The notes beneath the pieces were generated by a model, which saw nothing but the letters and a program-made list of their open reading frames with translations, was not told the origin of the DNA and searched no databases. A DNA stretch of 64,000 nt from Streptomyces sp. NBC_00464. Its GTDB lineage: Bacteria > Actinomycetota > Actinomycetes > Streptomycetales > Streptomycetaceae. Position 1 is the stretch's first letter, and the number at the start of each line of letters is the position of its first letter. The stretch spans positions 8,336,001-8,400,000 of the forward strand of contig NZ_CP107899.1 in the NCBI RefSeq assembly GCF_036013915.1. Direction: 5' to 3'. Below, piece by piece: positions 1 to 64,000 of the stretch. The position numbers and the translations under genes are program-made.

Positions 1-550
1 GGTGACGGTCACCGACGGGCCAGTCCGTGTAGAAGAGGCTGCGCAGCTCCCCGGGGGTGCCGGGGCGGCCGAGGTTGGCACCGAGCGGCAGCTCTCCGCG
101 GGTGACGGCCTCCTCGGCGTACCGCTTCGGGAGGTCGGCCCACCAGAGCAGGTCGGGCTCGGCGAGGGCGGCCCCCGGACCGTAGGCGAGAAGGACGCCG
201 GCGTGCGGGCGCTGCTGAACGGGGGGCGTCTCGAAGAGGTCGCCCATGGAGAACTCGGCGAGGGGCAGGAAGAAGGCGTCCGCGTCCGCGGCCGGGACAC
301 AGAGCCGTTCGACGGCCGCCGCGGACCACAGGCCCCGCACATCGCACACGGTGACTTCGGTGCCCCGGGCGCGCAGGGTGGCCGCGAGGGAGCCGGCGGC
401 CTCCTCCCAGTCCAGTGCGGCGGGCCCGTCGAGGGCGAGGACGGTGGGGGCCGTCGGCAGGTCCGCCACGGCGGCCGTCCAGCCGGTGACGACGGTGCCG
501 CCGGTGGCGGCGTACCGCGGGTTGCGTTCGTAGGGACGGGGCTGATGCAC
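1..550 (-). CDS. Class I mannose-6-phosphate isomerase-like protein, N-terminal part (cut by window edge)
   Basis: The GTG at 550 follows a CAGGAG Shine-Dalgarno sequence, and 183 codons are visible before the left edge. The protein has the N-terminal layout of the long (about 590-aa) Streptomyces proteins annotated as class I mannose-6-phosphate isomerase: a start of type PRYERNPRY with GTVVTGW, LLWWADLPKRYAEEA near residue 130, and FYTDWPVGDRH at the edge. The cupin isomerase domain would lie outside the window, so the catalytic assignment rests on recall of the family. It diverges from a mannoside ABC transporter and mannosidases, which fits conversion of released mannose (as mannose-6-P) to fructose-6-P. 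It probably shares the 551-820 control region with the transporter. Confidence 0.7.
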   Translation of the reverse strand, partial: MHQPRPYERNPRYAATGGTVVTGWTAAVADLPTAPTVLALDGPAALDWEEAAGSLAATLRARGTEVTVCDVRGLWSAAAVERLCVPAADADAFFLPLAEFSMGDLFETPPVQQRPHAGVLLAYGPGAALAEPDLLWWADLPKRYAEEAVTRGELPLGANLGRPGTPGELRSLFYTDWPVGDRH

Positions 551-588
551 AGATGCTCCTGAGGACGGGGACCGGCAAGCACGTGCAT

Positions 589-607
589 GGTATCGATAAC
601 ATTCGAT
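589..607. promoter_or_regulatory. Candidate operator between divergent mannan genes
   Basis: The 551-820 gap between the divergent isomerase-like and transporter genes contains the 8-bp perfect palindrome TATCGATA (591-598), centred on CG. The same site holds an overlapping inverted repeat, ATCGA-N6-TCGAT (592-607). CG-centred palindromes are typical of LacI-family sugar regulators. No regulator gene lies in the window, so the cognate protein is unknown. The site is seen in the sequence; its role is inferred. Confidence 0.4.
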
Positions 608-820
608 GCGAACAAGATGCGCCTGACATTGATTCTTGTAAGGCCAGGTTGAGGTGCTGATCTGTCGAATCTGAAGGGAAACCCTTGTTTCGATCTCGTG
701 GTGTCGTTAACATCCTGGCAACCCGGAGCGCGGAGACGGACGACGCACGCGCATTCGGTGGATCTCCACACCGCACCCCAGAGCCACGGATCCCGCCGGG
801 ATCCAGAGGGAAGTGAACGC

Positions 821-2137
821 ATGAGATCAACCGGCGAGACGACAGAGCAGTCGTCTCACCCGATCCGCCGGCGCACCGTGCTGGCGGGCCTCGGCGCCGG
901 CGCGGCGGCCGCGCTGGCCGGAGGCTGCGCACGCGGCGACAGCACGGCCTCGATTCCGGGTACGACGTCACTGGCCAACGACAACGCGACCTGGGACGCG
1001 GGATACGTCGCAGCCGGACGCGAGCTCAAGAAGCTCACCGGATACGCGCTGCGCCCGCTGTCCAACCCGAACCCCACCGCCTACACCCAGGTCACGCAGA
1101 TCTCCCTGCAGACGACCAAGGCGACGGACCTGATCAAGTGGCAGTCGGGCTACAACCTCAAGCAACTCGCGCGCACCGGCAGCCTCAGCGACCTGACCGG
1201 GATGTGGGACGCGTACGAGCGCAAGGGCTGGGTGACCAGGTCCCTGCGCGACGCGATGTCCTACCGGGGCGCCGTGTACGGGGTGCCCCTCTACCAGTCG
1301 TACTACGTGCTGTTCTACAACACACAGCTCTTCGACAAGCACGGGCTGCGGGCACCGGAGACATGGGACGAGCTGCTCCACACCGCGGAGGTGCTCAAGA
1401 AGTCCGGCGTCACCCCGTTCGTCGCCACGCAGAACGGCAACTGGCCCGCGTACGAGTGGTTCGAGGAGCTGATCAGCAAGGTCGATCCGGGCTTCTACGC
1501 CGACCTGATCGCGGGCCGGGCCCGGTACACCGATCCGCAGGCGCACAAGGCCATGCAGATCTGGCAGGACTTCATGAAGAAGGGCTGGATGACCCCGGCC
1601 GACTTCGACCAGAACAACGGCCCTGCCGCACTGAAGACCGGCAAGGTCGGCATGTTCCTGCACGGTTCCTGGCAGTCGCAGGGGCTGGCGGCGGCCGGGA
1701 TGAAGCCGGGCGAGGGTTTCGACGCCTTCGTCCTGCCTCCGGTCGACTCCTCCACGAAGCGGTCCGTGATCACCGAGGCGGGCGTCCTCGCCGTGCCCGA
1801 GAGGGCCGTGTCGCACGACGCCGCCATGGCCAACGCGGGCAACTGGCTGCACCCCTCGGTCCAGCGCGTGTGGACCGACTTCCTCCAGGACGGCTCGGCC
1901 AACCCGAAAGCAGTCACCTCCAATCCGGTGCTCGCCCGCATCAGGAAGAGGGCGCAGCGCGAACACTGGACCGAGCTGCCCCGCTACGGACAGTCCGGGC
2001 CGCCCAACCTCATGCAGGGAAACACCGACGACCTGGGCGCCTTCATGACACAGGCCATGTCGGCGGAGGCGACCCTGCGCAGCATGGCGAGCCGGGCCTC
2101 CAAGGAATGGGCCGCCTGGAACAAGGACGAATCATGA
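821..2137 (+). CDS. Sugar ABC transporter substrate-binding lipoprotein
   Basis: A 438-aa extracellular solute-binding protein (SBP family 1). The ATG at 821 follows AGAGGGAAG; longer upstream starts lack such a site. Residues 16-36 form an export signal: a twin-arginine-like RRR, a hydrophobic stretch and a lipobox-like LAGGC with Cys36 as probable lipidation site. Family-typical features follow: GVPLYQSYYVLFYNTQLF, a T-W-D-E-L motif, and late Trp-rich segments. It should capture an oligosaccharide, probably a mannan fragment given the downstream glycosidases, and pass it to the two permeases. Its stop overlaps the next start (ATGA at 2134). No ATPase gene is present; such Streptomyces importers usually share the multitask ATPase MsiK, so this is inferred here. 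Confidence 0.9.
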   Translation: MRSTGETTEQSSHPIRRRTVLAGLGAGAAAALAGGCARGDSTASIPGTTSLANDNATWDAGYVAAGRELKKLTGYALRPLSNPNPTAYTQVTQISLQTTKATDLIKWQSGYNLKQLARTGSLSDLTGMWDAYERKGWVTRSLRDAMSYRGAVYGVPLYQSYYVLFYNTQLFDKHGLRAPETWDELLHTAEVLKKSGVTPFVATQNGNWPAYEWFEELISKVDPGFYADLIAGRARYTDPQAHKAMQIWQDFMKKGWMTPADFDQNNGPAALKTGKVGMFLHGSWQSQGLAAAGMKPGEGFDAFVLPPVDSSTKRSVITEAGVLAVPERAVSHDAAMANAGNWLHPSVQRVWTDFLQDGSANPKAVTSNPVLARIRKRAQREHWTELPRYGQSGPPNLMQGNTDDLGAFMTQAMSAEATLRSMASRASKEWAAWNKDES

Positions 2138-3075
2138 CATCGGCAGTCGACAGGCGCCCCACGGCAGCCCCTTCACCCGTGCCGCCACCCGCATCCCCCG
2201 TCCGCACACCCCCGCGCAGGCTGAAGGACAGGCTGGCCGGAGCCGGCTTCCTGGCACCCGCCGTCCTGCTCGTCGCCGCCCTGCTCCTCACCCCGTTCGC
2301 CGTGACGCTGTACCGCAGCTTCTTCAGCGACGGCCGGGTCTCGTCCTTCAACCGGCTCACCAACTACGGTCTGTTCCTCAGCGATCCGGTTCTCGCGAAG
2401 TCCATCGAGAACACCCTGATGTGGGTGGTCGGCACGGTCGCCCTGCCGCTGGTCCTGGGCCTGGGTATCGCGGTCATGACCAACCAGTCCGGATGGTCCC
2501 GGGTGGCCCGGCTGCTCGTGGTCCTGCCGTACGCGATCTCCGGATCCGCCGTGGCCGTCGTGTGGAACTTCATCCTCACCACGGACGGTGCGGCGAACCA
2601 GGCCCTCCAGGCGCTCGGCCTGGGCTCGTTCGCCCAGGGCTGGCTGCTCGAATGGCCGGGCAACACCCTCGTCATGATCGTCGCCAACACCTGGCAGTCC
2701 ACCGGTGTGGCCGTGATCCTCTTCCTGGTCGGCCTGCAGACCATCCCTCCGGAGACTCTGGAGGCGGCGTCGCTCGACGGCGCCGACGGCCTGCGGAAGT
2801 TCTGGTACGTCGTCATGCCCCAGCTGCGGACGGTGTCGGTGATCGTCGTCGGCAGCAGCCTGGTCAACGGGCTGAAGTCCTTCGACCTCATCTGGGTGCT
2901 GACTCAGGGCGGACCCGGCCGCAACTCCGAGACCCTCGCGGTCTCGATGTACCAGGAGACGTTCCTCGCGCTGCGTCCCGGCGCCGGGGCGGCGGTCGCC
3001 GTCGTCCTCACCGTCATCGTGCTGCTGGCCTCGTGGCTGTATCTGCGGCGCCAGCTGACCCCGAAAGGCGCATGA
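2134..3075 (+). CDS. Sugar ABC transporter permease 1
   Basis: A 313-aa MalF-type inner-membrane subunit. Its ATG at 2134 overlaps the stop of the binding-protein gene, so the two are translationally coupled. A Pro-rich cytosolic N-terminus of about 35 residues precedes six predicted membrane helices. The conserved EAA loop that docks on the ATPase is visible as EAASLDGADG, about nine residues before the downstream VMPQL. It forms the channel with the following permease. It is specific to this operon only by context; the substrate cannot be read from the permease. Confidence 0.92.
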   Translation: MTSAVDRRPTAAPSPVPPPASPVRTPPRRLKDRLAGAGFLAPAVLLVAALLLTPFAVTLYRSFFSDGRVSSFNRLTNYGLFLSDPVLAKSIENTLMWVVGTVALPLVLGLGIAVMTNQSGWSRVARLLVVLPYAISGSAVAVVWNFILTTDGAANQALQALGLGSFAQGWLLEWPGNTLVMIVANTWQSTGVAVILFLVGLQTIPPETLEAASLDGADGLRKFWYVVMPQLRTVSVIVVGSSLVNGLKSFDLIWVLTQGGPGRNSETLAVSMYQETFLALRPGAGAAVAVVLTVIVLLASWLYLRRQLTPKGA

Positions 3076-3908
3076 GCATGACCACCCGCCGCATCTCCGC
3101 CGGAACCGCCGTCCGCAACACGGTCCTGGTCCTCGTCTCCCTCCTCTGGGCCGTACCCACCTGGCTGCTGGTGGTCAACGCCCTGGTGCCGGCCGCCGAC
3201 TACAGCGGCAGCCCGCACTGGCTGCCGCACGGTGGCTTCGGTCTGTTCGACAACATGTCGCAGGCGTGGACCAGGGCCAGGCTGGGCCCTGCGATGGGCA
3301 ACAGCCTGCTCTACGCGGTGACCAGCTCGGCCGCCGCCATCGTGGTGGCCACGACCGCCGCGTTCGCCACCGTGATCATGCCCGTGAAGCGCAAGACCCT
3401 GTGGTTCTGGCTGATCTACTCGGGCACGCTGCTGCCTCTCCAGGTCTTCCTGCGCCCGCTGTTCCTCGCCTACGCGCGCACCGGCCTCTACGACGCGCAG
3501 ATCGGCCTGTTCCTGGTCTACGTCGCGGTGGCGATCCCGTTCGCGTACTTCATCATGCGCAACTTCGCCCAGACGCTGCCCGGTGAGGTGATCGAGGCGG
3601 CGAGGCTGGACGGCGCGTCCTGGTGGCGCGTCTTCTGGCAGATCCACGTGCCGCTGTCCAGGTCCGCGATGGTCGCCGCGTTCGTCTTCCAGTTCGTCGC
3701 CGTATGGAACGACCTGCTCTTCGGGATCACCCTGTCCACCAGCCGCAACATCCGCCCGGTGATGGCCGCGCTCGCGGAGCTCCAGGGCAACTACTCCAAT
3801 GTCGGGCCCCCGGTCGTGCTGGGCGGAGCGCTGCTCGTCTCGCTGCCGACCGTCGTCCTGTTCTTCTCCGCGCAACGGTTCTTCGTCAGCAGTCTCAAGC
3901 TCGGCTGA
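3072..3908 (+). CDS. Sugar ABC transporter permease 2
   Basis: A 278-aa MalG-type permease. The ATG at 3072 overlaps the stop of permease 1 (ATGA); a second ATG at 3078 is an alternative start. Six hydrophobic helices and the EAA motif EAARLDGASWWRVFW are visible, followed by the usual IHVPLSR segment. The ending FFVSSLKLG is typical of the family. It works with the upstream permease and lipoprotein to import a mannoside. About 77 bp separate it from the secreted glycosidase gene, probably in the same transcript. Confidence 0.92.
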   Translation: MSMTTRRISAGTAVRNTVLVLVSLLWAVPTWLLVVNALVPAADYSGSPHWLPHGGFGLFDNMSQAWTRARLGPAMGNSLLYAVTSSAAAIVVATTAAFATVIMPVKRKTLWFWLIYSGTLLPLQVFLRPLFLAYARTGLYDAQIGLFLVYVAVAIPFAYFIMRNFAQTLPGEVIEAARLDGASWWRVFWQIHVPLSRSAMVAAFVFQFVAVWNDLLFGITLSTSRNIRPVMAALAELQGNYSNVGPPVVLGGALLVSLPTVVLFFSAQRFFVSSLKLG

Positions 3909-3985
3909 CACCGGCCGAGGCCGTACGCACGGTCCGTACCCGTTCCCGCACCGACGCCCCGAGCCGAACCCCGAAAGGCACCCCG

Positions 3986-5161
3986 GTGAAGATTCCCGCC
4001 CGCACCGCCCTCGCGCTTGCCGCCGCCCCGCTGCTGTGCACCGCCCTCGCTCCCACGCCCGCTGCCGCCGCGCAGCCGGCCGCGGGACCGTGGAAGGACC
4101 GCGCGGTCCACACGTACGACGCACTCCAGAAGCACCTGTACCAGGGGGCGGACAACCACGGCCTGTACCAGGAGAAGACCCCGCGCCAGAGCGCCGACAA
4201 CGCTCACTCCTACCTCTGGCCGATGCGCGAGGCGGCGGCCGCGACGGTCGACATGGCCGGCCTCCCCGGCACGGGTGAGCACTACACGGCGGACGCGGCC
4301 GAGCGCTTCGCCACCCTGGAGCTCTACTTCGAACCCCGCGACGGCCGCCCCGGCTACGACTCGTACCTCCCCGCACCGCTCGGCCAGGGCGGCGACGTCT
4401 TCTACGACGACAACTCCGTGGTGGGCCTGTCTCTGCTGGACCAGTACACCTCCACCGGGAACCCCACCTATCTCCGCCGCGCGGAACTGACCTTCGACAT
4501 CGTCAGCCGCGGCTGGGACGACGCCCCGGCCAAGGAGTGCCCCGGCGGGATGGACTGGGTGGACTCCCCGGCCAACACCATGCGCGCCGCCAACGTGACC
4601 GGGCTCGCCGCGGAACTCGCCGCCCGGCTCCACCAGGAGACGCACCAGAGCCGCTACCTGACCAGCGCCCAGAAATGGTACGAGTGGAACTGGTCCTGCC
4701 TGCGCGAGTCCCCGGGCCTCTACCGCAACAGCCGCGGCGACGACGGAACCGTCGACCCCACCCTGTGGACCTACAACTCCGGGGCCATGATCGGGACCGC
4801 GACGACGCTCTACCAGGTGACCGGGGACCGCTCCTACCTCAAGCGCGCCGTGCAGGACGCGGACGGCTCGCTCGCCTACTGGAAGCAGGGCGAGCGCCTG
4901 CACGACCAGCCGGCGATCTTCAACGCGATCTACTTCGACAACCTCCGGATCCTGTCCGGGGTGCACCCCGGACAGGCCTACCTGCAGGTGGAGAAGGCGT
5001 ACGCGGAGCGCACCTGGAAGGAGAACCGGGACCCGTCGAACGGTCTCTTCCGCTTCCAGCCGTCGGGCGGCGGTGACTACGACGCGGCCGCCCCCGCAGA
5101 GACCCTCGAACAGTCGGCGATGGTGCAGATCTTCGCAGGCCTCGCCACCGACGGCTCCTGA
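3986..5161 (+). CDS. Secreted GH76 family alpha-1,6-mannanase-like glycosidase
   Basis: A 391-aa protein from the GTG at 3986, preceded by GAAAGG. Residues 1-30 are a signal peptide (KIPARTALALAAAPLL, then an Ala-rich end). The rest matches GH76 (alpha/alpha barrel endo-alpha-1,6-mannanases): FYDDNSVVGLS carries the paired catalytic-type Asp141-Asp142, followed by GGMDWVDSPANTMRAAN and WTYNSGAMIGTATTLY. It would cut the alpha-1,6 backbone of fungal or mycobacterial mannan outside the cell, feeding the upstream transporter. The family call rests on recognised motifs. An AGE-like or other six-hairpin hydrolase is less likely because of the DD pair. Confidence 0.85.
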   Translation: MKIPARTALALAAAPLLCTALAPTPAAAAQPAAGPWKDRAVHTYDALQKHLYQGADNHGLYQEKTPRQSADNAHSYLWPMREAAAATVDMAGLPGTGEHYTADAAERFATLELYFEPRDGRPGYDSYLPAPLGQGGDVFYDDNSVVGLSLLDQYTSTGNPTYLRRAELTFDIVSRGWDDAPAKECPGGMDWVDSPANTMRAANVTGLAAELAARLHQETHQSRYLTSAQKWYEWNWSCLRESPGLYRNSRGDDGTVDPTLWTYNSGAMIGTATTLYQVTGDRSYLKRAVQDADGSLAYWKQGERLHDQPAIFNAIYFDNLRILSGVHPGQAYLQVEKAYAERTWKENRDPSNGLFRFQPSGGGDYDAAAPAETLEQSAMVQIFAGLATDGS

Positions 5162-5250
5162 CCCCGCACCCCTGCGGTCCGCCCCACGCCGCACCCCTGC
5201 CCCCGCACGCACCGAACCGGCACACCACGCCAGAGCGGAGAACCCTCTCC

Positions 5251-8200
5251 ATGCCCCGCCCCGACCTGTCCCGCCCATCCTGGTGGGACTCCGACATCGC
5301 CCGCGACATCCTGCGCGACCGTGGAGTGAGCGCCACCGGCGTCCTCGGCGGACACGACGTCCGGCTCTCCTGCGAGCCGCTGCTGCGTCATGACGGCGAC
5401 GGCGGACTCCTGCAGTCCGTACGGGTACAGGCCGGCCGTCCCCTCACGCGGGCCCATGTCACCACCCTGTCCGGCACCTCCCTGCGCTGCGAGCTGATAC
5501 CCGGTCCCGAGGCCGAAACCCGGCTGCTGGTCCCCGAGGTCGACTCGCCCCTCCCGGTCCTGGTGGAGCTGCCCGAGCTGGCGCCGGGTGAGCACATCGA
5601 GGTGCTGCTGACCCCCCAGCGGCACTGGACGCTGCACCTGGTGCAGCACGCCCACCTCGATATCGGCTACACGGACCCGCAGGGAACGGTGCTCGCCGAA
5701 GGCCGCAAGTACCTCGACTCCCTTCTCGAACTGTGCCGTGCCACGGACGACCGGTCCGACGCGTCGAAGTTCCGCTGGGCGGTCGAGGGCTTCTTCAGCT
5801 TCGAGAACTGGTCGGAGAACCGCCCGCCGGAACAGGTCGCCCGGTTCCTGGAACGCGTGCGCGAGGGCCGCATCGAACTGACCGCGATGCCGTTCAACCT
5901 GCACACGGAGACCTGCTCCACCGACGAACTGCACGAACTGCTACGCCCTGTACGGGAGCTGCGCGAACGCCACGGGATCGACATCACCACGGCGATGCAG
6001 ACGGACGTCCCCGGGCAGGTCGTCGGGCTGCCCGACGTCCTCGCGGACAGCGGCATCCGCTATCTCTCGGTCGCCCACAACTGGGCTGGCCGAGCGGTGC
6101 CGCACCACAACGGCGGCGGGGAACTGCCCCGGCTGTTCAAGTGGCAGGCGCCGAGCGGTCGCAGCGTGCTGGTGTGGCGTACGGACACCCCGCACGGGCT
6201 GGCGTACATGGAGGGCTCGATCCTGGGCTTCGACGAGTCCTTCGAACGGGTCGACGACCTCCTGCCCCACTACCTTTCGGCGCTGGCCACTCACCAGTAC
6301 CCGCACGAGGGGCGTGGCATCCCGGGGTTCCCGGTCCTGGACGAGGAGTTCAAGGGCGATCCGTACCCCTGGGACATCCTGCACCTGCGGGTCCTGGGCA
6401 AGTTCGCGGACAACGGTCCGCCGCGCCGGGTCATCGCGGACACCGTGCGCCGCTGGAACGAGGAGTGGGCCTTCCCCGCCCTGCGCACCTCGCGCAACGA
6501 GGACTTCTTCACCGACGCGGAAGCCCGTTACGGGGACCGGCTGGCGACCTTCGAGGGCGACTGGAGCGACTGGTGGGTGGACGGCGTCGGCGCCGGTGCC
6601 GTCCCGCTCGCGGCCACCCGAGACGGTCAGGCGGCGCTGGCCGATGCCCAGTCGGTGGCCGGGCACGCGGAGATCCTCGGTGCGGCGGGCGCCGGAATCA
6701 CGGCGTCGGCCCCCGAGGTCTACCGGGCCGCCTCCCTGTTCAACGAGCACACCTGGGGCGGCGGTGACCCCTGGACGCACGGTGACCACGGCCACGCCTC
6801 GGGCGAACGACAGTGGCACTGGAAGTACGCGCAGGCGCTGCGTGCCCACGACGACGCGAAGACGCTCCTCGACGGCGCCGGCGCGGCACTCGGCGGCCGC
6901 CTCTCGCCGCGCGCGGGCACCCTCGCCGGCTACTACGTGACCAACACGTGCAGCTGGCCCCGTTCGGAGACGGTCCGGCTGTTCCTTCCGGAGAGCACGG
7001 TCCCGCTGGAGGATCCGGTCCGTGTGCTCGATGCGCGCGACGGCGCACCGCTGGAGCACACGGAGGAGGCCCAGACGAACGAGCTGCACCGGGCTGCCGG
7101 ACGCTTCCTTCTGTTCCGGCCGGCGGACGTGCCCGCGCACGGGGCGGTCCGCGTGGACATCGTCGCGGGGGAGGAGACGTCGACGGCGGCCACGACCGGC
7201 GACCCGGAGTCCACCGTCCTGGAGAACGAGTTCCTGCGCGTGCGCGTCGATCTGCGGTCTGCGTGGATCAGCTCCGTCACCGACAAGCGGACCGGCCGGG
7301 AACTGGTGCGGCAGGACGCGACGCTCGGCCTCAACGGTTACGTGTACGACGAGTACGCCACGGCCGGCGGCTTCAACCATCAGTCCAGCAAGACCACGGC
7401 GAACGAGTCGATGCACCTCCTCGCCTCCCGTACGGCAGCCCCACCGGCCGCGCTGGTGGACCGCTTCCGCGACGCCACCGGCGAGACACTGGTCTACGAG
7501 TGCGCGCCGGCCGGGACGGAGCTGCTGCGGGTACGCGTACACCTCCCGCACAGGCAGGCCCGCATCGATCTCGAGAACCGGATCGTGAAGCGCGCGACCC
7601 TGACCAAGGAGAGCGCCTTCTTCGCCTTCCCCTTCGCCATGTCCCAGCCGGTCGTCCGCATGGAGGCCACCGGCGGCATGACGGGCACCGGTCTTCCGAC
7701 GGTGCCGGGATCGGCGCGGCACATGCGTGCGGTGCGGCGCTGGGTGAGCTTCGAGGAGGAGACCGTGGTCGCCGCCGTGGCCACCCAGGACGCCCCGCTG
7801 GTGCAGGTGGGCGGGATCGCGATTCCGTACGCGCCCTATCCGCAGTCGCTGGCCCAGGACGAGCCCGGCACTCTGTTCTCCTGGGTGCACAACAACATCT
7901 GGGACACGAACTTCCCCTCCGAGCAGGCCTTCGACCACGTGTTCCGCTACAGCGTGGCCGTAGGGGAGGCCGCGCACACCACCGGCCCCGAGCTGGGGAT
8001 GCGCACGGCCGCCGCCGGCAGCCGGCCCCTGATCGCCGTCCGGGCGCTGGGCGAGGAGAGCGAGGAGCCGGATGCCTCCTACGGACTGCTGACGATCGGC
8101 GATCCCCGGGTGCGGGTCGTGGGTCTCACCGTTCCCGCCTCCGGACAGGTGCTGGTCAGGCTTCAGTCCTACGCGCAGGAGCCGGTCGCCTGCCGGATCA

Positions 8201-8340
8201 CCCCCGGCTTCCCCGTCATGGAGACCGTGACGGCCGACTACCTCGGCGCAGCCGGTGAGCTCCTGGTACCGGATGCCAGGGGCGCGACGACCATCGACGT
8301 ACCGACGCTGGGAACCCGGGCGGTGCTGCTGCGCCTCTGA
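5251..8340 (+). CDS. GH38 family alpha-mannosidase
   Basis: A 1029-aa cytosolic enzyme with no signal peptide. The ATG at 5251 follows GCGGAG. The GH38 metal site appears as HLVQHAHLDIGYT, with His135 and Asp137 as zinc ligands. TAMQTDVPGQ places Asp252 as the probable nucleophile, and FNEHTWGGGDP near residue 495 is another conserved GH38 element. The C-terminal 450 residues are the beta-sandwich domains usual in the family. It would trim imported alpha-mannosides to mannose. Gene order (transporter, GH76, GH38, divergent isomerase) gives a complete route from mannan to central metabolism. It ends the locus. Confidence 0.92.
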   Translation: MPRPDLSRPSWWDSDIARDILRDRGVSATGVLGGHDVRLSCEPLLRHDGDGGLLQSVRVQAGRPLTRAHVTTLSGTSLRCELIPGPEAETRLLVPEVDSPLPVLVELPELAPGEHIEVLLTPQRHWTLHLVQHAHLDIGYTDPQGTVLAEGRKYLDSLLELCRATDDRSDASKFRWAVEGFFSFENWSENRPPEQVARFLERVREGRIELTAMPFNLHTETCSTDELHELLRPVRELRERHGIDITTAMQTDVPGQVVGLPDVLADSGIRYLSVAHNWAGRAVPHHNGGGELPRLFKWQAPSGRSVLVWRTDTPHGLAYMEGSILGFDESFERVDDLLPHYLSALATHQYPHEGRGIPGFPVLDEEFKGDPYPWDILHLRVLGKFADNGPPRRVIADTVRRWNEEWAFPALRTSRNEDFFTDAEARYGDRLATFEGDWSDWWVDGVGAGAVPLAATRDGQAALADAQSVAGHAEILGAAGAGITASAPEVYRAASLFNEHTWGGGDPWTHGDHGHASGERQWHWKYAQALRAHDDAKTLLDGAGAALGGRLSPRAGTLAGYYVTNTCSWPRSETVRLFLPESTVPLEDPVRVLDARDGAPLEHTEEAQTNELHRAAGRFLLFRPADVPAHGAVRVDIVAGEETSTAATTGDPESTVLENEFLRVRVDLRSAWISSVTDKRTGRELVRQDATLGLNGYVYDEYATAGGFNHQSSKTTANESMHLLASRTAAPPAALVDRFRDATGETLVYECAPAGTELLRVRVHLPHRQARIDLENRIVKRATLTKESAFFAFPFAMSQPVVRMEATGGMTGTGLPTVPGSARHMRAVRRWVSFEEETVVAAVATQDAPLVQVGGIAIPYAPYPQSLAQDEPGTLFSWVHNNIWDTNFPSEQAFDHVFRYSVAVGEAAHTTGPELGMRTAAAGSRPLIAVRALGEESEEPDASYGLLTIGDPRVRVVGLTVPASGQVLVRLQSYAQEPVACRITPGFPVMETVTADYLGAAGELLVPDARGATTIDVPTLGTRAVLLRL

Positions 8341-9146
8341 GCGCCCGGCGAGAACGTCGTCCCGCATGATCCACGTGAACCGACGCGTAGGGGCGGCAGC
8401 CCGGACGGGCCGTCACGGACGTCCGCGGGCGCACCGCGGTGCCGGCTACGCGGGCTGAGCGTGCGAGGGGATTACCTCACGAGCGACCACATGGAAATCT
8501 ATGTCGGCGAGAGTAGACATAGGGTGGTGGCGTGGTTATGGTTTCTCTCGTAGCCAGAAAGGCCGCAGGGCCTGGCAGAGATGAACTGCCGGGCAGCAGC
8601 ACGTGCGGTACGGGTGGTTGCAGTTCGCAGGACGGTTCGGTGGCGGAGTTCCGAAGCCAGGGTTGTCGCAGGACGGCGACGGGGCTGGCGACCGGACCGG
8701 GTGGCCCGCAGTGATCAGGGGCGGCCCTGTAGTGGTACCCGTAAGTGCGTGCGCAGAACCCAGCAGTCAGGTCAGTGAGCAGCAACCTCGGTGAAGGCGT
8801 CGGCTGCGGACGCGCGCACCGGGAGGTTCGTCAGTGGGGTTCCAAGCCGGAGCAGATGCTGGATGGGCGACGGGGCCGGCTGGCGAAGAGTGGCGCTGTC
8901 ACAGGCCACGGAGCAGTACAGCGTTCAGTAAGTGATCGATTTCAGAGGGAAGAACGGAGGGGCCAGGCGCCATCAGGATCGCCCGGGCCGAATGACTGGG
9001 CCCGGGTACCGCAGGACATCGATAGTGAGGTGGTCTCCGGTCAAGCAACCGCGATCCCCGCAACCCCGGCAGCATCACGTCGGGACATGCGGAAACAGAA
9101 GGCCGGCACAGCATTAAACGCCGGCAGATGGTGTAGCAGTTCCTTC
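8341..9146. other. About 800 bp without a supported gene; possible structured leader or ncRNA with degenerate repeats
   Basis: No frame shows credible coding character on either strand. From about 8530 the plus strand holds three diverged copies of a G-rich block of about 50 nt. They start near 8548 (GTTTCTCTCGTAGCCAGAAA), near 8650 (GTTCCGAAGCCAGGGTTGTC) and near 8840 (GTTCCAAGCCGGAGCAGATG). Each continues into a CGACGGGG/GGCTGGC-like element with local hairpin potential. The stretch ends at the strong hairpin at 9147, just before a MerR-like gene, so it could be that gene's long 5' leader or a separate small RNA. The repeats are seen in the sequence; the function is a guess. Confidence 0.4.
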
Positions 9147-9178
9147 GGGGCCCTGGTGCCATAAGGCACCAGGGCCCC
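9147..9178 (+). terminator. Perfect 14-bp hairpin, terminator or leader element
   Basis: GGGGCCCTGGTGCC (9147-9160), loop ATAA, and the exact complement (9165-9178), with no T-run after it. It sits 26 nt before the ATG of the MerR-like gene. It could therefore end the upstream non-coding transcript or act as an attenuator in the leader. Confidence 0.7.
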
Positions 9179-9204
9179 TCCACGCGTTCCACAGAGAGGT
9201 GCAA

Positions 9205-9540
9205 ATGACAGCAGATGACTCGTTCGGCCGTCTCGACGACGACGACTTCCCTGCTTACACCATGGGCCGAGCCGCCGAAATGCTCGGGACCACGCAGGGT
9301 TTCCTCCGTGCCATCGGCGAAGCCCGCCTGATCACCCCACTCCGTTCCGCGGGCGGCCACCGCCGCTACTCCCGCTACCAGCTGCGCATTGCCGCGCGCG
9401 CCCGGGAACTCGTCGACCAGGGCACCCCCATCGAGGCGGCCTGCCGCATCGTCATCCTTGAGGACCAGCTCGAAGAGGCTCAGCGCATCAACACCGAATA
9501 CCACGAGGGTGTCAGGCCGTCCGGCGCGGTGGATGCCTGA
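9205..9540 (+). CDS. MerR-like helix-turn-helix regulator
   Basis: A 111-aa protein. The ATG at 9205 lies 5 nt after AGAGAGG; an in-frame GTG at 9199 overlaps that site and is less likely. Residues about 17-60 form a MerR-type winged helix: YTMGRAAEMLGTT (helix-turn-helix) and the wing SAGGHRRYSRYQL. A short helix, AARARELVDQGTPIEAAC, follows, but there is no effector domain, so it may act constitutively or through partners. It closely resembles a small conserved Streptomyces MerR protein of unknown role. It is the only gene between the hairpin at 9147 and the terminator at 9653. Confidence 0.85.
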   Translation: MTADDSFGRLDDDDFPAYTMGRAAEMLGTTQGFLRAIGEARLITPLRSAGGHRRYSRYQLRIAARARELVDQGTPIEAACRIVILEDQLEEAQRINTEYHEGVRPSGAVDA

Positions 9541-9652
9541 TCGGTGACCGGCCGGCAAGCCGACACATACGCGCCTTGCGTTTCCTGGTGCGTTTCCTGA
9601 CGGCTGGGGAAGAGGTACGCCGATGGCCCGACCGGCTGACGCAGGCGCGCGG

Positions 9653-9687
9653 GAGGGGCTCCGGTGCTGCCGTCAGCGGAGCCCCTC
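9653..9687 (+). terminator. Intrinsic terminator after the MerR-like gene
   Basis: GAGGGGCTCCG (9653-9663), a 13-nt loop and CGGAGCCCCTC (9677-9687), followed by ATTCT. It lies 113 nt past the stop of the MerR-like gene and should separate it from the convergent phosphatase gene. Confidence 0.75.
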
Positions 9688-9814
9688 ATTCTGCTGGTGA
9701 AGTGTGAAGTCGTGGGCGGCCTCGGCGGCCTTGGCGGGGAGACAGGCGGCGAGCCAACTCGTTCGTCCTCGGCGACATGAACCCAACTGGAATCGGCCGC
9801 GAGGCGGGCTGTAA

Positions 9815-11125
9815 TCAGGTGCTGTCGCCGTCAGTGGGCTGCTGGACCCATGCAGAGGCGATGGTGTCCGCGGCGATGGTCGGGGGCAGACCCGTCAGTG
9901 CCGTCAATTGAGTTGGCTGGTAGGGATTCGGGCCGTGCCACTCCAGGAGCATCACGGTGGCGTCGTCGTTCAGGCGGCCGTGGTGGTAGGCCAAATGGTG
10001 CTCGACCAGTCGCCGCAGAGTTTCCGGAACCGGGAGGCCGTCAGCGTGGTGGCGGATGAGGAATTCGGTCAGGCCGTCAACGCCGAACTCCTGCCCCTCC
10101 TTGTTGCGGGCTTCGGTGATGCCGTCGGTATAGAACAGCAGGCGGTCCCCGGGTTCGAGCTGGTCGCGGCGCAGGGCGCCGTGCACGCCCAGCCCGGTCC
10201 CCAGCGGGGGTGCGGGCGGGCAGGACAAATGCACGACGGTGCGGTTGCCGCGGATAACCACCGGGGGAGGATGGCCGTAGTTCGTCCAGGTCAGGACACC
10301 CGTGGACAGGTGAAGGTCGGCCATGATGCTCGTGGCATAGCGGCTGCCGGCGAATTGCTCGGTCAGTGCCGCCCCCACACCTTCGGCTGTCTGCAAGAGG
10401 TCGGAACCTTGGCAACGGTGGACGCGCGCAGCGGCCAACGCAAGATTGGCCGTCAGCCCGGCAGCAGTGTCGTGCCCCATGGCGTCGAAGACGGAAAGAT
10501 GCAGGGTCTCCCCTGAGAGGGCGTAGTCGAAAGCGTCTCCGCTGACTTGGTAAGCCGGTTCCATGACCGCGCTGATCAGGATCCGATCAGTCGCAAAAGT
10601 CCGCGGCGGCATCAGCCGCCATTCCATCTCCGCCGCCACTTTCATTTTCCGGCGACGAACCAGCCTGGAGTACAGGTCGCTTGTTCCACGCTTGCTCTCC
10701 AGAAGAAGGGCGACGAGACCGGCGAGCCTCTCCAGATCGTCATCCGCTTCGACCTGCGCACCCGGCATACCGACCCGGAGCACACCCAGCCGCTCGGTTC
10801 CGTCCAGCAGGGGAACCCACCACTGCCCCGTCGTGGAAGCCGAGGCCGGTGAGATCTTTCCAAGTCGGAAGGCTCGCCCGGCCACCGTTCCTTCAACGGT
10901 CAACTCGGACGGCACGTCCACTCCGCCGGGGCTGAGGTCGACGTTGCCGGCGAGCAGGCACAACCGTTCCTGCCGCAGGTCTGCCAAATAGATGAGCACG
11001 TGTGGCCAGCCCGCCCGACAGGCATGCGACGCGACCGTACCGGGAAGCTGCTCCAGGGTCATCAGATGACTCGCAGCGATCAGCTCTCCCAGCACTCTGG
11101 CACGTGCCACTTCCGTGCCGTTCAT
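9815..11125 (-). CDS. PP2C/SpoIIE-type serine phosphatase with GAF-like sensor domain
   Basis: A 436-aa protein from the ATG at 11125, 8 nt after a strong AAGGAAGG. Longer in-frame readings upstream run through a hexanucleotide repeat and are not credible. Residues 1-170 look like a GAF-type sensor. The C-terminal 250 residues are a PPM/SpoIIE phosphatase: SGDAFDYAL and FDAMGHDTAAGL (metal-binding Asp), then GDRLLFYTDGITEARN and NDDATVMLLEW. Such Streptomyces proteins dephosphorylate anti-anti-sigma factors (SpoIIAA/RsbV type) in partner-switching stress pathways. The partner is not in the window, although a HATPase of the kinase/anti-sigma class lies at 50.1 kb. Confidence 0.9.
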   Translation of the reverse strand: MNGTEVARARVLGELIAASHLMTLEQLPGTVASHACRAGWPHVLIYLADLRQERLCLLAGNVDLSPGGVDVPSELTVEGTVAGRAFRLGKISPASASTTGQWWVPLLDGTERLGVLRVGMPGAQVEADDDLERLAGLVALLLESKRGTSDLYSRLVRRRKMKVAAEMEWRLMPPRTFATDRILISAVMEPAYQVSGDAFDYALSGETLHLSVFDAMGHDTAAGLTANLALAAARVHRCQGSDLLQTAEGVGAALTEQFAGSRYATSIMADLHLSTGVLTWTNYGHPPPVVIRGNRTVVHLSCPPAPPLGTGLGVHGALRRDQLEPGDRLLFYTDGITEARNKEGQEFGVDGLTEFLIRHHADGLPVPETLRRLVEHHLAYHHGRLNDDATVMLLEWHGPNPYQPTQLTALTGLPPTIAADTIASAWVQQPTDGDST

Positions 11126-11200
11126 CAATGACACCTTCCTTACGGCCCGGAGAATTACGTCACGATTAAACAATAGCCGGGGGGTGGGCATACTCAGCTG

Positions 11201-11256
11201 AGAAGCAGAAGCAGAAGCAGAAGCAGAAGCAGAAGCAGAAGCAGAAGCAGAAGCAG
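11201..11256. repeat. Hexanucleotide microsatellite (AGAAGC)n
   Basis: About nine uninterrupted copies of AGAAGC on the plus strand (GCTTCT on the minus strand) lie 76 bp upstream of the phosphatase start. The tract is in frame with an upstream extension of that ORF as Ser-Ala repeats, but the strong ribosome-binding site lies downstream, so it is most likely in the 5' untranslated or promoter region. Copy-number change could alter promoter spacing by slippage. Confidence 0.9.
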
Positions 11257-11580
11257 GCGCGAATGTGCGGTAAGGAAAGGGTTGCGAGTACGTAGGACGA
11301 ATCGTGCCCGCGCAACTGACTCCGGCCATGAGTGGCCCCGTTACGGGTGACCAGAAATACGAGGGCTGAGCGACCTCTCGCGGCCGTCGAGGGCGAACAG
11401 CGCAGGTGCGGAGAATCTGTCGCTGTCGACAGCCGTGACGCGAGGCCGCGCCAAGGGTCGAAATCCATGCGGCCAGGTGTATCTCCCCCCCATCAATCTT
11501 CCCGGACAGGCGTGTTGAGGCAGCGGGGAACCCGGCTGCCTTCGTCGCCGAGACGCCGGAGCGGAGCGGGATATGAGTGA

Positions 11581-12453
11581 TCAATTCGACGGGGGTGGTG
11601 GGACCATGGCCCAGCGAATCGCGGCAGTCAGTGCCCTCCCGGTCGGCGTCACGCACGCTTCGGCTGTGCCGGACAGCCGGGGCAGCCCGAGTGACGTACG
11701 GGCCCACTGGGGGAGGGCGGCGACGGAGTTCGCGGCGAGGACGGCATAGGGGGCACGGGCAACCCAGGGCAGGGGAGGGTGCAGCAGGATGAAGCGCGCG
11801 GCCTCGCACGCTTCCCTGGTCGGCCGCAGTTCACCCCGGTAGGCCCCGAGACGGGCAGCGAGTTCTTTGCGATTACGCGGAGGTTCGGTGACGCCGAGTG
11901 CTTCCGCTACCCGCGCTGTGTCGGCGATGTAGCCGTCGTACCCGGCCGCGTCGAGCGGCTCGACCCCGTATCGCTGGTGGGCGAGGAGGAAGCTCTCGAC
12001 CTCGGCCACATGCACCCAGCCGAGAAGATGCGGATCGGCGGCGCAGTAGGGCTCTCCGAGCGAAGTCGTTCCACGCACCCGGTTGTGTACGGCACGTACG
12101 CGGTCGACGGCCAGCTGCGCGTCGTCCGCTGTTCCGTATGTGGTGACGGCGAGGAAGGTACTGGTGCGCTGGAGCCTTCCCCAGGGGTCGCCGCGGTAGC
12201 CGGAATGAGCTTCCACGGCAGCCATCGCCAACGGGTGCAAGGACTGGAGCAGGAGCGCCCGCAGTCCGCCGATGAACATTGACGCATCGCCGTGGACCGT
12301 GCGGATCGGCCGGTCCGGACCGAACCACCGAGGGCCGGGCGCTCCGTGGATACGAGCGCGGTTCGTCGGCCCTGCGGGACCGGCGACCTGGGCAAAGATC
12401 GCGCTGCCCAGCCGCTCCCGCAGGCCGAGTGCGGTACGCGTGGACGTGTCCAT
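11581..12453 (-). CDS. DUF2236 (MpaB/latex-clearing-like) oxygenase family protein
   Basis: A 290-aa protein from the ATG at 12453. It matches the DUF2236 family, which includes rubber oxygenase Lcp and mycophenolate enzyme MpaB'. The pattern is visible as GDASMFIGGLRALLLQSLHP near residue 60, HSGYRGDPWGRLQRTSTFL with a conserved Arg/Thr-rich stretch, and HLLGWVHVAEVESFLLAH. The His and Arg residues in these segments are those that bind b-type heme in characterised members. The substrate is unknown. No signal peptide is seen, so it is probably cytosolic. It stands alone, downstream of the broken polymerase gene. Confidence 0.88.
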   Translation of the reverse strand: MDTSTRTALGLRERLGSAIFAQVAGPAGPTNRARIHGAPGPRWFGPDRPIRTVHGDASMFIGGLRALLLQSLHPLAMAAVEAHSGYRGDPWGRLQRTSTFLAVTTYGTADDAQLAVDRVRAVHNRVRGTTSLGEPYCAADPHLLGWVHVAEVESFLLAHQRYGVEPLDAAGYDGYIADTARVAEALGVTEPPRNRKELAARLGAYRGELRPTREACEAARFILLHPPLPWVARAPYAVLAANSVAALPQWARTSLGLPRLSGTAEACVTPTGRALTAAIRWAMVPPPPSN

Positions 12454-12648
12454 ACGGCAAGTATGCGCTCACAGCCACGGCGGGCCGGAACCTGCCCGCC
12501 GCGCCCTTGATCAGGGAGTCCCTGAGCATTGCGCGCCGATGCGTCCCGCTCGCCTTCGCCCGCTCACGCTCCGCACCGCACACCTTCCCGACGAACCCGT
12601 ACGTGCTGGAGAGAACTCGAGCGATCGGTAAAGGGACACGCGATGGGC

Positions 12649-13953
12649 TCAGATGCCACCTGAATGAACGAGGCGGTCCGCCTGAGGGTGGTCGGTAAAC
12701 CGCTCGAACAGCAGCCGATGTTGGAGCGGGTTGGTGGTGGCGACAAACAGGGAGTGGTTGACCATGGATCCGGCACCGGACCCGCGGGCGGCGACCCGGA
12801 TTCCCATATCTCGCACGTCCGCGACGACCTGCGCGACCGCCAGGAAGTACGGCTCGTAGCGGAGCCGGCCGATGATGGCGAGCTCGTAGTCGAGCTGCTC
12901 CATAGCCTGCTGGTCGTGGTCCAGGCCACGGGCGAGCATCCCGGCCTCGCACCGCTGCCGCAGCAACCGCAGGGCCCCGCCGTCGCCCGGCTCGGCACCG
13001 ACCACAGACGGCTCCGGGAAATGCGGCCGGCCCAGCCCGAGATCAGCGACCGGGTCGATCACGCACTGCTCACCGGTCCGCGCGGTTTCGGCGAGCAGCT
13101 CAGCAGCCCGTCTGGGCCCGGTGCCGGCGGCCCGGCATAGTTCCTCGGCCGCGGCCGCCATCGCACCCGGGTCCTTCAGCCATCGCTCGCCACAGTCCAG
13201 CTGGTGCCGGTCGATCGGGCGCAGCAGCCGTGCGGAGTCCAGGACGTCCGCGATCCGGTGCTGGTCCGGATCGGCGTAGCGGACCGCGTTGCTCAAGACC
13301 GCCGGGATGCCGAGGCGGTCGGCCAGGCCCACGGTGTGGGCGGCCAGACGCAGCGACCCGGGGCCCAGCCCCGGCTGGCCCCACCACAGGACTTCCAGGC
13401 GCAGGTTCGCCCCGGCCACCTCTCGCCACGGAGCCAGCAGCTGCTCGGCAACATCCGGACGCCCGGCCGACAGTGCCCGCACCGGTTCCGAGGCCGGCCC
13501 CAGCAGGACGGTGAGGCCCTGGCTGGCGTACTCGCGCAGCACCGGCCATGGCACGGCCGGCGGCCTGCCGTCCGCTGTGGCGTGGGCGGCGGAGACCAGA
13601 CGGCACAGCCGCGCCCATCCCGCGCCGTCCTGCGCGAGCAGGGTCACCCGCCAGGGGGCCTCGATGACGTGGGCGCCGCCGCGGACCGGGGTCCGGGCCC
13701 GGCGCACGCCGGATCCGGTGGGGGCTGGGGGAGCGCTCGGGGCGACAGCGACGTCGACTCCGAAGACCGGCCGTACCCCGGCCGCGGTCGCGGCCTTCGT
13801 GAAGCGGACCGTTCCGGTGACCGTGTCCCGGTCGGTCAGGGCGAGCGTCTGGATGCCGCGCTCGGCGGCCCGGGCGACCAGGTCATGCGGATGGGAGGCG
13901 CCGTAGCGGGCCGAGTAGCCGCTGGCGACATGCAGATGCACTCCACCACCCAT
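12649..13953 (-). pseudogene. dnaE2: Truncated error-prone DNA polymerase III alpha (DnaE2/ImuC-type), N-terminal third
   Basis: The ATG at 13953 has GGAGAG upstream. The product starts with a PHP domain (VHLHVASGYSARYGASHP, then LALTDRDTVTG) and continues into the polymerase palm up to VAARGSGAGSMVNHSLF, normally followed by a MERF element and DIDxD catalytic aspartates. Here similarity ends at LLFERF, and 14 unrelated residues precede a stop, giving about 434 aa instead of the usual 1050-1150. All catalytic acidic residues are missing, so polymerase activity is lost; a stand-alone PHP phosphoesterase cannot be excluded. The adjacent ku fragment suggests a deleted DNA-repair region. Confidence 0.85.
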
Positions 13954-14153
13954 CACACTCTCCGGTCATACAATCCTAAAACAACCCAAAAGGGCCTTCC
14001 GGATCTCTACAGTACTCGAACAGAAATCGAACACGCGACCTCGCGATGCGATCACGACCAGCCCGAACGAGATCGAAGTACCGGCCTTGATCGGGTGGCG
14101 CCTGCCCCTGGGTGCACCACCCCTTCCCGGCCCACACCCGCCAGGAGGACGCG

Positions 14154-14216
14154 ATGCCGCACGCCCTGTGGAGCGGAGCCATCAGCTTCGGGCTAGTTAC
14201 TTCTCTGAACCAGTAG
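14154..14216 (+). pseudogene. ku: Remnant of a ku (NHEJ) gene: first ~15 codons
   Basis: AGGAGG, 7 nt spacing, and an ATG at 14154 open a reading frame starting MPHALWSGAISFGLVT, the signature N-terminus of bacterial Ku. After about 15 codons it diverges and stops at 14216. A full Ku is about 300 aa. The ribosome-binding site and start are intact, so this is a genuine gene start cut by a deletion or insertion whose breakpoint is near 14195-14200. Ku binds DNA ends for LigD; no ligD is seen here. Confidence 0.75.
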
Positions 14217-14283
14217 CTTCGGGCCGTTGAGGAAGCCAGCAAACTTGTGGCACATGCGTACCGTCCCGGGTCAGGATGCGGCT

Positions 14284-14910
14284 ATGCGTGATGTGCAGAG
14301 CGATTCCGAGTTGCAGGACCTGGTTCGGCGGTTCGTCACGCCTGATCGCCGATACCTTCGGTTGGGCGGGAGCGTTTTCCGGTTGGGTCCGGTCGAGCGC
14401 TCCGCGTTTGTGCGGGATCTGGCTCAGGCTGCGCACGAAATCACTCCGGAGCAGCTTGGAGTCCTCTTCGAGGGTGGATGGCGCGAGCGAAAGACTGCTG
14501 CATGGCTGGTTGCTGTGGCCCACAGGTCCGAGTTTCGCGAGCTCATGGGGCGGCTTCTGCTGGCCAGCGAGGGGCCTTATGCGGGCGCTGCATACTGCGT
14601 TGCCCTTGCGAAGTTCGGTACTACAGCCGATGCCGCGCTGCTCAGCGCATACCTTGATCACTACTTGTCGCGCCCCGACCTCGACTACGACCAGGCAGTC
14701 GTCCTTGGGACGCTTCTGTACCTCGATGGGATTCACGGCTCCGAGTGCGCAACACGGTTCCTTGCCCCGGCCGGTCCCTGGGACCGATGGCACGAGGTCC
14801 GGGCCGTGGCGGCCCTTGACCCGCGTGACTGTCAGCAGGCCGTGCAGCAGCTGTGTGCTTTCGTCGACGAGACCGCTGAGGTCTTCGCCTCGCTGGCCTG
14901 CGGGAGCTGA
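14284..14910 (+). CDS. DUF6000 family protein
   Basis: A 208-aa protein from the ATG at 14284; in-frame starts at 14254 and further upstream are possible. It carries the DUF6000 pattern: RRFVTPDRRYLRLGGSVFRL, EITPEQLGVLFEGGWRERKTAA, YAGAAYCVALAKFGT and RPDLDYDQAVVLGTLLYLD. The family is all-helical, HEAT-like, widespread in Streptomyces and without known function. It is followed after 2 nt by a DUF5958 gene, so the two are co-translated and probably work together. Confidence 0.85.
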   Translation: MRDVQSDSELQDLVRRFVTPDRRYLRLGGSVFRLGPVERSAFVRDLAQAAHEITPEQLGVLFEGGWRERKTAAWLVAVAHRSEFRELMGRLLLASEGPYAGAAYCVALAKFGTTADAALLSAYLDHYLSRPDLDYDQAVVLGTLLYLDGIHGSECATRFLAPAGPWDRWHEVRAVAALDPRDCQQAVQQLCAFVDETAEVFASLACGS

Positions 14911-14912
14911 GC

Positions 14913-15314
14913 ATGACCGAGCGAGACATCATCCTCAACGAACTCGCCCAAGGCCTGCGCCCGATGGCACAGGGCATCGAGTGGTTCGACACCCACGGTC
15001 CGGAGGCGCAGGCCGAGGTACTCCTGTTTCTACGCCATCATTGCGTGCAGGCGCGCGCCATCACCGAAGACGGGCCGGAGAGCATCCGACGTGCCGGGCT
15101 GCGCTCGACATACACGCCTGCGGTGCTGATCGCCTGCGGCCCGATCGATCAGCAACTGGGGAAGATCGCCGGCCTCGCCCCTGCCGACGAACGCCGCAAA
15201 GCGTTCCGGCTCCTGGTCGCGGTGCTCGGGGTTGCGGACGAACGGCGCCGCGAGCGCATCTGTTCCGGTGGATGCGGTCACTGGTGGCACAACCTGCCCG
15301 TAGCCAGCGGATGA
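14913..15314 (+). CDS. DUF5958 family protein
   Basis: A 133-aa protein whose ATG at 14913 lies two bases after the DUF6000 stop. Family hallmarks are LNELAQGLRPMAQGIEWF, QARAITEDGPESIRRAGLR and DERRKAFRLLVAVLGVADER, ending in a Cys/His cluster (CSGGCGHWWHN) that could bind zinc. The function is unknown. Small helical DUF5958 proteins occur beside HEAT-like proteins in many Streptomyces, so a two-protein complex with the upstream product is a reasonable inference. Confidence 0.85.
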   Translation: MTERDIILNELAQGLRPMAQGIEWFDTHGPEAQAEVLLFLRHHCVQARAITEDGPESIRRAGLRSTYTPAVLIACGPIDQQLGKIAGLAPADERRKAFRLLVAVLGVADERRRERICSGGCGHWWHNLPVASG

Positions 15315-15382
15315 TGAACGACTTCCCGCCGCTGTTGCCTGCCCCTGGACTCGATCTGCGGCAAGACGGGCTGCGGCCAGTG

Positions 15383-15844
15383 TCATGCGCTCGTGTCGCC
15401 GGCGTCGGAGTCGATCACCGCGCTCAGGGCCCGCAAGGCGCCATCGTATTGGTGACGGTCGAACTGGAACGGACCGAATGCCATGTAGTCGCGCGTCTTG
15501 CGGTGCGGTTGCTCAAAAGCGTCCCAGGTTACGAGATCCACTGTTGCGGTGATGCGCGCCATGAGCGGCCAGCACCCCCACTCGCCGCATTCACAACCGA
15601 GGACGGGAGTCTTTGGCCCCATCGCACTGGTGGACAGTCCAAGGAAGTGGTCGTGCATCGGGCCGAACCGGAAGAACTCTGGGATCAGACCGCCGTAGGC
15701 ATCACCAGCTGGCTGCATTCCGGCCGCGATCTCGAACTCATCGATCAGCTTGGTGAGGGGCGCTCCGTCAACGTGGGGGACGACCACGAGCGGACCGCCA
15801 TCACCACGGTGCTGGCAGGCGAACCGGATCTCATTGCTGATCAT
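15383..15844 (-). CDS. Conserved hypothetical protein
   Basis: A 153-aa protein from the ATG at 15844, with a weak upstream ribosome-binding site. It has coding character: acidic and aromatic residues, and a CECGEWGCWP cluster with three Cys near residue 86. A tail of the form QPHRKTRDYMAFGPFQFDR follows. I recognise this layout from uncharacterised Streptomyces proteins but know no function. Its start overlaps the end of an integrase remnant, so it may have come in with that element or simply lie at its edge. Confidence 0.65.
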   Translation of the reverse strand: MISNEIRFACQHRGDGGPLVVVPHVDGAPLTKLIDEFEIAAGMQPAGDAYGGLIPEFFRFGPMHDHFLGLSTSAMGPKTPVLGCECGEWGCWPLMARITATVDLVTWDAFEQPHRKTRDYMAFGPFQFDRHQYDGALRALSAVIDSDAGDTSA

Positions 15845-16098
15845 CCAGTGATTGTCTCAACAACGCTGCTCCCTCATTCCGTGCGGGTTCACCCGGGGCC
15901 TTGCGCGGCATGCCGAGGTTGATCGCCATGCTTCTGGGTGCGGAGTCGATCTGGTCGATTTTGGATTCGGAGCCGGCGAGGCTGACGCGCAGGCCCTCGA
16001 TCTCACCGAGCCAGCCTTCCCGCTCGGCCTCGGCGATCCGATCCAGGAGGTTGTCGCGGATCTCCACCAGCCTGCTGCGCTGAGCCGGGTCTGGGCGT
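15831..16098 (-). pseudogene. Integrase/recombinase C-terminal remnant (copy 1)
   Basis: Reading leftwards from about 16098, DPAQRSRLVEIRDNLLDRIA continues into EAEREGWLGEIEGLRVSLAG and IDQIDSAPRSMAINLGMPRK, ending at a stop at 15831. This is the C-terminal helical tail I associate with large Streptomyces tyrosine-type integrases. No catalytic domain precedes it. A second, diverged copy of the same segment lies at 18187-18465 in the same orientation. Family identity is from recall and moderately sure; the remnant nature is clear. Confidence 0.6.
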
Positions 16099-16232
16099 AG
16101 GAGGGAGCAGCGGACGCAGGCTTAACCGAACTGATCTTGAAGCGGCTTCTTCGCATCGCGGCCGCTGCCCGTTGACTGAAGGTGACCATAGAGATTCTCG
16201 TGCTGATGTGAGGTGCGGCGTGTCGCGTGCTT

Positions 16233-17207
16233 TTAGGGCAGGAGGAGGACGCGGCCAAGCTGAGACCGGTCTTCGAGTAGCCGGTGTGCTGCGGCTGCCT
16301 CGGCGAGCGGGAGGCGGGCGTGCACGGCGGTGTGTAGTTGCCCGGCAGTCGAGTATTCGGCGACCTCGGTCATTTCTCGGCGGGCCTGCTCGGGGTCGGC
16401 CGCGCGCCATGCGATGAGGGAGAACCCGGCCACGGACTTCAGGGCGAAGAGGTTGGTGACAGGCAGGCCGGTCAGCTCGCCGCTCGCAGCTCCGTAGATG
16501 ACGATCCGGCCGAACGGAGCCAGTACGTCGAAGCTCCGCTGCAGGGTCTCGCCGCCGACGGAGTCGAGAACGACGTCCACGCCTCGCGGTGCGGCCTTGC
16601 GGACCTGGTCGGGCCAGTCGCTGTCTGTGTAGTCGATGGCGATGTCGGCGCCGCACTTGCGGGCGAAGTCGAGTTTGGCCGGTGAGCCGGCGGTGGCGAT
16701 GACCGTGCCGGCGCCGAGCAGTTTAGCGAGTTGTACGGACAGGTGGCCGATGCCGCCGGCCGCGGCGTGGATCAGTACCGTCTCACCCGGCGCAAGCCGG
16801 CCGGTGCGCAAGGTCCGGAGTGCAACCGGGGCGCCCATGGGCAGCATGCTGGCTGCACCGAGGTCGAGTCCGTCGGGTATCGGGGCGAGCCATTGCGCGT
16901 CGGCGACGATGTAGTCGGCGAACGCGTCCTCGGCCAGTCCTGCGACTCGTCGGCCGACCTGCTGTGTGTCGACGCCGAGTCCGGCGGCTTCGACGGTGCC
17001 CACCACGTCGCCGGTGAGTTTGCCGGGCAGAGGGCGCTGGAAGATCGCCCCGCTGGACGGCCCGCGCCGGAACTTGGTGTCGACGAAGTTTGCCCCGATC
17101 GCCTCGGCCCGGATGAGCACCTGGCCCGGCCCCGGCGTGGGGATTTCGGCCTCCTCGATCGTGAGGACGTCCGGATCGCCGTATTCGTAGTAGCGGACTC
17201 GTCGCAT
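16233..17207 (-). CDS. NADPH:quinone oxidoreductase-like zinc-free MDR protein
   Basis: A 324-aa protein. The ATG at 17207 lies 6 nt after AGGAGAG. It shows the MDR fold: an N-terminal GroES-like domain (MRRVRYYEYGDPDVLTIEEA) and a Rossmann domain with AAAGGIGHLSVQLAKLLGA, the quinone-reductase form of the NADPH-binding motif. The Cys/His zinc ligands of alcohol dehydrogenases are absent, which supports a QOR-type enzyme. It diverges from a TetR gene across a 125-bp gap with a TetR-like operator, so it is very likely the repressor's target and induced by an electrophile or quinone. Confidence 0.9.
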   Translation of the reverse strand: MRRVRYYEYGDPDVLTIEEAEIPTPGPGQVLIRAEAIGANFVDTKFRRGPSSGAIFQRPLPGKLTGDVVGTVEAAGLGVDTQQVGRRVAGLAEDAFADYIVADAQWLAPIPDGLDLGAASMLPMGAPVALRTLRTGRLAPGETVLIHAAAGGIGHLSVQLAKLLGAGTVIATAGSPAKLDFARKCGADIAIDYTDSDWPDQVRKAAPRGVDVVLDSVGGETLQRSFDVLAPFGRIVIYGAASGELTGLPVTNLFALKSVAGFSLIAWRAADPEQARREMTEVAEYSTAGQLHTAVHARLPLAEAAAAHRLLEDRSQLGRVLLLP

Positions 17208-17290
17208 GATGGACTCTCCTGAGGGGCCAACGGGCAAGGGGTGCCACCGCCGACAGCTAAAGTGGACTTCCGGTCAGCTTCGGCGACCGT

Positions 17291-17309
17291 ACTGGACCGT
17301 CAGTCCAGT
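17291..17309. promoter_or_regulatory. Probable TetR operator
   Basis: A perfect inverted repeat ACTGGAC-CGTCA-GTCCAGT lies in the gap between the divergent oxidoreductase and TetR genes. Arm length, spacing and position 24 nt before the TetR ATG are typical of an autoregulated TetR site that also controls the divergent gene. Confidence 0.8.
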
Positions 17310-17332
17310 TGTCCATGCGGGGTGAGGACTCG

Positions 17333-17980
17333 ATGACAGAAGGCCGCCGCGAACGTGCCGACGCGGCACGAAATCGGCACGCGATCCTGCTGGCGACCGA
17401 GGAACTCCTGGCACGGCACCGGCCCGAGCAGATCTCGATGGAACAAGTCGCCGCCGCAGCCGGCGTCGGCAAGGGCACGGTCTTCCACCGCTTCGGCAAC
17501 CGCATGGGCCTTATGCGGGCGCTGATGGCAGAACGGGCCCTTGCCCTGCACGAAGCCGTCACGACAGGCCCACCGCCTCTGGGCCCGGGTGCCCCGTCAC
17601 GAGAGCGCCTCCTCGCCTTCCTCGACGCCGTCGTTGGCGTGGTCGCCCGCAACAAGGGACTCCTGGCCGCGCTCGGCCACGCCGTGACGACAGCACACAA
17701 GCCCGAAGAGGATCCGCGCAGCGCGCACCCCGTCTACCAGTTCTGGCACAGCCACATCACCTCGCTGATCAGCCAGGAGCGTTCGGACCTGGACGCCGAA
17801 CTCCTAGCCCATATCCTGCTCGCCACCCTGCACAGCGACCCGATCCTGCGCCTGCTGGAGCAGGGCGACGGCCAGCGCCTCGCCGATTCGCTGCGCACCT
17901 TGGTGACCGCCTTGCTCAACACCTCGGCGGGCAGAACCGAGCCGAGGAACAGCCGCCACCCGAACGCCCCGCAGCGGTGA
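17333..17980 (+). CDS. TetR family transcriptional repressor
   Basis: A 215-aa protein. The ATG at 17333 follows GTGAGG; an upstream TTG would overlap the operator. Residues about 10-55 form the DNA-binding domain: RNRHAILLATEELLARH, then ISMEQVAAAAGVGKGTVFHR, a canonical TetR helix-turn-helix. The C-terminal ligand domain is helical and variable. It presumably represses itself and the divergent quinone oxidoreductase gene through the palindrome at 17291. Confidence 0.93.
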   Translation: MTEGRRERADAARNRHAILLATEELLARHRPEQISMEQVAAAAGVGKGTVFHRFGNRMGLMRALMAERALALHEAVTTGPPPLGPGAPSRERLLAFLDAVVGVVARNKGLLAALGHAVTTAHKPEEDPRSAHPVYQFWHSHITSLISQERSDLDAELLAHILLATLHSDPILRLLEQGDGQRLADSLRTLVTALLNTSAGRTEPRNSRHPNAPQR

Positions 17981-18186
17981 GTATCCAGCGGCGCGCCGAC
18001 CGCGCTTCGCGAGCCGAAGGTCGGGCGAGCCTCAATCCATCGACGTGGATAGAAGTAGGTTGCGGCAGGTTGAAGCCGCTGGATTGTTCAGCTTTTCCTG
18101 CCAGGCCCGACTCCCCGAGGAGGTCAGCCAGGCGGCAGAAGGCGGCCCTGCGCTTCGCTGTCCGGTGATCAGAATCCCGTCAGCGC

Positions 18187-18465
18187 TCAGTCCTCGGAGT
18201 CCGTGCTGCTTCGTCCGGCATCGCGGCGGAAGTCGGGCATGCCGAGGTGAACGGTGGAGGGCTGTCCTGCACGGTCGCGCATGGCCTCCAGCTTCTGCGC
18301 GGCGGCGGCCTTGGTGGTCTCGATGGCGGCGACCTCGCCGAGCCAGCCCTGTTCCTTGGCCTCCTGGAGGCGGTCGATGAGATTGGCGTGGATCTGCTCG
18401 AGGCGAGGCATCTGGGCCGGGTCCACGAGAAGTTGCTTCTGGCTCAAGTACAGGACCTTGGATGC
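18187..18465 (-). pseudogene. Integrase/recombinase C-terminal remnant (copy 2)
   Basis: The minus strand reads VLYLSQKQLLVDPAQMPRLE, QIHANLIDRLQEAKEQGWLG and then a Lys/Ala-rich coil, ending STVHLGMPDFRRD shortly before the stop at 18187. It aligns by eye with the remnant at 15831-16098 but is clearly diverged, so it is not a recent duplication. It is joined at about 18465 to an unrelated plus-strand fragment. The long open frame that continues to 19164 is a chimera of three fragments, not one gene. Confidence 0.6.
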
Positions 18466-18828
18466 CGCAGCGACGGAGCTGCTGGTGGCTTCGCCGCAGA
18501 TCCAGCACCGGCTGGACGTGACGGAGAACGCGACGGCGGACGTCGACGTGCTGGCCCGGCTCGCGCGGGATCCGGAACCACGGGTCCGGTTCGTGTACGC
18601 GGTGATGCTCTTCGAGTACAAGCGCCGTATCCCTGCCGGGGTGCTGGAGATCCTGGCGCAGGACCTGGAACCGAAGATCCGGCGGATCGTCGGCGAGAGT
18701 GAGAAACCGCCCGTCGCGGTGCAGGAGCCACCGCCCGTGCTGATGGCGGAGCAGCGGGTGACGCACCCGGATCCGGCGGTGCGGATGAAGGCCGCTGCTG
18801 ATCCCGAGGTACCGACCGTCCTGGCCCC
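18466..18828 (+). pseudogene. Fragment of a leucine-rich-variant/HEAT-like repeat protein
   Basis: The plus strand codes for ELLVASPQIQHRLDVTEN, then DVLARLARDPEPRVRFVYAV and THPDPAVRMKAAADPEVPTV, the rhythm of variant leucine-rich (LRV) or HEAT repeats (DPxPxVRxxxA). No start or natural end is present: both sides are cut by integrase and IS30 fragments. It is an internal piece of a larger lost gene. Confidence 0.5.
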
Positions 18829-19218
18829 GGAAATCGTCCCCGGATCTCGCCCGACGTGCCGGGCGATTTCGCGTACGCCCTTTCCCTGGGCTTTCAGGAG
18901 GGCGATCTCCTCCCGCTCAGCGAACGACAGATATCTGCCCGAATGCGGCTTCGGATCGAATGGTCGCATGCCGCCACACTGTCGATACCAGCGGTTTGCC
19001 TCCGCCGGCGCCACGCCGATAGCCCCAGCCGCTTCCTCAGCGAGAAGACCATCGGCGATCGCGTCCCAGAACGCCGCCTCGATGTGACGCTGGTACTTCG
19101 GATGTCCCGGAGACCTCAACTTCGGGCGCACCGACCGATCGGCTGCCTGCTGACGACGAACCATCCCACACCTCGCTGGTCACGAGGTGTTGCGACGACC
19201 GCTTGAATCCGCCTTGGG
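18829..19218 (-). mobile_element. Left part of an IS30-family element (transposase truncated)
   Basis: The minus strand from the ATG at 19164 codes for RPKLRSPGHPKYQRHIEAAF followed by the IS30 helix-turn-helix FAEREEIALLKAQGKGVREI and ARHVGRDPGTIS, where similarity stops at 18829; normally a REL motif and the DDE domain follow. About 54 nt of upstream IS sequence (to about 19218) abut the interrupted IS3 orfB, so the IS30 element seems to have inserted into the IS3 element and later lost its 3' two-thirds. Confidence 0.7.
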
Positions 19219-19803
19219 ATCCGCGGTCGCTGTGCAGGATGCAGCCGTCGACCGGGCCGCGCCGGGCCACGGCGTTGTTCAGAGCGGTCACGGCCAGGCG
19301 GGACTTCATTCTTGCGTCGATGGAGTAGCCCACGATCCTGTTGCTGAAGACGTCCTTGATCGCGCAGAGGTACAACTTCCCCTCTCCGGTGGCGTGTTCG
19401 GTGATGTCGGTGAGCCACAGCCGGTTCGGGCCGTCCGCGCTGAAGGTGCGGTTCACGAGGTCGTCGTGGACCGGCGGGCCGGCCTTCTTGCCCCGGCCGC
19501 GCTTCTTGCCGAACACGCTCCACCAGCGGTTGTCCCGGCAGATCCGCCACGCGGTCCGGTCGGCCATACCGGCACCCATGCCTCGGGCCTCGTCGGCCAG
19601 GAAGCGGTAGCCGAATTCCGGATCGTCCCGGTGGGCGTCGAACAACGCGTTCGCGCGATACGCCTCCTCGAGCACGGCGTCACCCACCGGCTTGTCGAGC
19701 CAGCGGTAGTAGGGCTGTCTGGCGAGCTTGAGCACCCGGCACGTCAACGTGACGGGCACCCCGTCCACGGCCAGCTCCTTCACGAGCGGGTAGATCCTTT
19801 TCC
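19219..19803 (-). pseudogene. IS3-family transposase OrfB, truncated DDE domain
   Basis: Entered by -1 frameshift from orfA. The frame reads RIYPLVKELAVDGVPVTLTC, the HTH_21 segment YRANALFDAHRDDPEFGYRF and the rve domain NRLWLTDITEHATGEGKLYL with the first catalytic Asp. The second Asp is in ILHSDRGSQ. Similarity ends directly after this point at about 19219, so the catalytic Glu and the C-terminus are lost; the remaining open frame is IS30 sequence read out of frame. Confidence 0.8.
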
Positions 19804-20088
19804 CGGCAGATTCGCCTGCGACAGATAGGCCGCGGCCCGGCGCAGCACCTCGTTCTCCTGTTCCAGCAACTTGATCCGCCGACGCGCTTCCCGCAGTTCC
19901 GCACTCTCGGAACTGCTCACCCCGGGCTTGGCGCCCTTGTCGATATCCGCGCGACGCATCCATTTCCACAGCGTCATCGGGTGGACCCCGAAATCGGAGC
20001 CCACCTGCTCGATGGTCACGCCGGAGTCGCGGTTCCTCGCGACCCGCACGACGTCCTGACGGAACTCCTCCGGATAAGGCTTGGGCAC
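19780..20088 (-). CDS. IS3-family transposase OrfA
   Basis: A 102-aa helix-turn-helix protein from the GTG at 20088 (GAAGGA upstream); a 20121 start is possible. It shows PKPYPEEFRQDVVRVARNRD, GVTIEQVGSDFGVHPMTLWK and the leucine-zipper segment ARRRIKLLEQENEVLRRAAA. Near its end the minus strand reads GGGAAAAGG (complement of 19796-19804), a classic -1 slippage site. There ribosomes would shift into orfB to make the OrfAB transposase. The orf itself is intact, but the partner is truncated. Confidence 0.85.
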   Translation of the reverse strand: MPKPYPEEFRQDVVRVARNRDSGVTIEQVGSDFGVHPMTLWKWMRRADIDKGAKPGVSSSESAELREARRRIKLLEQENEVLRRAAAYLSQANLPGKGSTRS

Positions 20089-20243
20089 AACGACATCCTT
20101 CCCACCTACCCCACAGGGCAAGCCAGTTCAGATGTCACCCGATCGTGCGGCAGACCCAACTGCCCAGGTAGTGGGCCTGCTCCGAGCCCGATGCCAGCTG
20201 AAAGCCCGTGGCGGTGTAGCAGTGGGTCCGGCATCATCCCCAT

Positions 20244-20873
20244 GTGATTGTGATGCAACCCGTTCTGGAGATCTCCGCAGCCGACGACTTCGCGCTCTGG
20301 CCTGTTCGCGAGCACGAGTCATATGGCTACCTCGTGCTGAACGGGGAGCTCACTCCGGCGGAGGTCGGCACGGCGGTTATGCAGATCGCCGACTGCAACG
20401 ACTTCGAGCCGGAGGAGGAGCACGGGCCGTGCCCGACCGACCCGCTCGGCGCCTTCCTGCACGGCTTGCTCACCATGCCTGACTTGTTCGCCGCCGGCGG
20501 CTTCCGGGTGACCGACAACGCCACCGACATCGTCTTCGTCGAGCCGGGCTGCTGCAACGGCTTGGAGACCTGGCGCGACTGGCTGGAGGTGCTCAACGGC
20601 ACCGGGTGCGCCTACTTCGGCCACGATCCGTTCTCGACGGCTGAACGTCTTGGCGACATCGTCCGGCTGACGCTCGACGCCCACGAGACGGACAGCAGCC
20701 CGGTGATCGAGCTGTCGGTAGACCAGATAGGCACGCTCGTCACCGGCGCCCAGCAGGATTTGCAGGACTTCCTCAGCCTTGCCGAAACCTGGGCTGAACA
20801 ACACCTGCCGGCACACGCCGCCGCCGTCACTGCCGCCCTGGCACGGGCACTGGACCTGGCGCCCACACCATGA
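20244..20873 (+). CDS. Hypothetical protein, first gene of a three-gene unit
   Basis: An acidic protein of about 209 aa. The start is uncertain: GTG at 20244, or ATG at 20253 giving MQPVLEISAADDFALW; neither has a clear ribosome-binding site. It shows EHGPCPTDPLGAFLHGLLT, DNATDIVFVEPGCCNGLETW with a CC pair, and a helical C-terminus. I do not recognise a characterised domain. It overlaps the next gene by ATGA and starts the run 20244-21522 just outside the IS3 end. Confidence 0.7.
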   Translation: MIVMQPVLEISAADDFALWPVREHESYGYLVLNGELTPAEVGTAVMQIADCNDFEPEEEHGPCPTDPLGAFLHGLLTMPDLFAAGGFRVTDNATDIVFVEPGCCNGLETWRDWLEVLNGTGCAYFGHDPFSTAERLGDIVRLTLDAHETDSSPVIELSVDQIGTLVTGAQQDLQDFLSLAETWAEQHLPAHAAAVTAALARALDLAPTP

Positions 20874-21343
20874 CCAGCTTCCTGACCCACCGAGCGCGCG
20901 TGCACGACGCCCGGTTCCCCCTCCACCGGCGGCACAGCGCGTTGCGCACTTGCCTCACCGTTTTTGCTCCTTACGGCTTGCGGGCGACATACCACCACCT
21001 CACGCTCAGCGCCGCGATCCCCCGTCGGTTGGAGGCGGACCCGGACGCGCTGGCGCGGGCGGTGGAGGAACTGCACGAGGCGCGGGTGCTGTGGCTCGTG
21101 CGGGCAGACGAGTACACAGCGCAGCGCCGGGCGGAGAAGCAGGCTGGGCGGCGGGCTGTACCGAACCCTCGGCCGTGGTGGCTGCAGAGTTGGTGGGAAA
21201 GCCCCGACCGGGCCTGGTTCGAAGACCCGTTTCGCCACCCGTCGCTGCGTCTGTCCGAGTACGTCCGGCGGCAGAACGCGATTTTGGACGGTGCTGATCC
21301 GCCGGCTGCCCGGCTTGTGGGGATGAGGGACCACGAGTGCTGA
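20870..21343 (+). CDS. Hypothetical basic protein, second gene of the unit
   Basis: A 157-aa protein whose ATG overlaps the previous stop. It is Arg/Trp-rich, with FPLHRRHSALRTCLTVF, a helical middle, and RPWWLQSWWESPDRAWFEDP. No known domain is recognised. The overlap on both sides (ATGA before; the next start lies inside its last codons) argues for one transcript and coupled translation of three proteins. Confidence 0.65.
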   Translation: MTSFLTHRARVHDARFPLHRRHSALRTCLTVFAPYGLRATYHHLTLSAAIPRRLEADPDALARAVEELHEARVLWLVRADEYTAQRRAEKQAGRRAVPNPRPWWLQSWWESPDRAWFEDPFRHPSLRLSEYVRRQNAILDGADPPAARLVGMRDHEC

Positions 21344-21522
21344 GCTCGACCGGGCACGGTTGGGTCGAGCTGTGCCGTGGGTGCGCGCGGGCGCTGGCGC
21401 CATGTCCGTGCGGGCAGCGGCACCGGTTCGTGCCGGAGACCCCGTTCCACTGGAACGAAATCTGGCGACGGGCGCACATGAGCGATGACGGCACGCCGAA
21501 CCCACATGTGCCTGCGGGCTAG
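21337..21522 (+). CDS. Small Cys-rich protein, third gene of the unit
   Basis: A 61-aa protein starting at the GTG at 21337, inside the end of the previous gene. It contains WVELCRGCARALAPCPCGQR, with five Cys in a likely zinc-binding arrangement, then FHWNEIWRRAHM. It is probably a zinc-ribbon partner of the two upstream proteins. Function unknown. Confidence 0.55.
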   Translation: MLSSTGHGWVELCRGCARALAPCPCGQRHRFVPETPFHWNEIWRRAHMSDDGTPNPHVPAG

Positions 21523-21671
21523 CCGGTTGGATGCGGCACGGGGGGCTTGAGTGTGGCTGATCAGCTGGGTGGTGGGCTCTTCAGATCGTTGCCCGCCGCG
21601 CAGGTGATCGTTGCCCGGCGCTCCTCGTAGCGAAGAGATATCACGGACACTGCTGGGAGGTCGCCAGCTGG

Positions 21672-22190
21672 TCACCACACGTCGACGGACCAGACGTCGC
21701 CCCTCTGATGTCCGTCTGGATCTGGGTCGCCTGACCCGTACGGGTCAGGGTCAGCGACGACGTGGATGCGGGCGGCGGACGCGGATACGCGAAAGCAGTC
21801 CATGTCACTCGACGTGTTGTGCTTGTCGAGTTCGATCGTGTGGCCCAGGGCCAGGATGGCGGTCTGCAGTTCCTTGAAGGGGACTCTGGGTGCAAATTCC
21901 CCGTACGCCCGCGAGAGCGGGGACGGCACGGTGCTCGGGGACTGGTCGTACAGCAGTCGTTGGATCTTCACGCCGAAGCCGAAGCACGACATCTGCCCTT
22001 GTCGCCCTGGCTGGTCCGGCGAGAAGTTGATTTCCACGAGCCCGTAGTCCCGCCGCAGTAGGCCACCACCGGGAACATCGAGGCATGTCGCCCCCAGGGC
22101 GGCTTCCCAGGCTTCCGGGTCGGCACCGAGGCCAACTCCCAGGACCTCACCGCAAACGGCGAGGTGAGCGTAGAAGTCCAAAGCGGACAC
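21672..22190 (-). CDS. Conserved hypothetical protein
   Basis: A 172-aa protein from the ATG at 22190. The pattern LDFYAHLAVCGEVLGVGLGA, then DVPGGGLLRRDYGLVEINFS and GFGVKIQRLLYD, is that of small Streptomyces proteins of unknown function which resemble immunity-type or SUKH-like folds in size. That resemblance is impressionistic. It is convergent with the preceding three-gene unit. About 330 bp upstream (22191-22521) hold no complete gene, only a short minus-strand tail near 22293-22340 reading FGFDDGDELTWRLP. Confidence 0.6.
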   Translation of the reverse strand: MSALDFYAHLAVCGEVLGVGLGADPEAWEAALGATCLDVPGGGLLRRDYGLVEINFSPDQPGRQGQMSCFGFGVKIQRLLYDQSPSTVPSPLSRAYGEFAPRVPFKELQTAILALGHTIELDKHNTSSDMDCFRVSASAARIHVVADPDPYGSGDPDPDGHQRGDVWSVDVW

Positions 22191-22521
22191 CCGCCAACTC
22201 CCTCAACTATCCGGACAGGGTACCCCTTGCTGATCTCCGCACAGGACAGGCGGACCAGCGCCCAGTATTCGGTGATCGTACAGAGCAGCCTGTCAGGGCA
22301 GTCGCCAGGTGAGTTCGTCGCCGTCGTCGAAGCCGAAGTCCCAGGCGAAATGCGTCTTTCAGATCAGCTGTGGTCTTCCCGATCCTCCTGGCAGAACCGG
22401 GCTTCGCTCACCATGTCCCGTCAGCTAGCCCGGAACCCGCGCGTGGGACCGCCGCAGCCATCAGCTGGCATGCAGGTTCCGGCTTACCAACGTTCAGGAT
22501 TCCGGGAACCCGCGCGCTTCC

Positions 22522-22971
22522 GATGCCGACCACTTCAAGGCCATCAACGATGGCCTCGGGCACGCGGCGGGTGACACCGTCCTCACATCGATCGGCGCTC
22601 GGCTCACGGCCTGGGCGGGCCCGCACGCTGCCGTAGGCCGCCTCGGAGGCGACGAGTTCGCAGTCGTTCTCAAGCTGGCCCCCGGCCGCCGCGCGCACCG
22701 CCTGGAACAGCTGGTCCGGATGCTGCACACACCAGTCGTCCTGGACGACGGCCGCACCGTCGACGTTGCCGCGTCGGTCGGCGCCGCGTCCCCGGACGTG
22801 CTCGGCACCCGCGACTTGACCGCGTTACAGAGGGCCGCCGACGCAGCGCTCTACGACGGGAAACACACCGGCCGCGCCCACCTCGCCACCGCCGCCCATG
22901 CCACCACGCCGTCCATAAACGGACGCCGCGCCGGGCGTCCGGGCACGGCCGTGTGGGGGCGAGCCGCATGA
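22522..22971 (+). pseudogene. GGDEF-domain protein, N-terminally truncated
   Basis: An open frame ending at 22971 codes for DHFKAINDGLGHAAGDTVLT, AAVGRLGGDEFAVVLKLAPG with an intact GGDEF signature, and LQRAADAALYDGKHTGRAHL. It is the diguanylate-cyclase-type domain seen in small membrane GGDEF proteins of Streptomyces integrative elements. The first beta-strand and the membrane N-terminus are missing, and sequence upstream of 22522 is unrelated. No start codon suits the full domain; an internal ATG at 22720 would miss GGDEF. It overlaps the ASCH gene by ATGA, so the operon order is original. Confidence 0.75.
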
Positions 22972-23411
22972 GCATCGCCTCTCTGCCTCAAGGCGACTGG
23001 ATCCGCGGCATCACGGTCCGCCAGCCCTGGGCGACCTGCATCCTCGCGGGCAAGAGCCCAGAGAACAGGCCGCGCCCGTGGAGCTGGCGAGGCTGGGTCC
23101 TTCTCCATGCAGGGAAGGCCAAGCCGGAGCACGCCGTGCTACGGGAACCGCTGGTCGCCCGCACGATCCTCAATCGGGAGCTGACCGCCGGGGCCGTGAT
23201 CGGCGTCGCTCGCCTGGTCGACTGCCACCAGGACCCCGACGGATCCCCGCCCTGCACGCCGTGGGCGCAGGCCGGCGCCTGGCACCTGGTCCTCCAGGAC
23301 GTCCAGGAGCTGCCGCTGCCCGTCCCCGTCGACGGGCAGCTCGGACCCTGGAAGCCGACGCCGGACCTGGTGGAGCAGGCGCTCCAGCAACTGCCCGACT
23401 TCCGGCCGTGA
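22968..23411 (+). CDS. ASCH-domain (PUA-like) protein
   Basis: A 147-aa protein from the ATG at 22968 (overlapping the GGDEF stop). It contains the ASCH signature GITVRQPWATCILAGKSPEN, then WRGWVLLHAGK and GAVIGVARLVDCH. ASCH domains have an RNA-binding PUA-like fold; some act as nucleases or coactivators, but the bacterial accessory-element forms are uncharacterised. It is typical cargo of Streptomyces plasmids and ICEs. It is coupled to the next gene by a GTGA overlap. Confidence 0.85.
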   Translation: MSIASLPQGDWIRGITVRQPWATCILAGKSPENRPRPWSWRGWVLLHAGKAKPEHAVLREPLVARTILNRELTAGAVIGVARLVDCHQDPDGSPPCTPWAQAGAWHLVLQDVQELPLPVPVDGQLGPWKPTPDLVEQALQQLPDFRP

Positions 23412-23626
23412 CCCGCAAGCGAGACAAGAAGCCACCGTTCGAGCCGGGCTGCGTTCCGGCTCCCGGCGGCCTTCTCGACTGGCGCGACAGCCAGCACTAC
23501 GACCACTGGCAGGACCGCCCCTGCGCGCTGTGCGAACAGCCCACACCGCTGCGCTCCCACTCCGGGGAGCCCGCTCACAAAGTGTGCGCTTCCCTGATGA
23601 TCGAGTGTGTTCTCAGTCGTCAGTAG
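23408..23626 (+). CDS. Small zinc-finger protein of mobile-element type
   Basis: A 72-aa protein from the GTG at 23408, overlapping the ASCH stop. It has a two-Cys knuckle CALCEQPTPLRSHSGEPAHK followed by VCA, the form seen in short phage/ICE proteins. The last about 12 residues look non-native, so the 3' end may have been replaced. It ends the remnant GGDEF-ASCH-zinc-finger cluster. Confidence 0.65.
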   Translation: MTRKRDKKPPFEPGCVPAPGGLLDWRDSQHYDHWQDRPCALCEQPTPLRSHSGEPAHKVCASLMIECVLSRQ

Positions 23627-23994
23627 AGGTGTGTGTTGAACGTGTGGGATGTGGTGCGGGTGCCGAATCGGAGCGGTGGGGGTCGCTGCCGGCTGAAGGT
23701 GTCCTGGGAGTACAGGACCTCCCCTCCGCCCGCCAAGCAGCTGAACCTCCCGCCCGCAGGGCCGTCCCGGCTCTCGTCATGCCGGGCAGCCCTCCTCGTT
23801 CCCAAGCACCACTTGAGCCCTGCCAGGGGGAGTGAACAGGTTCGGGTGGGACCTGGCGGTCGCCTCGCCGGGGCACCGGGGCACTGTCCCTGCGCCTGGC
23901 CTTTGTGCCTCTACGGGATACCGCCCTGGTGGGAGTCAGGTATCCAGAGGCTCTTCCAATGGCAGCGTGAGAGCGGCCGGCGGTCCAGGCCGAG
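23627..23994. other. Gene-free stretch
   Basis: No frame on either strand shows convincing coding character; open frames here are Pro/Arg/Ser-rich and lack ribosome-binding sites. It separates the plus-strand remnant cluster from the convergent hydrolase gene. No clear terminator hairpin was identified. Confidence 0.5.
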
Positions 23995-24888
23995 TCAGAT
24001 GCCGAGGTAGGGGGCGATGGTGGCTGCGGTGGTCGCGCACCGCAGGTAATTCTCGGCGTGATGGAAACGGAAGAGAGCACTGACGGCGGTGGTGTGGTCC
24101 AGGGCGATCCCGTCGAAGAACCTGCTTATCTGGGGCGGGACGGCGACGGGGTCACCGGGGTCGGCGATGTTCACCCAGCGCGTCCTCCCGGGCAGGCCCG
24201 CACCCCGCAGCTGCGGGCCGTCGGCGGGCCGGGGTGCGGGGATGAGGCGCTCGAAGACCACGCGGGGCAGCGCCAGCGGCGAGCCCAGCGTGAGGAACAG
24301 CTCAGGCTGCAGCTCCGGGTGCGCGTGTAGGGCCTCGTAGGCGACGACCGAGCCCAGCGAGTGTGCGACGACGACGCGCGGCCGGTACTGGGCGATTCGC
24401 GCGGCAACTTCCTCGCGCGCCGCTATGCGTTCCGGGGCGTCCGCAGAGCGCAGGTACGCGGTAACCTCACTGCACAGCAGCCGGATGAAGACCCCCAGCG
24501 GCCCCTCGGCCAGGTTGAACCTGCGCGCCATCCACGACGTCAGAGCGCGCAGCGGCACCGCGGCGTGCCCCTGCGCCACCTCGTCCGGCAGCCCCAGCTC
24601 TCGCGCCCACGCATCAAGCATCTCCTGCGCCAGCGGGTCGTTGAGGAAGTCGCTCTCCTGCTCCCCCTGGGCTGCCGGCCCGGGGCGGAGCCTGTCCGCG
24701 TAGTAGGCGAAGTCGACGTCGAGCCGGTCCGGGGAGATACCGAGGCCGCTTTGCAGGTCCCGTGCCCAGGCGGCGGCTTTGAGGGCGCGAAGTTCCTCCT
24801 TGCGTGCGTCGGAGATTCCGGTGCCGAAGCTGTTGTAGATGCCGTGTACGGCGACGACTCGAAGCCGCGGAGTCGCGATACTGCTCAA
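23995..24888 (-). CDS. Alpha/beta hydrolase coupled to the caspase-NACHT-WD40 gene
   Basis: A 297-aa serine hydrolase. A TTG start at 24888 lies 5 nt after a perfect AGGAGG and overlaps the stop of the WD40 gene (TTGA), so it is translationally coupled. It starts LRVVAVHGIYNSFGTG (oxyanion strand with HG). The nucleophile elbow is VVVAHSLGSVVAYEAL, with Ser in A-H-S-L-G. Candidate acid and base lie in NIADPGDPVAVPP and the late DHTTAVSALFRFHHAENYL. There is no signal peptide. Lipase/PGAP1-like folds of this sort are used as effectors or accessories in bacterial conflict systems. Here the operon link suggests a joint role with the sensor-protease; the substrate (lipid or protein) is unknown. 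Confidence 0.85.
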   Translation of the reverse strand: MSSIATPRLRVVAVHGIYNSFGTGISDARKEELRALKAAAWARDLQSGLGISPDRLDVDFAYYADRLRPGPAAQGEQESDFLNDPLAQEMLDAWARELGLPDEVAQGHAAVPLRALTSWMARRFNLAEGPLGVFIRLLCSEVTAYLRSADAPERIAAREEVAARIAQYRPRVVVAHSLGSVVAYEALHAHPELQPELFLTLGSPLALPRVVFERLIPAPRPADGPQLRGAGLPGRTRWVNIADPGDPVAVPPQISRFFDGIALDHTTAVSALFRFHHAENYLRCATTAATIAPYLGI

Positions 24889-27800
24889 CGGAGCCTCCTG
24901 ACGAGGGGTTCAAGGCTGAGGGCGGCCACTTCGTGGCCGAAGCCGGCCACAACGGTGCCGTCCGCGGTGAGGGTCACAGCTCTCACCGCATCCGGGAAGT
25001 GAAATGTGGTGAGGCAGGTGCCGGTGGTCAGGTCCCACACCCGCACCGCCCCATCGCGGTCACCGGTGACGGCGTGCGGGCGATCCTCCAGCAGCGCCAC
25101 CGCCACCGCCCTCACCGCGCCGGTGTGGCCGGTCAGTTCACGGACCGGGGTGCCGGTGGTCAGGTCCCACACCCGCACCGACCCCTCGTAGCCGCCGGTG
25201 ACGGCGTGCGGGCGATCCTCCAGCAGCGCCACCGCCACCGCCCTCACCGCGCCGGTGTGGCCGGTCAGGTCGCGGACCGGGGTGCCGGTGGTCAGGTCCC
25301 ACACCCGCACCGACCCGTCGCCGCCGCCGGTGACGGCGTGCGGGCGATCCTCCAGCAGCGCCACCGCCACCGCCGTCACCCCGCCGCCGGCCAGCTCGCG
25401 GACCAGGGTGCCGGTGGTCAGGTCCCACACCCGCACCGACCCCTCGTAGCCGCCGGTGACGGCGTGCGGGCGGTCCCCCAGCAGCGCCACCGCCACCGCC
25501 GTCACCTCGTCGGCGTGGCCGGTCAGGTCGCGGACCGGGGTGCCGGTGGTCAGGTCCCACACCCGCACCGACCCGTCGCCGCCGCCGGTGACGGCGTGCG
25601 GGCGATCCTCCAGCAGCGCCACCGCCACCGCCGTCACCCCGCCGCCGGCCAGCTCGCGGACCAGGGTGCCGGTGGTCAGGTCCCACACCCGCACCGACCC
25701 CTCGTAGCCGCCGGTGACGGCGTGCGGGCGGTCCCCCAGCAGCGCCACCGCCACCGCCCTCACCTCGTCGGCGTGGCCGGTCAGGTCGTGGACTGGGGTG
25801 CCGGTGGTCAGGTCCCACACCCGCACCGACCCCTCGTAGCCGCCGGTGACGGCGTGCGGGCGGTCCCCCAGCAGCGCCACCGCCACCGCCCTCACCCCGT
25901 AGGTGTGGCCGGTCAGTTCACGGACCGGGGTGCCGGTGGTCAGGTCCCACACCCGCACCGACCCGTCGCGGTCGCCGGTGACGGCGTGCGGGCGGCCGTC
26001 CAGCAGCGCCACCTCCACCGCCCTCACCCCGTAGGTGTGGCCGGTCAGTTCACGGACCGGGGTGCCGGTGGTCAGGTCCCACACCCGCACCGCCCCGTCG
26101 TAGCCGCCGGTGACGGCGTGCGGGCGGCCGTCCAGCAGCGTCACCTCCACCGCCGTCACCTCGCCGGTGTGGCCGGTCAGTTCACGGACCGGGGTGCCGG
26201 TGGTCAGGTCCCACACCCGCACTGACCGGTAGCTGCCAGTGACGGCGTGCGGGTGGCCCCCCAGCAGCGCCACCGCCACCGCCCTCACCTCGTCGGCGTG
26301 GCCGGTCAGGGTGCGGACCAGGGTGCCGGTGGTCAGGTCCCACACCCGCACCGACCCGTCGTAGCCGCCGGTGACGGCGTGCGGGCGGCCGTCCAGCAGC
26401 GTCACCTCCACCGCGCTCACTCCGCTGGTGTGGCCGGGGAGGGTGCGGACCGGGGTGCCGGTGGTCAGGTCCCACACCCGCACCGACCCCTCGTAGCCGC
26501 CGGTGACGGCGTGCGGGCGGCCGTCCAGCAGCGCCACCGCCACCGCCCTCACCCCGCCGGTGTGGCCGGTCAGGGTGCGGACCGGGGTGCCGGTGGTCAG
26601 GTCCCACACCCGCACCGACCCCTCGTAGCCGCCGGTGACGGCGTGCGGGCGGTCCCCCAGCAGCGCCACCGCCACCGCCCTCACCCCGTAGGTGTGGCCG
26701 GTGAGGGTGCGGACCAGGAATGGTGAGACCTGGCCGCCCGTTGCCCATCGCACAGTCCAGTCGGCGTCGCCGGGCAGCTCATCCTGGAGCGGCGTGTCGC
26801 GGAAGCGTGCGGCGTCCAGCGCGAGGAACTGGCGGCGTGCCGCAGGTGGCAGCGTGTGGTGGAGGCCCCAGGAGGCGCGGTAGACGGCGGCATTGAGCCT
26901 GGCCTGGTCGGAGCGGGCGTAAAACAGGGCGCCGGCGAGGGTGTGGGGGTCAGCGTGCTGGAGGTAGCCGGCGTCGTCGAGGAGTTCATCGATGCGCCCG
27001 GCATCGACCGCGTGCTGGGCGGTGTGCCGCAGTAGATAGCCGGCAGCGTGCTGCCACAGCATGCCGCCGGCCGCATCCCGGGGGACGCAGTCCAGGAGCC
27101 GCTCGAACAGGCGCTCTGCCTGACCTGGCAGGGGGTTCGCGGTCATCGGGGGGGCCTCGGCGGACGGCGAGCTGGTGGGCCGGCGGAGCCAGTCGGCGAG
27201 GCCTTCGTGGAAGAGCCGGTACAGGGTGGTGCCGTCTGTGTCGATGTCGCGGCGCAGATAGAAGCGTGCCTCCCCGTCCAGGAGGACGAACAGGTCCCGT
27301 AGGGACAGGGGAGGGTCGCCGTCGACGGTGAAGGCTGCGGCGGCGTGGACCAGGACACTTTCGGGCATGCCCCGGCCCTGGGCGAAGGCGAGGACCGTGA
27401 GCACCGGACGCAGGTGAATCCGGTCGGCGTGGCGCTGCAGGTCGAGTTCGAGGAGATCGGGCAGGCGGCGGGGCACGGCCCGGCCCAGCCGTACGGCCTC
27501 CTCGGGCGTGTCGGCGGGCAGGCTGGCCAGAAGATGGTGGATGTAGAGTCCCGCGGTGAGGAACTCGCCCCACTCAAGGGATTCGGCGTCGTGGCCCTCG
27601 CGGCCGGTCGGGGCGTCGGTGGTGAGGGTTTCGGCGATCGTTTCTGCCAGGGTGTCCCGCATACTCCGCAGGCCACCGCGGGTGTAGGGGCCGTCGGCGG
27701 TCAGGAGTCGTTTGGCATAGACGGCCACATCCCGGCGGACCTCGTGCGGTGCAATGGTGCTCAGGTCCGTGCACGCTCCGGCGTCCCGCGCCAGGCCGAG

Positions 27801-29261
27801 GAGTTGGTCGAACCGGCTGTCCTCGCGGGTGGCGACCAGCAGCCGCAGCCGGCCGGCCGCCGTCTGCGCGTGTCGGGCGAGGGGGAGCAGCAGGGCAGTG
27901 GTGATGTCCTGGGGTTTCAGGGCTTCATCGAGGGCGTCGATGACGATGGTGACCGGGGGACTGCCGGGGGGCAGCAGGTTCAGCAGGTGCTGTGCCGGGT
28001 TTCCGGCCGTGTCCTGGGTTTCCTCGTCCGATGGCATTGGGCTGTCGGGGGTGGTGATGTGGCGTAGTTGGCGGGTCAGGGAGGCGGTGATGTCGTCGAG
28101 GCCGAGGCGTCGTGCGTGGACGGCCGCGATCCGGTTGTTCTCGCCCGGTACGTGGTCGTCGAGTCCGGACCACAGGGGGCGAGTGTGGCGGCGCAGTGCC
28201 GGATGGGCGGCGCACAGGAGAATGCCCAGGAGCGCGGACTTGCCGGCGCCTGCTTTGCCGGTGACCACGCGCAGCCCTGGGGCGGCCGTGTCGTCGTCGA
28301 GCCACGCGGTGAGGGTGTCGAGCTGTGCGGTGCGGCCGCTGAAGTAGCCCTCGTCCCAGTCGCGGTCCACCGGTTCGCCGCCCCCGGCGCGGCGCATGAA
28401 GTGCTGGGGGTCCGCGGCCCAGTCGGCCAGGCGGGCGATTTCCGGGGGCAGTCCCGGTGCCGGTGTGGTGCTTTGGGGGGTGTAGGAGGGGTTGGGGAAG
28501 AATGGTAGATGGGACAGGTCGGCGTGGCCGGGAACGAGACTGGTCAGGATCGTCTGCGGCAGCCCGTCGGCCCGATCGGCCAGTTCGCTGACGGTGCTGT
28601 CGATGTCCCGCCAGACCGTGCCGGGCGGGATGTACCGCAAGGAGGGATCGAAGCGGACCTCCAGGTCGCGGTACCTCGCCAGCACCCGTACCAGGGCCTG
28701 GCTCAGGCGGTAGCCGAACGCCTGCTTGTCCGGTCCGGTCGCGGCCAGCACCCAGGCCCGGCGCTTGTCCACGTCCATCCGCGAGTGCCAGGCGGTCACT
28801 GCGGCCTGCCCGGCGTAGCAGACGTCCAGGACGAACAGTGTCATCGGTCGATGCCGCCGGGGGTGGTCTTCGATCAGGTCGATCCACCCGCCCACCGGCC
28901 TGCCCAGGCGATCCCCGTCGCTGCCCAGGATGTACAGCTTCTCGCTGCTGCCGTCGGCCAGCTCACCGTGCCCGACGATGTGCACGATCAGCACGTCGGC
29001 GTCCTCGGCCTCGACCGCAGCCTCGACCAGCTTCCCGTGGTCGGCCTGTCCCTCCGGCGCTGCGGTCGGGCGCTGCGTGTACCGGAACTCCTCCAGGATC
29101 TTTGCGACCCTGGCAGCATGAACGGGGGCGTCCTCCAGGACGTCCAGACCGAACCGCGGCGAGTCACCTTCCTCAGTACGCGTCAACGCGATCCCCAGCG
29201 ACAGCACCACGTGCCGCGGTTCGCTCACGCCCCCCGCTTGCTCCACGCCCGACGCCACCAC
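24885..29261 (-). CDS. Caspase-like protease - NACHT/STAND NTPase - WD40 repeat protein
   Basis: About 1458 aa from the GTG at 29261 (GGAGG upstream, 6 nt spacing); GTG at 29228 is an alternative. Residues 15-250 are a caspase/C14 domain: catalytic His98 in HIVGHGE and Cys148 in LFVLDVCYAGQ. A NACHT/STAND NTPase follows: Walker A GKAGAGKS (about 335-342), Walker B VTIVIDALDEAL (about 437-448), then a helical winged-helix/arm region to about 840. From about 848 come 13 near-identical WD40 repeats and one degenerate blade (two 7-blade propellers). STAND proteins sense a ligand through the repeats, oligomerise on NTP and activate the fused effector; cleavage of target proteins, perhaps leading to cell death during phage attack, is inferred. 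The downstream hydrolase is coupled. Confidence 0.92.
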   Translation of the reverse strand: MVASGVEQAGGVSEPRHVVLSLGIALTRTEEGDSPRFGLDVLEDAPVHAARVAKILEEFRYTQRPTAAPEGQADHGKLVEAAVEAEDADVLIVHIVGHGELADGSSEKLYILGSDGDRLGRPVGGWIDLIEDHPRRHRPMTLFVLDVCYAGQAAVTAWHSRMDVDKRRAWVLAATGPDKQAFGYRLSQALVRVLARYRDLEVRFDPSLRYIPPGTVWRDIDSTVSELADRADGLPQTILTSLVPGHADLSHLPFFPNPSYTPQSTTPAPGLPPEIARLADWAADPQHFMRRAGGGEPVDRDWDEGYFSGRTAQLDTLTAWLDDDTAAPGLRVVTGKAGAGKSALLGILLCAAHPALRRHTRPLWSGLDDHVPGENNRIAAVHARRLGLDDITASLTRQLRHITTPDSPMPSDEETQDTAGNPAQHLLNLLPPGSPPVTIVIDALDEALKPQDITTALLLPLARHAQTAAGRLRLLVATREDSRFDQLLGLARDAGACTDLSTIAPHEVRRDVAVYAKRLLTADGPYTRGGLRSMRDTLAETIAETLTTDAPTGREGHDAESLEWGEFLTAGLYIHHLLASLPADTPEEAVRLGRAVPRRLPDLLELDLQRHADRIHLRPVLTVLAFAQGRGMPESVLVHAAAAFTVDGDPPLSLRDLFVLLDGEARFYLRRDIDTDGTTLYRLFHEGLADWLRRPTSSPSAEAPPMTANPLPGQAERLFERLLDCVPRDAAGGMLWQHAAGYLLRHTAQHAVDAGRIDELLDDAGYLQHADPHTLAGALFYARSDQARLNAAVYRASWGLHHTLPPAARRQFLALDAARFRDTPLQDELPGDADWTVRWATGGQVSPFLVRTLTGHTYGVRAVAVALLGDRPHAVTGGYEGSVRVWDLTTGTPVRTLTGHTGGVRAVAVALLDGRPHAVTGGYEGSVRVWDLTTGTPVRTLPGHTSGVSAVEVTLLDGRPHAVTGGYDGSVRVWDLTTGTLVRTLTGHADEVRAVAVALLGGHPHAVTGSYRSVRVWDLTTGTPVRELTGHTGEVTAVEVTLLDGRPHAVTGGYDGAVRVWDLTTGTPVRELTGHTYGVRAVEVALLDGRPHAVTGDRDGSVRVWDLTTGTPVRELTGHTYGVRAVAVALLGDRPHAVTGGYEGSVRVWDLTTGTPVHDLTGHADEVRAVAVALLGDRPHAVTGGYEGSVRVWDLTTGTLVRELAGGGVTAVAVALLEDRPHAVTGGGDGSVRVWDLTTGTPVRDLTGHADEVTAVAVALLGDRPHAVTGGYEGSVRVWDLTTGTLVRELAGGGVTAVAVALLEDRPHAVTGGGDGSVRVWDLTTGTPVRDLTGHTGAVRAVAVALLEDRPHAVTGGYEGSVRVWDLTTGTPVRELTGHTGAVRAVAVALLEDRPHAVTGDRDGAVRVWDLTTGTCLTTFHFPDAVRAVTLTADGTVVAGFGHEVAALSLEPLVRRLR
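25010..26720 (-). repeat. Tandem array of ~13 WD40-coding repeats (about 129-132 bp each)
   Basis: Thirteen successive units encode RPHAVTGGYEGSVRVWDLTT-type blades with nearly identical DNA. Differences concentrate at a few positions, such as the residues after GH (TYG, TGG, ADE, TGA), the GYE/GDR/GGG triplet and the end of the blade. Two units (at about 25380 and 25640) lack three residues and are identical to each other, pointing to recent copying of a two-blade block. Confidence 0.95.
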
Positions 29262-29459
29262 CCTCCGCCTCCGGCCCTTTGGCACCTCGATCAGCAACGC
29301 GGTTCGACGATAGATACTCGATACCTCCGTGATGGCCAGATCACCGAGATCGGGAAGCGACTGTTCTCCTGGAGGACGACTCGGGAGGGCGCCGGCACCG
29401 GGCTCTTTCAGTACACCGGCCGAAGGACTTCCTGAGGTGGGGTCAGGGGGCGAGGGGCC

Positions 29460-29660
29460 TTGACCCGCGTCCTCCTGCTGGACGGCGAACTCGCGGCTGC
29501 CGAACCCAAGAAACTCCGCTACCGGCTCTTGCACGTCGCCGCCCGGATCACCCGGGGCGGCCGCCGCCTCCACCTGCGCATATCAGCGACTTTGCCCTGA
29601 CGACATGAGCTCGCGGCCGCATTCCGCCGCCTGGCCGCACTGCCTCGCCCCGCCAGCTGA
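29460..29660 (+). pseudogene. IS1380-family transposase, C-terminal remnant
   Basis: The plus strand reads VLLLDGELAAAEPKKLRYRL, LHVAARITRGGRRLHLRISA, then an in-frame TGA where the family has Trp, and continues RHELAAAFRRLAALPRPAS to a stop at 29660. This is the C-terminal end of IS1380 transposases. CTGAAAAGCCGAGG near 29783 may be the IS end. It lies directly upstream of the caspase-NACHT gene and marks a former insertion. Confidence 0.7.
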
Positions 29661-29850
29661 CTCGTCGTCCCCGCCCACCTCGACTCAAGGACCTTGGAGA
29701 ACCCGACCCCGCGTCGGGCCCTCCCCATGCCCCCGGCCGACGCGGCCTCAAACAACCTTGCACAGCCGACCAGCAGCACCAACTGAAAAGCCGAGGTTAG
29801 GCTCCGACGGCGGCTGCTGATCTGAACAGAAGGACTTGACAGGGAAGTGC

Positions 29851-29949
29851 GCTGAGAACTGGATCTCCGAACACCCCACCGAGGCCCGCCTCGGCAGGTT
29901 CGCCTCCGACGTCCAGCCCAAACGCCGGCGCGACGACAACCACGCCTGA
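29851..29949 (+). pseudogene. C-terminal fragment of an unidentified gene
   Basis: Thirty-two codons, AENWISEHPTEARLGRFASD followed by VQPKRRRDDNHA and a TGA at 29947, have good coding character but no start. They lie 22 bp upstream of the next gene, which has its own TGGAGG site, so this looks like the tail of the preceding operon gene, cut off by the IS1380 insertion. The parent protein is not recognised. Confidence 0.45.
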
Positions 29950-29971
29950 GCTCCTCCACCTGGAGGCCCCC

Positions 29972-30180
29972 GTGAACAGCACCCCTCCGCACGACGTCGA
30001 ACACACCCTCGCCTACCCCGAGCCGCCCGCCTCCCCGCTCTGGCACCGCAGGGTCCGAAGCCCCGGCCACTCACCCCGGAGCAACAGCGTCGCAACTGCG
30101 AGCTTCTGCTCCGCGCGCAGCACACCTCCCGACCCCGCTCCCCGCGCACCACCAAGACCCGGGCGGAGGCCCGCTCATGA
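29972..30180 (+). pseudogene. Small plasmid/ICE-type gene with a one-base frameshift
   Basis: The GTG at 29972 follows TGGAGG. The frame starts VNSTPPHDVEHTLAYPEPPA and reaches SPLWHRR, where coding sense moves to another frame at CAGGGTCCG (about 30050): GPKPRPLTPEQQRRNCELLL to a TGA at 30178. Adding one G to the GGG run restores a single 70-aa frame. The stop overlaps the ATG of the next gene. Function unknown. Confidence 0.6.
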
Positions 30181-30660
30181 CCTCTCAGACAACTTCGCCA
30201 TAGACGGCTACGTCGACGCCATCCCGGCCCCCGGCTCAAACTGGGGCACTGCGACGTTCGACCTGATCCACTCCCCCAACCACGCGGGCCGGATCGCGCC
30301 CGACACCCCGGACACCGTGTACGCCTGCACCACCGGGACCCGCGTATCGCCCACGCCCTGCTGAACGAGATCCAGCCCGGCGACCTCCTGCGCGTCACCG
30401 GCACCGCCGTCCAGCCCGACGGCCCAACCGACCCGGCCCTGCTCACCGTCGGCGCCATGGAAGTCCTCAAGGCTGCCCTCACCCCGATCCTCTACGACCT
30501 GGTCCTGGAGCGCTGGGGCGGTTATGCGGCCGTGTTCGATGCTGACCACGAGGCCGTGCCGGTGTTCACCGTGGACGGGAAGTGGGTCGGCGAGGCTGCC
30601 AGTTCCGACGTGATCCTCGACCTGATCGGCGCTTTCGAGAAAGAGGACGGCCTGCGATGA
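30177..30660 (+). pseudogene. Plasmid/ICE-type conserved gene with two one-base frameshifts
   Basis: The ATG at 30177 overlaps the previous stop and opens MTSQTT, then sense continues one frame away as FAIDGYVDAIPAPGSNWGTA to VYACTT. It shifts again at ACCACCGGGACC (about 30333) into RDPRIAHALLNEIQPGDLLR and KWVGEAASSDVILDLIGAFE, stopping at 30660. Two single-base insertions would rebuild a protein of about 161 aa with an OB-fold-like beginning. Such proteins occur in Streptomyces integrative plasmids; the role is unknown. Confidence 0.6.
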
Positions 30661-30839
30661 CGGCCGCACTCCCCGCGCAGCGCACCCTCCTGGAGCGACT
30701 CGCCGCCGGCCACCCCCGCGGCTCCTGGCCCGCCGCCGAATACGCCGCCGCCCAGCGCGACCAGGGCCGCGACGCCCACCTCGTGATGGACCTCGCCACC
30801 AACCAGCTCCTCCTGGTCACCGACACCACCACCCACTAA
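30657..30839 (+). CDS. Small conserved hypothetical protein
   Basis: A 60-aa protein whose ATG overlaps the previous stop (ATGA). The sequence MTAALPAQRTLLERLAAGHP, then AQRDQGRDAHLVMDLATNQL, is intact and typical of short proteins in Streptomyces conjugative elements. No domain is recognised. Its position within a coupled gene series suggests it is the one intact member between frameshifted neighbours. Confidence 0.65.
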   Translation: MTAALPAQRTLLERLAAGHPRGSWPAAEYAAAQRDQGRDAHLVMDLATNQLLLVTDTTTH

Positions 30840-30954
30840 CCACCCCACCGAGAGGTGCGGTGGTGGGCCGCTTCACCCATGTCCGGCCCGGGGCGGCCGC
30901 CGGCCACGAGCCCGGCCGCCCCGAATGCCACCCCCTCAACTTGAGGAGACCTTC

Positions 30955-31545
30955 GTGACCATCTTCACCGACGCCGCCCCCGACGAACTGTTCGTCCTAT
31001 CCGGCACCGAGCCGGGCTTCGACCGCCTGCACGGCATCCCGGCCGCCGCCCTGGGCGAGGAAGGCGATCGCCTCCTGGCCCTGAGCCACCTCACCGACCG
31101 CACGGTCCTGGCCGTCACCAGCGCCTACCACCGGCGGGTGCTCGGAGAGCTCATCATGCCCACCAACGAACTCGCCGACATGCTCACCATCGGCACCAGG
31201 CGCACCCACATCCAGGCCGTCAGAGCGGGCAGGGACGACGACTGTCCCTGGTACGTCGACGATGCCGACCCCGACGCCCCCACCGCCCAGCCCGCCACCT
31301 TCATCGCCATCGAGTGGCTGGAGCGGGAGGACATAGCGATCCCATCCAGGTGCCCGGCCTGCACCCGCATCAGCCGCTCGACCCGCTTCACCAAGGGGCC
31401 CGACCACACCGGATGGAGCCACTACCACCACTGCCGGCACTGCACCCACCTGTGGCTGCCGCCGGTCACCGCACTCCACCCCATCACTGATCAAGACGCT
31501 GCGCACCAGAGGCGAGCGGACCTGGCGACGGTCAAGATCCGCTAG
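30955..31545 (+). CDS. Hypothetical protein with a zinc-ribbon-like C-terminus
   Basis: A 196-aa protein from the GTG at 30955, preceded by GAGGAG. An acidic N-terminal domain (TIFTDAAPDELFVLSGTEPG) is followed by a C-terminal CPACTRISRSTRF...CRHCTHLW pair of CxxC motifs, a likely zinc ribbon. It could bind nucleic acid. It belongs to the plasmid/ICE gene series; a 15-nt gap separates it from the next fragment. Confidence 0.7.
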   Translation: MTIFTDAAPDELFVLSGTEPGFDRLHGIPAAALGEEGDRLLALSHLTDRTVLAVTSAYHRRVLGELIMPTNELADMLTIGTRRTHIQAVRAGRDDDCPWYVDDADPDAPTAQPATFIAIEWLEREDIAIPSRCPACTRISRSTRFTKGPDHTGWSHYHHCRHCTHLWLPPVTALHPITDQDAAHQRRADLATVKIR

Positions 31546-31565
31546 TCCGGAAAAGGGCATCTGGT

Positions 31566-31688
31566 CTCACCGAACTGCTTGCTCGCGAACTTCGCGCCCG
31601 CGGCCGCCAGGTCGACGTCGAACACCTCCACGTCCATCTGCCGCGCATCCTCAAGGCGGCCGGCGCCAGTACCGGAGCGAGCGCATGA
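31566..31688 (+). pseudogene. C-terminal remnant of an unidentified gene
   Basis: Forty codons read LTELLARELRARGRQVDVEH, then LHVHLPRILKAAGASTGASA, ending in a TGA overlapped by the next ATG. The coding character is good but no start lies between it and the previous stop, so the 5' part is missing or shifted. Confidence 0.45.
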
Positions 31689-31860
31689 CCACCAAGGCCC
31701 GTAGGAGATCGAGACCAGCGAGGGTGACGACGGCACCCCGCACCCCGTCGAGCAGCTCTGGACGCCGTGCGCCGACGACGCGGCCGACAGCGGCTTCGTC
31801 GTCCATCGGGCCTGTACGTCGCCGGGATGCGTCTGGGAGCACACCGACGGGCCGCAGTGA
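31685..31860 (+). pseudogene. Small Cys-containing plasmid/ICE-type gene with a one-base frameshift
   Basis: The ATG at 31685 opens MTTKAR, then sense continues in another frame from GAGATC at 31705: EIETSEGDDGTPHPVEQLWT, then PCADDAADSGFVVHRACTSP and GCVWEHTDGPQ. One extra G in CGTAGGAG restores a 58-aa protein with three Cys. It is the fourth frameshift of the same sense in this series. The next 310 bp (31861-32170) hold no recognised gene. Confidence 0.5.
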
Positions 31861-32170
31861 GGCGCCGGCTGCAACCGGGACCGGGCCAGCAGAACCGAGC
31901 AGTCACCACACCGCGACGGACTCACCAGGTCCGACGTCGCCGAACTGTGATTCCTAACGGGTCGTCGTGGTGAGCGAATCGGTGACCGGTCCCAGGTTCC
32001 GTAGAGGCAACGTCCTCCCCCCGATCCAGGTCCGCCACCCCGTTCCGGACGCCTGCCGCGCAGCTGCCCCGACCCACGTACGGCTCGGGGCAGCTCCGGC
32101 CTCCAGACCCAGCCGCCCCGACCCTCGTCTGTTCATCTGCACACCCCATCTGCGAAGGAAGAGACAGACC

Positions 32171-33076
32171 ATGAAGATCCGACTGCCATGGATGAGCCGC
32201 GCGGAACGCCAACTGTGGCGGGCCGCATCCACCCTTGATGACCTCGGCGAACTCACCGCCGCATGGCTCGAAGGAAGGGTGCAGAGCCATCCCGCCTGGC
32301 AGCCGCGCTTCGGACCGGACAACGAAACCGTGCCGCATGTACCGGTCCTTGCCACCGCCAACCGCGGCGGATACGTCACCACCGCCTCACAGCCCGGCCG
32401 TCTCCACACCGGCGCCGACGGCACCCAATGGCGCCAACGCGCAGCAGTCGAGGGATTCGTATCCGACCCCGTCGTTCTCCAGCGTCTGATCGACACTGCC
32501 GTCCAGGCCGGCCTGGACGTCGCCCTGAACGATGCCGATCACCACACCAAGAACGGCATCCCCGTCACCCTCAAGAACGGTGAACCTCACACCGCCGTCG
32601 GCCGCGCACTCCGGCCCGGGGACCTCAAAGTAATGTGGCGCGGCTTCCCGAACGCTCTCAGCCTCGTGGCCGACGCTCACCAATTGACCATCATCGACCC
32701 TGATTTCGGTCCGAGCACCCGGCTGTGGGACGTCCTCACCCACGCAACGACCCGTCCGACGCCTCACCCTCCAGCCCCAGCCCCGACCGTTGTGTGCACC
32801 AACTGCGGCTGCTCGGCCATCAGCTGGAACATCTGCGGCGACGGCTGCAGCGGAGTCACCGACCAAACAGACAGCCGATGCACCGCCTGCATCAACCCGA
32901 ACGTGCTCATCGACTGGTCGAAAGAGATCGACGACCAGCCCAACGAGTGCGCCCTGTGCGGCGCCCCGCACTACTCGGCCCGCCCATACTGCTCGACCGC
33001 CTGCAAGATCGCCGACGGCGCAGGACCCGTTGAGTTCCCCGGCGCGACCGAGCCCTCCCGCCCGACCAGAGCGTGA
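32171..33076 (+). CDS. Conserved hypothetical protein (DUF6919-like) with Cys clusters
   Basis: A 301-aa protein; the ATG at 32171 follows AAGGAAGAG. The N-terminus MKIRLPWMSRAERQLWRAAS, then LDDLGELTAAWLEGRVQSHP and QRAAVEGFVSDP, matches the plan of a Streptomyces family I recall as DUF6919. Residues about 200-290 hold CTNCGCSAISWNICGDGC, CTAC and CALCGAPHYSARPYCSTAC, three CxxC-type zinc sites. It is common on Streptomyces plasmids and ICEs; function unknown. Confidence 0.7.
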   Translation: MKIRLPWMSRAERQLWRAASTLDDLGELTAAWLEGRVQSHPAWQPRFGPDNETVPHVPVLATANRGGYVTTASQPGRLHTGADGTQWRQRAAVEGFVSDPVVLQRLIDTAVQAGLDVALNDADHHTKNGIPVTLKNGEPHTAVGRALRPGDLKVMWRGFPNALSLVADAHQLTIIDPDFGPSTRLWDVLTHATTRPTPHPPAPAPTVVCTNCGCSAISWNICGDGCSGVTDQTDSRCTACINPNVLIDWSKEIDDQPNECALCGAPHYSARPYCSTACKIADGAGPVEFPGATEPSRPTRA

Positions 33077-33230
33077 ACTGACCGCGTCCCCACCCCCACA
33101 AGCGACCACGACCACCACCGCGTCCACAGCCGAACACCGGCGGCAACACCCGACACCTCACCAGCCGTCCCGGCTTCACACCGGGCAGCACGGGCACCCG
33201 CCCAGACCTCCCCCATGGAAGGGAACCCTC

Positions 33231-34001
33231 ATGACCAAGTTCCAGGCCCCCATCGTCCAAACCATGCGTACCGTCGGTGCGAACACCCTCATCGACACCC
33301 TCACCAGCATCGGCGGCATCGCAGCCGGCACGGCGGCCGGCCGGTGGGCTCACCAGCGCACCAGCGACCTCCACAGCCCCACCGCACGGCTCTCCGCCGC
33401 AACCGTCGTCGGACTCACCGCAGCCCTCCTGGCCGACGGCCTGATCAATGGATTGGTGACACCGCTGCGCCGCAAGATCGACACCCCGCGCCGCCCGTCC
33501 GAAGTCAGCGGGGATGTGCGCGCCGAGGTCGCACGATCAGCGTGCAACGACGCCGCGTTCACGGCATCGTTCCGCTGGACAGTGGGCGACACGGAGAGCA
33601 AGGGCTACCTGAAGAGCCGTGACCTGTGGCGCGGGTACGAGGACGGCACCGCCACCTACTACCTCTCCCCCGGCACCTACCTGCGATTCCAGCCCGCCCA
33701 TCACGAACTCGGTACCAAGCACTCAGTCGGCTGGACGAACCAGTTCACCCTGGAGTCCGCAGAGGGCACCACCGCCATCACTGGCGCGGCGCACCTTCTC
33801 GAAATGCTGTCCGCCGAGGTCGCCGGGGACGACGGCGCGGGTCAGACCATCGACGTCGAGGGTCACACCCTCCCAGCTCTGAACGGTGACCTCCATGACG
33901 CGGCCGGCGCGGGGCGCGCAACCGGGCACGGGCCAGCAGCACTCAGGAACGACAGGGACGACGCCATCACACGGCTGAGGGACGGCTTGACCAGCGACTG
34001 A
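33231..34001 (+). CDS. Hypothetical protein with two N-terminal hydrophobic segments
   Basis: A 256-aa protein from the ATG at 33231, preceded by GGAAGGGA. Residues 18-40 and 54-78 are hydrophobic (IGGIAAGTAAGRWAH; VVGLTAALLADGLINGLVTP) and may insert in the membrane. The rest is a soluble domain (TASFRWTVGDTESKGYLKSR, then TNQFTLESAEGTTAITGAA). No family is recognised. It is followed by a strong hairpin and lies between the DUF6919-like gene and the partition module. Confidence 0.65.
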   Translation: MTKFQAPIVQTMRTVGANTLIDTLTSIGGIAAGTAAGRWAHQRTSDLHSPTARLSAATVVGLTAALLADGLINGLVTPLRRKIDTPRRPSEVSGDVRAEVARSACNDAAFTASFRWTVGDTESKGYLKSRDLWRGYEDGTATYYLSPGTYLRFQPAHHELGTKHSVGWTNQFTLESAEGTTAITGAAHLLEMLSAEVAGDDGAGQTIDVEGHTLPALNGDLHDAAGAGRATGHGPAALRNDRDDAITRLRDGLTSD

Positions 34002-34008
34002 CGGTCCT

Positions 34009-34044
34009 TTGTCCTGCGCGGCCGTTGCGGCCGGGGCAGGACAA
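34009..34044 (+). terminator. Intrinsic terminator
   Basis: TTGTCCTGC (34009-34017) and GCAGGACAA (34036-34044) enclose a second GC-rich hairpin (GCGGCCG-TT-GCGGCCG-like). It lies 8 nt after the stop of the upstream gene. Confidence 0.75.
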
Positions 34045-34358
34045 GTTCGGTGGCACGGGCATCAGCGTCGTCGAGATTGTGTTGAAACGCGCATGCCTGT
34101 TCTCAACGAAGTTAGTCGCGGTCTCATCCGATCGAGTCGACACGAGTTGGGCCACGCCGACTGGTTTCAGTGAGAGCACGCGGGCGATCGGCGTGGCCTG
34201 CGGAGGGGGACGCGTCACATGCCACTGAGAATCAGCTCGCCCAGCGTGATCTGAGCACCCCACTGCAGCAAGACGACCCCCACCCTGGCGCCCGTCCACC
34301 TGACCCGGGGCCACACCAGTGCCAGGAGACCGGCCGCGAGGGCGCCCCAGAAGCAGCC

Positions 34359-34538
34359 TTAAAGGGCCTCGCCCGGGACCGTCGAGCACTGCTCTCCGTA
34401 CGTCAGGCAGAGGCTGCCGCGATGGGAGGTGAGTACGGCGATCGACGCGACGACGACCGTCGGCACGAGCAGGACGAGTCCGGCGACGGACCATTTGGTG
34501 ACGACGCGCGCTGCGGCGGGCTGCGGAGCGGGGTTCAT
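34359..34538 (-). CDS. Small membrane protein
   Basis: A 59-aa protein from the ATG at 34538 (a GTG at 34556 is possible). One clear transmembrane helix, WSVAGLVLLVPTVVVASIAV, is followed by a short outer tail with two Cys in SLCLTYGEQCSTVPGEAL. It resembles small Streptomyces membrane proteins annotated as hypothetical. It stands alone, facing away from parA. The 315 bp between it and parA (34540-34854) hold no other convincing gene. Confidence 0.5.
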   Translation of the reverse strand: MNPAPQPAAARVVTKWSVAGLVLLVPTVVVASIAVLTSHRGSLCLTYGEQCSTVPGEAL

Positions 34539-34854
34539 GTCCTCATCCCAGCGCACCGCCCCGTGTGTGGTGATCCGGTCGCGTACTCAACTCTCCTGAG
34601 CACACCTGCTCAGCGCGTCCCCCTCGCGATCGCCACCCATGAGTACCCCGACTGGATTGGATGAGACGGGAGCCGGCTTCTGTGAGAACGAACAGCACAT
34701 TCCACTCAAAAGCGAAGCCCAGAACGGGGCCGTGCGCGAACGATCTCACACCCGCCGGTACGAGAGGGAGTTCGCAGGGCTCACAGGCCGTCAGGAAGGC
34801 GTACAGCGGCGCGTCGACTTCCATTTGGCGTTGCCAGGTAAGTAAGCTCGCCTC

Positions 34855-36132
34855 ATGCCGCCCCAAGACAAGCAAGATGACCGACAGAAGGTTACCTTCA
34901 AGCTCCCTGCGTCGCTGAAGGCCGATCTGAAGATCCGTTCAGCGGAACTCGGCGTCGACATTCAAGACGCGGTTGCCGTAGCGATGACCGAGTGGGGATC
35001 CGCCCCCAAGGACGAGTCCTCAGTCGTCGACACAGCCGGATCGCCGCCCTTCGCGACCTGGCTGACCGACGCGATGACCACTCAGTTCAAGGCAGAGTGC
35101 AGCGCCCGAGGAATCCCCTACGTTCAGGGCCTCGCCCAGTCAGTCTCCCTCTGGCTCACCACACACCCCTCCCCCCGCCATCGCCCGCCGGAAAGCACCA
35201 CCCGACGCATCATCGTCTGCAACCAGAAAGGCGGCGTAGGGAAAACCGCCGTCACCGGAGGCCTCGGGGGTGCATTCGCAGAGGACCGCGAGCTGGCCCG
35301 CCTCGCAGGAGGCGCAGAAGTCACGGGCCTGAACGCTCTCCTGACGAGCAGGGAGGAATCGCTCCCCACCCCCGACGGCGAGACCCCTGTCGAGGCAGAC
35401 GACACCTATGACGCCCCTGAACTCCGCGTCCTGCTCGTCGACTACGACCCTCAGGGCCACCTGTCCAAGCAGCTCGGCTTCAAACAGCTCCCCGCGACCG
35501 GCCCCAGCCTCGCAAAGTTCATGGCCCGCCAGGCCACAGGAGACATCCGGGATCTCATCGTCCCCGTAGAGGACGACCGATTCGGCGGCCGGCTCGACCT
35601 GCTGCCCTCCTGCCAGGACGCCTTCCTGCTGGACGTGATGATCTCAACGGCCCGCAACCGGCAGGCCACGCTCGAGCACGCCCTTGAACCCCTTGAGCAG
35701 CACTACGACGTCATCATCATTGACTGCCCACCCAGCCTGGGAATGGCGATGGACGCGGCGATCTACTACAGCCGCCATCGCGACGGCGAGCGCGAGGGCG
35801 ACTCCGGCATCCTGATTGTGGTTCAGGCAGAAGACTCGTCGGCAGACGCCTACACCATGCTCGTCGAGCAGATCGACGACGGAATGACGGACTGGCGCAT
35901 CAACGCCTCCTACCTCGGACTCGTGGTCAATCTCTACGACGCCCGAGACGGACACGTCGTCACCAGCTCCCTCGCGGAGTGGCGGGCACTCGGAGAGCCC
36001 CGCGTCATAGGAGTCATCCCCCGGCGAAAAGAGCAGCGCGAAGCAGCTCGGGTACGGCGCCCGCTGCTCGCCTACGACCCGTCCTGCGAGCAGTCCCGCG
36101 TCATGCGTCAGATCCTCAAGGAGATCTCGTGA
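34855..36132 (+). CDS. parA: ParA-type partition ATPase with RHH-like N-terminus
   Basis: A 425-aa protein from the ATG at 34855. Residues 10-50 look like a ribbon-helix-helix or helical DNA-binding module (KVTFKLPASLKADLKIRSAE). The deviant Walker A is RRIIVCNQKGGVGKTAVTGG (about 117-136). Walker A' with DYDPQGHLSKQLG comes after an unusually long insertion of about 60 residues, and Walker B is YDVIIIDCPPSLG. It moves ParB-bound plasmid copies apart along the nucleoid. Its stop overlaps parB (GTGA), and a repeat array follows: a complete partition cassette. The N-terminal DNA-binding part suggests autoregulation. Confidence 0.92.
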   Translation: MPPQDKQDDRQKVTFKLPASLKADLKIRSAELGVDIQDAVAVAMTEWGSAPKDESSVVDTAGSPPFATWLTDAMTTQFKAECSARGIPYVQGLAQSVSLWLTTHPSPRHRPPESTTRRIIVCNQKGGVGKTAVTGGLGGAFAEDRELARLAGGAEVTGLNALLTSREESLPTPDGETPVEADDTYDAPELRVLLVDYDPQGHLSKQLGFKQLPATGPSLAKFMARQATGDIRDLIVPVEDDRFGGRLDLLPSCQDAFLLDVMISTARNRQATLEHALEPLEQHYDVIIIDCPPSLGMAMDAAIYYSRHRDGEREGDSGILIVVQAEDSSADAYTMLVEQIDDGMTDWRINASYLGLVVNLYDARDGHVVTSSLAEWRALGEPRVIGVIPRRKEQREAARVRRPLLAYDPSCEQSRVMRQILKEIS

Positions 36133-37154
36133 GCCCCAACCCTCGACAGCGCGCCGCTGACCGGACAGGCGCCAGCGCCGCCTTCGGAGCAGCCCAAACG
36201 CGTAGTACCCGTGGTCAGATCATCGAGTCCGTCGTGGGAGCTGCTCCAACACTGATCTCCGTGGACCGCGTTGCCGAGAACCCCGGTAACCCACGGCAGG
36301 AGTTCGACAAGGACTACATCACGCAGCTCGCGCAGAACATGCGAGAGGTCGGGCAGGTCCAGACCGCCACGGTCATGAGCCGACTGGCGTTCCTCGTCTC
36401 GCACCCCGAGCACAAGGACGCCATCCCTCCGGACCACGAGTACGTCGTCATCGACGGTCACTGCCGACTCCGTGCGGCACGCGAAGCGGGAATCGACTTC
36501 CGGATCACCGTCGACGATTCCTCGGCCGGCACCCGTGAGGACCTCCTCGCCGCAGCGCTCTCCGCCAACCATTTCCGCAAGGACCTCACGCCGATCGAGG
36601 AAGCCGAAGCCATCGAGGCACTCGTGCAGTTCCACGGCAGCGCATCCGCGGTCGTGTCGATCCTGGGGGGCGCCGTCAACGCCTCCTGGATTTCCACCCG
36701 CCGCGCTCTCCTCAACCTGCCCGAAGACATCCAGCAACGCGTTGCCGAAAAGCAGGTGCCGATTGAGATCGCGCGCAAGGCCGGCAGTCTGAAGAGCGCG
36801 GAAGACCAGACTGCGTATGTCGAGACCAAGATGGCCGAGCGGAAGGTCCAGCAGGACCAGAAGCCAAAGGCAGTGAGAGGTCGCGCCGCGGCTGCGGAGA
36901 AGCGGCAGCTGCAGCACCCCTCCCCCGAACCCACCGAGACCGCAGCAGCCCACGAGTCCGTATCGCCCGCTGCCACGACCACGCTGACTCCAGCGCAGAG
37001 CGTGCCGGAACCGCGCCTTGAAGCAGCGTCACCCACAGACCGTCAAGGCCCGATCGACTGGACGAACCCTGAGTCAGTCACGACGGCCATCCTCGAGCGC
37101 TGCACCCCTGAGGTCGTACAAAAGATCGCCCAAAGCCTTACCAACACCCTGTAG
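36129..37154 (+). CDS. parB: ParB-type centromere-binding protein
   Basis: A 341-aa protein from the GTG at 36129, overlapping the parA stop. The ParB/Srx CTPase domain includes ISVDRVAENPGNPRQEFDKD, a GxxRxRA box as DGHCRLRAAREAG, and ALSANHFRKDLTPIEEAEAI. A helix-turn-helix (SASAVVSILGGAVNASWIST) follows at about 165-200. The C-terminus is Pro/Ala-rich, then ends in a short helical dimerisation segment. It should bind the palindromes directly downstream. Differences from chromosomal Streptomyces ParB (which recognises a GTTTCACGTGAAAC parS) support a plasmid-type system. Confidence 0.9.
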   Translation: MSPNPRQRAADRTGASAAFGAAQTRSTRGQIIESVVGAAPTLISVDRVAENPGNPRQEFDKDYITQLAQNMREVGQVQTATVMSRLAFLVSHPEHKDAIPPDHEYVVIDGHCRLRAAREAGIDFRITVDDSSAGTREDLLAAALSANHFRKDLTPIEEAEAIEALVQFHGSASAVVSILGGAVNASWISTRRALLNLPEDIQQRVAEKQVPIEIARKAGSLKSAEDQTAYVETKMAERKVQQDQKPKAVRGRAAAAEKRQLQHPSPEPTETAAAHESVSPAATTTLTPAQSVPEPRLEAASPTDRQGPIDWTNPESVTTAILERCTPEVVQKIAQSLTNTL

Positions 37155-37168
37155 TGGAGGGCCGCGAG

Positions 37169-37787
37169 TTTTACGGCGTAAAAACTCGTGATCTTGAACG
37201 GCGCCGTTCGTGCCACTCCCCCGGTGGTGATCTGGTTTCCACGAGGCGCCTCGGGCTGGCGCGAGGGCGGTCAGACAAGTGCTGCCGCCCGGCCGAGACC
37301 CTCACAAGACGGTCCGGAGTTTTACGGCGTAAAAACTCGTGATCTTGAACGGCGCCGTTCGTGCCACTCCCCCGGTGGTGATCTGGTTTCCACGAGGCGC
37401 CTCGGGCTGGCGCGAGGGCGGTCAGACAAGTGCTGCCGCCCGGCCGAGACCCTCACAAGACGGTCCGGAGTTTTACGGCGTAAAAACTCGTGATCTTGAA
37501 CGGCGCCGTTCGTGCCACTCCCCCGGTGGTGATCTGGTTTCCACGAGGCGCCTCGGGCTGGCGCGAGGGCGGTCAGACAAGTGCTGCCGCCCGGCCGAGA
37601 CCCTCACAAGACGGTCCGGAGTTTTACGGCGTAAAAACTCGTGATCTTGAACGGCGCCGTTCGTGCCACTCCCCCGGTGGTGATCTGGTCTCCAGGAGGC
37701 GCCTCGGGCTGGCGCGAGGGCGGTCAGACAAGTGCTGCCGCCCGGCCGAGACCCTCACAAGACGGTCCGGAGTTTTACGGCGTAAAA
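37169..37787. repeat. Centromere-like array: five palindromes in 151-bp tandem repeats
   Basis: The palindrome TTTTACG-G-CGTAAAA occurs at 37169, 37320, 37471, 37622 and 37773, always 151 bp apart, within GAGTTTTACGGCGTAAAAAC. The four intervening 151-bp units are nearly identical; unit 4 differs at two bases (GGTCTCCAGG for GGTTTCCACG). The array starts 15 bp after parB and matches the layout of plasmid parS/parC sites. Open frames inside it (about 101 codons, overlapping from unit to unit) are by-products of the repeat. Confidence 0.9.
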
Positions 37788-37886
37788 ACTCCAGCTCTGG
37801 AAGGCCGCTGTCCGCAACGCTCCAAGCCAGGCGGCCGGACTCCAGACCAGCGCGAACCACCCTGTAATCACTATTCGCTGACGATC

Positions 37887-37930
37887 CACGATGGGCGTCC
37901 TCGAACACGTAGTGCTCATAACCCATCGTG
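37887..37930. promoter_or_regulatory. Inverted repeat upstream of the DUF2637 gene
   Basis: CACGATGGG (37887-37895) and CCCATCGTG (37922-37930) are exact complements with a 26-nt gap, ending 13 bp before the DUF2637 start. The spacing suits an operator bound by a dimer, or a leader hairpin occluding the start. Function is inferred. Confidence 0.45.
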
Positions 37931-37943
37931 AGAGTGTGAGCAG

Positions 37944-39608
37944 ATGATGCAGCTGACGCGTACGCACCGGATACTCATCGGGCTCGTGGTCGCCGGTGCG
38001 GTGCTCATCGCAGCAATCGGATTCGCGGGCTCATACGCGGCCGTGCGCGAGCTCGCCGAGCAGAAGGGCTTCGGCGGTTTCTCCGTCGTCTTCCCGATCG
38101 GCATCGATGCCGGCATCTGCGTCCTGCTCTCGCTGGACCTGCTGCTGACCTGGCTGCGCATCCCGTTCCCGCTGCTGCGCCAGACCGCCTGGCTGCTCAC
38201 CGCCGCCACGATCGCGTTCAACGGCGCAGCCGCCTGGCCCGACCCGCTCGGTGTCGGCATGCACGCCGTGATCCCCGTCCTGTTCGTCGTCTCCGTCGAG
38301 GCCGCCCGCCACGCGGTGGGCCGGATCGCGGACATCACGGCCGACAAACACATGGAGGGTGTCCGCCTCACTCGCTGGCTGCTCTCCCCCGTGCCGACGT
38401 TCCGGCTGTGGCGGCGGATGAAGCTGTGGGAGTTGCGCTCCTACGAGCAGGTCATCAAGCTCGAACAGGACCGGCTGATCTACCAGGCCCGCCTCCAAGC
38501 ACGCTTCGGCCGCAGCTGGCGCCGCAAGGCCCCCGTCGAATCCCTGATGCCGCTGCGCCTCGCCAAGTACGGCGTCCCACTCGCCGACACCGGCCCCGCC
38601 GGACTCGCCGCAGCCAGCATCGAACCGGCCCTGCTGCCGCCGGCCCCCGCCCAGGCGATGGCCCAGGCTGCCGCCGCCGTGGAGACGGCCCCGCAGCCCG
38701 AGCTCGTGGGGGCCCCGCAACATGTTCTGGCTGCAGGAGAGGCGAATGAAGCCGCTGCTCAGCTCGTGGCACCGGTGCGCACGGAGCCCAGTCAGAACAC
38801 CGGTCACGTTGGCGAAGGAGAGCAGCCGGCGCTGCCTGAGGTCGACTACAACGACGCAGTACTGGGCTATCGCAACCAGTTCGGGCAGCTCCCGAACGCC
38901 CGGCAGTTCGGGCTGTTCCTCGCGCAGTACGGAGTCGTCGACCCCGTCACGGGCGGCGTACTTCCGGAGGGACTCCTGAGGCCCGTCCTCCAGGACTTCA
39001 AGGCGACGCAGTATCAGGCCGGTGATCCCGAAGCGGCTGAAGCTCCAGGCGGTGCCGACGAGGGAGCGTCCGTACCGGCCGACGATGCTGAGCACGTCGA
39101 CGGAGAACCTGACGCTGCGGCGGTTAGTGCGTCCGAGGCCGGTCGGTCCGTGGCCATGTCGTCTTCTCCGGACCCGAAGGCGGCCTCCCAGCAAGAAGGC
39201 CAGCCGACTCTGGAGCCGGTCTCGCTGATGAACGAGGCCGACCACGGTGGAGGGACACCGCAGCAGATCCAGCTCGATCTTCCGGCACCGAGAGCGCCTG
39301 AAGCACCCGTTGGCAAGCCAGGTGTCTGGGAGGCCGCCGGCACCAGCACGGGAGTTGCTGCTGCGCTGGTGCCCGCGCAGCAGAGCGTCGAGCCCGAATT
39401 GGACCCGGTTGAGCAGCAGCTCGTGACCGTGGTCAGGTGGTTGGTCGAGGCGGAGGAGTCCGGTGGCCGGCTCACGGGTGCCGAGGTCGCCCGTCGGCTG
39501 GGCCTGTCGCCGAAGACGGGTCAGCGGCGCGTGAATGCCGCGGCCGAGCGCCTCGAAGAGCAACGGCGGCAGCAGGGCCGCGCGCATCTGCGATCGGTCA
39601 ACCGCTGA
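37944..39608 (+). CDS. DUF2637 membrane protein with C-terminal helix-turn-helix (plasmid spread/SpdA-like)
   Basis: A 554-aa protein from the ATG at 37944 (or 37947). Four membrane helices lie in residues 8-120 (IGLVVAGAVLIAAIGFAGSY; FPIGIDAGICVLLSLDLLLT; a third and a fourth before VEAARHAVGRIADITADKHM), the DUF2637 pattern. A long Pro/Ala/Gln-rich linker follows, then a C-terminal winged-helix-like segment ESGGRLTGAEVARRLGLSPK TG. DUF2637 proteins are found on Streptomyces plasmids and ICEs and are linked to intramycelial spread. The DNA-binding tail might recognise the GGTGACC repeats immediately downstream. Confidence 0.85.
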   Translation: MMQLTRTHRILIGLVVAGAVLIAAIGFAGSYAAVRELAEQKGFGGFSVVFPIGIDAGICVLLSLDLLLTWLRIPFPLLRQTAWLLTAATIAFNGAAAWPDPLGVGMHAVIPVLFVVSVEAARHAVGRIADITADKHMEGVRLTRWLLSPVPTFRLWRRMKLWELRSYEQVIKLEQDRLIYQARLQARFGRSWRRKAPVESLMPLRLAKYGVPLADTGPAGLAAASIEPALLPPAPAQAMAQAAAAVETAPQPELVGAPQHVLAAGEANEAAAQLVAPVRTEPSQNTGHVGEGEQPALPEVDYNDAVLGYRNQFGQLPNARQFGLFLAQYGVVDPVTGGVLPEGLLRPVLQDFKATQYQAGDPEAAEAPGGADEGASVPADDAEHVDGEPDAAAVSASEAGRSVAMSSSPDPKAASQQEGQPTLEPVSLMNEADHGGGTPQQIQLDLPAPRAPEAPVGKPGVWEAAGTSTGVAAALVPAQQSVEPELDPVEQQLVTVVRWLVEAEESGGRLTGAEVARRLGLSPKTGQRRVNAAAERLEEQRRQQGRAHLRSVNR

Positions 39609-39954
39609 CCGAACCAGCCCTCGCGCGTGGCCGGTGACTGTTCTTGGTCATCGGCCACAGCTATGTCCGGCCCCGAACTGCCAGGGCGGCTGATCACCGC
39701 GTGACCGATTCTCTGGCCGATGGCCGGTGACCGGTCTCCAGCCAGACCGATGCCAGCTAGTCGGTCACCCTCTGGTCGGAACGGTCACCCTCTCAGCGCA
39801 CGATCTGAGTTGTCGACCAGAGCGACCACGCTCCGCCCATTGGCCTTCGTGCTCCTGCCCAGTCTTGACCTGGGCAGCTAGGGCTGTGATTCCCTGCTCG
39901 ACGGAGCCTTCGTTGACGCCGCAGACCAGTCGGGGCGCGACCGATGCTGTGGCC

Positions 39955-40190
39955 GGTGACCGGTCCGGAGTCCGTGACCGGCGGCCGGTGGCCGACGAGC
40001 ACGGTGACCGATCCGGAGTCCGTGACCGGTGACCAGTGACCGACGAGCACGGTGACCGATCCGGAGTCCGTGACCGGTGACCAGTGACCGACGAGCACGG
40101 TGACCGATCCGGAGTCCGTGACCGGTGACCAGCGGCCGACGACCACGGTGACCGATCCGAAGTCCGTGACCGGTGACCGATCTGACCTGC
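39955..40190. repeat. 48-bp tandem repeats rich in GGTGACC
   Basis: Units start at 39955, 40003, 40051, 40099 and 40147 (the last partial), each beginning GGTGACCG(A/G)TCCGGAGTC and containing one or two further GTGACC boxes. Units 2 and 3 are identical. Scattered GACCGGT/GGTGACC boxes extend from about 39640 to 40240. The 810-bp gap between the DUF2637 and HEAT genes (39609-40419) has no credible gene. Iteron-like arrays of this type serve as replication origins or regulator-binding clusters. Confidence 0.85.
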
Positions 40191-40297
40191 ATCGGTCACC
40201 GGTCATGACCGGTCCTGCGTTTCGGTCATGGTCAAGGACCGGCCACTCTGACCTCGTGCCTACAGGCCCATCAGGGCTGGAGCGCGGCCGGCACGCA

Positions 40298-40364
40298 CCA
40301 AGCCGTGGTGAGTTCTCGTGGTGAGTTCGCCTGGTGAGTTCCGCGCGGGCTCACCACGGCTTGG
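40298..40364. repeat. Long inverted repeat with GGTGAG direct repeats
   Basis: CCAAGCCGTGGTGAG (40298-40312) is an exact complement of CTCACCACGGCTTGG (40350-40364), with a 37-nt loop holding further TGGTGAGTTC copies; more GGTGAGTG copies follow to 40384. It could form a large cruciform or bind a multimeric protein. It also lies 35 bp past the stop of the minus-strand HEAT gene, so a terminator role is possible. Confidence 0.7.
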
Positions 40365-40419
40365 TGAGTGCTCATGGTGAGTGGTTGCCTCCGCCTTTGG
40401 CAGATCGGTGGCGGCCACA

Positions 40420-42534
40420 CTATGGGCAGCTGAGGCGAGCCAGGATGTCGCGGCAGAGGCGCTGTACCTCCGCGTCGTTGCTGACGCTCTTGAATCGCCC
40501 CCCGCGTCGGGGCAGTGCGAGCTCGGCCTGGATGCGGGGGAGGGCTGTTGCCGCAGCCGGGCCCATCCGGTCGAGGCAGGCCAGGACGTGGTTGGCTGTC
40601 GCGTCGTTCTTCTCCCAGGCGGCCAGCAGCGTCTGCACGACGACGTCGGCTTCGGCCTCGCCTCCGATGTCCCAGAGCGCGGCTGCGGCGTGGACCCGGG
40701 TCCACTCGTACCCGGCGTCCAGCAGTTCGCGCAGTCGGGGCAGCGCGGTCTGGGCCGGCGGGCCGATCCGGCCGAGGGTATCGGCGGCATTGCGGTTGCA
40801 GTGGCTGTCGAGCAGTACCTCCAATCTCGGCACGGACTCGGCGGCGTTGCGCCCGAGTTCCCACACTGCGGCCGCGGCGGCCGCGCGGAGATTCACGTCT
40901 TCGGCGTCGGCCAGCGGGCGGATGACCATCAGGGCCGGTGCGGCTCCGGGCCCGAAGGACGCGAGGGCGTTCACGGCGGAGGTGGCGGTGGACCACTGCT
41001 CATGCCGGGCCGCGGCGCTGACGGCATGGGTGAGTGCGGGTAGGCCCGCAGGGTGACGCAGTGCGGCCAGGGCGGATATGAGGGCGCCGGTGTTCGTTTC
41101 GGGCCACTTCTTTGAGAGGTCGGCCTCGGCAAGGAGCCGGGCCAGTCTCGGCACGAGTTCCTCGGCGGCCGAGCTCAGGTGCCCGGCGACCTGTATGGCA
41201 CGCCACGCGTCGCACCCTGTGTCCAGCGCGGTCAACAGGCAGGGCAGGGCCCGTACGTCGCCGAGGCGTGCCAGCGCCATGACGGCTTCCTGATGCGCAC
41301 GGCGCCGCAACGGATGGGGAGTCGCCCACACGTCGTGTCCGTGTGTAGCGCGGTTGGCGTCGATGTAGGCGGCGAGGGCTTCGCGGGCCGGTTCGGAGAC
41401 GAAAGTCAGGGATCCAAGAGTTTCGGCGGCCGCGGCGGCGGTGTACGGGTCCTCGGGTGCCAGGCATTCCGTGAGGAGCATGACGAGGTCGGTGTGCTCG
41501 CCCCTCCAGGAGGTGATGAGGTTCTTGGCCATACGGATTGCGTCGTACCGGGTGGCGGGGTCCGGGCTGCGGAGCTGTTCGGTGAGCAGCGCGGTGCGCT
41601 CGGGCAGGCGGGCGTCGAGCGTCGCGTGGAAGCGGCGCAGGAGATCTGTGGTGGGTGCGTGGACACGGTTGTGCCGTTCGAGGTCGTTGAATGCGGCAGC
41701 TAGCTGCGGCGGCACGTCCTGCGCCGTTGTGGTTGCCGGCTCGGCAGCACAGGCGCAGGCGTCGGGGCCGGCCTCGCACTTCTTGCCTCGTGGTTCGGGC
41801 TTGGGTGCGGGCGTGAGCTGTCGGAGCAGGCTGATCGCCGTGGGGACGGTGTCGGCGCCGATGCTCGCGGGGGAGCACCGTGACTGGTGGACGAGGGCGG
41901 CCAGGCGGATGTCGGGATCTGCTGTGGCTTGCCGGGCCAGGGCGTCGAGCCACGCTGTGGCGGAGGAACGGGCTGCCGGCAGCCGCAGCGCCAGGTCTGC
42001 CATCGTCCGGATGACCAGCAGTCGCTCGACAATCCCGCGTTCTGCGGACAGCCGGTCGCGGAGGAGTGCGACGGCTTGGTCGGCGTCTTCCAGGAAGTGG
42101 CCGAGGCCCTCGATCGCCGGCTGGCGTACGAAGGGGTCGGGGTCGTTGGAGTGGGAAATGAAGATGTCGGCGCGCTCACGTATGAGGGCCAGGCTGTCTG
42201 CGCCTGCTGTCGACTCGGTGCCGTCAGGTGAGTAGTACAGGCCGTCGCTTCGGTCGGCGGATTCGCGGCCGATGCTGAGCAGCAGCTGCACGATGGAGGC
42301 ACGGTCGGGGGTCGCGGCGCCGTCGGCCATGGCAAAGAGGAACGGCAGGCTGGCCGCTGTACAGGGATACACGTCACCTTGGTGGTGGGCCGCGCTGTAG
42401 AAGTCGTTGAATGCCTTGTCCCGGACTTCTGGGTCAGGGGAGGCCATCGCCCGCAGCCACGTAGGGACTTCGACGGCCGGGCCATAGGCGTGACTCATCG
42501 ACGACCAGTCGATCCTGTCCAGTTCGTTGATCAT
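40420..42534 (-). CDS. HEAT-repeat protein
   Basis: A 704-aa protein from the ATG at 42534 (a GTG ten codons upstream is possible). Start: MINELDRIDWSSMSHAYGPA, then VPTWLRAMASPDPEVRDKAF. Many HEAT/PBS-lyase-type repeats run the whole length (DPxxxRxxAxxALG), e.g. LGRIGPPAQTALPRLRELLD. A Cys-rich insert, KKCEAGPDACACAA, lies near residue 258. Large HEAT proteins of this kind are common and uncharacterised in Streptomyces and probably act as scaffolds. It is transcribed towards the repeat region and ends next to the inverted repeat. Confidence 0.85.
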   Translation of the reverse strand: MINELDRIDWSSMSHAYGPAVEVPTWLRAMASPDPEVRDKAFNDFYSAAHHQGDVYPCTAASLPFLFAMADGAATPDRASIVQLLLSIGRESADRSDGLYYSPDGTESTAGADSLALIRERADIFISHSNDPDPFVRQPAIEGLGHFLEDADQAVALLRDRLSAERGIVERLLVIRTMADLALRLPAARSSATAWLDALARQATADPDIRLAALVHQSRCSPASIGADTVPTAISLLRQLTPAPKPEPRGKKCEAGPDACACAAEPATTTAQDVPPQLAAAFNDLERHNRVHAPTTDLLRRFHATLDARLPERTALLTEQLRSPDPATRYDAIRMAKNLITSWRGEHTDLVMLLTECLAPEDPYTAAAAAETLGSLTFVSEPAREALAAYIDANRATHGHDVWATPHPLRRRAHQEAVMALARLGDVRALPCLLTALDTGCDAWRAIQVAGHLSSAAEELVPRLARLLAEADLSKKWPETNTGALISALAALRHPAGLPALTHAVSAAARHEQWSTATSAVNALASFGPGAAPALMVIRPLADAEDVNLRAAAAAAVWELGRNAAESVPRLEVLLDSHCNRNAADTLGRIGPPAQTALPRLRELLDAGYEWTRVHAAAALWDIGGEAEADVVVQTLLAAWEKNDATANHVLACLDRMGPAAATALPRIQAELALPRRGGRFKSVSNDAEVQRLCRDILARLSCP

Positions 42535-42717
42535 GAGCGGCACTCTGCCGGAGGGCACTGACAATCACCCCCGCCGCCGGCTGACGGGGCTCTGCCTCCA
42601 CGTATCCGCAGAGGCACCCGCGTGTCCAACACGTTGGGCGAGCTGTCCACGACGAGCGGTCAGGCTTGTTTCGCCATACGGTCGGTGTGGGTGCCCTGAC
42701 AGGACGGCATTCTCTGA

Positions 42718-42756
42718 GTTGGCCCCGCGGTCACTTCGCACGTACGCGGGGCCAAC
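42718..42756 (-). terminator. Intrinsic terminator (12-bp perfect stem)
   Basis: GTTGGCCCCGCG (42718-42729), a 15-nt loop and CGCGGGGCCAAC (42745-42756). It lies between the stop of the minus-strand gene at 42802 and the start of the HEAT gene, and would isolate the two. Confidence 0.75.
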
Positions 42757-42801
42757 TGCTGTCCGGACGACTCGATGCTGATGGCCTGCGAAGATCTAGG
42801 G

Positions 42802-43221
42802 CTACCGCCTGGGCGGGGTGAGCCGTGCAGGCCAGACGGTGATCAGGTCTCCGTCGTGGCTGACGGTTCGTCCGGGGTGCGCGGCTTGGACGGCGCTGTG
42901 GTCCCGCGCGTCGAAGCGGCCTCGGATGACGACCGCTTCGGGCTCATGGGAGACGCCCGTGGTGCCGAGCGGCCAGACAACGATCTCGGACCCGCAGCGG
43001 GTTACATGCCGCCAGGGATAGATCGTTTGGACGGCCTGCAGGGCTTCGTCGTCGAATTTCCCGGTGAGTCGAACGAGCGTGTGGTGCCGGACGGTGCTGT
43101 GTATGCCGGGCGGCCATGGTGGGCAGATCGACCGGCGCGGGGGAGTGCCGGCCGATTGACTGCTCGGCTCGCGCGTCGCAAGACGTTCCCGTGCGTGAAT
43201 GGTTGACGGCGCCCGAGACAT
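42802..43221 (-). CDS. Hypothetical protein
   Basis: About 139 aa if started at the ATG at 43221. The C-terminal 95 residues have clear coding character (HTLVRLTGKFDDEALQAVQT; EPEAVVIRGRFDARDHSAVQ; HDGDLITVWPARLTPP). They show an internal duplication of a short unit, LxGxFDxxxxxAVQxxxP...GxxIxVWP. The N-terminal 45 residues are Arg/Pro-rich and less convincing, so the true start may lie further in, although no good alternative is visible. No family is recognised. Confidence 0.55.
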   Translation of the reverse strand: MSRAPSTIHARERLATREPSSQSAGTPPRRSICPPWPPGIHSTVRHHTLVRLTGKFDDEALQAVQTIYPWRHVTRCGSEIVVWPLGTTGVSHEPEAVVIRGRFDARDHSAVQAAHPGRTVSHDGDLITVWPARLTPPRR

Positions 43222-43540
43222 ACAGATTCCCCATCTAATTGCGGCGGCATGGTTCTCTTCCTTCGATCATCTTTGCGCATGGGAACTATATCGTTGCGGA
43301 AGCGAAGTGCAAGGTTGGGTGACCATCACGCTCAAGTCCTGCACACCAGCCCCCCCACTCCGGGGAGCGACCCCTCAGGAAGCAACCGGGGCACGGCGCT
43401 TGGCGAGGCGGCCTCTGTGCCGTTCAAGCTGGGAAGACCGGTGTCAGCCAGGAGGGTGCTCTCCGCCAATCCAGCTGCGCGACGCCCGTCGGGCCCGGTT
43501 AGCGTGCCGACTCCGAATCGGAGAGACAAGGGGAGAGCGC

Positions 43541-43900
43541 TTGAGCGCGATCACCTACACCGTCGACATCACCTGGTCCGACGTTGAGGCGATTGAGCGG
43601 TTCGTAGGAGAACGCATCCACCTGCAGGTCGAGCAGTATCCGGCGGAAAGCCCGGAGGGTCGGACTGCGAGGGCGCTTGGTGCACTGGTGAGCGACTCGG
43701 TGTTGGATGCGAGCCTCGCGCTGGAGGTCGACGAACCAGCGATCACAGACGACAAGCTTCAGCTGCAGCACCAGCTGAAGGAAGCCTGGCGCCGTCTCGT
43801 AATGGCTTCACGGTGCTGGCAGACGGATCGCGGCTATCAGAACGACCGCTGGCGGACCGTCACCCACACGGACGCAACCTACGAGCGCGCCCTCCGTTGA
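43541..43900 (+). CDS. Hypothetical protein
   Basis: A 119-aa protein starting at the TTG at 43541, 5 nt after GGGGAGAG, which outweighs the longer upstream frame that lacks such a site. It shows ITYTVDITWSDVEAIERFVG, a helical middle, and RLVMASRCWQTDRGYQNDRW. It is acidic and probably cytosolic. No domain is recognised. The 319 bp before it and the 347 bp after it (43901-44247) hold no other supported gene. Confidence 0.65.
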   Translation: MSAITYTVDITWSDVEAIERFVGERIHLQVEQYPAESPEGRTARALGALVSDSVLDASLALEVDEPAITDDKLQLQHQLKEAWRRLVMASRCWQTDRGYQNDRWRTVTHTDATYERALR

Positions 43901-44247
43901 AACGTCCCGGCTGCCGTGCAGGGTTCTACCCGGTGAATGCGGTTCATGAAGCCTGGGGAAGCCTCAGATGCTCCCCGTCAACCGTCGCCGCACGGGCGAC
44001 TCGGGGGCAGCCGAGCGCACACGAGCCAGTAACCCCAGGGCGGCGACGCTCCGGAGCCAGCCAGGAAGCTCACATTCGCGCACGGCCGATCAGCCACATC
44101 GCGAGCTGATCGGCCAGGTGCACACACCTGCGCGCGCTCCTGACCTGACCGGTGGTTGAAGGCCGGAGGCCGTCCGCCGCGGTTGCCGAGTAACACGCGC
44201 TCACGTCAGATTCTACAAACAGGCACTCGTCGTTGGTCTGCTGTCGC

Positions 44248-45072
44248 TCAGCCCTGCAGGAACTCGCGGGCACCGCGCAGCGTGGTGCGCAATTGCCGCT
44301 GGGTCGTCTGGCTGTCGAGGCGTACGTCGAGAGCCCCGGGAACCGTGCTCTCTGCCCGCAGGCCGGCGCGCAGACGGGAGGCGTCGAGACCATCGCGCCT
44401 GGCAATGAGGACGCCGAGTTCGTGGCGGCTCAGGGCGTCGGTCCCGGCGAGATGGTGGATACCTGCTGCGTCGCTCGACGTCAGTTCCAGCAGCGCGGCA
44501 GCCAGGTCCGAGACATGGACCGGGCAGCGGATGTCGTCGGTGAACAGGGCGCAATCAACTGTGTCGGCGGCGAGTTGGTGCACCAGGCGCTCGTGCACGG
44601 ATTGTCCGTGGCCGATGATCAGCGACGTACGGGCGACAACGGCCTTCGGGTGCACGACGAGGACCCCGGTCTCCGCCGCGGCCTTCGCTGCGCCGTACGG
44701 GGTGACGGGGTCCGGGAGACACGCCTCGTCGTAGTGGACTCGGCCGGCTCCGGAGAACACCGCGTCGGTGGAGACGTGCACCATGCGCGTTCCGTGCTTC
44801 GCAGCGACTATCGCGAGCTGGAGTGGTCCTTCCGCGGTGATCGCCCAGTCGGCCCGGCCGCTCGATGCGTTGATGACAACGTGCGGGTTCACCTCGGCCA
44901 TGACGGCGTCCAAGTTTCCCGCGTCCCGTAGATCGAGGGGGCACCATGCGGTCGGGGAGGCGTCGCCCGGCTCGGTCGCGTACGTCGCGACCGTCGTGAT
45001 CCCTGCCGTTGTCGCCTGCCGGACCAGCTCGGATCCCAGAAAACCGCTGCCGCCGACGATCAGAATTGTCAT
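44248..45072 (-). CDS. RmlD-like dTDP-4-dehydrorhamnose reductase family (SDR)
   Basis: A 274-aa protein from the ATG at 45072. The NAD(P)-binding site is ILIVGGSGFLGSELVRQATT. DVVINASSGRADWAI-type segments, then HVSTDAVFSGAG and the YGAAKAAAE active site (YxxxK), match RmlD/extended SDR enzymes, e.g. MAT2B- or RmlD-type reductases of sugar nucleotides. It is separated from the upstream GNAT gene by a terminator at 45107, so it may be transcribed separately. With the UDP-glucose dehydrogenase and aminotransferase nearby, a nucleotide-sugar pathway is plausible but unproven. Confidence 0.85.
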   Translation of the reverse strand: MTILIVGGSGFLGSELVRQATTAGITTVATYATEPGDASPTAWCPLDLRDAGNLDAVMAEVNPHVVINASSGRADWAITAEGPLQLAIVAAKHGTRMVHVSTDAVFSGAGRVHYDEACLPDPVTPYGAAKAAAETGVLVVHPKAVVARTSLIIGHGQSVHERLVHQLAADTVDCALFTDDIRCPVHVSDLAAALLELTSSDAAGIHHLAGTDALSRHELGVLIARRDGLDASRLRAGLRAESTVPGALDVRLDSQTTQRQLRTTLRGAREFLQG

Positions 45073-45106
45073 CTGCGTAACCGTAGCCCCGTGGGCCCCA
45101 CGGCGA

Positions 45107-45140
45107 AGGCGGTCACCCCGGTGTTCGGGTGTGACCGCCT
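45107..45140 (-). terminator. Intrinsic terminator
   Basis: AGGCGGTCAC (45107-45116) pairs with GTGACCGCCT (45131-45140), and the stem extends by CCCG/CGGG with a one-base bulge. It lies between the GNAT stop (45172) and the RmlD-like start (45072). Confidence 0.65.
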
Positions 45141-45171
45141 CTGCCGTCAGCATGCCTGGCAGCCCGGGCGA

Positions 45172-45633
45172 CTACGCCTGTGGCTGCCAGACGTAGCGGA
45201 CGTCGGGCTCGCGCTCGTCGTTGCGCTGCCCATCGGTGCGCTCGGCCTCGGTGAAGCCGTGCCGTTGGTAGAAGCGCCGGGCCGGGCCGTTGACCTGGAA
45301 CGTCCACAGCAACAGGCCGTCCGGCTGCTGTCGCTTGGCCAGGGACATGAACCGGTCGCCGAGGCCCCGTCCGCGCCATTCCGATTCGAGGTAGAGCTGC
45401 TTCAGCTCGTCGCCTTTGAGCACCAGGAGCCCCACCACGCTGTTCCCGGTGACGGCCACCCAGGTGTCGTACTGCGGCACGAGCACGCGGGCGAACCAGT
45501 CCCGCACCTCGGCTTTGCCGTGTGCGCAGCGCACGGTTGGCAAAGCCGAGGCGTAGGAGCGCAGCCACACATCGGCTGCAGCGTGTGCGTCGGCGGCGTG
45601 GGCCCGGCGGAGGAGAACGTCGTCGCTGCTCAT
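45172..45633 (-). CDS. GNAT family N-acetyltransferase
   Basis: A 153-aa protein from the ATG at 45633, 14 nt after the UDP-glucose dehydrogenase stop, so probably in one operon with it. The acetyl-CoA-binding motif A reads LKQLYLESEWRGRGLGDRFM (R-G-x-G-L-G), followed by FQVNGPARRFYQRHGFTEAE, typical of small GNATs. The substrate may be an amino sugar or amino group made by the neighbouring enzymes; this is inferred from position only. Confidence 0.88.
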   Translation of the reverse strand: MSSDDVLLRRAHAADAHAAADVWLRSYASALPTVRCAHGKAEVRDWFARVLVPQYDTWVAVTGNSVVGLLVLKGDELKQLYLESEWRGRGLGDRFMSLAKRQQPDGLLLWTFQVNGPARRFYQRHGFTEAERTDGQRNDEREPDVRYVWQPQA

Positions 45634-45647
45634 GGCGCGGGCCGGTT

Positions 45648-46970
45648 CTACTTCCCCGGACGCCCGAGCTGGTGGACGGTCCAGCCCGTCGCGCGCCAGG
45701 GCTCGGGGTCGAGGGTGGTGCGGCAGTCGACGAGGAGGGGGTTGGCCGGGCGGTCCACCAGGGCGTGGGGGTCGGCCTGCCGGTACTCGGGCCATTCGGT
45801 GGCCAGGACGACGAGTTCCGCGCCGTCGACGGAGGCCTCCAGGTCGTCGGTGTAGTCCAACTCCGGGTTGCGGACCATCGCCGTGGGCACGGCCTGCGGG
45901 TCGTGGACGGTGACGGTGGCGCCGGCCTGCTGGAGGGCCTGGGAGAGCGCGAGGGCTGGGGAATCGCGTACGTCGTTGGTGCCGGGCTTGAACGCGGCGC
46001 CCCACACGGTGATCCGGGTGTCCTTGATGGGGCGGTCGCCCAGGGCACGGCTGATGAGGCCGAGGGCGACGTCGGTGCGGTTCTCGTTGATCTCCTCGGC
46101 GGCGCGCAGGAGGGTCGCGGCCTGTTCGGCGCCGAGCTGCAGGGCGGATGCAGTGAAAGCGCGGACGTCCTTGGGGAGGCAGCCTCCTCCGTAGCCAATG
46201 CCGGGCCGCATGCCGCCGGCGCCGATGCGGGGGTCGATGCCGAGGATGTCCACAATCTGGGAGACGTCGCCGCCCGCAGCCTCGCACATGTCGGCGACGG
46301 CGTTGATGTAGCTGATCTTCAGGCCGAGGAAGGTGTTCGCGGCGCCCTTGGCCAGCTCGGCGGTCTGCGGGTCGGTGACGAAGATCGGAACGCCCGTGTC
46401 GATGATCCCGGCGTACACCGCACGGATCGCCTTCTCGCCCTCAGCGGTGGTGACGCCGGCGATGAGCCGGTCCGGGCGGAGGGTGTCCTCGACTGCGTGG
46501 CCCTCGCGCAGGAACTCAGGGTTCCACACGACGTCGACCTGGTTGCCGGCGGGGGCCAGGCGCTGCGCGAGGGCGGTGACCTGGCTGGTGGTGCCGACGG
46601 TGACGGTGGACTTCCCGACGATCGTGGACGCACGGTCGAGGTGGGGGGCGAGCTGGCGGATCGCGCCGAAGACCTGTGCGGTGTCGTAGGAGCGGCCGTC
46701 TGCGTCGATGGGGGTGCCGACGCCGATGAAGTGCAGCTCGGCGAATTCGGCGGCCTCGCGAATGTCGGTGGTGAAGCGCAGACGTCTGCTCTGCGTGTGG
46801 CGGGCGAGTAGCTCGGGCAGGCCGGTCTCGTAGATGGGGCATTCGCCGGCGTTGAGTCGATCGACCTTGGCCTGGTCGACGTCCACGCCGATGACCTCGT
46901 GGCCGAGCTCTGCCATCGCCGCAGCGTGCGGGATGCCGAGGTGACCGCAGCCGATCACGGAAACGCGCAT
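45648..46970 (-). CDS. UDP-glucose/GDP-mannose 6-dehydrogenase family protein
   Basis: A 440-aa protein from the ATG at 46970 (AGGACG upstream). The N-terminal Rossmann motif is MRVSVIGCGHLGIPHAAAMA. Catalytic elements are NPEFLREG (about 150-157), the Lys-rich AKGAANTFLGLKISYINAVA, and GYGGGCLPKDVRAF with nucleophile Cys264; WGAAFKPGTNDVRDSPA is the C-terminal UDP-binding motif. It oxidises a UDP-hexose to the uronic acid using two NAD+. It starts the small operon with the GNAT gene and lies downstream of a strong terminator at 46990. Confidence 0.93.
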   Translation of the reverse strand: MRVSVIGCGHLGIPHAAAMAELGHEVIGVDVDQAKVDRLNAGECPIYETGLPELLARHTQSRRLRFTTDIREAAEFAELHFIGVGTPIDADGRSYDTAQVFGAIRQLAPHLDRASTIVGKSTVTVGTTSQVTALAQRLAPAGNQVDVVWNPEFLREGHAVEDTLRPDRLIAGVTTAEGEKAIRAVYAGIIDTGVPIFVTDPQTAELAKGAANTFLGLKISYINAVADMCEAAGGDVSQIVDILGIDPRIGAGGMRPGIGYGGGCLPKDVRAFTASALQLGAEQAATLLRAAEEINENRTDVALGLISRALGDRPIKDTRITVWGAAFKPGTNDVRDSPALALSQALQQAGATVTVHDPQAVPTAMVRNPELDYTDDLEASVDGAELVVLATEWPEYRQADPHALVDRPANPLLVDCRTTLDPEPWRATGWTVHQLGRPGK

Positions 46971-46989
46971 TGCAGGTCGTCCTTGTCTG

Positions 46990-47023
46990 GTCGGGGGCAC
47001 ACCGACTTCGGTGTGCCCCCGAC
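46990..47023 (-). terminator. Strong intrinsic terminator (15-bp perfect stem)
   Basis: GTCGGGGGCACACCG (46990-47004), loop ACTT, and the exact complement (47009-47023). It lies between the aminotransferase stop (47136) and the UDP-glucose dehydrogenase start (46970). Confidence 0.85.
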
Positions 47024-47135
47024 GCTATCGGTTGGCGAGTAGGGCCCAAGACGGGTTGCTCGCAGGTTCGTTGGAGTGTTCGATCGGATGACCGCGGATC
47101 CGGTCGAGGCGCCAGCTTTGAGGCGGGCCGGCGGT

Positions 47136-48428
47136 TCAGTTCACGGCGTCCAGCGCGCCGGACAGCACGGTCGTCAGGAACTCGATTTCCTCGTCAGTCG
47201 ACGTCAGCGGGGGCGCGACGACGAGCCCTTCGCTCTTGGGGTCCCCGGCGCCAGTGAACGGGTAGAAGAACACGCCTCGTTCCTCCGCGGCCTTCATCAC
47301 GGGCCAGAGCTGCCCCTGGGCGACCTCCACCCCGTAGAGGAAGCCTCGCCCGCGGATGTCCTTCACAGGCCCGACGCCGTTCAGCGACGTCATGGCCTCC
47401 CCGAGGCGTTGGCTGCGCGCTGCGAAGGCTGTGAAGTCCATCTCCTCCAGCTCGTCGAGGACGCCCAGGCACGCGGCTGCCATGAGGGGATGGGTGGCCA
47501 TGGTGCCCATCGCGGGCAGCGGATCGGCGTCCTCATGCCGGATCCACCTGGCCACCTCGGGGGACACCAGCACCGCGCCGACGCTCGTGTATCCGGCGCC
47601 CAGCCCCTTGGAAAGGATCACGATGTCGGGCTCGCAGCCGTCCCAGTGGTGGCTGGCGAGCGGTGTGCCGGTGCGCCACATCCCGGTCAGGACCTCATCG
47701 TGGATCACGAGGACGTCCCGCTCCTGGCAAATCTCCGAGACCCGCCGGAGGTATCCGTCGGGCGGCACGAAGGCGCCACCGGTGGTCCCGTTGATGGGCT
47801 CGATCAACACCGCGGCAACGTTTTCGGCACCGCGGCGGTCGATCTCCTGTCCGATCTCGTCGGCGCACGAGACGTCGCAGTCGCGGTCTTCGTGGGCGTG
47901 CGTCGGCGGGTAGGGCGCTGGGAAGCCGGGGCCGAGGTCGAGGGCGTCCTCCGGGCGTGGCCTGCGGGCGTGGTTGCCGGCCAGGGCGAGGGTCAGCACC
48001 GACATCCCGTGGTAGCTCAACGTCGAGGTCAGAATGTCCCCGCGCCGCTTCCCGTTACGCACCCGGGTGATGTTGCGCACCAGGCCCACGGCCACCTCGA
48101 CCCCGAGCGTTCCGCATGTTGTCAGCGCTACGGAGTCGTCGGGGCGGCGCACGGCGCGGCACAGACGCTCCATCAGTTCCATCTGGATGTGGGGCTGGAC
48201 GACGGCGGCACCGCCGAAGGAGTAGCGGAAGAACTGCTTCTCGATCCGGGCGTGGACCTTGCTGCTGCTCTGGCCCACGTTGGTGCAGAGCAGTCCGCTC
48301 GATCCGTCGAAGATCCGGGTGCCGCCGACAAGGTGCAGCCAGGGGCCCTGTGCTCCCACGACTTCGAAGTCCGGCATGGGCCGGGATGACGTCAGCAGCC
48401 GCTCACGGTTGTGCGTGTACGAGTCCAC
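47136..48428 (-). CDS. Class III (PLP) aminotransferase
   Basis: A 430-aa protein from the GTG at 48428 (AAGGG upstream). It shows the fold-type I class III pattern: TCGTLGVEVAVGL (PLP phosphate site), LSYHGMSVLTLALAG, VLIEPINGTTGGAFVPPDGY, and VIHDEVLTGMWRTG with the PLP-binding Asp. The Schiff-base Lys is Lys274 in VILSKGLGAGY. It resembles aspartate-aminotransferase-family enzymes acting on omega-amino acids, diamines or sugars. The substrate is unknown. It follows the Sir2-like gene by 84 bp with a hairpin between, so the two may be partly co-transcribed. Confidence 0.9.
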   Translation of the reverse strand: MDSYTHNRERLLTSSRPMPDFEVVGAQGPWLHLVGGTRIFDGSSGLLCTNVGQSSSKVHARIEKQFFRYSFGGAAVVQPHIQMELMERLCRAVRRPDDSVALTTCGTLGVEVAVGLVRNITRVRNGKRRGDILTSTLSYHGMSVLTLALAGNHARRPRPEDALDLGPGFPAPYPPTHAHEDRDCDVSCADEIGQEIDRRGAENVAAVLIEPINGTTGGAFVPPDGYLRRVSEICQERDVLVIHDEVLTGMWRTGTPLASHHWDGCEPDIVILSKGLGAGYTSVGAVLVSPEVARWIRHEDADPLPAMGTMATHPLMAAACLGVLDELEEMDFTAFAARSQRLGEAMTSLNGVGPVKDIRGRGFLYGVEVAQGQLWPVMKAAEERGVFFYPFTGAGDPKSEGLVVAPPLTSTDEEIEFLTTVLSGALDAVN

Positions 48429-48464
48429 TCTGGGGAATCCCTTCTCGGGTGTGCTCGCGGGGAT

Positions 48465-48495
48465 GGGGCCGCGCACGAGTGCGGTGCGCGGCCCC
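48465..48495 (-). terminator. Hairpin between the Sir2-like and aminotransferase genes
   Basis: GGGGCCGCGCAC (48465-48476), a 7-nt loop and GTGCGCGGCCCC (48484-48495). It may terminate or attenuate the Sir2-like transcript before the aminotransferase gene. Confidence 0.7.
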
Positions 48496-48511
48496 GGGGG
48501 CGCCGCGCCGG

Positions 48512-49768
48512 TCAGGCGACAGGCCGGGCAGCAGGGACGTTCACGCCGAGCTGGGAGCACAGCTTGATGAGCGTGGGGATGGCCTCGGCCTTCACGATCA
48601 CGTCGCCGTGCTGCGGGCCCTCCAGCGGATAGGGCATGTACTTGCCGAACTCCTCCAGACCTTCGGTGTCGATGAAGAAGACCTTCATGCCGCGCTCGCG
48701 GGCCCGTTTCTCGACCGACCGTCGGTCGGCGTGCAGGCCGACGACCAGGAGCGCCTTTGCCTCGGGGTGGAACGGCACGGGCGGGATCTTCTGGTCGTAG
48801 CGGCGCACGAAGCACTCGTCGAGGCCGGCCCGTGCGGCGAGCAGGTCGAAGTTGTGCTGGAGCACGGGGCCGACGAAGTGTCCGGCGTCGTGCAACGCCT
48901 TGAGCGCGTGGTGGGCGGCCGTCGGTTCGGCGAGGAAGCTGTCTCGGAACATTGTCACCAGCTCGTCGGCCTTCGCCGTGGCGTCGAGCAGCATCTCCCG
49001 CACGAGCGTGTCCTTCTGCGGGCTCAGGACGAACGGATGCGTGCCCTTCATGACGTTGTCGGTCCTGGTGGTGACCCGGTACGCCTGGTGCAGGAAGTGC
49101 AGCGGCGGGACGCCGGCCTCGACGCTCGTGCCGCAGCCGATCTCGACCTGGAACGGGAGGTGCTTGGACAGCGCGCTCAGGTCCTCGGAGTAGGTCGGGT
49201 TGCCACGCTCGTCCTTGATGCGGATGCCGCCCGCCAGCACGTTCCACGGCATCTGGCGCACGGTGCGCGTCACCGCGAAGTCCTCGGAGACGAACACGAC
49301 GTCGAGCGAGGAGAACCCGGCCGGCGTGTCCCGCGAGGCTCGCTCGTCCTGCGGGTGCGTGTCGTACGGGGTGACAGTGACACGCAGGTCGCCCTTCGAC
49401 CACATGGTGTCATCGACCTGCCGCCAGCCGCCCTCGGTGAGCCAGGAGCGGACGTTTGCGCGGTACTCGCTGATCTCGGCCCTTGGGGCGAGGACCGACG
49501 TGTACAGGTACAGGTCCGCGAGAACGAGTCGCGGCACCGGGAACGTGTAGTCGAGGTCGTACCGGTATCGGTAGTGCACGATGCGGCGGCGGCCCTGCTC
49601 GTCCTCGGACCAGCCGGACTGGACGGTGTTCGCCGGATCCTGCGTCCGGCGCCAAATGCCCTCCTCGATCGCCCGGGGCCGTTCGTGTCCGGCGCCGGCG
49701 AAGTACTTCTCCCAGGTTGTCACCTGGCTGGCATCGAGCTGTTCGATCACGGGATAGGGAAGGAACAT
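48512..49768 (-). CDS. Sir2-like (sirtuin-fold) protein with novel N-terminal domain
   Basis: A 418-aa protein from the ATG at 49768 (AGGAGG just upstream). Residues 1-200 are of unrecognised type (WRRTQDPANTVQSGWSEDEQ; DTMWSKGDLRVTVTPYDTHP). Residues about 205-400 read as a Sir2 NAD-binding fold: GCGTSVEAGVPPLHFLH (the GAGxSxxxGIPxFR motif), QHNFDLLAARAGL (the TQNIDxLHxxAG motif) and ALLVVGLHADRRSVEKRARE, then MKVFFIDTEG. The catalytic His-Gly that normally follows the QNID helix is not evident, so it may bind or degrade NAD(H) or sense it rather than deacetylate. Its gene starts the aminotransferase-side transcription unit. Confidence 0.75.
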   Translation of the reverse strand: MFLPYPVIEQLDASQVTTWEKYFAGAGHERPRAIEEGIWRRTQDPANTVQSGWSEDEQGRRRIVHYRYRYDLDYTFPVPRLVLADLYLYTSVLAPRAEISEYRANVRSWLTEGGWRQVDDTMWSKGDLRVTVTPYDTHPQDERASRDTPAGFSSLDVVFVSEDFAVTRTVRQMPWNVLAGGIRIKDERGNPTYSEDLSALSKHLPFQVEIGCGTSVEAGVPPLHFLHQAYRVTTRTDNVMKGTHPFVLSPQKDTLVREMLLDATAKADELVTMFRDSFLAEPTAAHHALKALHDAGHFVGPVLQHNFDLLAARAGLDECFVRRYDQKIPPVPFHPEAKALLVVGLHADRRSVEKRARERGMKVFFIDTEGLEEFGKYMPYPLEGPQHGDVIVKAEAIPTLIKLCSQLGVNVPAARPVA

Positions 49769-49777
49769 CTCGTCCTC

Positions 49778-50002
49778 CTAGTGAGCTGTTGGAGTAGCGC
49801 GTGCTTCCGGGCTGGGCGCGGCTGCCATCCCGCTGCAACGCGGGGAGGCTGCTGGATGTGCGGTCGCGTGGCTGTGCTCGGAGGGCAGCATCCCGGGGCC
49901 GTGGACGTTGAAGGGCCGGATGATCCCGGTGTTCACTTTGAACTCGCGGCGGTAGGCCACGGTCATCGCTTCCAGGAACCGCTTGGCCTCCTGATAGCCG
50001 GA
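49778..50002 (-). pseudogene. Nucleotide-sugar epimerase/dehydratase fragment
   Basis: From 50002 leftwards the frame reads SGYQEAKRFLEAMTVAYRRE, then FKVNTGIIRPFNVHGPGM, with the YxxxK active-site pair and the RPFNVxGPxM motif of extended SDR epimerases or UDP-glucuronate decarboxylases. The Rossmann half is missing, and after GPGM the sequence is unrelated. A decarboxylase of this type would use the product of the nearby UDP-glucose dehydrogenase, so the cluster may once have made a UDP-pentose. Confidence 0.7.
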
Positions 50003-50094
50003 CTGAACATGGCGCGGACGCGGGCGGTGAGATCCTGCATGTCGGTGGCCGGCACTCGGGCCGCAGGCATGTGGGGAAGGACGAAGGTGCTCAT
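49963..50094 (-). CDS. Small ORF overlapping the HATPase stop
   Basis: A 43-aa frame from the ATG at 50094 (GAGG upstream), overlapping the HATPase stop: MSTFVLPHMPAARVPATDMQ, then DLTARVRAMFSPAIRRP. Its 3' third runs out of frame into the epimerase fragment, so the natural protein was probably longer or different at its end. It may be the N-terminus of a lost gene or a short peptide coupled to the HATPase. Confidence 0.4.
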   Translation of the reverse strand: MSTFVLPHMPAARVPATDMQDLTARVRAMFSPAIRRPSGSWKR

Positions 50095-50630
50095 GCCCTC
50101 ACCCCTGCCACTGCAGCACGAGGATGCTGTGACGTGCTGTCGGTGACGGCGGCCGGTGGAGGGACGTTGGCGAAGCCCTGGTGGGCAGGGAGCGAGCACC
50201 AGGTGGATGTGCCGTCGTCGCTCGTACCCCAGGCGTCGGACAAGGCGTCGACGAGGTGTAAGCCGCGGCCGTCCTCGTCGTCCAGGGCCGTGTTCCGCAG
50301 TTCGGGGGCCGCCGGGTTGCCGTCGCGCACTTCGATCACGAAGTGGCTGACGGAGAAGTACAAGCGCACGCGGATGTCGCCCCGACCATGCTGGAAGGCA
50401 TTCGTGACGAGCTCACTGACCAGGAGTTCGGCTGTCTCCACCAGGCGAGGGTGGCGCCACGCCCGCAGCGACGTTGCGATGATCCGCCGGAACTTTCTCG
50501 GCCAGAGCGCTTCTGCTGCCGAGAGGCCACCGCTGTGGCCGGTCGGCGCCCGCCCGATGGACATGTCGAGGCCGATACGCACAGCGCGAGGGCAGGCGCT
50601 GGTCCGTACAGCAGTCGCAGTCATCATCAT
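50091..50630 (-). CDS. HATPase_c ATP-binding protein (anti-sigma/SpoIIAB-like)
   Basis: A 179-aa protein from the ATG at 50630 (three ATGs in a row; AGGG upstream). The Bergerat fold is visible: N-box ELLVSELVTNAFQHG, then FVIEVRDGNPA and DEDGRGLHLVDALSDAWG with the G1-type glycines. Streptomyces has dozens of these single-domain proteins, which bind ATP and may act as anti-sigma factors or kinases, often beside an XRE/TPR regulator. Here such a regulator diverges at 50941. The fairly long N-terminus (about 35 residues) is variable in the family. Confidence 0.88.
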   Translation of the reverse strand: MMMTATAVRTSACPRAVRIGLDMSIGRAPTGHSGGLSAAEALWPRKFRRIIATSLRAWRHPRLVETAELLVSELVTNAFQHGRGDIRVRLYFSVSHFVIEVRDGNPAAPELRNTALDDEDGRGLHLVDALSDAWGTSDDGTSTWCSLPAHQGFANVPPPAAVTDSTSQHPRAAVAGVRA

Positions 50631-50735
50631 GCTGAGCCCTTCAATGTGTGGGTCCTCAAAGCACCGCGGTATGACCCGGAGTACCGGCCGCCATCGGTTG
50701 CACGGCGGCCACGGTCGCTCCCTCCGTCAGAGAAC

Positions 50736-50767
50736 GACCGGCCCCGACGGGGGTGACAGGGCCGGTC
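50736..50767. terminator. Hairpin between divergent genes
   Basis: GACCGGCCC (50736-50744), a 14-nt loop and GGGCCGGTC (50759-50767). It lies between the divergent HATPase and XRE genes, where no transcript should end. It may be left over from a lost gene or may be a leader element. Confidence 0.5.
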
Positions 50768-50940
50768 TCCTCTTGGCCGCCGCGCCGGAGTCGACTCGGT
50801 GGCTGCTACTCAGTCAACGAGCCAAGGGAGAAGGGCGACAGGAAGAGTTCCACGTTCGTTCCCGCCCACTACCCGGAAGACTTTGCGTCTGCTTTACACG
50901 GCACCTGTCGCCAACGTGATGGCGGCGCTACTTTCGGTGG

Positions 50941-52188
50941 ATGGATGCGAACCTGGCCCTGAAAGGCCAGATGAAACAACTGGGCCTCACCCAAGACGAG
51001 TTGGCGGACCAGCTCAACAAGGCCGTGCACGACATCACCGGGCGCCCGGGGGAAGTGTCGTCGCGCACTGTCCGCAACCTGCTCAACGGGTCCAGCCGCC
51101 GCCCAATCGGACGCACTTGCGCTGCACTTGAGCGTGTGTTCGGCTGCCCGGTGGCGGACCTAGGACTCATCGCACCCAGCTCCATGAACCACCCCCGGGA
51201 GGACCCCGTGCGGCGTCGACAATTCGTCCTGTCTACCGGGGCGGCCGCGGCCGCCCCCGTCCTGAAGCAACGCCGGGCCGTGGGGATGTCGGACGTGGCC
51301 CGCGCCTCAGCCGCCATGGACGCCCTGGTGGATGCCGACAACCGCACCGGCGGACACTCATCCCTGGCCGCCCGGGCCCTCACCGAACGAGCCAAGCTGC
51401 TGGAACTCCAGCAGCGCAACGCCAGCGACCGGGTCCGCCGCGCCGTCTACGCGCTCGCGGCCGAGTACACCAACGCCGCGGTCTGGTCCTACATCGATCT
51501 GCGCGACCTGACGTCGGCGCAGAAGCACCTTCATGAGTCGTCAACGTTCGCCGGTCTGTCGCAGGACCCGCCCACGGGTATGCGCGTGTGGGTCCTCATG
51601 GCCATGCTCGCCTACCAGAAGAAGAACGGGCCGGAGGAACTCGCAGCGGCCCAGGCCGCCAGCGCATCCCCCGCGGCCCGCAGAGATCCTCTCTTCGGCT
51701 CCATGGGACGCGTTCGTGTTGCCCTGGCGTACTCCTCACTGGGAGAGCATGCGGCCGCCAGAAGGGCACTGGAGTCAGCGCAGAGCAGTCTCCGCAAAGC
51801 GCCAGAGGACGAACGCCCACGATGGACCGACTTCTACCAGCCGGCGGAACTCAACCACCTCTCGGCCGGAATCCTGAACCGGCAAGGAGACCCTGCCACC
51901 GCAGAGGCAATGGCCCATCGCGCCCTGGCCACGCTGCCCCCAGAGTTCCAGCGCAACCGCGCCATGGTCACCTGCGAGCTGGCGCTCGCCCAGCTACGGC
52001 AAGGGGAGCCCGAACAGGCCACGACCACCGCAGCCACAGTGTTCGCCACCATGAAGGGAGCCCCGTTGCCCGGACGGATGCGCACCCTCATCGGAGACTT
52101 CCACCGGGACCTGTTCCGGCTGGCACCGTCCACCAGGTACGCCCGCGACTGGGCAGACCGCATGCGAGATGAATGGAGTCAAAAGTGA
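50941..52188 (+). CDS. XRE-family regulator with TPR-like C-terminus
   Basis: A 415-aa protein from the ATG at 50941, without a strong ribosome-binding site (possibly leaderless). The N-terminal HTH covers residues 5-70 (KQLGLTQDELADQLNKAVHD; VSSRTVRNLLNGSSRRPIGR). RRRQFVLSTGAAAAAPVL is a twin-Arg-like hydrophobic segment often seen in this Streptomyces group. About 300 residues of TPR-type helices follow. Such proteins are typical partners of HATPases and of biosynthetic genes. It is translationally coupled to a GNAT gene (GTGA). Confidence 0.88.
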   Translation: MDANLALKGQMKQLGLTQDELADQLNKAVHDITGRPGEVSSRTVRNLLNGSSRRPIGRTCAALERVFGCPVADLGLIAPSSMNHPREDPVRRRQFVLSTGAAAAAPVLKQRRAVGMSDVARASAAMDALVDADNRTGGHSSLAARALTERAKLLELQQRNASDRVRRAVYALAAEYTNAAVWSYIDLRDLTSAQKHLHESSTFAGLSQDPPTGMRVWVLMAMLAYQKKNGPEELAAAQAASASPAARRDPLFGSMGRVRVALAYSSLGEHAAARRALESAQSSLRKAPEDERPRWTDFYQPAELNHLSAGILNRQGDPATAEAMAHRALATLPPEFQRNRAMVTCELALAQLRQGEPEQATTTAATVFATMKGAPLPGRMRTLIGDFHRDLFRLAPSTRYARDWADRMRDEWSQK

Positions 52189-52712
52189 CCAGGGTGACCG
52201 ACCTGCGGCACTACGTCCACGGAAGCCTCCCCGACGACTTCAAGCAGATGCTGATCGACGTGCACGCCGACTCCTACGCCGCGGCGATGGACGACGAGTT
52301 CAACCAGAAGTTCCCCTGGTTCGTCGACCACTGGTCGGGCATGGAGGGCTTCACCTGCGTCGTCGCCTTCGACAACGACGAGCCCACCGGCTTCGCCTAC
52401 GGCGCCCCGCTTCAGCGGGGTCGGGAATGGTGGCGCTCCACCGGGTACAAGCCGAACACCGGCTACACCTCGACCTATGCCGTCTCTGAGGTCATGGTGC
52501 GCCCGCAGTGGCGCAAGCAGGGTGTCTCAGACCTTCTGCACGAAGCACTCCTGAAGGAACGCGACGAGAGTCTTGCCGTCCTCCTGGTCGACGCAACCCA
52601 CCCGAAGGTCCAGGATCTGTACGAGGCCTGGGGCTACGTGAAGGCCGGTGAACAGCGGCCGTTCGCCGATTCCCCGCTGTACGCCGTCATGGTGAAGAGC
52701 CTCCGCTGGTGA
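52185..52712 (+). CDS. GNAT family N-acetyltransferase
   Basis: A 175-aa protein; the GTG at 52185 overlaps the XRE stop and has GGAGT 6 nt upstream, better than the ATG at 52173. The acetyl-CoA site is VSEVMVRPQWRKQGVSDLLH (Q/R-x-x-G-x-S), with LLVDATHPKVQDLYEAWGYV at the C-terminal strand. An XRE/TPR-GNAT pair is a recurrent Streptomyces arrangement; the GNAT may modify a product of the cluster or a protein. The substrate is unknown. Confidence 0.88.
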   Translation: MTRVTDLRHYVHGSLPDDFKQMLIDVHADSYAAAMDDEFNQKFPWFVDHWSGMEGFTCVVAFDNDEPTGFAYGAPLQRGREWWRSTGYKPNTGYTSTYAVSEVMVRPQWRKQGVSDLLHEALLKERDESLAVLLVDATHPKVQDLYEAWGYVKAGEQRPFADSPLYAVMVKSLRW

Positions 52713-53005
52713 CTACTAGTACTCCAGCCGGACTTCGGTGTATGTCCTGGTCAACGGCTTGACCGTGGGGATTTTAGCTGGATGGTGCCGGGTGAGGGGC
52801 GGGTTCGCCCGGCCTGTCTCACGAACGGATGACCGCGCCGTGAGTAGTGACAGCGGCGAGCCCGGGCCTGGTGTCGGCGGCACCATCGCGACCGGGTCAT
52901 TGATGGGGCCGAGGATTCCGAGCACATGAATCGCATCCACCGCCGGCGAGGTGGTCAGCAACACCGTTGGCATCAACGGTGACCAGCGGCCAGGGCCGGC
53001 GATCA

Positions 53006-53215
53006 TTAGGGCTCGGTGGCGTGGCGCCGGGTGTCCGCGTAGATCCGGGCCCGTACCCCGGGCTCGCCGGGCATGCGGCGGGTGGCGGTGATTCCTGAGG
53101 TTGCCCAGTGCTGTTCGAGGGAGGCCATTACCAGGCGGGCAGTTGCTTCGTCGGCGGCGGTGATGTCGAGGACTACCAGGCCGTCTTGGACATGCTGCGG
53201 ATCGATGGGTTCCAT
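53006..53215 (-). CDS. DUF6207 family protein
   Basis: A 69-aa protein from the ATG at 53215: MEPIDPQHVQDGLVVLDITA, ADEATARLVMASLEQHWATS and RMPGEPGVRARIYADTRR. This matches the DUF6207 family of small Streptomyces proteins of unknown function. The upstream 150 nt remain open but are Arg/Ser-rich and not conserved in type. The region 52713-53005 on its 3' side has no gene I can support. Confidence 0.8.
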   Translation of the reverse strand: MEPIDPQHVQDGLVVLDITAADEATARLVMASLEQHWATSGITATRRMPGEPGVRARIYADTRRHATEP

Positions 53216-53497
53216 GCCAGTACGACGAGCGGCCCGCTGCCGGGTTGCGCCTGCTGGGAGGGTTACGTCCGTACGAGCGACAAGGACGCCCCCGGACACC
53301 CGGACTCGCTCTGCAGAAGTCGACTCTGCTCCCACGAAGGAGCACGGCCCCAGGCGCTGGTAGGGCACCTGCTGGCGTCCGCGGTCAGTCAGAGGATCTG
53401 GCGTTCACTACTTCGAGTGTTCACTGCTCACCACGGGTCCGTCTGGGGCATCGTCGGGAGCGTCGTTGTATCCGGGCGGGGGAGTGAGGTGGGTGCG

Positions 53498-54073
53498 ATG
53501 TGGCAGACCGAGGAGTTCGGCGCAGCGCATGAAGGCAGGCCGGGCGTGGTCCTGGATGACGGGTCGGAGCCGAAGCCGGTCTACTTCGATACGGGCAGCG
53601 GCGGTCACGTGCATGAAAGCAGTGACTGGTGGATCTACGACGGGACGCTGCGCGCACCTCTGGCCACCCAGCTGCGGGCCTCGTGTGCGTGCGGATGGCG
53701 CGGCAAGCCCCGTTACCCGCTGGACTGGAACCTGGTGGACCGCCGCGACCCGGATCTGTTCGACACCTCCGGCCCCGAAGGGGACTGGGACCGGCACGTC
53801 GCGGACGTCGAAGCGCGCGCCATCCCGATCCCCGAGGACCTGGTCGCCCTCCTGGACCAGGTCGAACAGCGCCTCGACTCCCTGGTCGACGACGCCCCCC
53901 TCGCGGCCCTGCGGGCGATCAGCCGCCTGGAACGCGTCGTCGCCGACGCCGCCCGCACGGCAGCATTCCACGCAGAGGCCGACCGGCAGGAGAGATCCAC
54001 GATCGGCCCAGGCCTCGGACTACCCGAACACGAAGCCCGCCAACGTCTCCTCCGCTACACCCTGAGCCGCTGA
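53498..54073 (+). CDS. Hypothetical protein
   Basis: A 191-aa protein from the ATG at 53498 (GTGAGG 8 nt upstream). It shows WWIYDGTLRAPLATQLRASC, then ACGWRGKPRYPLDWNLVDRR (a CACGW motif), a long helical segment, and a basic C-terminus. The pattern is known to me only as uncharacterised Streptomyces proteins of about 190 aa. It is the first gene of a plus-strand run including the HNH nuclease. Confidence 0.75.
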   Translation: MWQTEEFGAAHEGRPGVVLDDGSEPKPVYFDTGSGGHVHESSDWWIYDGTLRAPLATQLRASCACGWRGKPRYPLDWNLVDRRDPDLFDTSGPEGDWDRHVADVEARAIPIPEDLVALLDQVEQRLDSLVDDAPLAALRAISRLERVVADAARTAAFHAEADRQERSTIGPGLGLPEHEARQRLLRYTLSR

Positions 54074-54163
54074 AGGAGCCGCCCCGGTCAGCATCCTGTA
54101 CGGCACGCCCACGCATGAGTGACGATGCCCTCCACGCGGATAGGGTGCCGCTATCTCTGACGC

Positions 54164-54853
54164 ATGATCATTTCTCGTTCATGGCTGCGCACTGCGGTAG
54201 CTGCTGCTGTCACACTCGCCGGCGTGTCTGCCACCCTGGCCCCGGCGTCGGCTTCCGCACCGGCCGCCTTGCCCCGGTCCGTGCAGGCTCCGTCGCGGAC
54301 GATGCCCGAGCCTCCGCCTGTCGGTGTTGCCCGTGGTGAGCTCGGTGAGCTGCATGTCGAGGCGCCACATGCGATGACTGGATACAGCCGGGCGAAGTTC
54401 CCGCACTGGGCCACACAGTATGGGCAGTGCGACACCCGCGAGGTCGTTCTCCAGCGCGACGGACAGGACGTCGTCAGGGACGACAAGTGCCGGGCCGTGG
54501 AGGGCATCTGGTACAGCGAGTACGACGGCAGGACCTTCACCGTCGCCGGCCAGCTCGACATCGACCACGTTGTCCCGCTGGCCGCGGCCTGGCGGGCCGG
54601 CGCCGATGAATGGGACACCAACAAGCGCAAGGCGCTTGCCAATGACCTGGTCCACTCCCAGCTCATCGCGGTTTCCGCTGCATCCAACCGGTCCAAGGGC
54701 GACCAGACGCCGGACCTGTGGAAGCCCCCGCTGAAAACGTACTGGTGCACTTACTCCCGAGCGTGGATCGACGTGAAGCACGTCTACAGCCTGAACGTCA
54801 CCGCACCGGAGAAGACCGCACTGGAAGAGATGCTCGACACCTGCGAGATCTGA
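54164..54853 (+). CDS. Secreted HNH endonuclease (DUF1524/GmrSD C-terminal-like)
   Basis: A 229-aa protein from the ATG at 54164. Residues 1-34 are a Sec signal (WLRTAVAAAVTLAGVSATLA, then ASA). The HNH nuclease core reads QLDIDHVVPLAAAWRAGADE, KRKALANDLVHSQLIAVSAA and NRSKGDQTPDLW, the DUF1524-type HNH of small secreted Streptomyces nucleases. His in DHV and Asn in ASNR are catalytic or metal ligands. Two late Cys (WCTY, LDTC) may form a disulfide. It probably degrades extracellular DNA. Its last base overlaps the next start. Part of the gene (54295-54606) is repeated at 63478. Confidence 0.9.
   Translation: MIISRSWLRTAVAAAVTLAGVSATLAPASASAPAALPRSVQAPSRTMPEPPPVGVARGELGELHVEAPHAMTGYSRAKFPHWATQYGQCDTREVVLQRDGQDVVRDDKCRAVEGIWYSEYDGRTFTVAGQLDIDHVVPLAAAWRAGADEWDTNKRKALANDLVHSQLIAVSAASNRSKGDQTPDLWKPPLKTYWCTYSRAWIDVKHVYSLNVTAPEKTALEEMLDTCEI
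54295..54606 (+). repeat. Source segment of a duplication (copy at 63478-63785)
   Basis: This part of the HNH nuclease gene recurs at 63478-63785 with over 95% identity by eye. The copy has a 4-bp deletion (GCGAAGTTCCCGCA to GCGAACCGCA) that breaks the frame. A second shared block, 56123-56186 versus 63784-63847, follows directly in the copy. Confidence 0.9.
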
Positions 54854-55131
54854 TGCCTTGCCCCGGCCCGGCCGTGTGCCAGGGCCAGGTCACCGCCGGG
54901 CCCGGCGGGGCGATGACCGACGAGGCGGGCGTCATCACCGGCGACCTCACCGTGCGTACCGCCCGTCTCGCTGACCACCGCGTCAGCGTCACCGTCCAGT
55001 ACACCGGTGCCGAAGAGCGGTACACCCTCACCGGCAGCCCCACCGCCGTCCCCGCCGATGGCCTGGAGACCTTTCACACCGCCGTCCTGGCCGCTATCGC
55101 GCTCGGCGCCGAAGCGGTAGTCCCTCAGTAG
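54853..55131 (+). CDS. Small hypothetical protein
   Basis: A 92-aa protein; the ATG at 54853 overlaps the HNH stop by one base. It shows MPCPGPAVCQGQVTAGPGGA, then TVRTARLADHRVSVTVQYTG, a beta-rich domain with two Cys near the N-terminus. No signal peptide. Coupling to the nuclease gene might suggest an immunity or accessory role, but this is only positional. Confidence 0.65.
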   Translation: MPCPGPAVCQGQVTAGPGGAMTDEAGVITGDLTVRTARLADHRVSVTVQYTGAEERYTLTGSPTAVPADGLETFHTAVLAAIALGAEAVVPQ

Positions 55132-55139
55132 GAGCCCCC

Positions 55140-55503
55140 TTACGGCGGGCAGACGAAGTTCGAGGCCCGTTCGACGCAGGACCATAAACGACAAGCTCAG
55201 CGAAGTAGCGGTGCGCGGCTCTGCCCTGGCCGAGGATCCGGGCCGCCTCGTCGGCGCGGCCCACGCGCTCCAGCACGAGGGCCTGGAGCATCTGGGCCTC
55301 CCACAAGGGGGTCGCCCCGCCAGCCCCCGTCCCAGACTTGCCGTGCGTTGTCGGCAGCGGGGCAATCAGCTCCAACAGCCGCCTTCTCATCGTCACCGAG
55401 CACGCTGAAGTCGACGTCCAAGCCGGCGTCGTAGTCGTCGGGGGTGATGCCGAGGCCATGGGCAAAGTCCTTGCCGAACCGCTTGATGTGCTCGCTCAGA
55501 CAC
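55140..55503 (-). pseudogene. Frameshifted conserved hypothetical gene
   Basis: From about 55503 leftwards the sense is LSEHIKRFGKDFAHGLGITP, DDYDAGLDVDFSVLGDDEKA, then moves frame into LLELIAPLPTTHGKSGTGAG and ATPLWEAQMLQALVLERVGR, finishing HRYFAELVVYGP. Both halves have strong coding character. A single base change in frame joins them near GCGGCTGTTGGAG, and the start also appears shifted by one base. The rest is a plausible helical protein of unknown function. Confidence 0.6.
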
Positions 55504-55614
55504 CCTCCCTCCCCGCTCCGTCCCCGCCTGCACCTTCACCTGCCCCATCTGCACGGTCCGCGCGGCCGGAATGGGACTGGGTTCGGCTCCGGGCTCGAAC
55601 TACGCTCACTCAGC

Positions 55615-56019
55615 ATGGCCCAGACAACGAGGCACATCGCGCGCTTCCTCGGAATGACCGCGGCGGTCACCGGTTTGGTAGCGCTGCCGGCAAGCCCTGC
55701 CACAGCTGATGGCTGCAGCGGGTGGCAGTGCGAATGGAACTTCTACGCCAATCAGATCCAGGTCGACAACGGTCCCAACGAATCCAACAACCAGTCATGG
55801 GTGTGGGTGTACGACGGCAATGCCGATGGAAGTGCCATCGGCGCCTACATTCAATGGAAGAACAGCCTGTCCTACTCCGACCAGATCGACGACAACGGAT
55901 CCGGCAACTCGGGGAAGGCAGAGACCCACACCGAGGACGTGTTGCGGGTCAAGTTCTGCTTCTACAAGAACGGGGTGCGTGTGGACTGCGAGGACGGGCC
56001 GTGGCGATACGCGTCATGA
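55615..56019 (+). CDS. Small secreted protein
   Basis: A 134-aa protein from the ATG at 55615. Residues 1-32 are a signal peptide (IARFLGMTAAVTGLVALPAS, then PATA). The mature part is short and Trp/Asn-rich with four Cys (GCSGWQCEW; KFCFYKNGVRVDCEDGPW), a likely beta-sandwich with two disulfides. It ends 2 nt before a terminator hairpin. It is a member of the small extracellular proteins of Streptomyces with unknown role. Confidence 0.75.
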   Translation: MAQTTRHIARFLGMTAAVTGLVALPASPATADGCSGWQCEWNFYANQIQVDNGPNESNNQSWVWVYDGNADGSAIGAYIQWKNSLSYSDQIDDNGSGNSGKAETHTEDVLRVKFCFYKNGVRVDCEDGPWRYAS

Positions 56020-56020
56020 C

Positions 56021-56038
56021 GGGCCCCGACTGGGGCCC
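56021..56038 (+). terminator. Terminator hairpin after the secreted-protein gene
   Basis: GGGCCCC (56021-56027), loop GACT, GGGGCCC (56032-56038), then TTGCC. It begins right after the stop at 56019. Confidence 0.65.
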
Positions 56039-56085
56039 TTGCCATCTGTCGATGATCCGTTCTGAGCCGGCCTGCAAGTAGAGCA

Positions 56086-56113
56086 GGGGCTGTGCTCCCC
56101 TGAGCACAGCCCC
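56086..56113. terminator. Second terminator hairpin (12-bp perfect stem)
   Basis: GGGGCTGTGCTC (56086-56097), loop CCCT, GAGCACAGCCCC (56102-56113). It adds to the preceding hairpin and separates the HNH/secreted-protein run from the Rhs gene. Confidence 0.75.
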
Positions 56114-56122
56114 GACGGCGCA

Positions 56123-56186
56123 GACCGGATCTGCCCCATGCCCGCAGGCAAGGTCACCCGGCGCGCGTTCCGTGAGGTGACGACGG
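56123..56186. repeat. Source segment of a second duplicated block (copy at 63784-63847)
   Basis: GACCGGATCTGCCCCATGCC and the following 44 nt recur at 63784 with four or five mismatches. Together with the 54295 block it shows that 63478-63847 is a rearranged copy of this upstream region, lacking 54607-56122. Confidence 0.85.
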
Positions 56187-56713
56187 GTCCGGAAAGCTGC
56201 CTTGGTCCCAAAGGCGCCCGTTCCACTGCGCACCAGCCGATGACGCCCGACCATCCGGACCGCAGCCCGCGGGACGGTTCAGGTGGCGGGGTCCGACTCG
56301 CGGAGCTCCGGCTGCGCAGTGTCCTCCCTGGCGGCCGGCCGCGGCGTGCGCGGCTGACCCGACTCCCCGGGCGGGAGAGCACACGAGAAGCACAGAACAC
56401 GGTATCCGGAATGCGCCATTCCGATTGGATATTCCACCAAGACTTAGTCAAGTCCTCCACATATCACTCGACGACAGAAGAAAGCACCAAAAAGCCTTCA
56501 TTTACCAGCTTTTCGCTCCTGCCTCATGAGCACGCAAGCCTCTGGATGCCTGCGCCCCGGCCGTGTCCGCGTGAGCTTCTTACTCCCTCCATGAGATCTC
56601 CATACCAAGGCTTGACCTACATCGAAGATTGGGAAGCGACTCCGCTGTGCGTTGTGGAAGATCTCCTGGCCCCCAGGTGGGGGCATCCCCTTCTTCACAT
56701 GCAGGAGCCTTGG
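56187..56713. other. Leader/promoter region of the Rhs gene
   Basis: There is no separate gene. The reading frame of the Rhs gene stays open upstream to 56138, but composition changes at about 56714, and the part 56400-56520 is unusually AT-rich (TTCCGATTGGATATTCCACC; CACATATCACTCGACGACAG), as expected of a promoter. CCAGGTGGGGGCATCCCC near 56672 is a minor hairpin. Confidence 0.5.
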
Positions 56714-59700
56714 ATGAGTCGTGCACGCTTGAGAGCGTGGCCGAGATCGTCGCGTTCCCGGATACCACGGGTATCGGGACGCTTGCGGCAGGTCGCCGGT
56801 GTTGTGTCACTGGTGTTGTTGGCCGAAGCTGCCTTGTTGGTGGAGTCGACCGGCACGGCGGTGGCGGTGGGAGAGCCCGCCGCGGCCGACACATCGGCGA
56901 CCCAGCCCGCCTACGGTGCGGCGGAGGCGGCGGACGAGGCCTCGGCGGTGTTGATGGCCCGTCTGCAGAACCGCAGGATCGAGGTGCTGTCCGAGCGGGG
57001 TGCGGACTCCACGACGTGGGCACTTCCCAGCGGTGCGCTGCAGACTGAGGCTTTCAGCGGGCCGATCCGTGTAGAGCAGGACGGGAACTGGCTGCCCATC
57101 GACACGGCGTTGACTGATGCGGGTGCGCAGCTGGAGCCGAAGGCCGCGGCTGCTGAGGTGGCCATGTCCGACGGCGGCGACACTGCACTGGCCTCGGTGA
57201 GTCAGGGCAAGACCACCTTCGGTCTGGGCTGGGCCGAGAAGCTGCCGACCCCTTCGATCAAGGGATCGACGGCCGCTTACGATCTGGGCGGCGGGCAGAC
57301 CCTGAAGGCGACTGCACTGGCGCAGGGCTTCTCAGAGAACATCTCGCTCGCCGCTGCCCCCGCCGACGCGGTGTCCTACCGCATCCCGCTGAGACTGGAC
57401 GGGTTGAAGCTGTCGCAGGCCGCGTCCGGGCATCTGCTGCTCAAGGACGCGGATGGGAAGTTGGTGGCCGAAGCGCCGGCGCCGATGATGTGGGATGCGT
57501 CGAAGAACCCTGCCTCGGGCGAGTCGGACCACCGCATGACGGTGGACACGAAGATCGAGACGGGGACGGACGGCGGTCAGACGCTGGTCCTGACCCCGGA
57601 TGCCGACTTCCTGGCACGTACGGATCTGACGTACCCGGTGACGGTGGACCCGACGTCCACGCTGGCGGCGACGACTGACACGTGGGTGCAGACCCCGGAT
57701 TACCCGGACTCTCAGCAGGGCTCGGCGGAGCTGAAGTCGGGCACTTATGACACGGGCACGAACAAGGCCCGCTCGTATGTGAAGTTTGACGTGGCCAAGT
57801 TCGCCGGCAAGCACATCATCGATACGAACCTGGCGCTGTATTCGTTCTACTCCTCGACCTGCGCCACGACGGGTGCGGGCACCGAGGTGCGGCGGATCAC
57901 CGGCAGCTGGGACTCCGCGGCAATCACCTGGGGCGCGCAGCCGGTCACCACGGCCACCGGCGCGGTGGTCAACAAGGCGGCGCTGGGCTACGACTCCTCC
58001 TGCCCTGGCGGCACGATGAACTTCGACATCGACGCCATCGTGGCCGCCTGGGCCTCCGGCTCGGCCAACTACGGCCTGCGGATCGCCGGCGCGGACGAGA
58101 CGGACCCGTACACCTGGCGGCGCTTCCGCTCGGCCAACTACATCTCCGGTGACAACTCGGCAGAGCCCCATCTGACGGTCACCTACAACTCCTACGCCAC
58201 CAACTCGGCCCCGGCGGTCTCGCCGTCGCAGCTCAACGCCTACAACGGCCACCGCTACGTCACCTCGCTGACCCCGACACTGTCGGCGAAGGTCACCGAC
58301 GCGGACGGCGGCAACGCGCAGGCTCAGTTCGAGGTCACCACCGACCCGGCCTACACCGACGCCGCCTACAGCTATACCGCGCTGGGGAAGTCGGTAAGCT
58401 CGGGCTCCACTTCCACTCTGGCAGTGCCGTCGGCAAATGCTTTCCCGGTCGGCTCGCATCTGCGCTACCGGGTGCGCGGCTATGACGGCACGGACTACGG
58501 CACCTGGTCGGGCTACTCGACGTTCGTGATGAACACCGGGCTGCCCGCCGCGCCGAGCATCTCGTGCCCGGACTACCCGCTGAGCACCTGGTCGGCGAAG
58601 GCTTCCGGCGCGGTCTCCTGCACCCTGGACACCACCTCGACCGACGGACAGGGCTACAAGTGGGGCCTGGACGACCCGGCAATGGCCAAGCGCATCGACG
58701 ACACCGTCAATGGCACCGACGGTGACCCGCTGACCATCAGCATCACCCCGGGCGACGGCTGGCACACGCTGTACGCCAAGACCATCGACTCCGGCGGCAA
58801 CCTGTCCGCGGCCACCACCCAGTACTCCTTCGGTGTCGGCGCCGACGGCGCCGCGCTGCTCAGCCCGGGTGACGGCGACCGTCCCGCCCGCCGCGTGGCA
58901 CTCTCGTCCACCGGCAAGCCCACCTACACCGGTGTCACCTATCAGTACCGGCGCGGCGAGACCGACGCGTGGACGAACGTGCCCGTGTCGGATGTCACCA
59001 AGAACGCCGACGGCTCGGCCATCGCCGCGTGGCCGCTGGCCGCCCCCAACGGCGCCCCGCCGGCCCTGGCATGGAACATCACCACCAGCCTGGCCGAGGA
59101 CGGGCCGGTCGATGTGCGTGCCGCCTTCACTGACGGAACTACCACCGGCTATTCCCCGGTAAGCACCATCACTGTGGACCGCAACGCGGGAACTGCTCCA
59201 TCCGATGAGGTCGGCCCGGGCTCGGTGAACGACCTGACCGGTGACTACACCCTGTCTGCCACGGATACGTCCGCGTTCGATATGAGCGTCTCGCGCACGG
59301 CCTCTTCCCGGAAGCCGGCCGCGGGTGCGGACGCGGAGGGCCAGGCGGCCATCTTCGGGCCGCAGTGGACCTCGGGCACCAGCGCTGAGCTGACCGATTC
59401 CGAATGGGGCTACATCCGCAAGACGTCGGACACCTCTGTGGCCCTGGTAGACGTCGGCGGAGACGGAATCGGCTTCACCGCCACCGCCAGCGGAGGCTGG
59501 AAGGCAGAACCCGGCTCCGAGGACCTCACGCTCACGGGAAGCCTGAGCGGCTCGTTCACGCTGAAGGACAACGAGGGCACGACAACCACGTTCACCAAGG
59601 TGGACCCGGCGGCGACCACCTGGCAGGTGTCGGCCACCTTTCTACCCACCAGCAACTCCACCACGACCGTGATCTCAGAAAAGGTTGTCTCGGGCGCCAA

Positions 59701-62700
59701 GACACTGGCCCGTCCGAAGTACATCATCGCGCCCACCTCGGCGGCCACGGCCTCGACCTGCCAGACGACACCCTCCACCAAGGGCTGCCGGATGCTGGAG
59801 TTCATCTACTCCACCGCCACCACCGCCACCACCGCCACCACCGGTGACTTCACCGGCCAGGTCAAGGAACTGCGCCTCTGGTCCACCGACGCCGGTGCGT
59901 CCGCGGCAACGTACAAGGCCGTACAGACGTACCAGTACGACGATGCCGGGCGCCTGCGCAAGGCCTGGAACCCCCAGATCACCCCGTCGCTGATCACCGC
60001 TTACGCCTACGACAGCGCGGGCCGGATCGCCACCCTGACGCCGCCCGGCGAGGTGCCGTGGACGTTCTCCTACGGCACCGCCGGTAACGCGGCCACTGCG
60101 GGCGCGGGCATGCTGCTGGCGGCCTCCCGGCCCACTCTGCAGCACGGTTCGCAGTCGCAGACCGACGGCGGCAGCGCCACCACCTCGGTGGTCTATGACG
60201 TGCCGCTGAGCGGGACGAAGGCGCCCGCCTCCATGAGCGCGTCGAGCGTCGCGGCCTGGGGTCAGAGCGATGCACCGACGGATGCCACCGCGGTCTTTCC
60301 CGCAGACGCCGTACCAGCTGCGCACGACGGCGCCGCCCTGAGCGCCACCTCCTACGCACGCGCCGCAATCTCCTACGCGGACGCCTCTGGGCGCGAAGTC
60401 AACACCGCCACCCCCGGTGGTCACCTGTCCACCACGGAGTACGACCACCTTGGCAACACGGTGCGCGAACTGTCCGCTGGCAACCGTGAGCTGGCGCTCG
60501 CCACTGGCGGGCCGGACCTGCAAAAGCTGACCCTGCTCGGTATCAACGGCTCATCCACCCCAGAACGCGCCGAGCAACTGTCCACTACCCATCTGTTCTC
60601 GGCCGACGGACTGCGCGAACTGGAGTCCGAAGGCCCGCTGCACCTGACCACCCTGACCGGCGTCCTGAAGGCCGGAGCTGGCGGCACAGACCTGCCCTCA
60701 GGCAGTGAGATCCCCGCCCGCCAGCACACGGTGACCGCCTACGACGAGGGCAGGCCGACCGACGGCAGCGCCACAGTCGCCGACCGGCCCACCACCGTCA
60801 CGATCGGCGCACACGTCGACGGCTACCCGACGGACGCCGATACCCGCAGCTCCAAGACCGGCTACGACTGGATCAAGGGACTGCCCACCTCCACCACCGA
60901 CGACCCCATGGGGCTCAGCCTCACCAAAACCACCACGTACGACAGCCAGGGCCGGGTCACCAAGACCACCCTGCCCAAATCGTCCGGCACCGACGCCGGC
61001 GCGACACTCACCACGTACTACGCGGCGACCGGCACTGGCGCCTGCAACGGCCGACCCGAATGGGCCGACCTGGTCTGCTCCACCGGCCCAGCCGGCGCAA
61101 TCACCGGCGGAGGCGCCAACCCCACCCAGCTGCCCACCAAGACCATCGAGTACGACCGGTGGGGCAACACAGCGAAGGTGACCGAGACCGCCAACTCCGT
61201 GACACGGACCACGACCACCACCGCGGACAGTGCCGGTCGGCCCACCAAGGTCGCCGTCACCGGCGGAGTGGGCGCGGCGGTGCCGGACTCCACCACCGCC
61301 TACGACCCGGCCAGCGGTGACATCGCCACGGTTACCTCGAACGGCAAGACGATCACCCACACCACCGACCTGCTCGGCCGGGAGATCGCCTACAACGACG
61401 GGGCGGGCAACACCGCCACCACCGAGTACGACAACCTGGACCGACCGGCCAAGGTCTCCGACTCGGCCCCGTCGACCACCACTTACACCTACGACACCGC
61501 CAAGGACCCGCGCGGCCTGGAAACCTCCCGTACCGACTCGGTCGCCGGCACCTTCGCCGCCGCCTACGACGCGGACGGCGATCTGACCACCGAGCAGCTC
61601 CCCGGCGGCTACACCCTGGCCACCAGCCAGGACGAGACCGGCACGGAGACCTCCCGTGTCTACACCCGAGACAGCGACGGCCAAGTCGTCGCCTCCGACA
61701 CCGCCGACCACTCCATCCACGACCAGACCGTCGCTGACACCAACGCCGCAGGTGAGGCCTATGTCCGCGGCTACAGGTACGACAAGCTCGGCCGCCTCAC
61801 CCAGACCGACGACACCGCTCCCGACGGCACCTGCACCCGCAGGAGCTACACCTTCGACAACAACACCAACCGCACGGCCCTGGCCACGGCCACCAGTGCC
61901 GCCGACGCGGCCTGCACCTCCACCGGCGCGACCAGCACAAGCAACACTTACGACAGCGCCGACCGCCTGATAGCCACCGGCACCACCTACGACGCCTTCG
62001 GCCGCACCATCACCCAGACGTCCGGCGCCACCATCGGCTACTACGCCAACGACCTCGTCCAGCAACAGACCTTCGGCACCAACCGGCAGACCTGGAACCT
62101 GGACGCGGCCGGCCGCCTCGCCACCTGGACCACCGAAACCAACAGCGCCGGCACCTGGACCCAGACCGGCGCCAAGACCAACCACTACGGCAACGACACC
62201 GACAGCCCCGACTGGACCGCCGAGAACACCGGCGGCATCCGCAGCCGCAATGTGCAGGGCAGTGGCGGTGACCTGGACGCGGTCACCAGCGCCACGGGCG
62301 ACACCGTCCTGCAGCTGTCGGATATCCACGGGGACACGGTTGTCCAGCTGCCGCTGGATACGACAAAGGCCCCGACCGCCACCTCGTACGACGAGTACGG
62401 CAATCCCGAATCCGCGTCCGCCACCCGCTACGGCTGGCTCGGCAGCAAACAACGCTCCAGCGAAACGGTCACCGGGGCCACCCTCATGGGAGTGCGCCTC
62501 TACGACCCGACCGCCGGTCGCTTCCTCTCCACCGACCCGGTCCTCGGCGGCAACGCCAACGCGTACGAATACTGCAACGGCGACCCGGTCGACCGATTCG
62601 ACCTCGATGGAAGATGGTGGCATTTCCGTAGACTGGTCCGCAGGGCGGGCCGGTTCGTCGCCCACCATCAGACACTGGTCTCCTACGCCCTCGCGGGAGC

Positions 62701-62971
62701 GTGCTCCTTCGCAACCGAAGACTGGGGAGCTCCCGCCTGCGCGGCAGGTGCGGGAGCCGTGACGGGATGGATCTCCTATCGCTACGGTCACAAGCGCCGG
62801 AGCCGTCATATCGGTGGATACTGGGCCAGCAGCTGGCGCGGAGCCCGCGACGGGCTGTACGGCTACGGCGCCGGCCGCACAGCTCACTACACCCGCCGCG
62901 CGAGAACCGTATGGCGATCCGCGAGGCATTGGTGGCGAGGCCGCTACACGCATGTCTGGCCCCACTACTAA
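56714..62971 (+). CDS. Secreted Rhs/YD-repeat polymorphic-toxin-like protein with DNRLRE domain
   Basis: A 2085-aa protein from the ATG at 56714, 7 nt after CAGGAG; longer frames lack a site and change composition. An Arg-rich N-terminus and the hydrophobic VAGVVSLVLLAEAALLV (about 27-43) form an export signal. A DNRLRE cell-surface domain follows (TDTWVQTPDYPDSQQGSAEL, then AITWGAQP), then Ig/fibronectin-like stretches. RHS/YD repeats run from about 59,900 to 62,400, closing with the conserved core YDPTAGRFLSTDPVLGGNAN and DPVDRFDLDGR. The 118-residue tip after the core is Arg/Trp/Gly-rich with a hydrophobic middle (LVSYALAGACSFATEDWGAP), perhaps pore-forming. A small membrane protein gene follows after 18 bp. 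Its role in contact-dependent competition is inferred from the family. Confidence 0.9.
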   Translation: MSRARLRAWPRSSRSRIPRVSGRLRQVAGVVSLVLLAEAALLVESTGTAVAVGEPAAADTSATQPAYGAAEAADEASAVLMARLQNRRIEVLSERGADSTTWALPSGALQTEAFSGPIRVEQDGNWLPIDTALTDAGAQLEPKAAAAEVAMSDGGDTALASVSQGKTTFGLGWAEKLPTPSIKGSTAAYDLGGGQTLKATALAQGFSENISLAAAPADAVSYRIPLRLDGLKLSQAASGHLLLKDADGKLVAEAPAPMMWDASKNPASGESDHRMTVDTKIETGTDGGQTLVLTPDADFLARTDLTYPVTVDPTSTLAATTDTWVQTPDYPDSQQGSAELKSGTYDTGTNKARSYVKFDVAKFAGKHIIDTNLALYSFYSSTCATTGAGTEVRRITGSWDSAAITWGAQPVTTATGAVVNKAALGYDSSCPGGTMNFDIDAIVAAWASGSANYGLRIAGADETDPYTWRRFRSANYISGDNSAEPHLTVTYNSYATNSAPAVSPSQLNAYNGHRYVTSLTPTLSAKVTDADGGNAQAQFEVTTDPAYTDAAYSYTALGKSVSSGSTSTLAVPSANAFPVGSHLRYRVRGYDGTDYGTWSGYSTFVMNTGLPAAPSISCPDYPLSTWSAKASGAVSCTLDTTSTDGQGYKWGLDDPAMAKRIDDTVNGTDGDPLTISITPGDGWHTLYAKTIDSGGNLSAATTQYSFGVGADGAALLSPGDGDRPARRVALSSTGKPTYTGVTYQYRRGETDAWTNVPVSDVTKNADGSAIAAWPLAAPNGAPPALAWNITTSLAEDGPVDVRAAFTDGTTTGYSPVSTITVDRNAGTAPSDEVGPGSVNDLTGDYTLSATDTSAFDMSVSRTASSRKPAAGADAEGQAAIFGPQWTSGTSAELTDSEWGYIRKTSDTSVALVDVGGDGIGFTATASGGWKAEPGSEDLTLTGSLSGSFTLKDNEGTTTTFTKVDPAATTWQVSATFLPTSNSTTTVISEKVVSGAKTLARPKYIIAPTSAATASTCQTTPSTKGCRMLEFIYSTATTATTATTGDFTGQVKELRLWSTDAGASAATYKAVQTYQYDDAGRLRKAWNPQITPSLITAYAYDSAGRIATLTPPGEVPWTFSYGTAGNAATAGAGMLLAASRPTLQHGSQSQTDGGSATTSVVYDVPLSGTKAPASMSASSVAAWGQSDAPTDATAVFPADAVPAAHDGAALSATSYARAAISYADASGREVNTATPGGHLSTTEYDHLGNTVRELSAGNRELALATGGPDLQKLTLLGINGSSTPERAEQLSTTHLFSADGLRELESEGPLHLTTLTGVLKAGAGGTDLPSGSEIPARQHTVTAYDEGRPTDGSATVADRPTTVTIGAHVDGYPTDADTRSSKTGYDWIKGLPTSTTDDPMGLSLTKTTTYDSQGRVTKTTLPKSSGTDAGATLTTYYAATGTGACNGRPEWADLVCSTGPAGAITGGGANPTQLPTKTIEYDRWGNTAKVTETANSVTRTTTTTADSAGRPTKVAVTGGVGAAVPDSTTAYDPASGDIATVTSNGKTITHTTDLLGREIAYNDGAGNTATTEYDNLDRPAKVSDSAPSTTTYTYDTAKDPRGLETSRTDSVAGTFAAAYDADGDLTTEQLPGGYTLATSQDETGTETSRVYTRDSDGQVVASDTADHSIHDQTVADTNAAGEAYVRGYRYDKLGRLTQTDDTAPDGTCTRRSYTFDNNTNRTALATATSAADAACTSTGATSTSNTYDSADRLIATGTTYDAFGRTITQTSGATIGYYANDLVQQQTFGTNRQTWNLDAAGRLATWTTETNSAGTWTQTGAKTNHYGNDTDSPDWTAENTGGIRSRNVQGSGGDLDAVTSATGDTVLQLSDIHGDTVVQLPLDTTKAPTATSYDEYGNPESASATRYGWLGSKQRSSETVTGATLMGVRLYDPTAGRFLSTDPVLGGNANAYEYCNGDPVDRFDLDGRWWHFRRLVRRAGRFVAHHQTLVSYALAGACSFATEDWGAPACAAGAGAVTGWISYRYGHKRRSRHIGGYWASSWRGARDGLYGYGAGRTAHYTRRARTVWRSARHWWRGRYTHVWPHY

Positions 62972-62989
62972 CCGAAGGGAAGGCTTCGC

Positions 62990-63205
62990 ATGTTCCGTGA
63001 CCCCCGTGTCCACACCCGCAAGTGGGCTGCACGCCACCCTCTGGGTATGGGACTGGTCGTCGGGGCGATCTTCTACCTGGTGGAAGTCATCGCGACCGGA
63101 GACCTCCTGGGAACGCTCCCCTTCGCAGCGGTGATCGGGGCCATTTTCTGGGTCACCTCTCTCGGTGAGCGGCGCCGCAGGAAGAAGCACCACCTGCCGC
63201 GCTGA
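62990..63205 (+). CDS. Small membrane protein, candidate immunity factor
   Basis: A 71-aa protein from the ATG at 62990, preceded by GAAGGGAAGG. Two hydrophobic helices, LGMGLVVGAIFYLVEVIA and LGTLPFAAVIGAIFWVTS, are followed by a Lys/Arg-rich tail. It sits 18 bp after the Rhs gene, where immunity genes of polymorphic toxins lie, and a membrane location would fit a membrane-active tip. No family is recognised, so the role is inferred. Confidence 0.6.
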   Translation: MFRDPRVHTRKWAARHPLGMGLVVGAIFYLVEVIATGDLLGTLPFAAVIGAIFWVTSLGERRRRKKHHLPR

Positions 63206-63477
63206 CCGGGCACCACGCGATACGGGTGTGAAATCCGCACCCGTATCGCGCGTGCCCCCCCTCGTCCGGGCACCGCTCGCGATGCCCCGCGCCCCATTCA
63301 CCCTTGCACCGGGGCAGGGGAACCCGAGCGTCACGCGGCCACGCGTCCCCCTGCCCGGTCACCGCAATCCCCACGGAAATCTCGTGCGTAAATTCGTCGC
63401 ACCTATTCTTCTCCTGCCCGTCTTCCTGTTCTCCGCCTGACCAGCGGAAAGACCGCCGACGCCTGACCGAGCGGCTT

Positions 63478-63785
63478 GCGGACGATGCCCGAGCCTCCGC
63501 CTGTCGGTGTTGCCCGTGGTGAGCTCGGTGAACTGCTTGTCGAGGCGCCACATGCGATGACTGGTTACCGCCGGGCGAACCGCACTGGGCCACGCAGCAT
63601 GGGCAGTGCGACACCCGCGAGGTCGTTCTCCAGCGCGACGGGCAGGACGTCGTCAGGGACGACAAGTGCCGGGCTGTGGAGGGCATCTGGTACAGCGAGT
63701 ACGACGGCAGGACCTTCACCGTCGCCGGCCAGCTCGACATCGACCACGTTGTCCCGCTGGCCGCGGCCTGCCGGGCCGGCGCCGA
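63478..63785 (+). pseudogene. Broken partial copy of the secreted HNH nuclease gene
   Basis: This matches 54295-54606 almost base for base and includes PEPPPVGVARGELGEL and the DIDHVVPLAA part. It lacks the start, carries a 4-bp deletion near 63585 and is cut after AACRAGAD. It then joins the copy of 56123-56186. It is non-functional but shows that a segment bordering the Rhs gene was duplicated. Confidence 0.9.
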
Positions 63786-63847
63786 CCGGATCTGCCCCAT
63801 GCCCGCAGGCACAGTCACCCAGCGCGCATTCCGTGAGGTGACGACGG
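63784..63847. repeat. Copy of the 56123-56186 block
   Basis: A 64-bp near-identical copy of the sequence upstream of the Rhs gene, directly abutting the HNH remnant. It ends where unrelated kinase-like sequence begins at 63848. Confidence 0.85.
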
Positions 63848-64000
63848 ATGGCGAGTTCCCGGGCGAGGCGGATCTTTCTGCCCCGGGTCCCACTGCACAC
63901 CCTGCGCCCGGACGCGCCCGAGGAGCTGGAGCGGCTCGTCACCCAGCTCCTGGCCAAGGACCCGGCTCAGCGGCCGGCCTCTGCCGGGAAAGTCCGGGAC
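63848..64000 (+). pseudogene. Ser/Thr protein kinase C-lobe fragment (cut by window edge)
   Basis: The plus-strand frame codes for RVPLHTLRPDAPEELERLVT and QLLAKDPAQRPASAGKVRD, the end of the Hanks-type kinase domain (subdomain XI, LLAKDPxxRPxS). It is joined at 63848 to duplicated non-kinase sequence, so the N-lobe and catalytic loop are missing. More of it may continue past the window. Confidence 0.65.

Follow-up and report, generated by a model that had tools for sequence, protein, structure and literature searches.

In the 64,000 nucleotides of Streptomyces sp. NBC_00464 analysed here (the window), a gene joining a caspase-like protease, a STAND NTPase and WD40 repeats overlaps the gene of a serine alpha/beta-hydrolase, and the pairing of the caspase-STAND gene with the hydrolase is real, being kept across actinobacterial genomes through repeated changes of gene order. 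Judged from sequence, the partner gene tracks the type of protease more than the STAND chassis that carries it, because most caspase loci listed have the hydrolase or an LCAT-type gene while the trypsin loci examined have neither. The recurring actinobacterial pairs suggest a caspase-controlled lipase that serves in defence or regulated cell death.

The locus and its two proteins

The features of the locus are collected in Table 1. The larger, or sensor, gene is contained in the open frame 24885..29573 (minus strand) and may start at GTG 29231, since that is where the earliest available start of a relative, L046, aligns; residue numbers below are counted from GTG 29261. The domain order caspase, NTPase, WD40 and the number of WD40 blades, about 14, agree with the initial annotation. 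The catalytic motifs that it named are also in place: GHG at residues 97-99 and DVCYAG at 146-151 supply the catalytic His-Cys dyad (H98, C148) of the caspase, which with its caspase fold belongs to the caspase/metacaspase superfamily (C14), and GKAGAGKS at 335-342 and VIDALDEA at 440-447 are the Walker A and Walker B motifs of the NTPase. Across 40 aligned relatives no substitution is seen at H98, D146, C148, G338, G340, K341, D442, D445 or E446. The earlier label STAND/NACHT holds as regards STAND and the Walker motifs but not as regards the Pfam NACHT model (PF05729), which scores 12.1 bits against a cut-off of 26.7; AAA_16, nSTAND1 and NPHP3_N each score above their own cut-offs, so STAND is the safer name.

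Table 1. Positions of the features in the window
Feature	Position	Strand	Details
Caspase-STAND-WD40 gene	24885..29261	minus	1458 codons from GTG 29261; alternative start GTG 29231
Caspase domain	28497..29231	minus	H98 codon 28968-28970; C148 codon 28818-28820
STAND NTPase core	27861..28343	minus	AAA_16 match, residues 307-467; Walker A and B intact
WD40 region	24888..26717	minus	13 VWDL blades and one degenerate last blade, about 14
TTGA overlap	24885..24888	minus	sensor-gene TGA stop and hydrolase TTG start
AGGAGG, Shine-Dalgarno-like	24894..24899	minus	5 nt upstream of hydrolase TTG
Serine alpha/beta-hydrolase gene	23995..24888	minus	297 aa; TTG start
Cap loop 1	24637..24693	minus	residues 66-84, Q74-G75; pLDDT of block 71-80, 62
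Cap loop 2	24550..24600	minus	residues 97-113, Q106-G107; pLDDT of block 101-110, 68
IS1380-type transposase 3' remnant	29466..29645	plus	other strand, just upstream of sensor gene

The WD40 blades of the window protein have a mean identity of 0.71 in fixed register. Concerted evolution of the blades was considered and dropped, since in the relatives L046, L047 and L048 identity within the protein (0.32, 0.46 and 0.27) is lower than identity to the window (0.39, 0.49 and 0.34). The sole PADLOC match, at 1.1e-22, is to a HEAT-ARM repeat model and lies in the WD40 part; PADLOC gave no match for the hydrolase.

The stop/start overlap and the Shine-Dalgarno sequence described initially are both present, with the hydrolase TTG lying within the TTGA. 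The encoded enzyme has the nucleophile elbow, Asp, His and oxyanion HG of a lipase-type alpha/beta-hydrolase. S177 (codon 24358-24360), D246, H276 and H15-G16 are invariant in 124 hydrolases of four classes and D243 is found in 123 of them; each of the four classes, a caspase-less clade among them, thereby retains its catalytic residues. The predicted structure models as a lipase-type fold (VIA-align), a likeness of fold only, and the hydrolase profile had no match among PDB sequences at E 0.1. No single-frame fusion of hydrolase and caspase occurs among the scanned hydrolase loci.

The insertion-sequence remnant said to adjoin the pair is likewise confirmed, matching PF13701 positions 375-434 (E 2.3e-8) with one internal stop. 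No RNA families reached gathering scores at 18-36 kb. A second contig, C2 (245,315 bases), also codes for the pair, with the hydrolase, caspase and STAND parts, which were the parts compared, 100% identical to those of the window.

Linkage and distribution of the pair

The forward scan of named genomes used 26 hydrolase queries. The best 80 of 475 confirmed loci, together with 37 hydrolase-holding loci from searches of the genus and its relatives, gave 117 loci that were scanned with our own profiles; leaving out three duplicates (114) and then three partnerless rows shorter than 200 aa left 111 rows for a quick hydrolase tree. Within this set (best 80 of 475, plus 37), 38 of the 111 rows are partnerless and form one clade (SH-aLRT 100), all from Streptosporangiaceae, the 16 members compared sharing a chromosomal neighbourhood, and the five rows adjacent to VMAP genes form a separate clade (support 100). 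Among the other 68 rows of the same best 80 of 475 plus 37, a caspase, STAND or WD40 piece lies within 5 kb in 64 and caspase and STAND both do so in 60; the four without a partner by that count are L053, L057, L065 and L145, and L057 adjoins a piece with two weak WD40 matches at a contig end.

The genes are closely joined. The 80 loci in which hydrolase and partner share a strand contain 86 junctions, of which 65 are four-base NTGA stop/start overlaps; five VMAP loci and the second copy of the pair, on C2, are included. In six loci (L060, L061, L064, L106, L111 and L147) the hydrolase gene is flanked by the caspase-STAND gene and by a WD40 gene distinct from it, and overlaps both. Mirror-tree comparison of distances in the 77 loci with all three parts, a set from which L180, four irregular loci, duplicate entries and rows below the length limits were removed, gives 0.876 for hydrolase and caspase, with a permutation maximum of 0.134, and 0.880 for hydrolase and STAND. 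Gene order in these loci is downstream in 42, upstream in 21, on the opposite strand in 8 and between in 6, and the midpoint-rooted FastTree hydrolase tree requires at least 13 changes of gene order with linkage kept. The conserved pairing across actinomycete genomes that the initial annotation had looked for is borne out by the forward count, by the reverse count given below, by the junction overlaps, by the mirror-tree values and by the changes of gene order.

Paired loci are found in Streptomycetaceae, Pseudonocardiaceae, Micromonosporaceae, Thermomonosporaceae and Streptosporangiaceae. Distribution within the genus is patchy, with 22 of 295 genomes at E 1e-30; at 1e-12 the profile is matched in 122 of 295 genus genomes, VMAP-type relatives included.

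Partner gene, protease type and known systems

The reverse search covered 295 genomes of the genus with a 40-row caspase-STAND profile and with hydrolase and LCAT profiles, and counted a partner within 8 kb; the caspase-STAND profile derives from paired loci, a bias towards paired matches at the top. Among the matches listed, 147 caspase-STAND places were entered, three second pieces of entered genes being omitted, together with 90 hydrolase and 81 LCAT rows, and the remaining listed hydrolase and LCAT rows, compared by eye, are either on a different contig from every entered place or over 30 kb away. A copy counts twice where it is present on two contigs or at each end of the chromosome (G000, G115). 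Nineteen listed places whose match starts late were set apart, 16 starting in the NTPase part and three near the caspase end (G276, G062 and G114). The LCAT and trypsin groups emerged from this search without being put in.

Within 8 kb of the 128 listed caspase-STAND matches there is a hydrolase in 74, an LCAT-type gene in 42, both in none and neither in 12, so that a caspase with a neighbouring alpha/beta-hydrolase, as in VMAP systems, is found in the window and in 116 of these 128. As to the 12 listed places with neither, the hydrolase of G287 is on another contig end and L180 and L225 adjoin a divergent relative of the hydrolase; the 9 that remain among those listed include L173, with a nucleoside-phosphorylase-like domain before its caspase, and G179:C1, G163 and G146, which were counted from the search only.

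The 19 late-starting listed places divide into 8 with LCAT, the three near the caspase end among them, and 11 with neither partner. Ten of these 11 were scanned, and among the matches listed nine have Trypsin_2 and one Trypsin (2.4e-4); a small neighbour is common to seven of the 11 places listed and is Trypco1 in all five scanned. The examined trypsin versions of the chassis have no lipase within 8 kb. For the listed matches, Fisher's test gives 2.7e-11 for 119/128 vs 0/11 and 2.2e-10 for 116/128 vs 0/11, values that are nominal because the rows are related. A strict rule of protease and partner is counted against by four of the eight examined LCAT-linked STAND genes, which show no caspase: among the late LCAT places listed, the caspase profile matches L217, L220 and L223, L218 has a weak Pfam caspase match (0.0073), and none is seen in L219, L221, L222 and L224.

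The accessible text of Kaur et al. (2020, PMC7159879) describes VMAP (MoxR-vWA) ternary systems in which a caspase has a neighbouring alpha/beta-hydrolase, and VMAP proteins in which trypsin goes with Trypco1/2 and caspase with alpha/beta-hydrolase. By its profile matches, the STAND-WD40 chassis repeats this pattern, trypsin with Trypco1 and caspase with alpha/beta-hydrolase. The likeness to VMAP as described there extends to the caspase with a separate hydrolase gene and to the trypsin versions with Trypco1 or 2; the window differs in carrying its caspase on a single STAND-WD40 protein, and other relatives use LCAT instead. Window-type and VMAP-associated hydrolases are homologous, and the weak hydrolase matches L077, L078, L079, L081 and L082 adjoin VMAP-profile matches, confirmed by PF19965 in L078 and L081. 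The window locus was rejected as a VMAP system, since no VMAP, vWA or MoxR was found in the two genes or in the ten neighbouring ORFs scanned.

The same accessible text describes EACC1-caspase two-gene systems, prevalent in actinobacteria, with variable C-termini that include STAND NTPases and repeats, so that the caspase is fused to C-terminal parts as in the window (PMC7159879). An EACC1-type caspase was rejected at 31.6 bits against a cut-off of 140 for NF047832, and the one upstream ORF scanned, 29522-30070, has no Pfam match; no EACC1-type match is seen in ten other neighbouring ORFs either, in a scan that took in part of the short ORFs. The three-part architecture of the window protein is shared by metacaspase-NACHT-WD40 proteins, which are widely distributed (Asplund-Samuelsson et al., 2012, PMC3501461); the accessible text of that work names no hydrolase partner for them and gives hydrolases as a common class in metacaspase operons. 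Canu caspase-nuclease and HamM/Avs1a trypsin-nuclease systems resemble the window in having protease and partner enzyme in neighbouring genes, the protease of the HamM/Avs1a trypsin cases being fused to a defence protein. The closest tested precedent for the proposed action comes from PMC12799240, whose accessible text describes HamM as a nuclease with two disordered loops, each cut by the partner protease at a conserved residue, and CanC as a nuclease that a caspase complex activates and that has two such predicted sites. A further likeness is a pair of low-confidence, putatively flexible loops that each carry a conserved residue, but the partner there is an MBL-fold nuclease, whereas that of the window is an alpha/beta-hydrolase whose cleavage we infer.

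A caspase-STAND-WD40 and hydrolase pair was not found in the accessible text of PMC7159879, PMC8195603, PMC3501461, PMC12799240, PMC5587647 and PMC9218822. Nor did the open-licence literature searched yield the STAND-WD40 form, an LCAT alternative, the loop motifs or, for this chassis, the contrast with trypsin. The architecture and the pairing principle are known separately, and their combination on one STAND-WD40 protein was not found in that literature. The initial annotation had spoken of a distinct protease and hydrolase variant, which stands for the STAND-WD40 form but not for the pairing of caspase and alpha/beta-hydrolase, known for VMAP since 2020 from the accessible text of PMC7159879.

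Cap loops and the proposed action of the pair

Loop classes were defined in this analysis on the 128 hydrolases with at least 235 aa. Class II (n=24) is the L069-L075 clade with L186-L202, the latter assigned by likeness rather than by tree; class I (n=57) is the remainder after removal of the caspase-less clade, the VMAP rows and four odd rows, and includes L057, L100 and L164, where no caspase is seen owing to contig ends. In class I, Q74 is found in 96% and G75 in 77% (otherwise mostly S, A or T) for loop 1, and Q106 in 86% and G107 in 93% for loop 2, and these positions stand among mostly less conserved loop residues. Both motifs, in relaxed form, are present in 55 of 57 class I rows, in all five VMAP-paired rows and in 3 of the 38 caspase-less rows, none of these 38 having the strict loop-2 QG. 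They occur in none of the 24 class II rows, drawn from caspase- or STAND-linked loci, many of which have other loop motifs (G-D/E-P, T/S-P); the class II caspases, in members of L069-L075, are distant, with 16-19% identity to the window. For class I and VMAP pairs Q-G is a candidate site of cutting or docking, and it is not universal, because caspase-paired class II also lacks it. Its loss in the caspase-less clade is a single evolutionary event, and the cleavage proposal is weakened because loss without a caspase is this one event only. The invariant D146, which we take to be reminiscent of metacaspases that cut after Arg or Lys, counts against Q-G cutting, because such enzymes would not predict it.

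In STAND proteins in general, propellers sense and the NTPase assembles. We consider it about evenly balanced whether the two genes are a conflict or regulated-death module in which the caspase licenses the co-translated lipase, probably by cutting its cap loops. The WD40 propellers would sense a trigger, the STAND NTPase would then assemble, and the N-terminal caspase, clustered beside the co-translated lipase, would be activated by proximity; it would license the hydrolase, most likely by cutting the two flexible loops at or near Q-G, and the opened lipase would degrade membrane lipids so that the cell is stopped or killed, possibly in defence against phage. The proposal is weakened because 12 of 128 listed caspase matches have neither type of hydrolase, because four of the eight LCAT-linked STAND genes examined lack a visible caspase, because class II and the one cyanobacterial cap read lack the Q-G motifs, and because the profile of the reverse search came from paired loci. 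Somewhat more tentative is the wider idea that caspase-activated lipases form a class of bacterial immune effectors: a caspase under STAND control would cut the two Q-G gating loops of a phospholipase-like proenzyme, in the manner of HamM and CanC, with the pair having moved as a unit between STAND-WD40 and VMAP chassis and LCAT substituting in other lineages. If true, bacterial caspases would be linked to membrane destruction without gasdermin, and the pair offers a concrete candidate that bears a lipase, is frequent in Streptomyces and its relatives, provides residues for mutation and has Q-G loops that make caspase cleavage of the hydrolase testable. That one chassis combines trypsin with Trypco1 and caspase with a lipase suggests a tie between the partner gene and the way in which the protease acts.

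A reading that fits the linkage data equally, and that we judge distinctly less probable while still taking it seriously, has caspase and hydrolase both deployed after STAND activation, the hydrolase being recruited or switched on by binding rather than by cleavage. The class II hydrolases keep their partner without Q-G loops, and two hydrolase families serve, so that a common cut site is not obvious; yet the lack of a lipase beside the examined trypsin versions makes the partner depend on the protease, and without a protease the Q-G motifs of class I are difficult to account for. It is unlikely that the hydrolase is instead a regulator, for instance one that removes a lipid anchor from the caspase-STAND protein or from a host target, as a deacylase or thioesterase would, or one that restrains the caspase as its antidote. 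The caspase-less clade retains an intact enzyme, and no fixed antidote order emerges from a separate count of 68 pairs, where the hydrolase gene lies upstream on the same strand in 37 pairs and downstream in 23, and occupies the opposite strand in 8.

A role in development or in mycelial self/non-self recognition rather than phage defence seems a shade less likely again. Related systems are tied to a multicellular habit in the accessible text of Kaur et al. (2020, PMC7159879), and the hydrolase is found in 0 of 50,697 phage records at E 1e-6, but the patchy distribution in the genus, the 17 of 72,556 plasmid records with the hydrolase in any context and the insertion-sequence remnant suggest a mobile accessory module. 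That the two genes are chance operon neighbours with no joint function is scarcely credible: the partner is missing in the 12 of 128 listed caspase matches and in one clade of 38 hydrolases, but linkage through at least 13 rearrangements, mirror-tree values of 0.88 and the dependence on the protease already contradict it. Outside the actinobacteria, a distant hydrolase whose cap lacks the Q-G motifs (one sequence, by eye) is encoded on a plasmid of the cyanobacterium Leptolyngbya, next to a caspase protein of 2216 aa that has no STAND match and with which it shares a 4-base overlap.

A second copy of the pair on C2

The source genome G000 encodes the caspase-STAND-WD40 and hydrolase pair twice, on its chromosome contig C1 and on a second contig, C2 (245,315 bases). 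Ungapped comparison of the right end of C1 with C2 gave mismatches at 1,236 of 19,001 and 45 of 9,315 positions, counts that we infer to be those expected from single-base shifts. To judge from the sequence, C2 and the chromosome end look like a single common arm, lying at an equal offset from the contig end, and C2 looks like a linear plasmid or a duplicated chromosome end carrying its own copy of the pair. Two overlapping ORFs within the window resemble a broken transposase, which we take to be of IS30 type.

Coordinates of the shared stretch and the transposase-like ORFs
Feature	Window	C2	Strand	Basis
Stretch matching between C1 right end and C2	14384-33384	121000-140000		ungapped comparison
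Two overlapping ORFs, HTH_38 and rve integrase core	18190-19969		-	domain matches

Other partners and proteases

Caspase-STAND genes are adjoined by LCAT-type hydrolases at loci L171, L172, L174-L179 and L181-L185, with PF02450 confirmed in all four scanned; these hydrolases are a second predicted lipase family, in a role equal to that of the pair's hydrolase. At L173, a nucleoside-phosphorylase-caspase-STAND protein has no lipase neighbour, and another effector may have replaced the lipase. The trypsin-STAND-WD40 genes at L207, L209 and L211-L215 all share a small neighbour, Trypco1 in 5/5 scanned, here outside the context of VMAP, the known ternary systems (Kaur 2020).

Hydrolase relatives without a caspase

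Hydrolase relatives without the caspase occur at L138 and 37 further loci, all in Streptosporangiaceae. Their catalytic residues are intact, the chromosomal neighbourhood is conserved across the 16 loci compared, and the hydrolase has possibly been domesticated.
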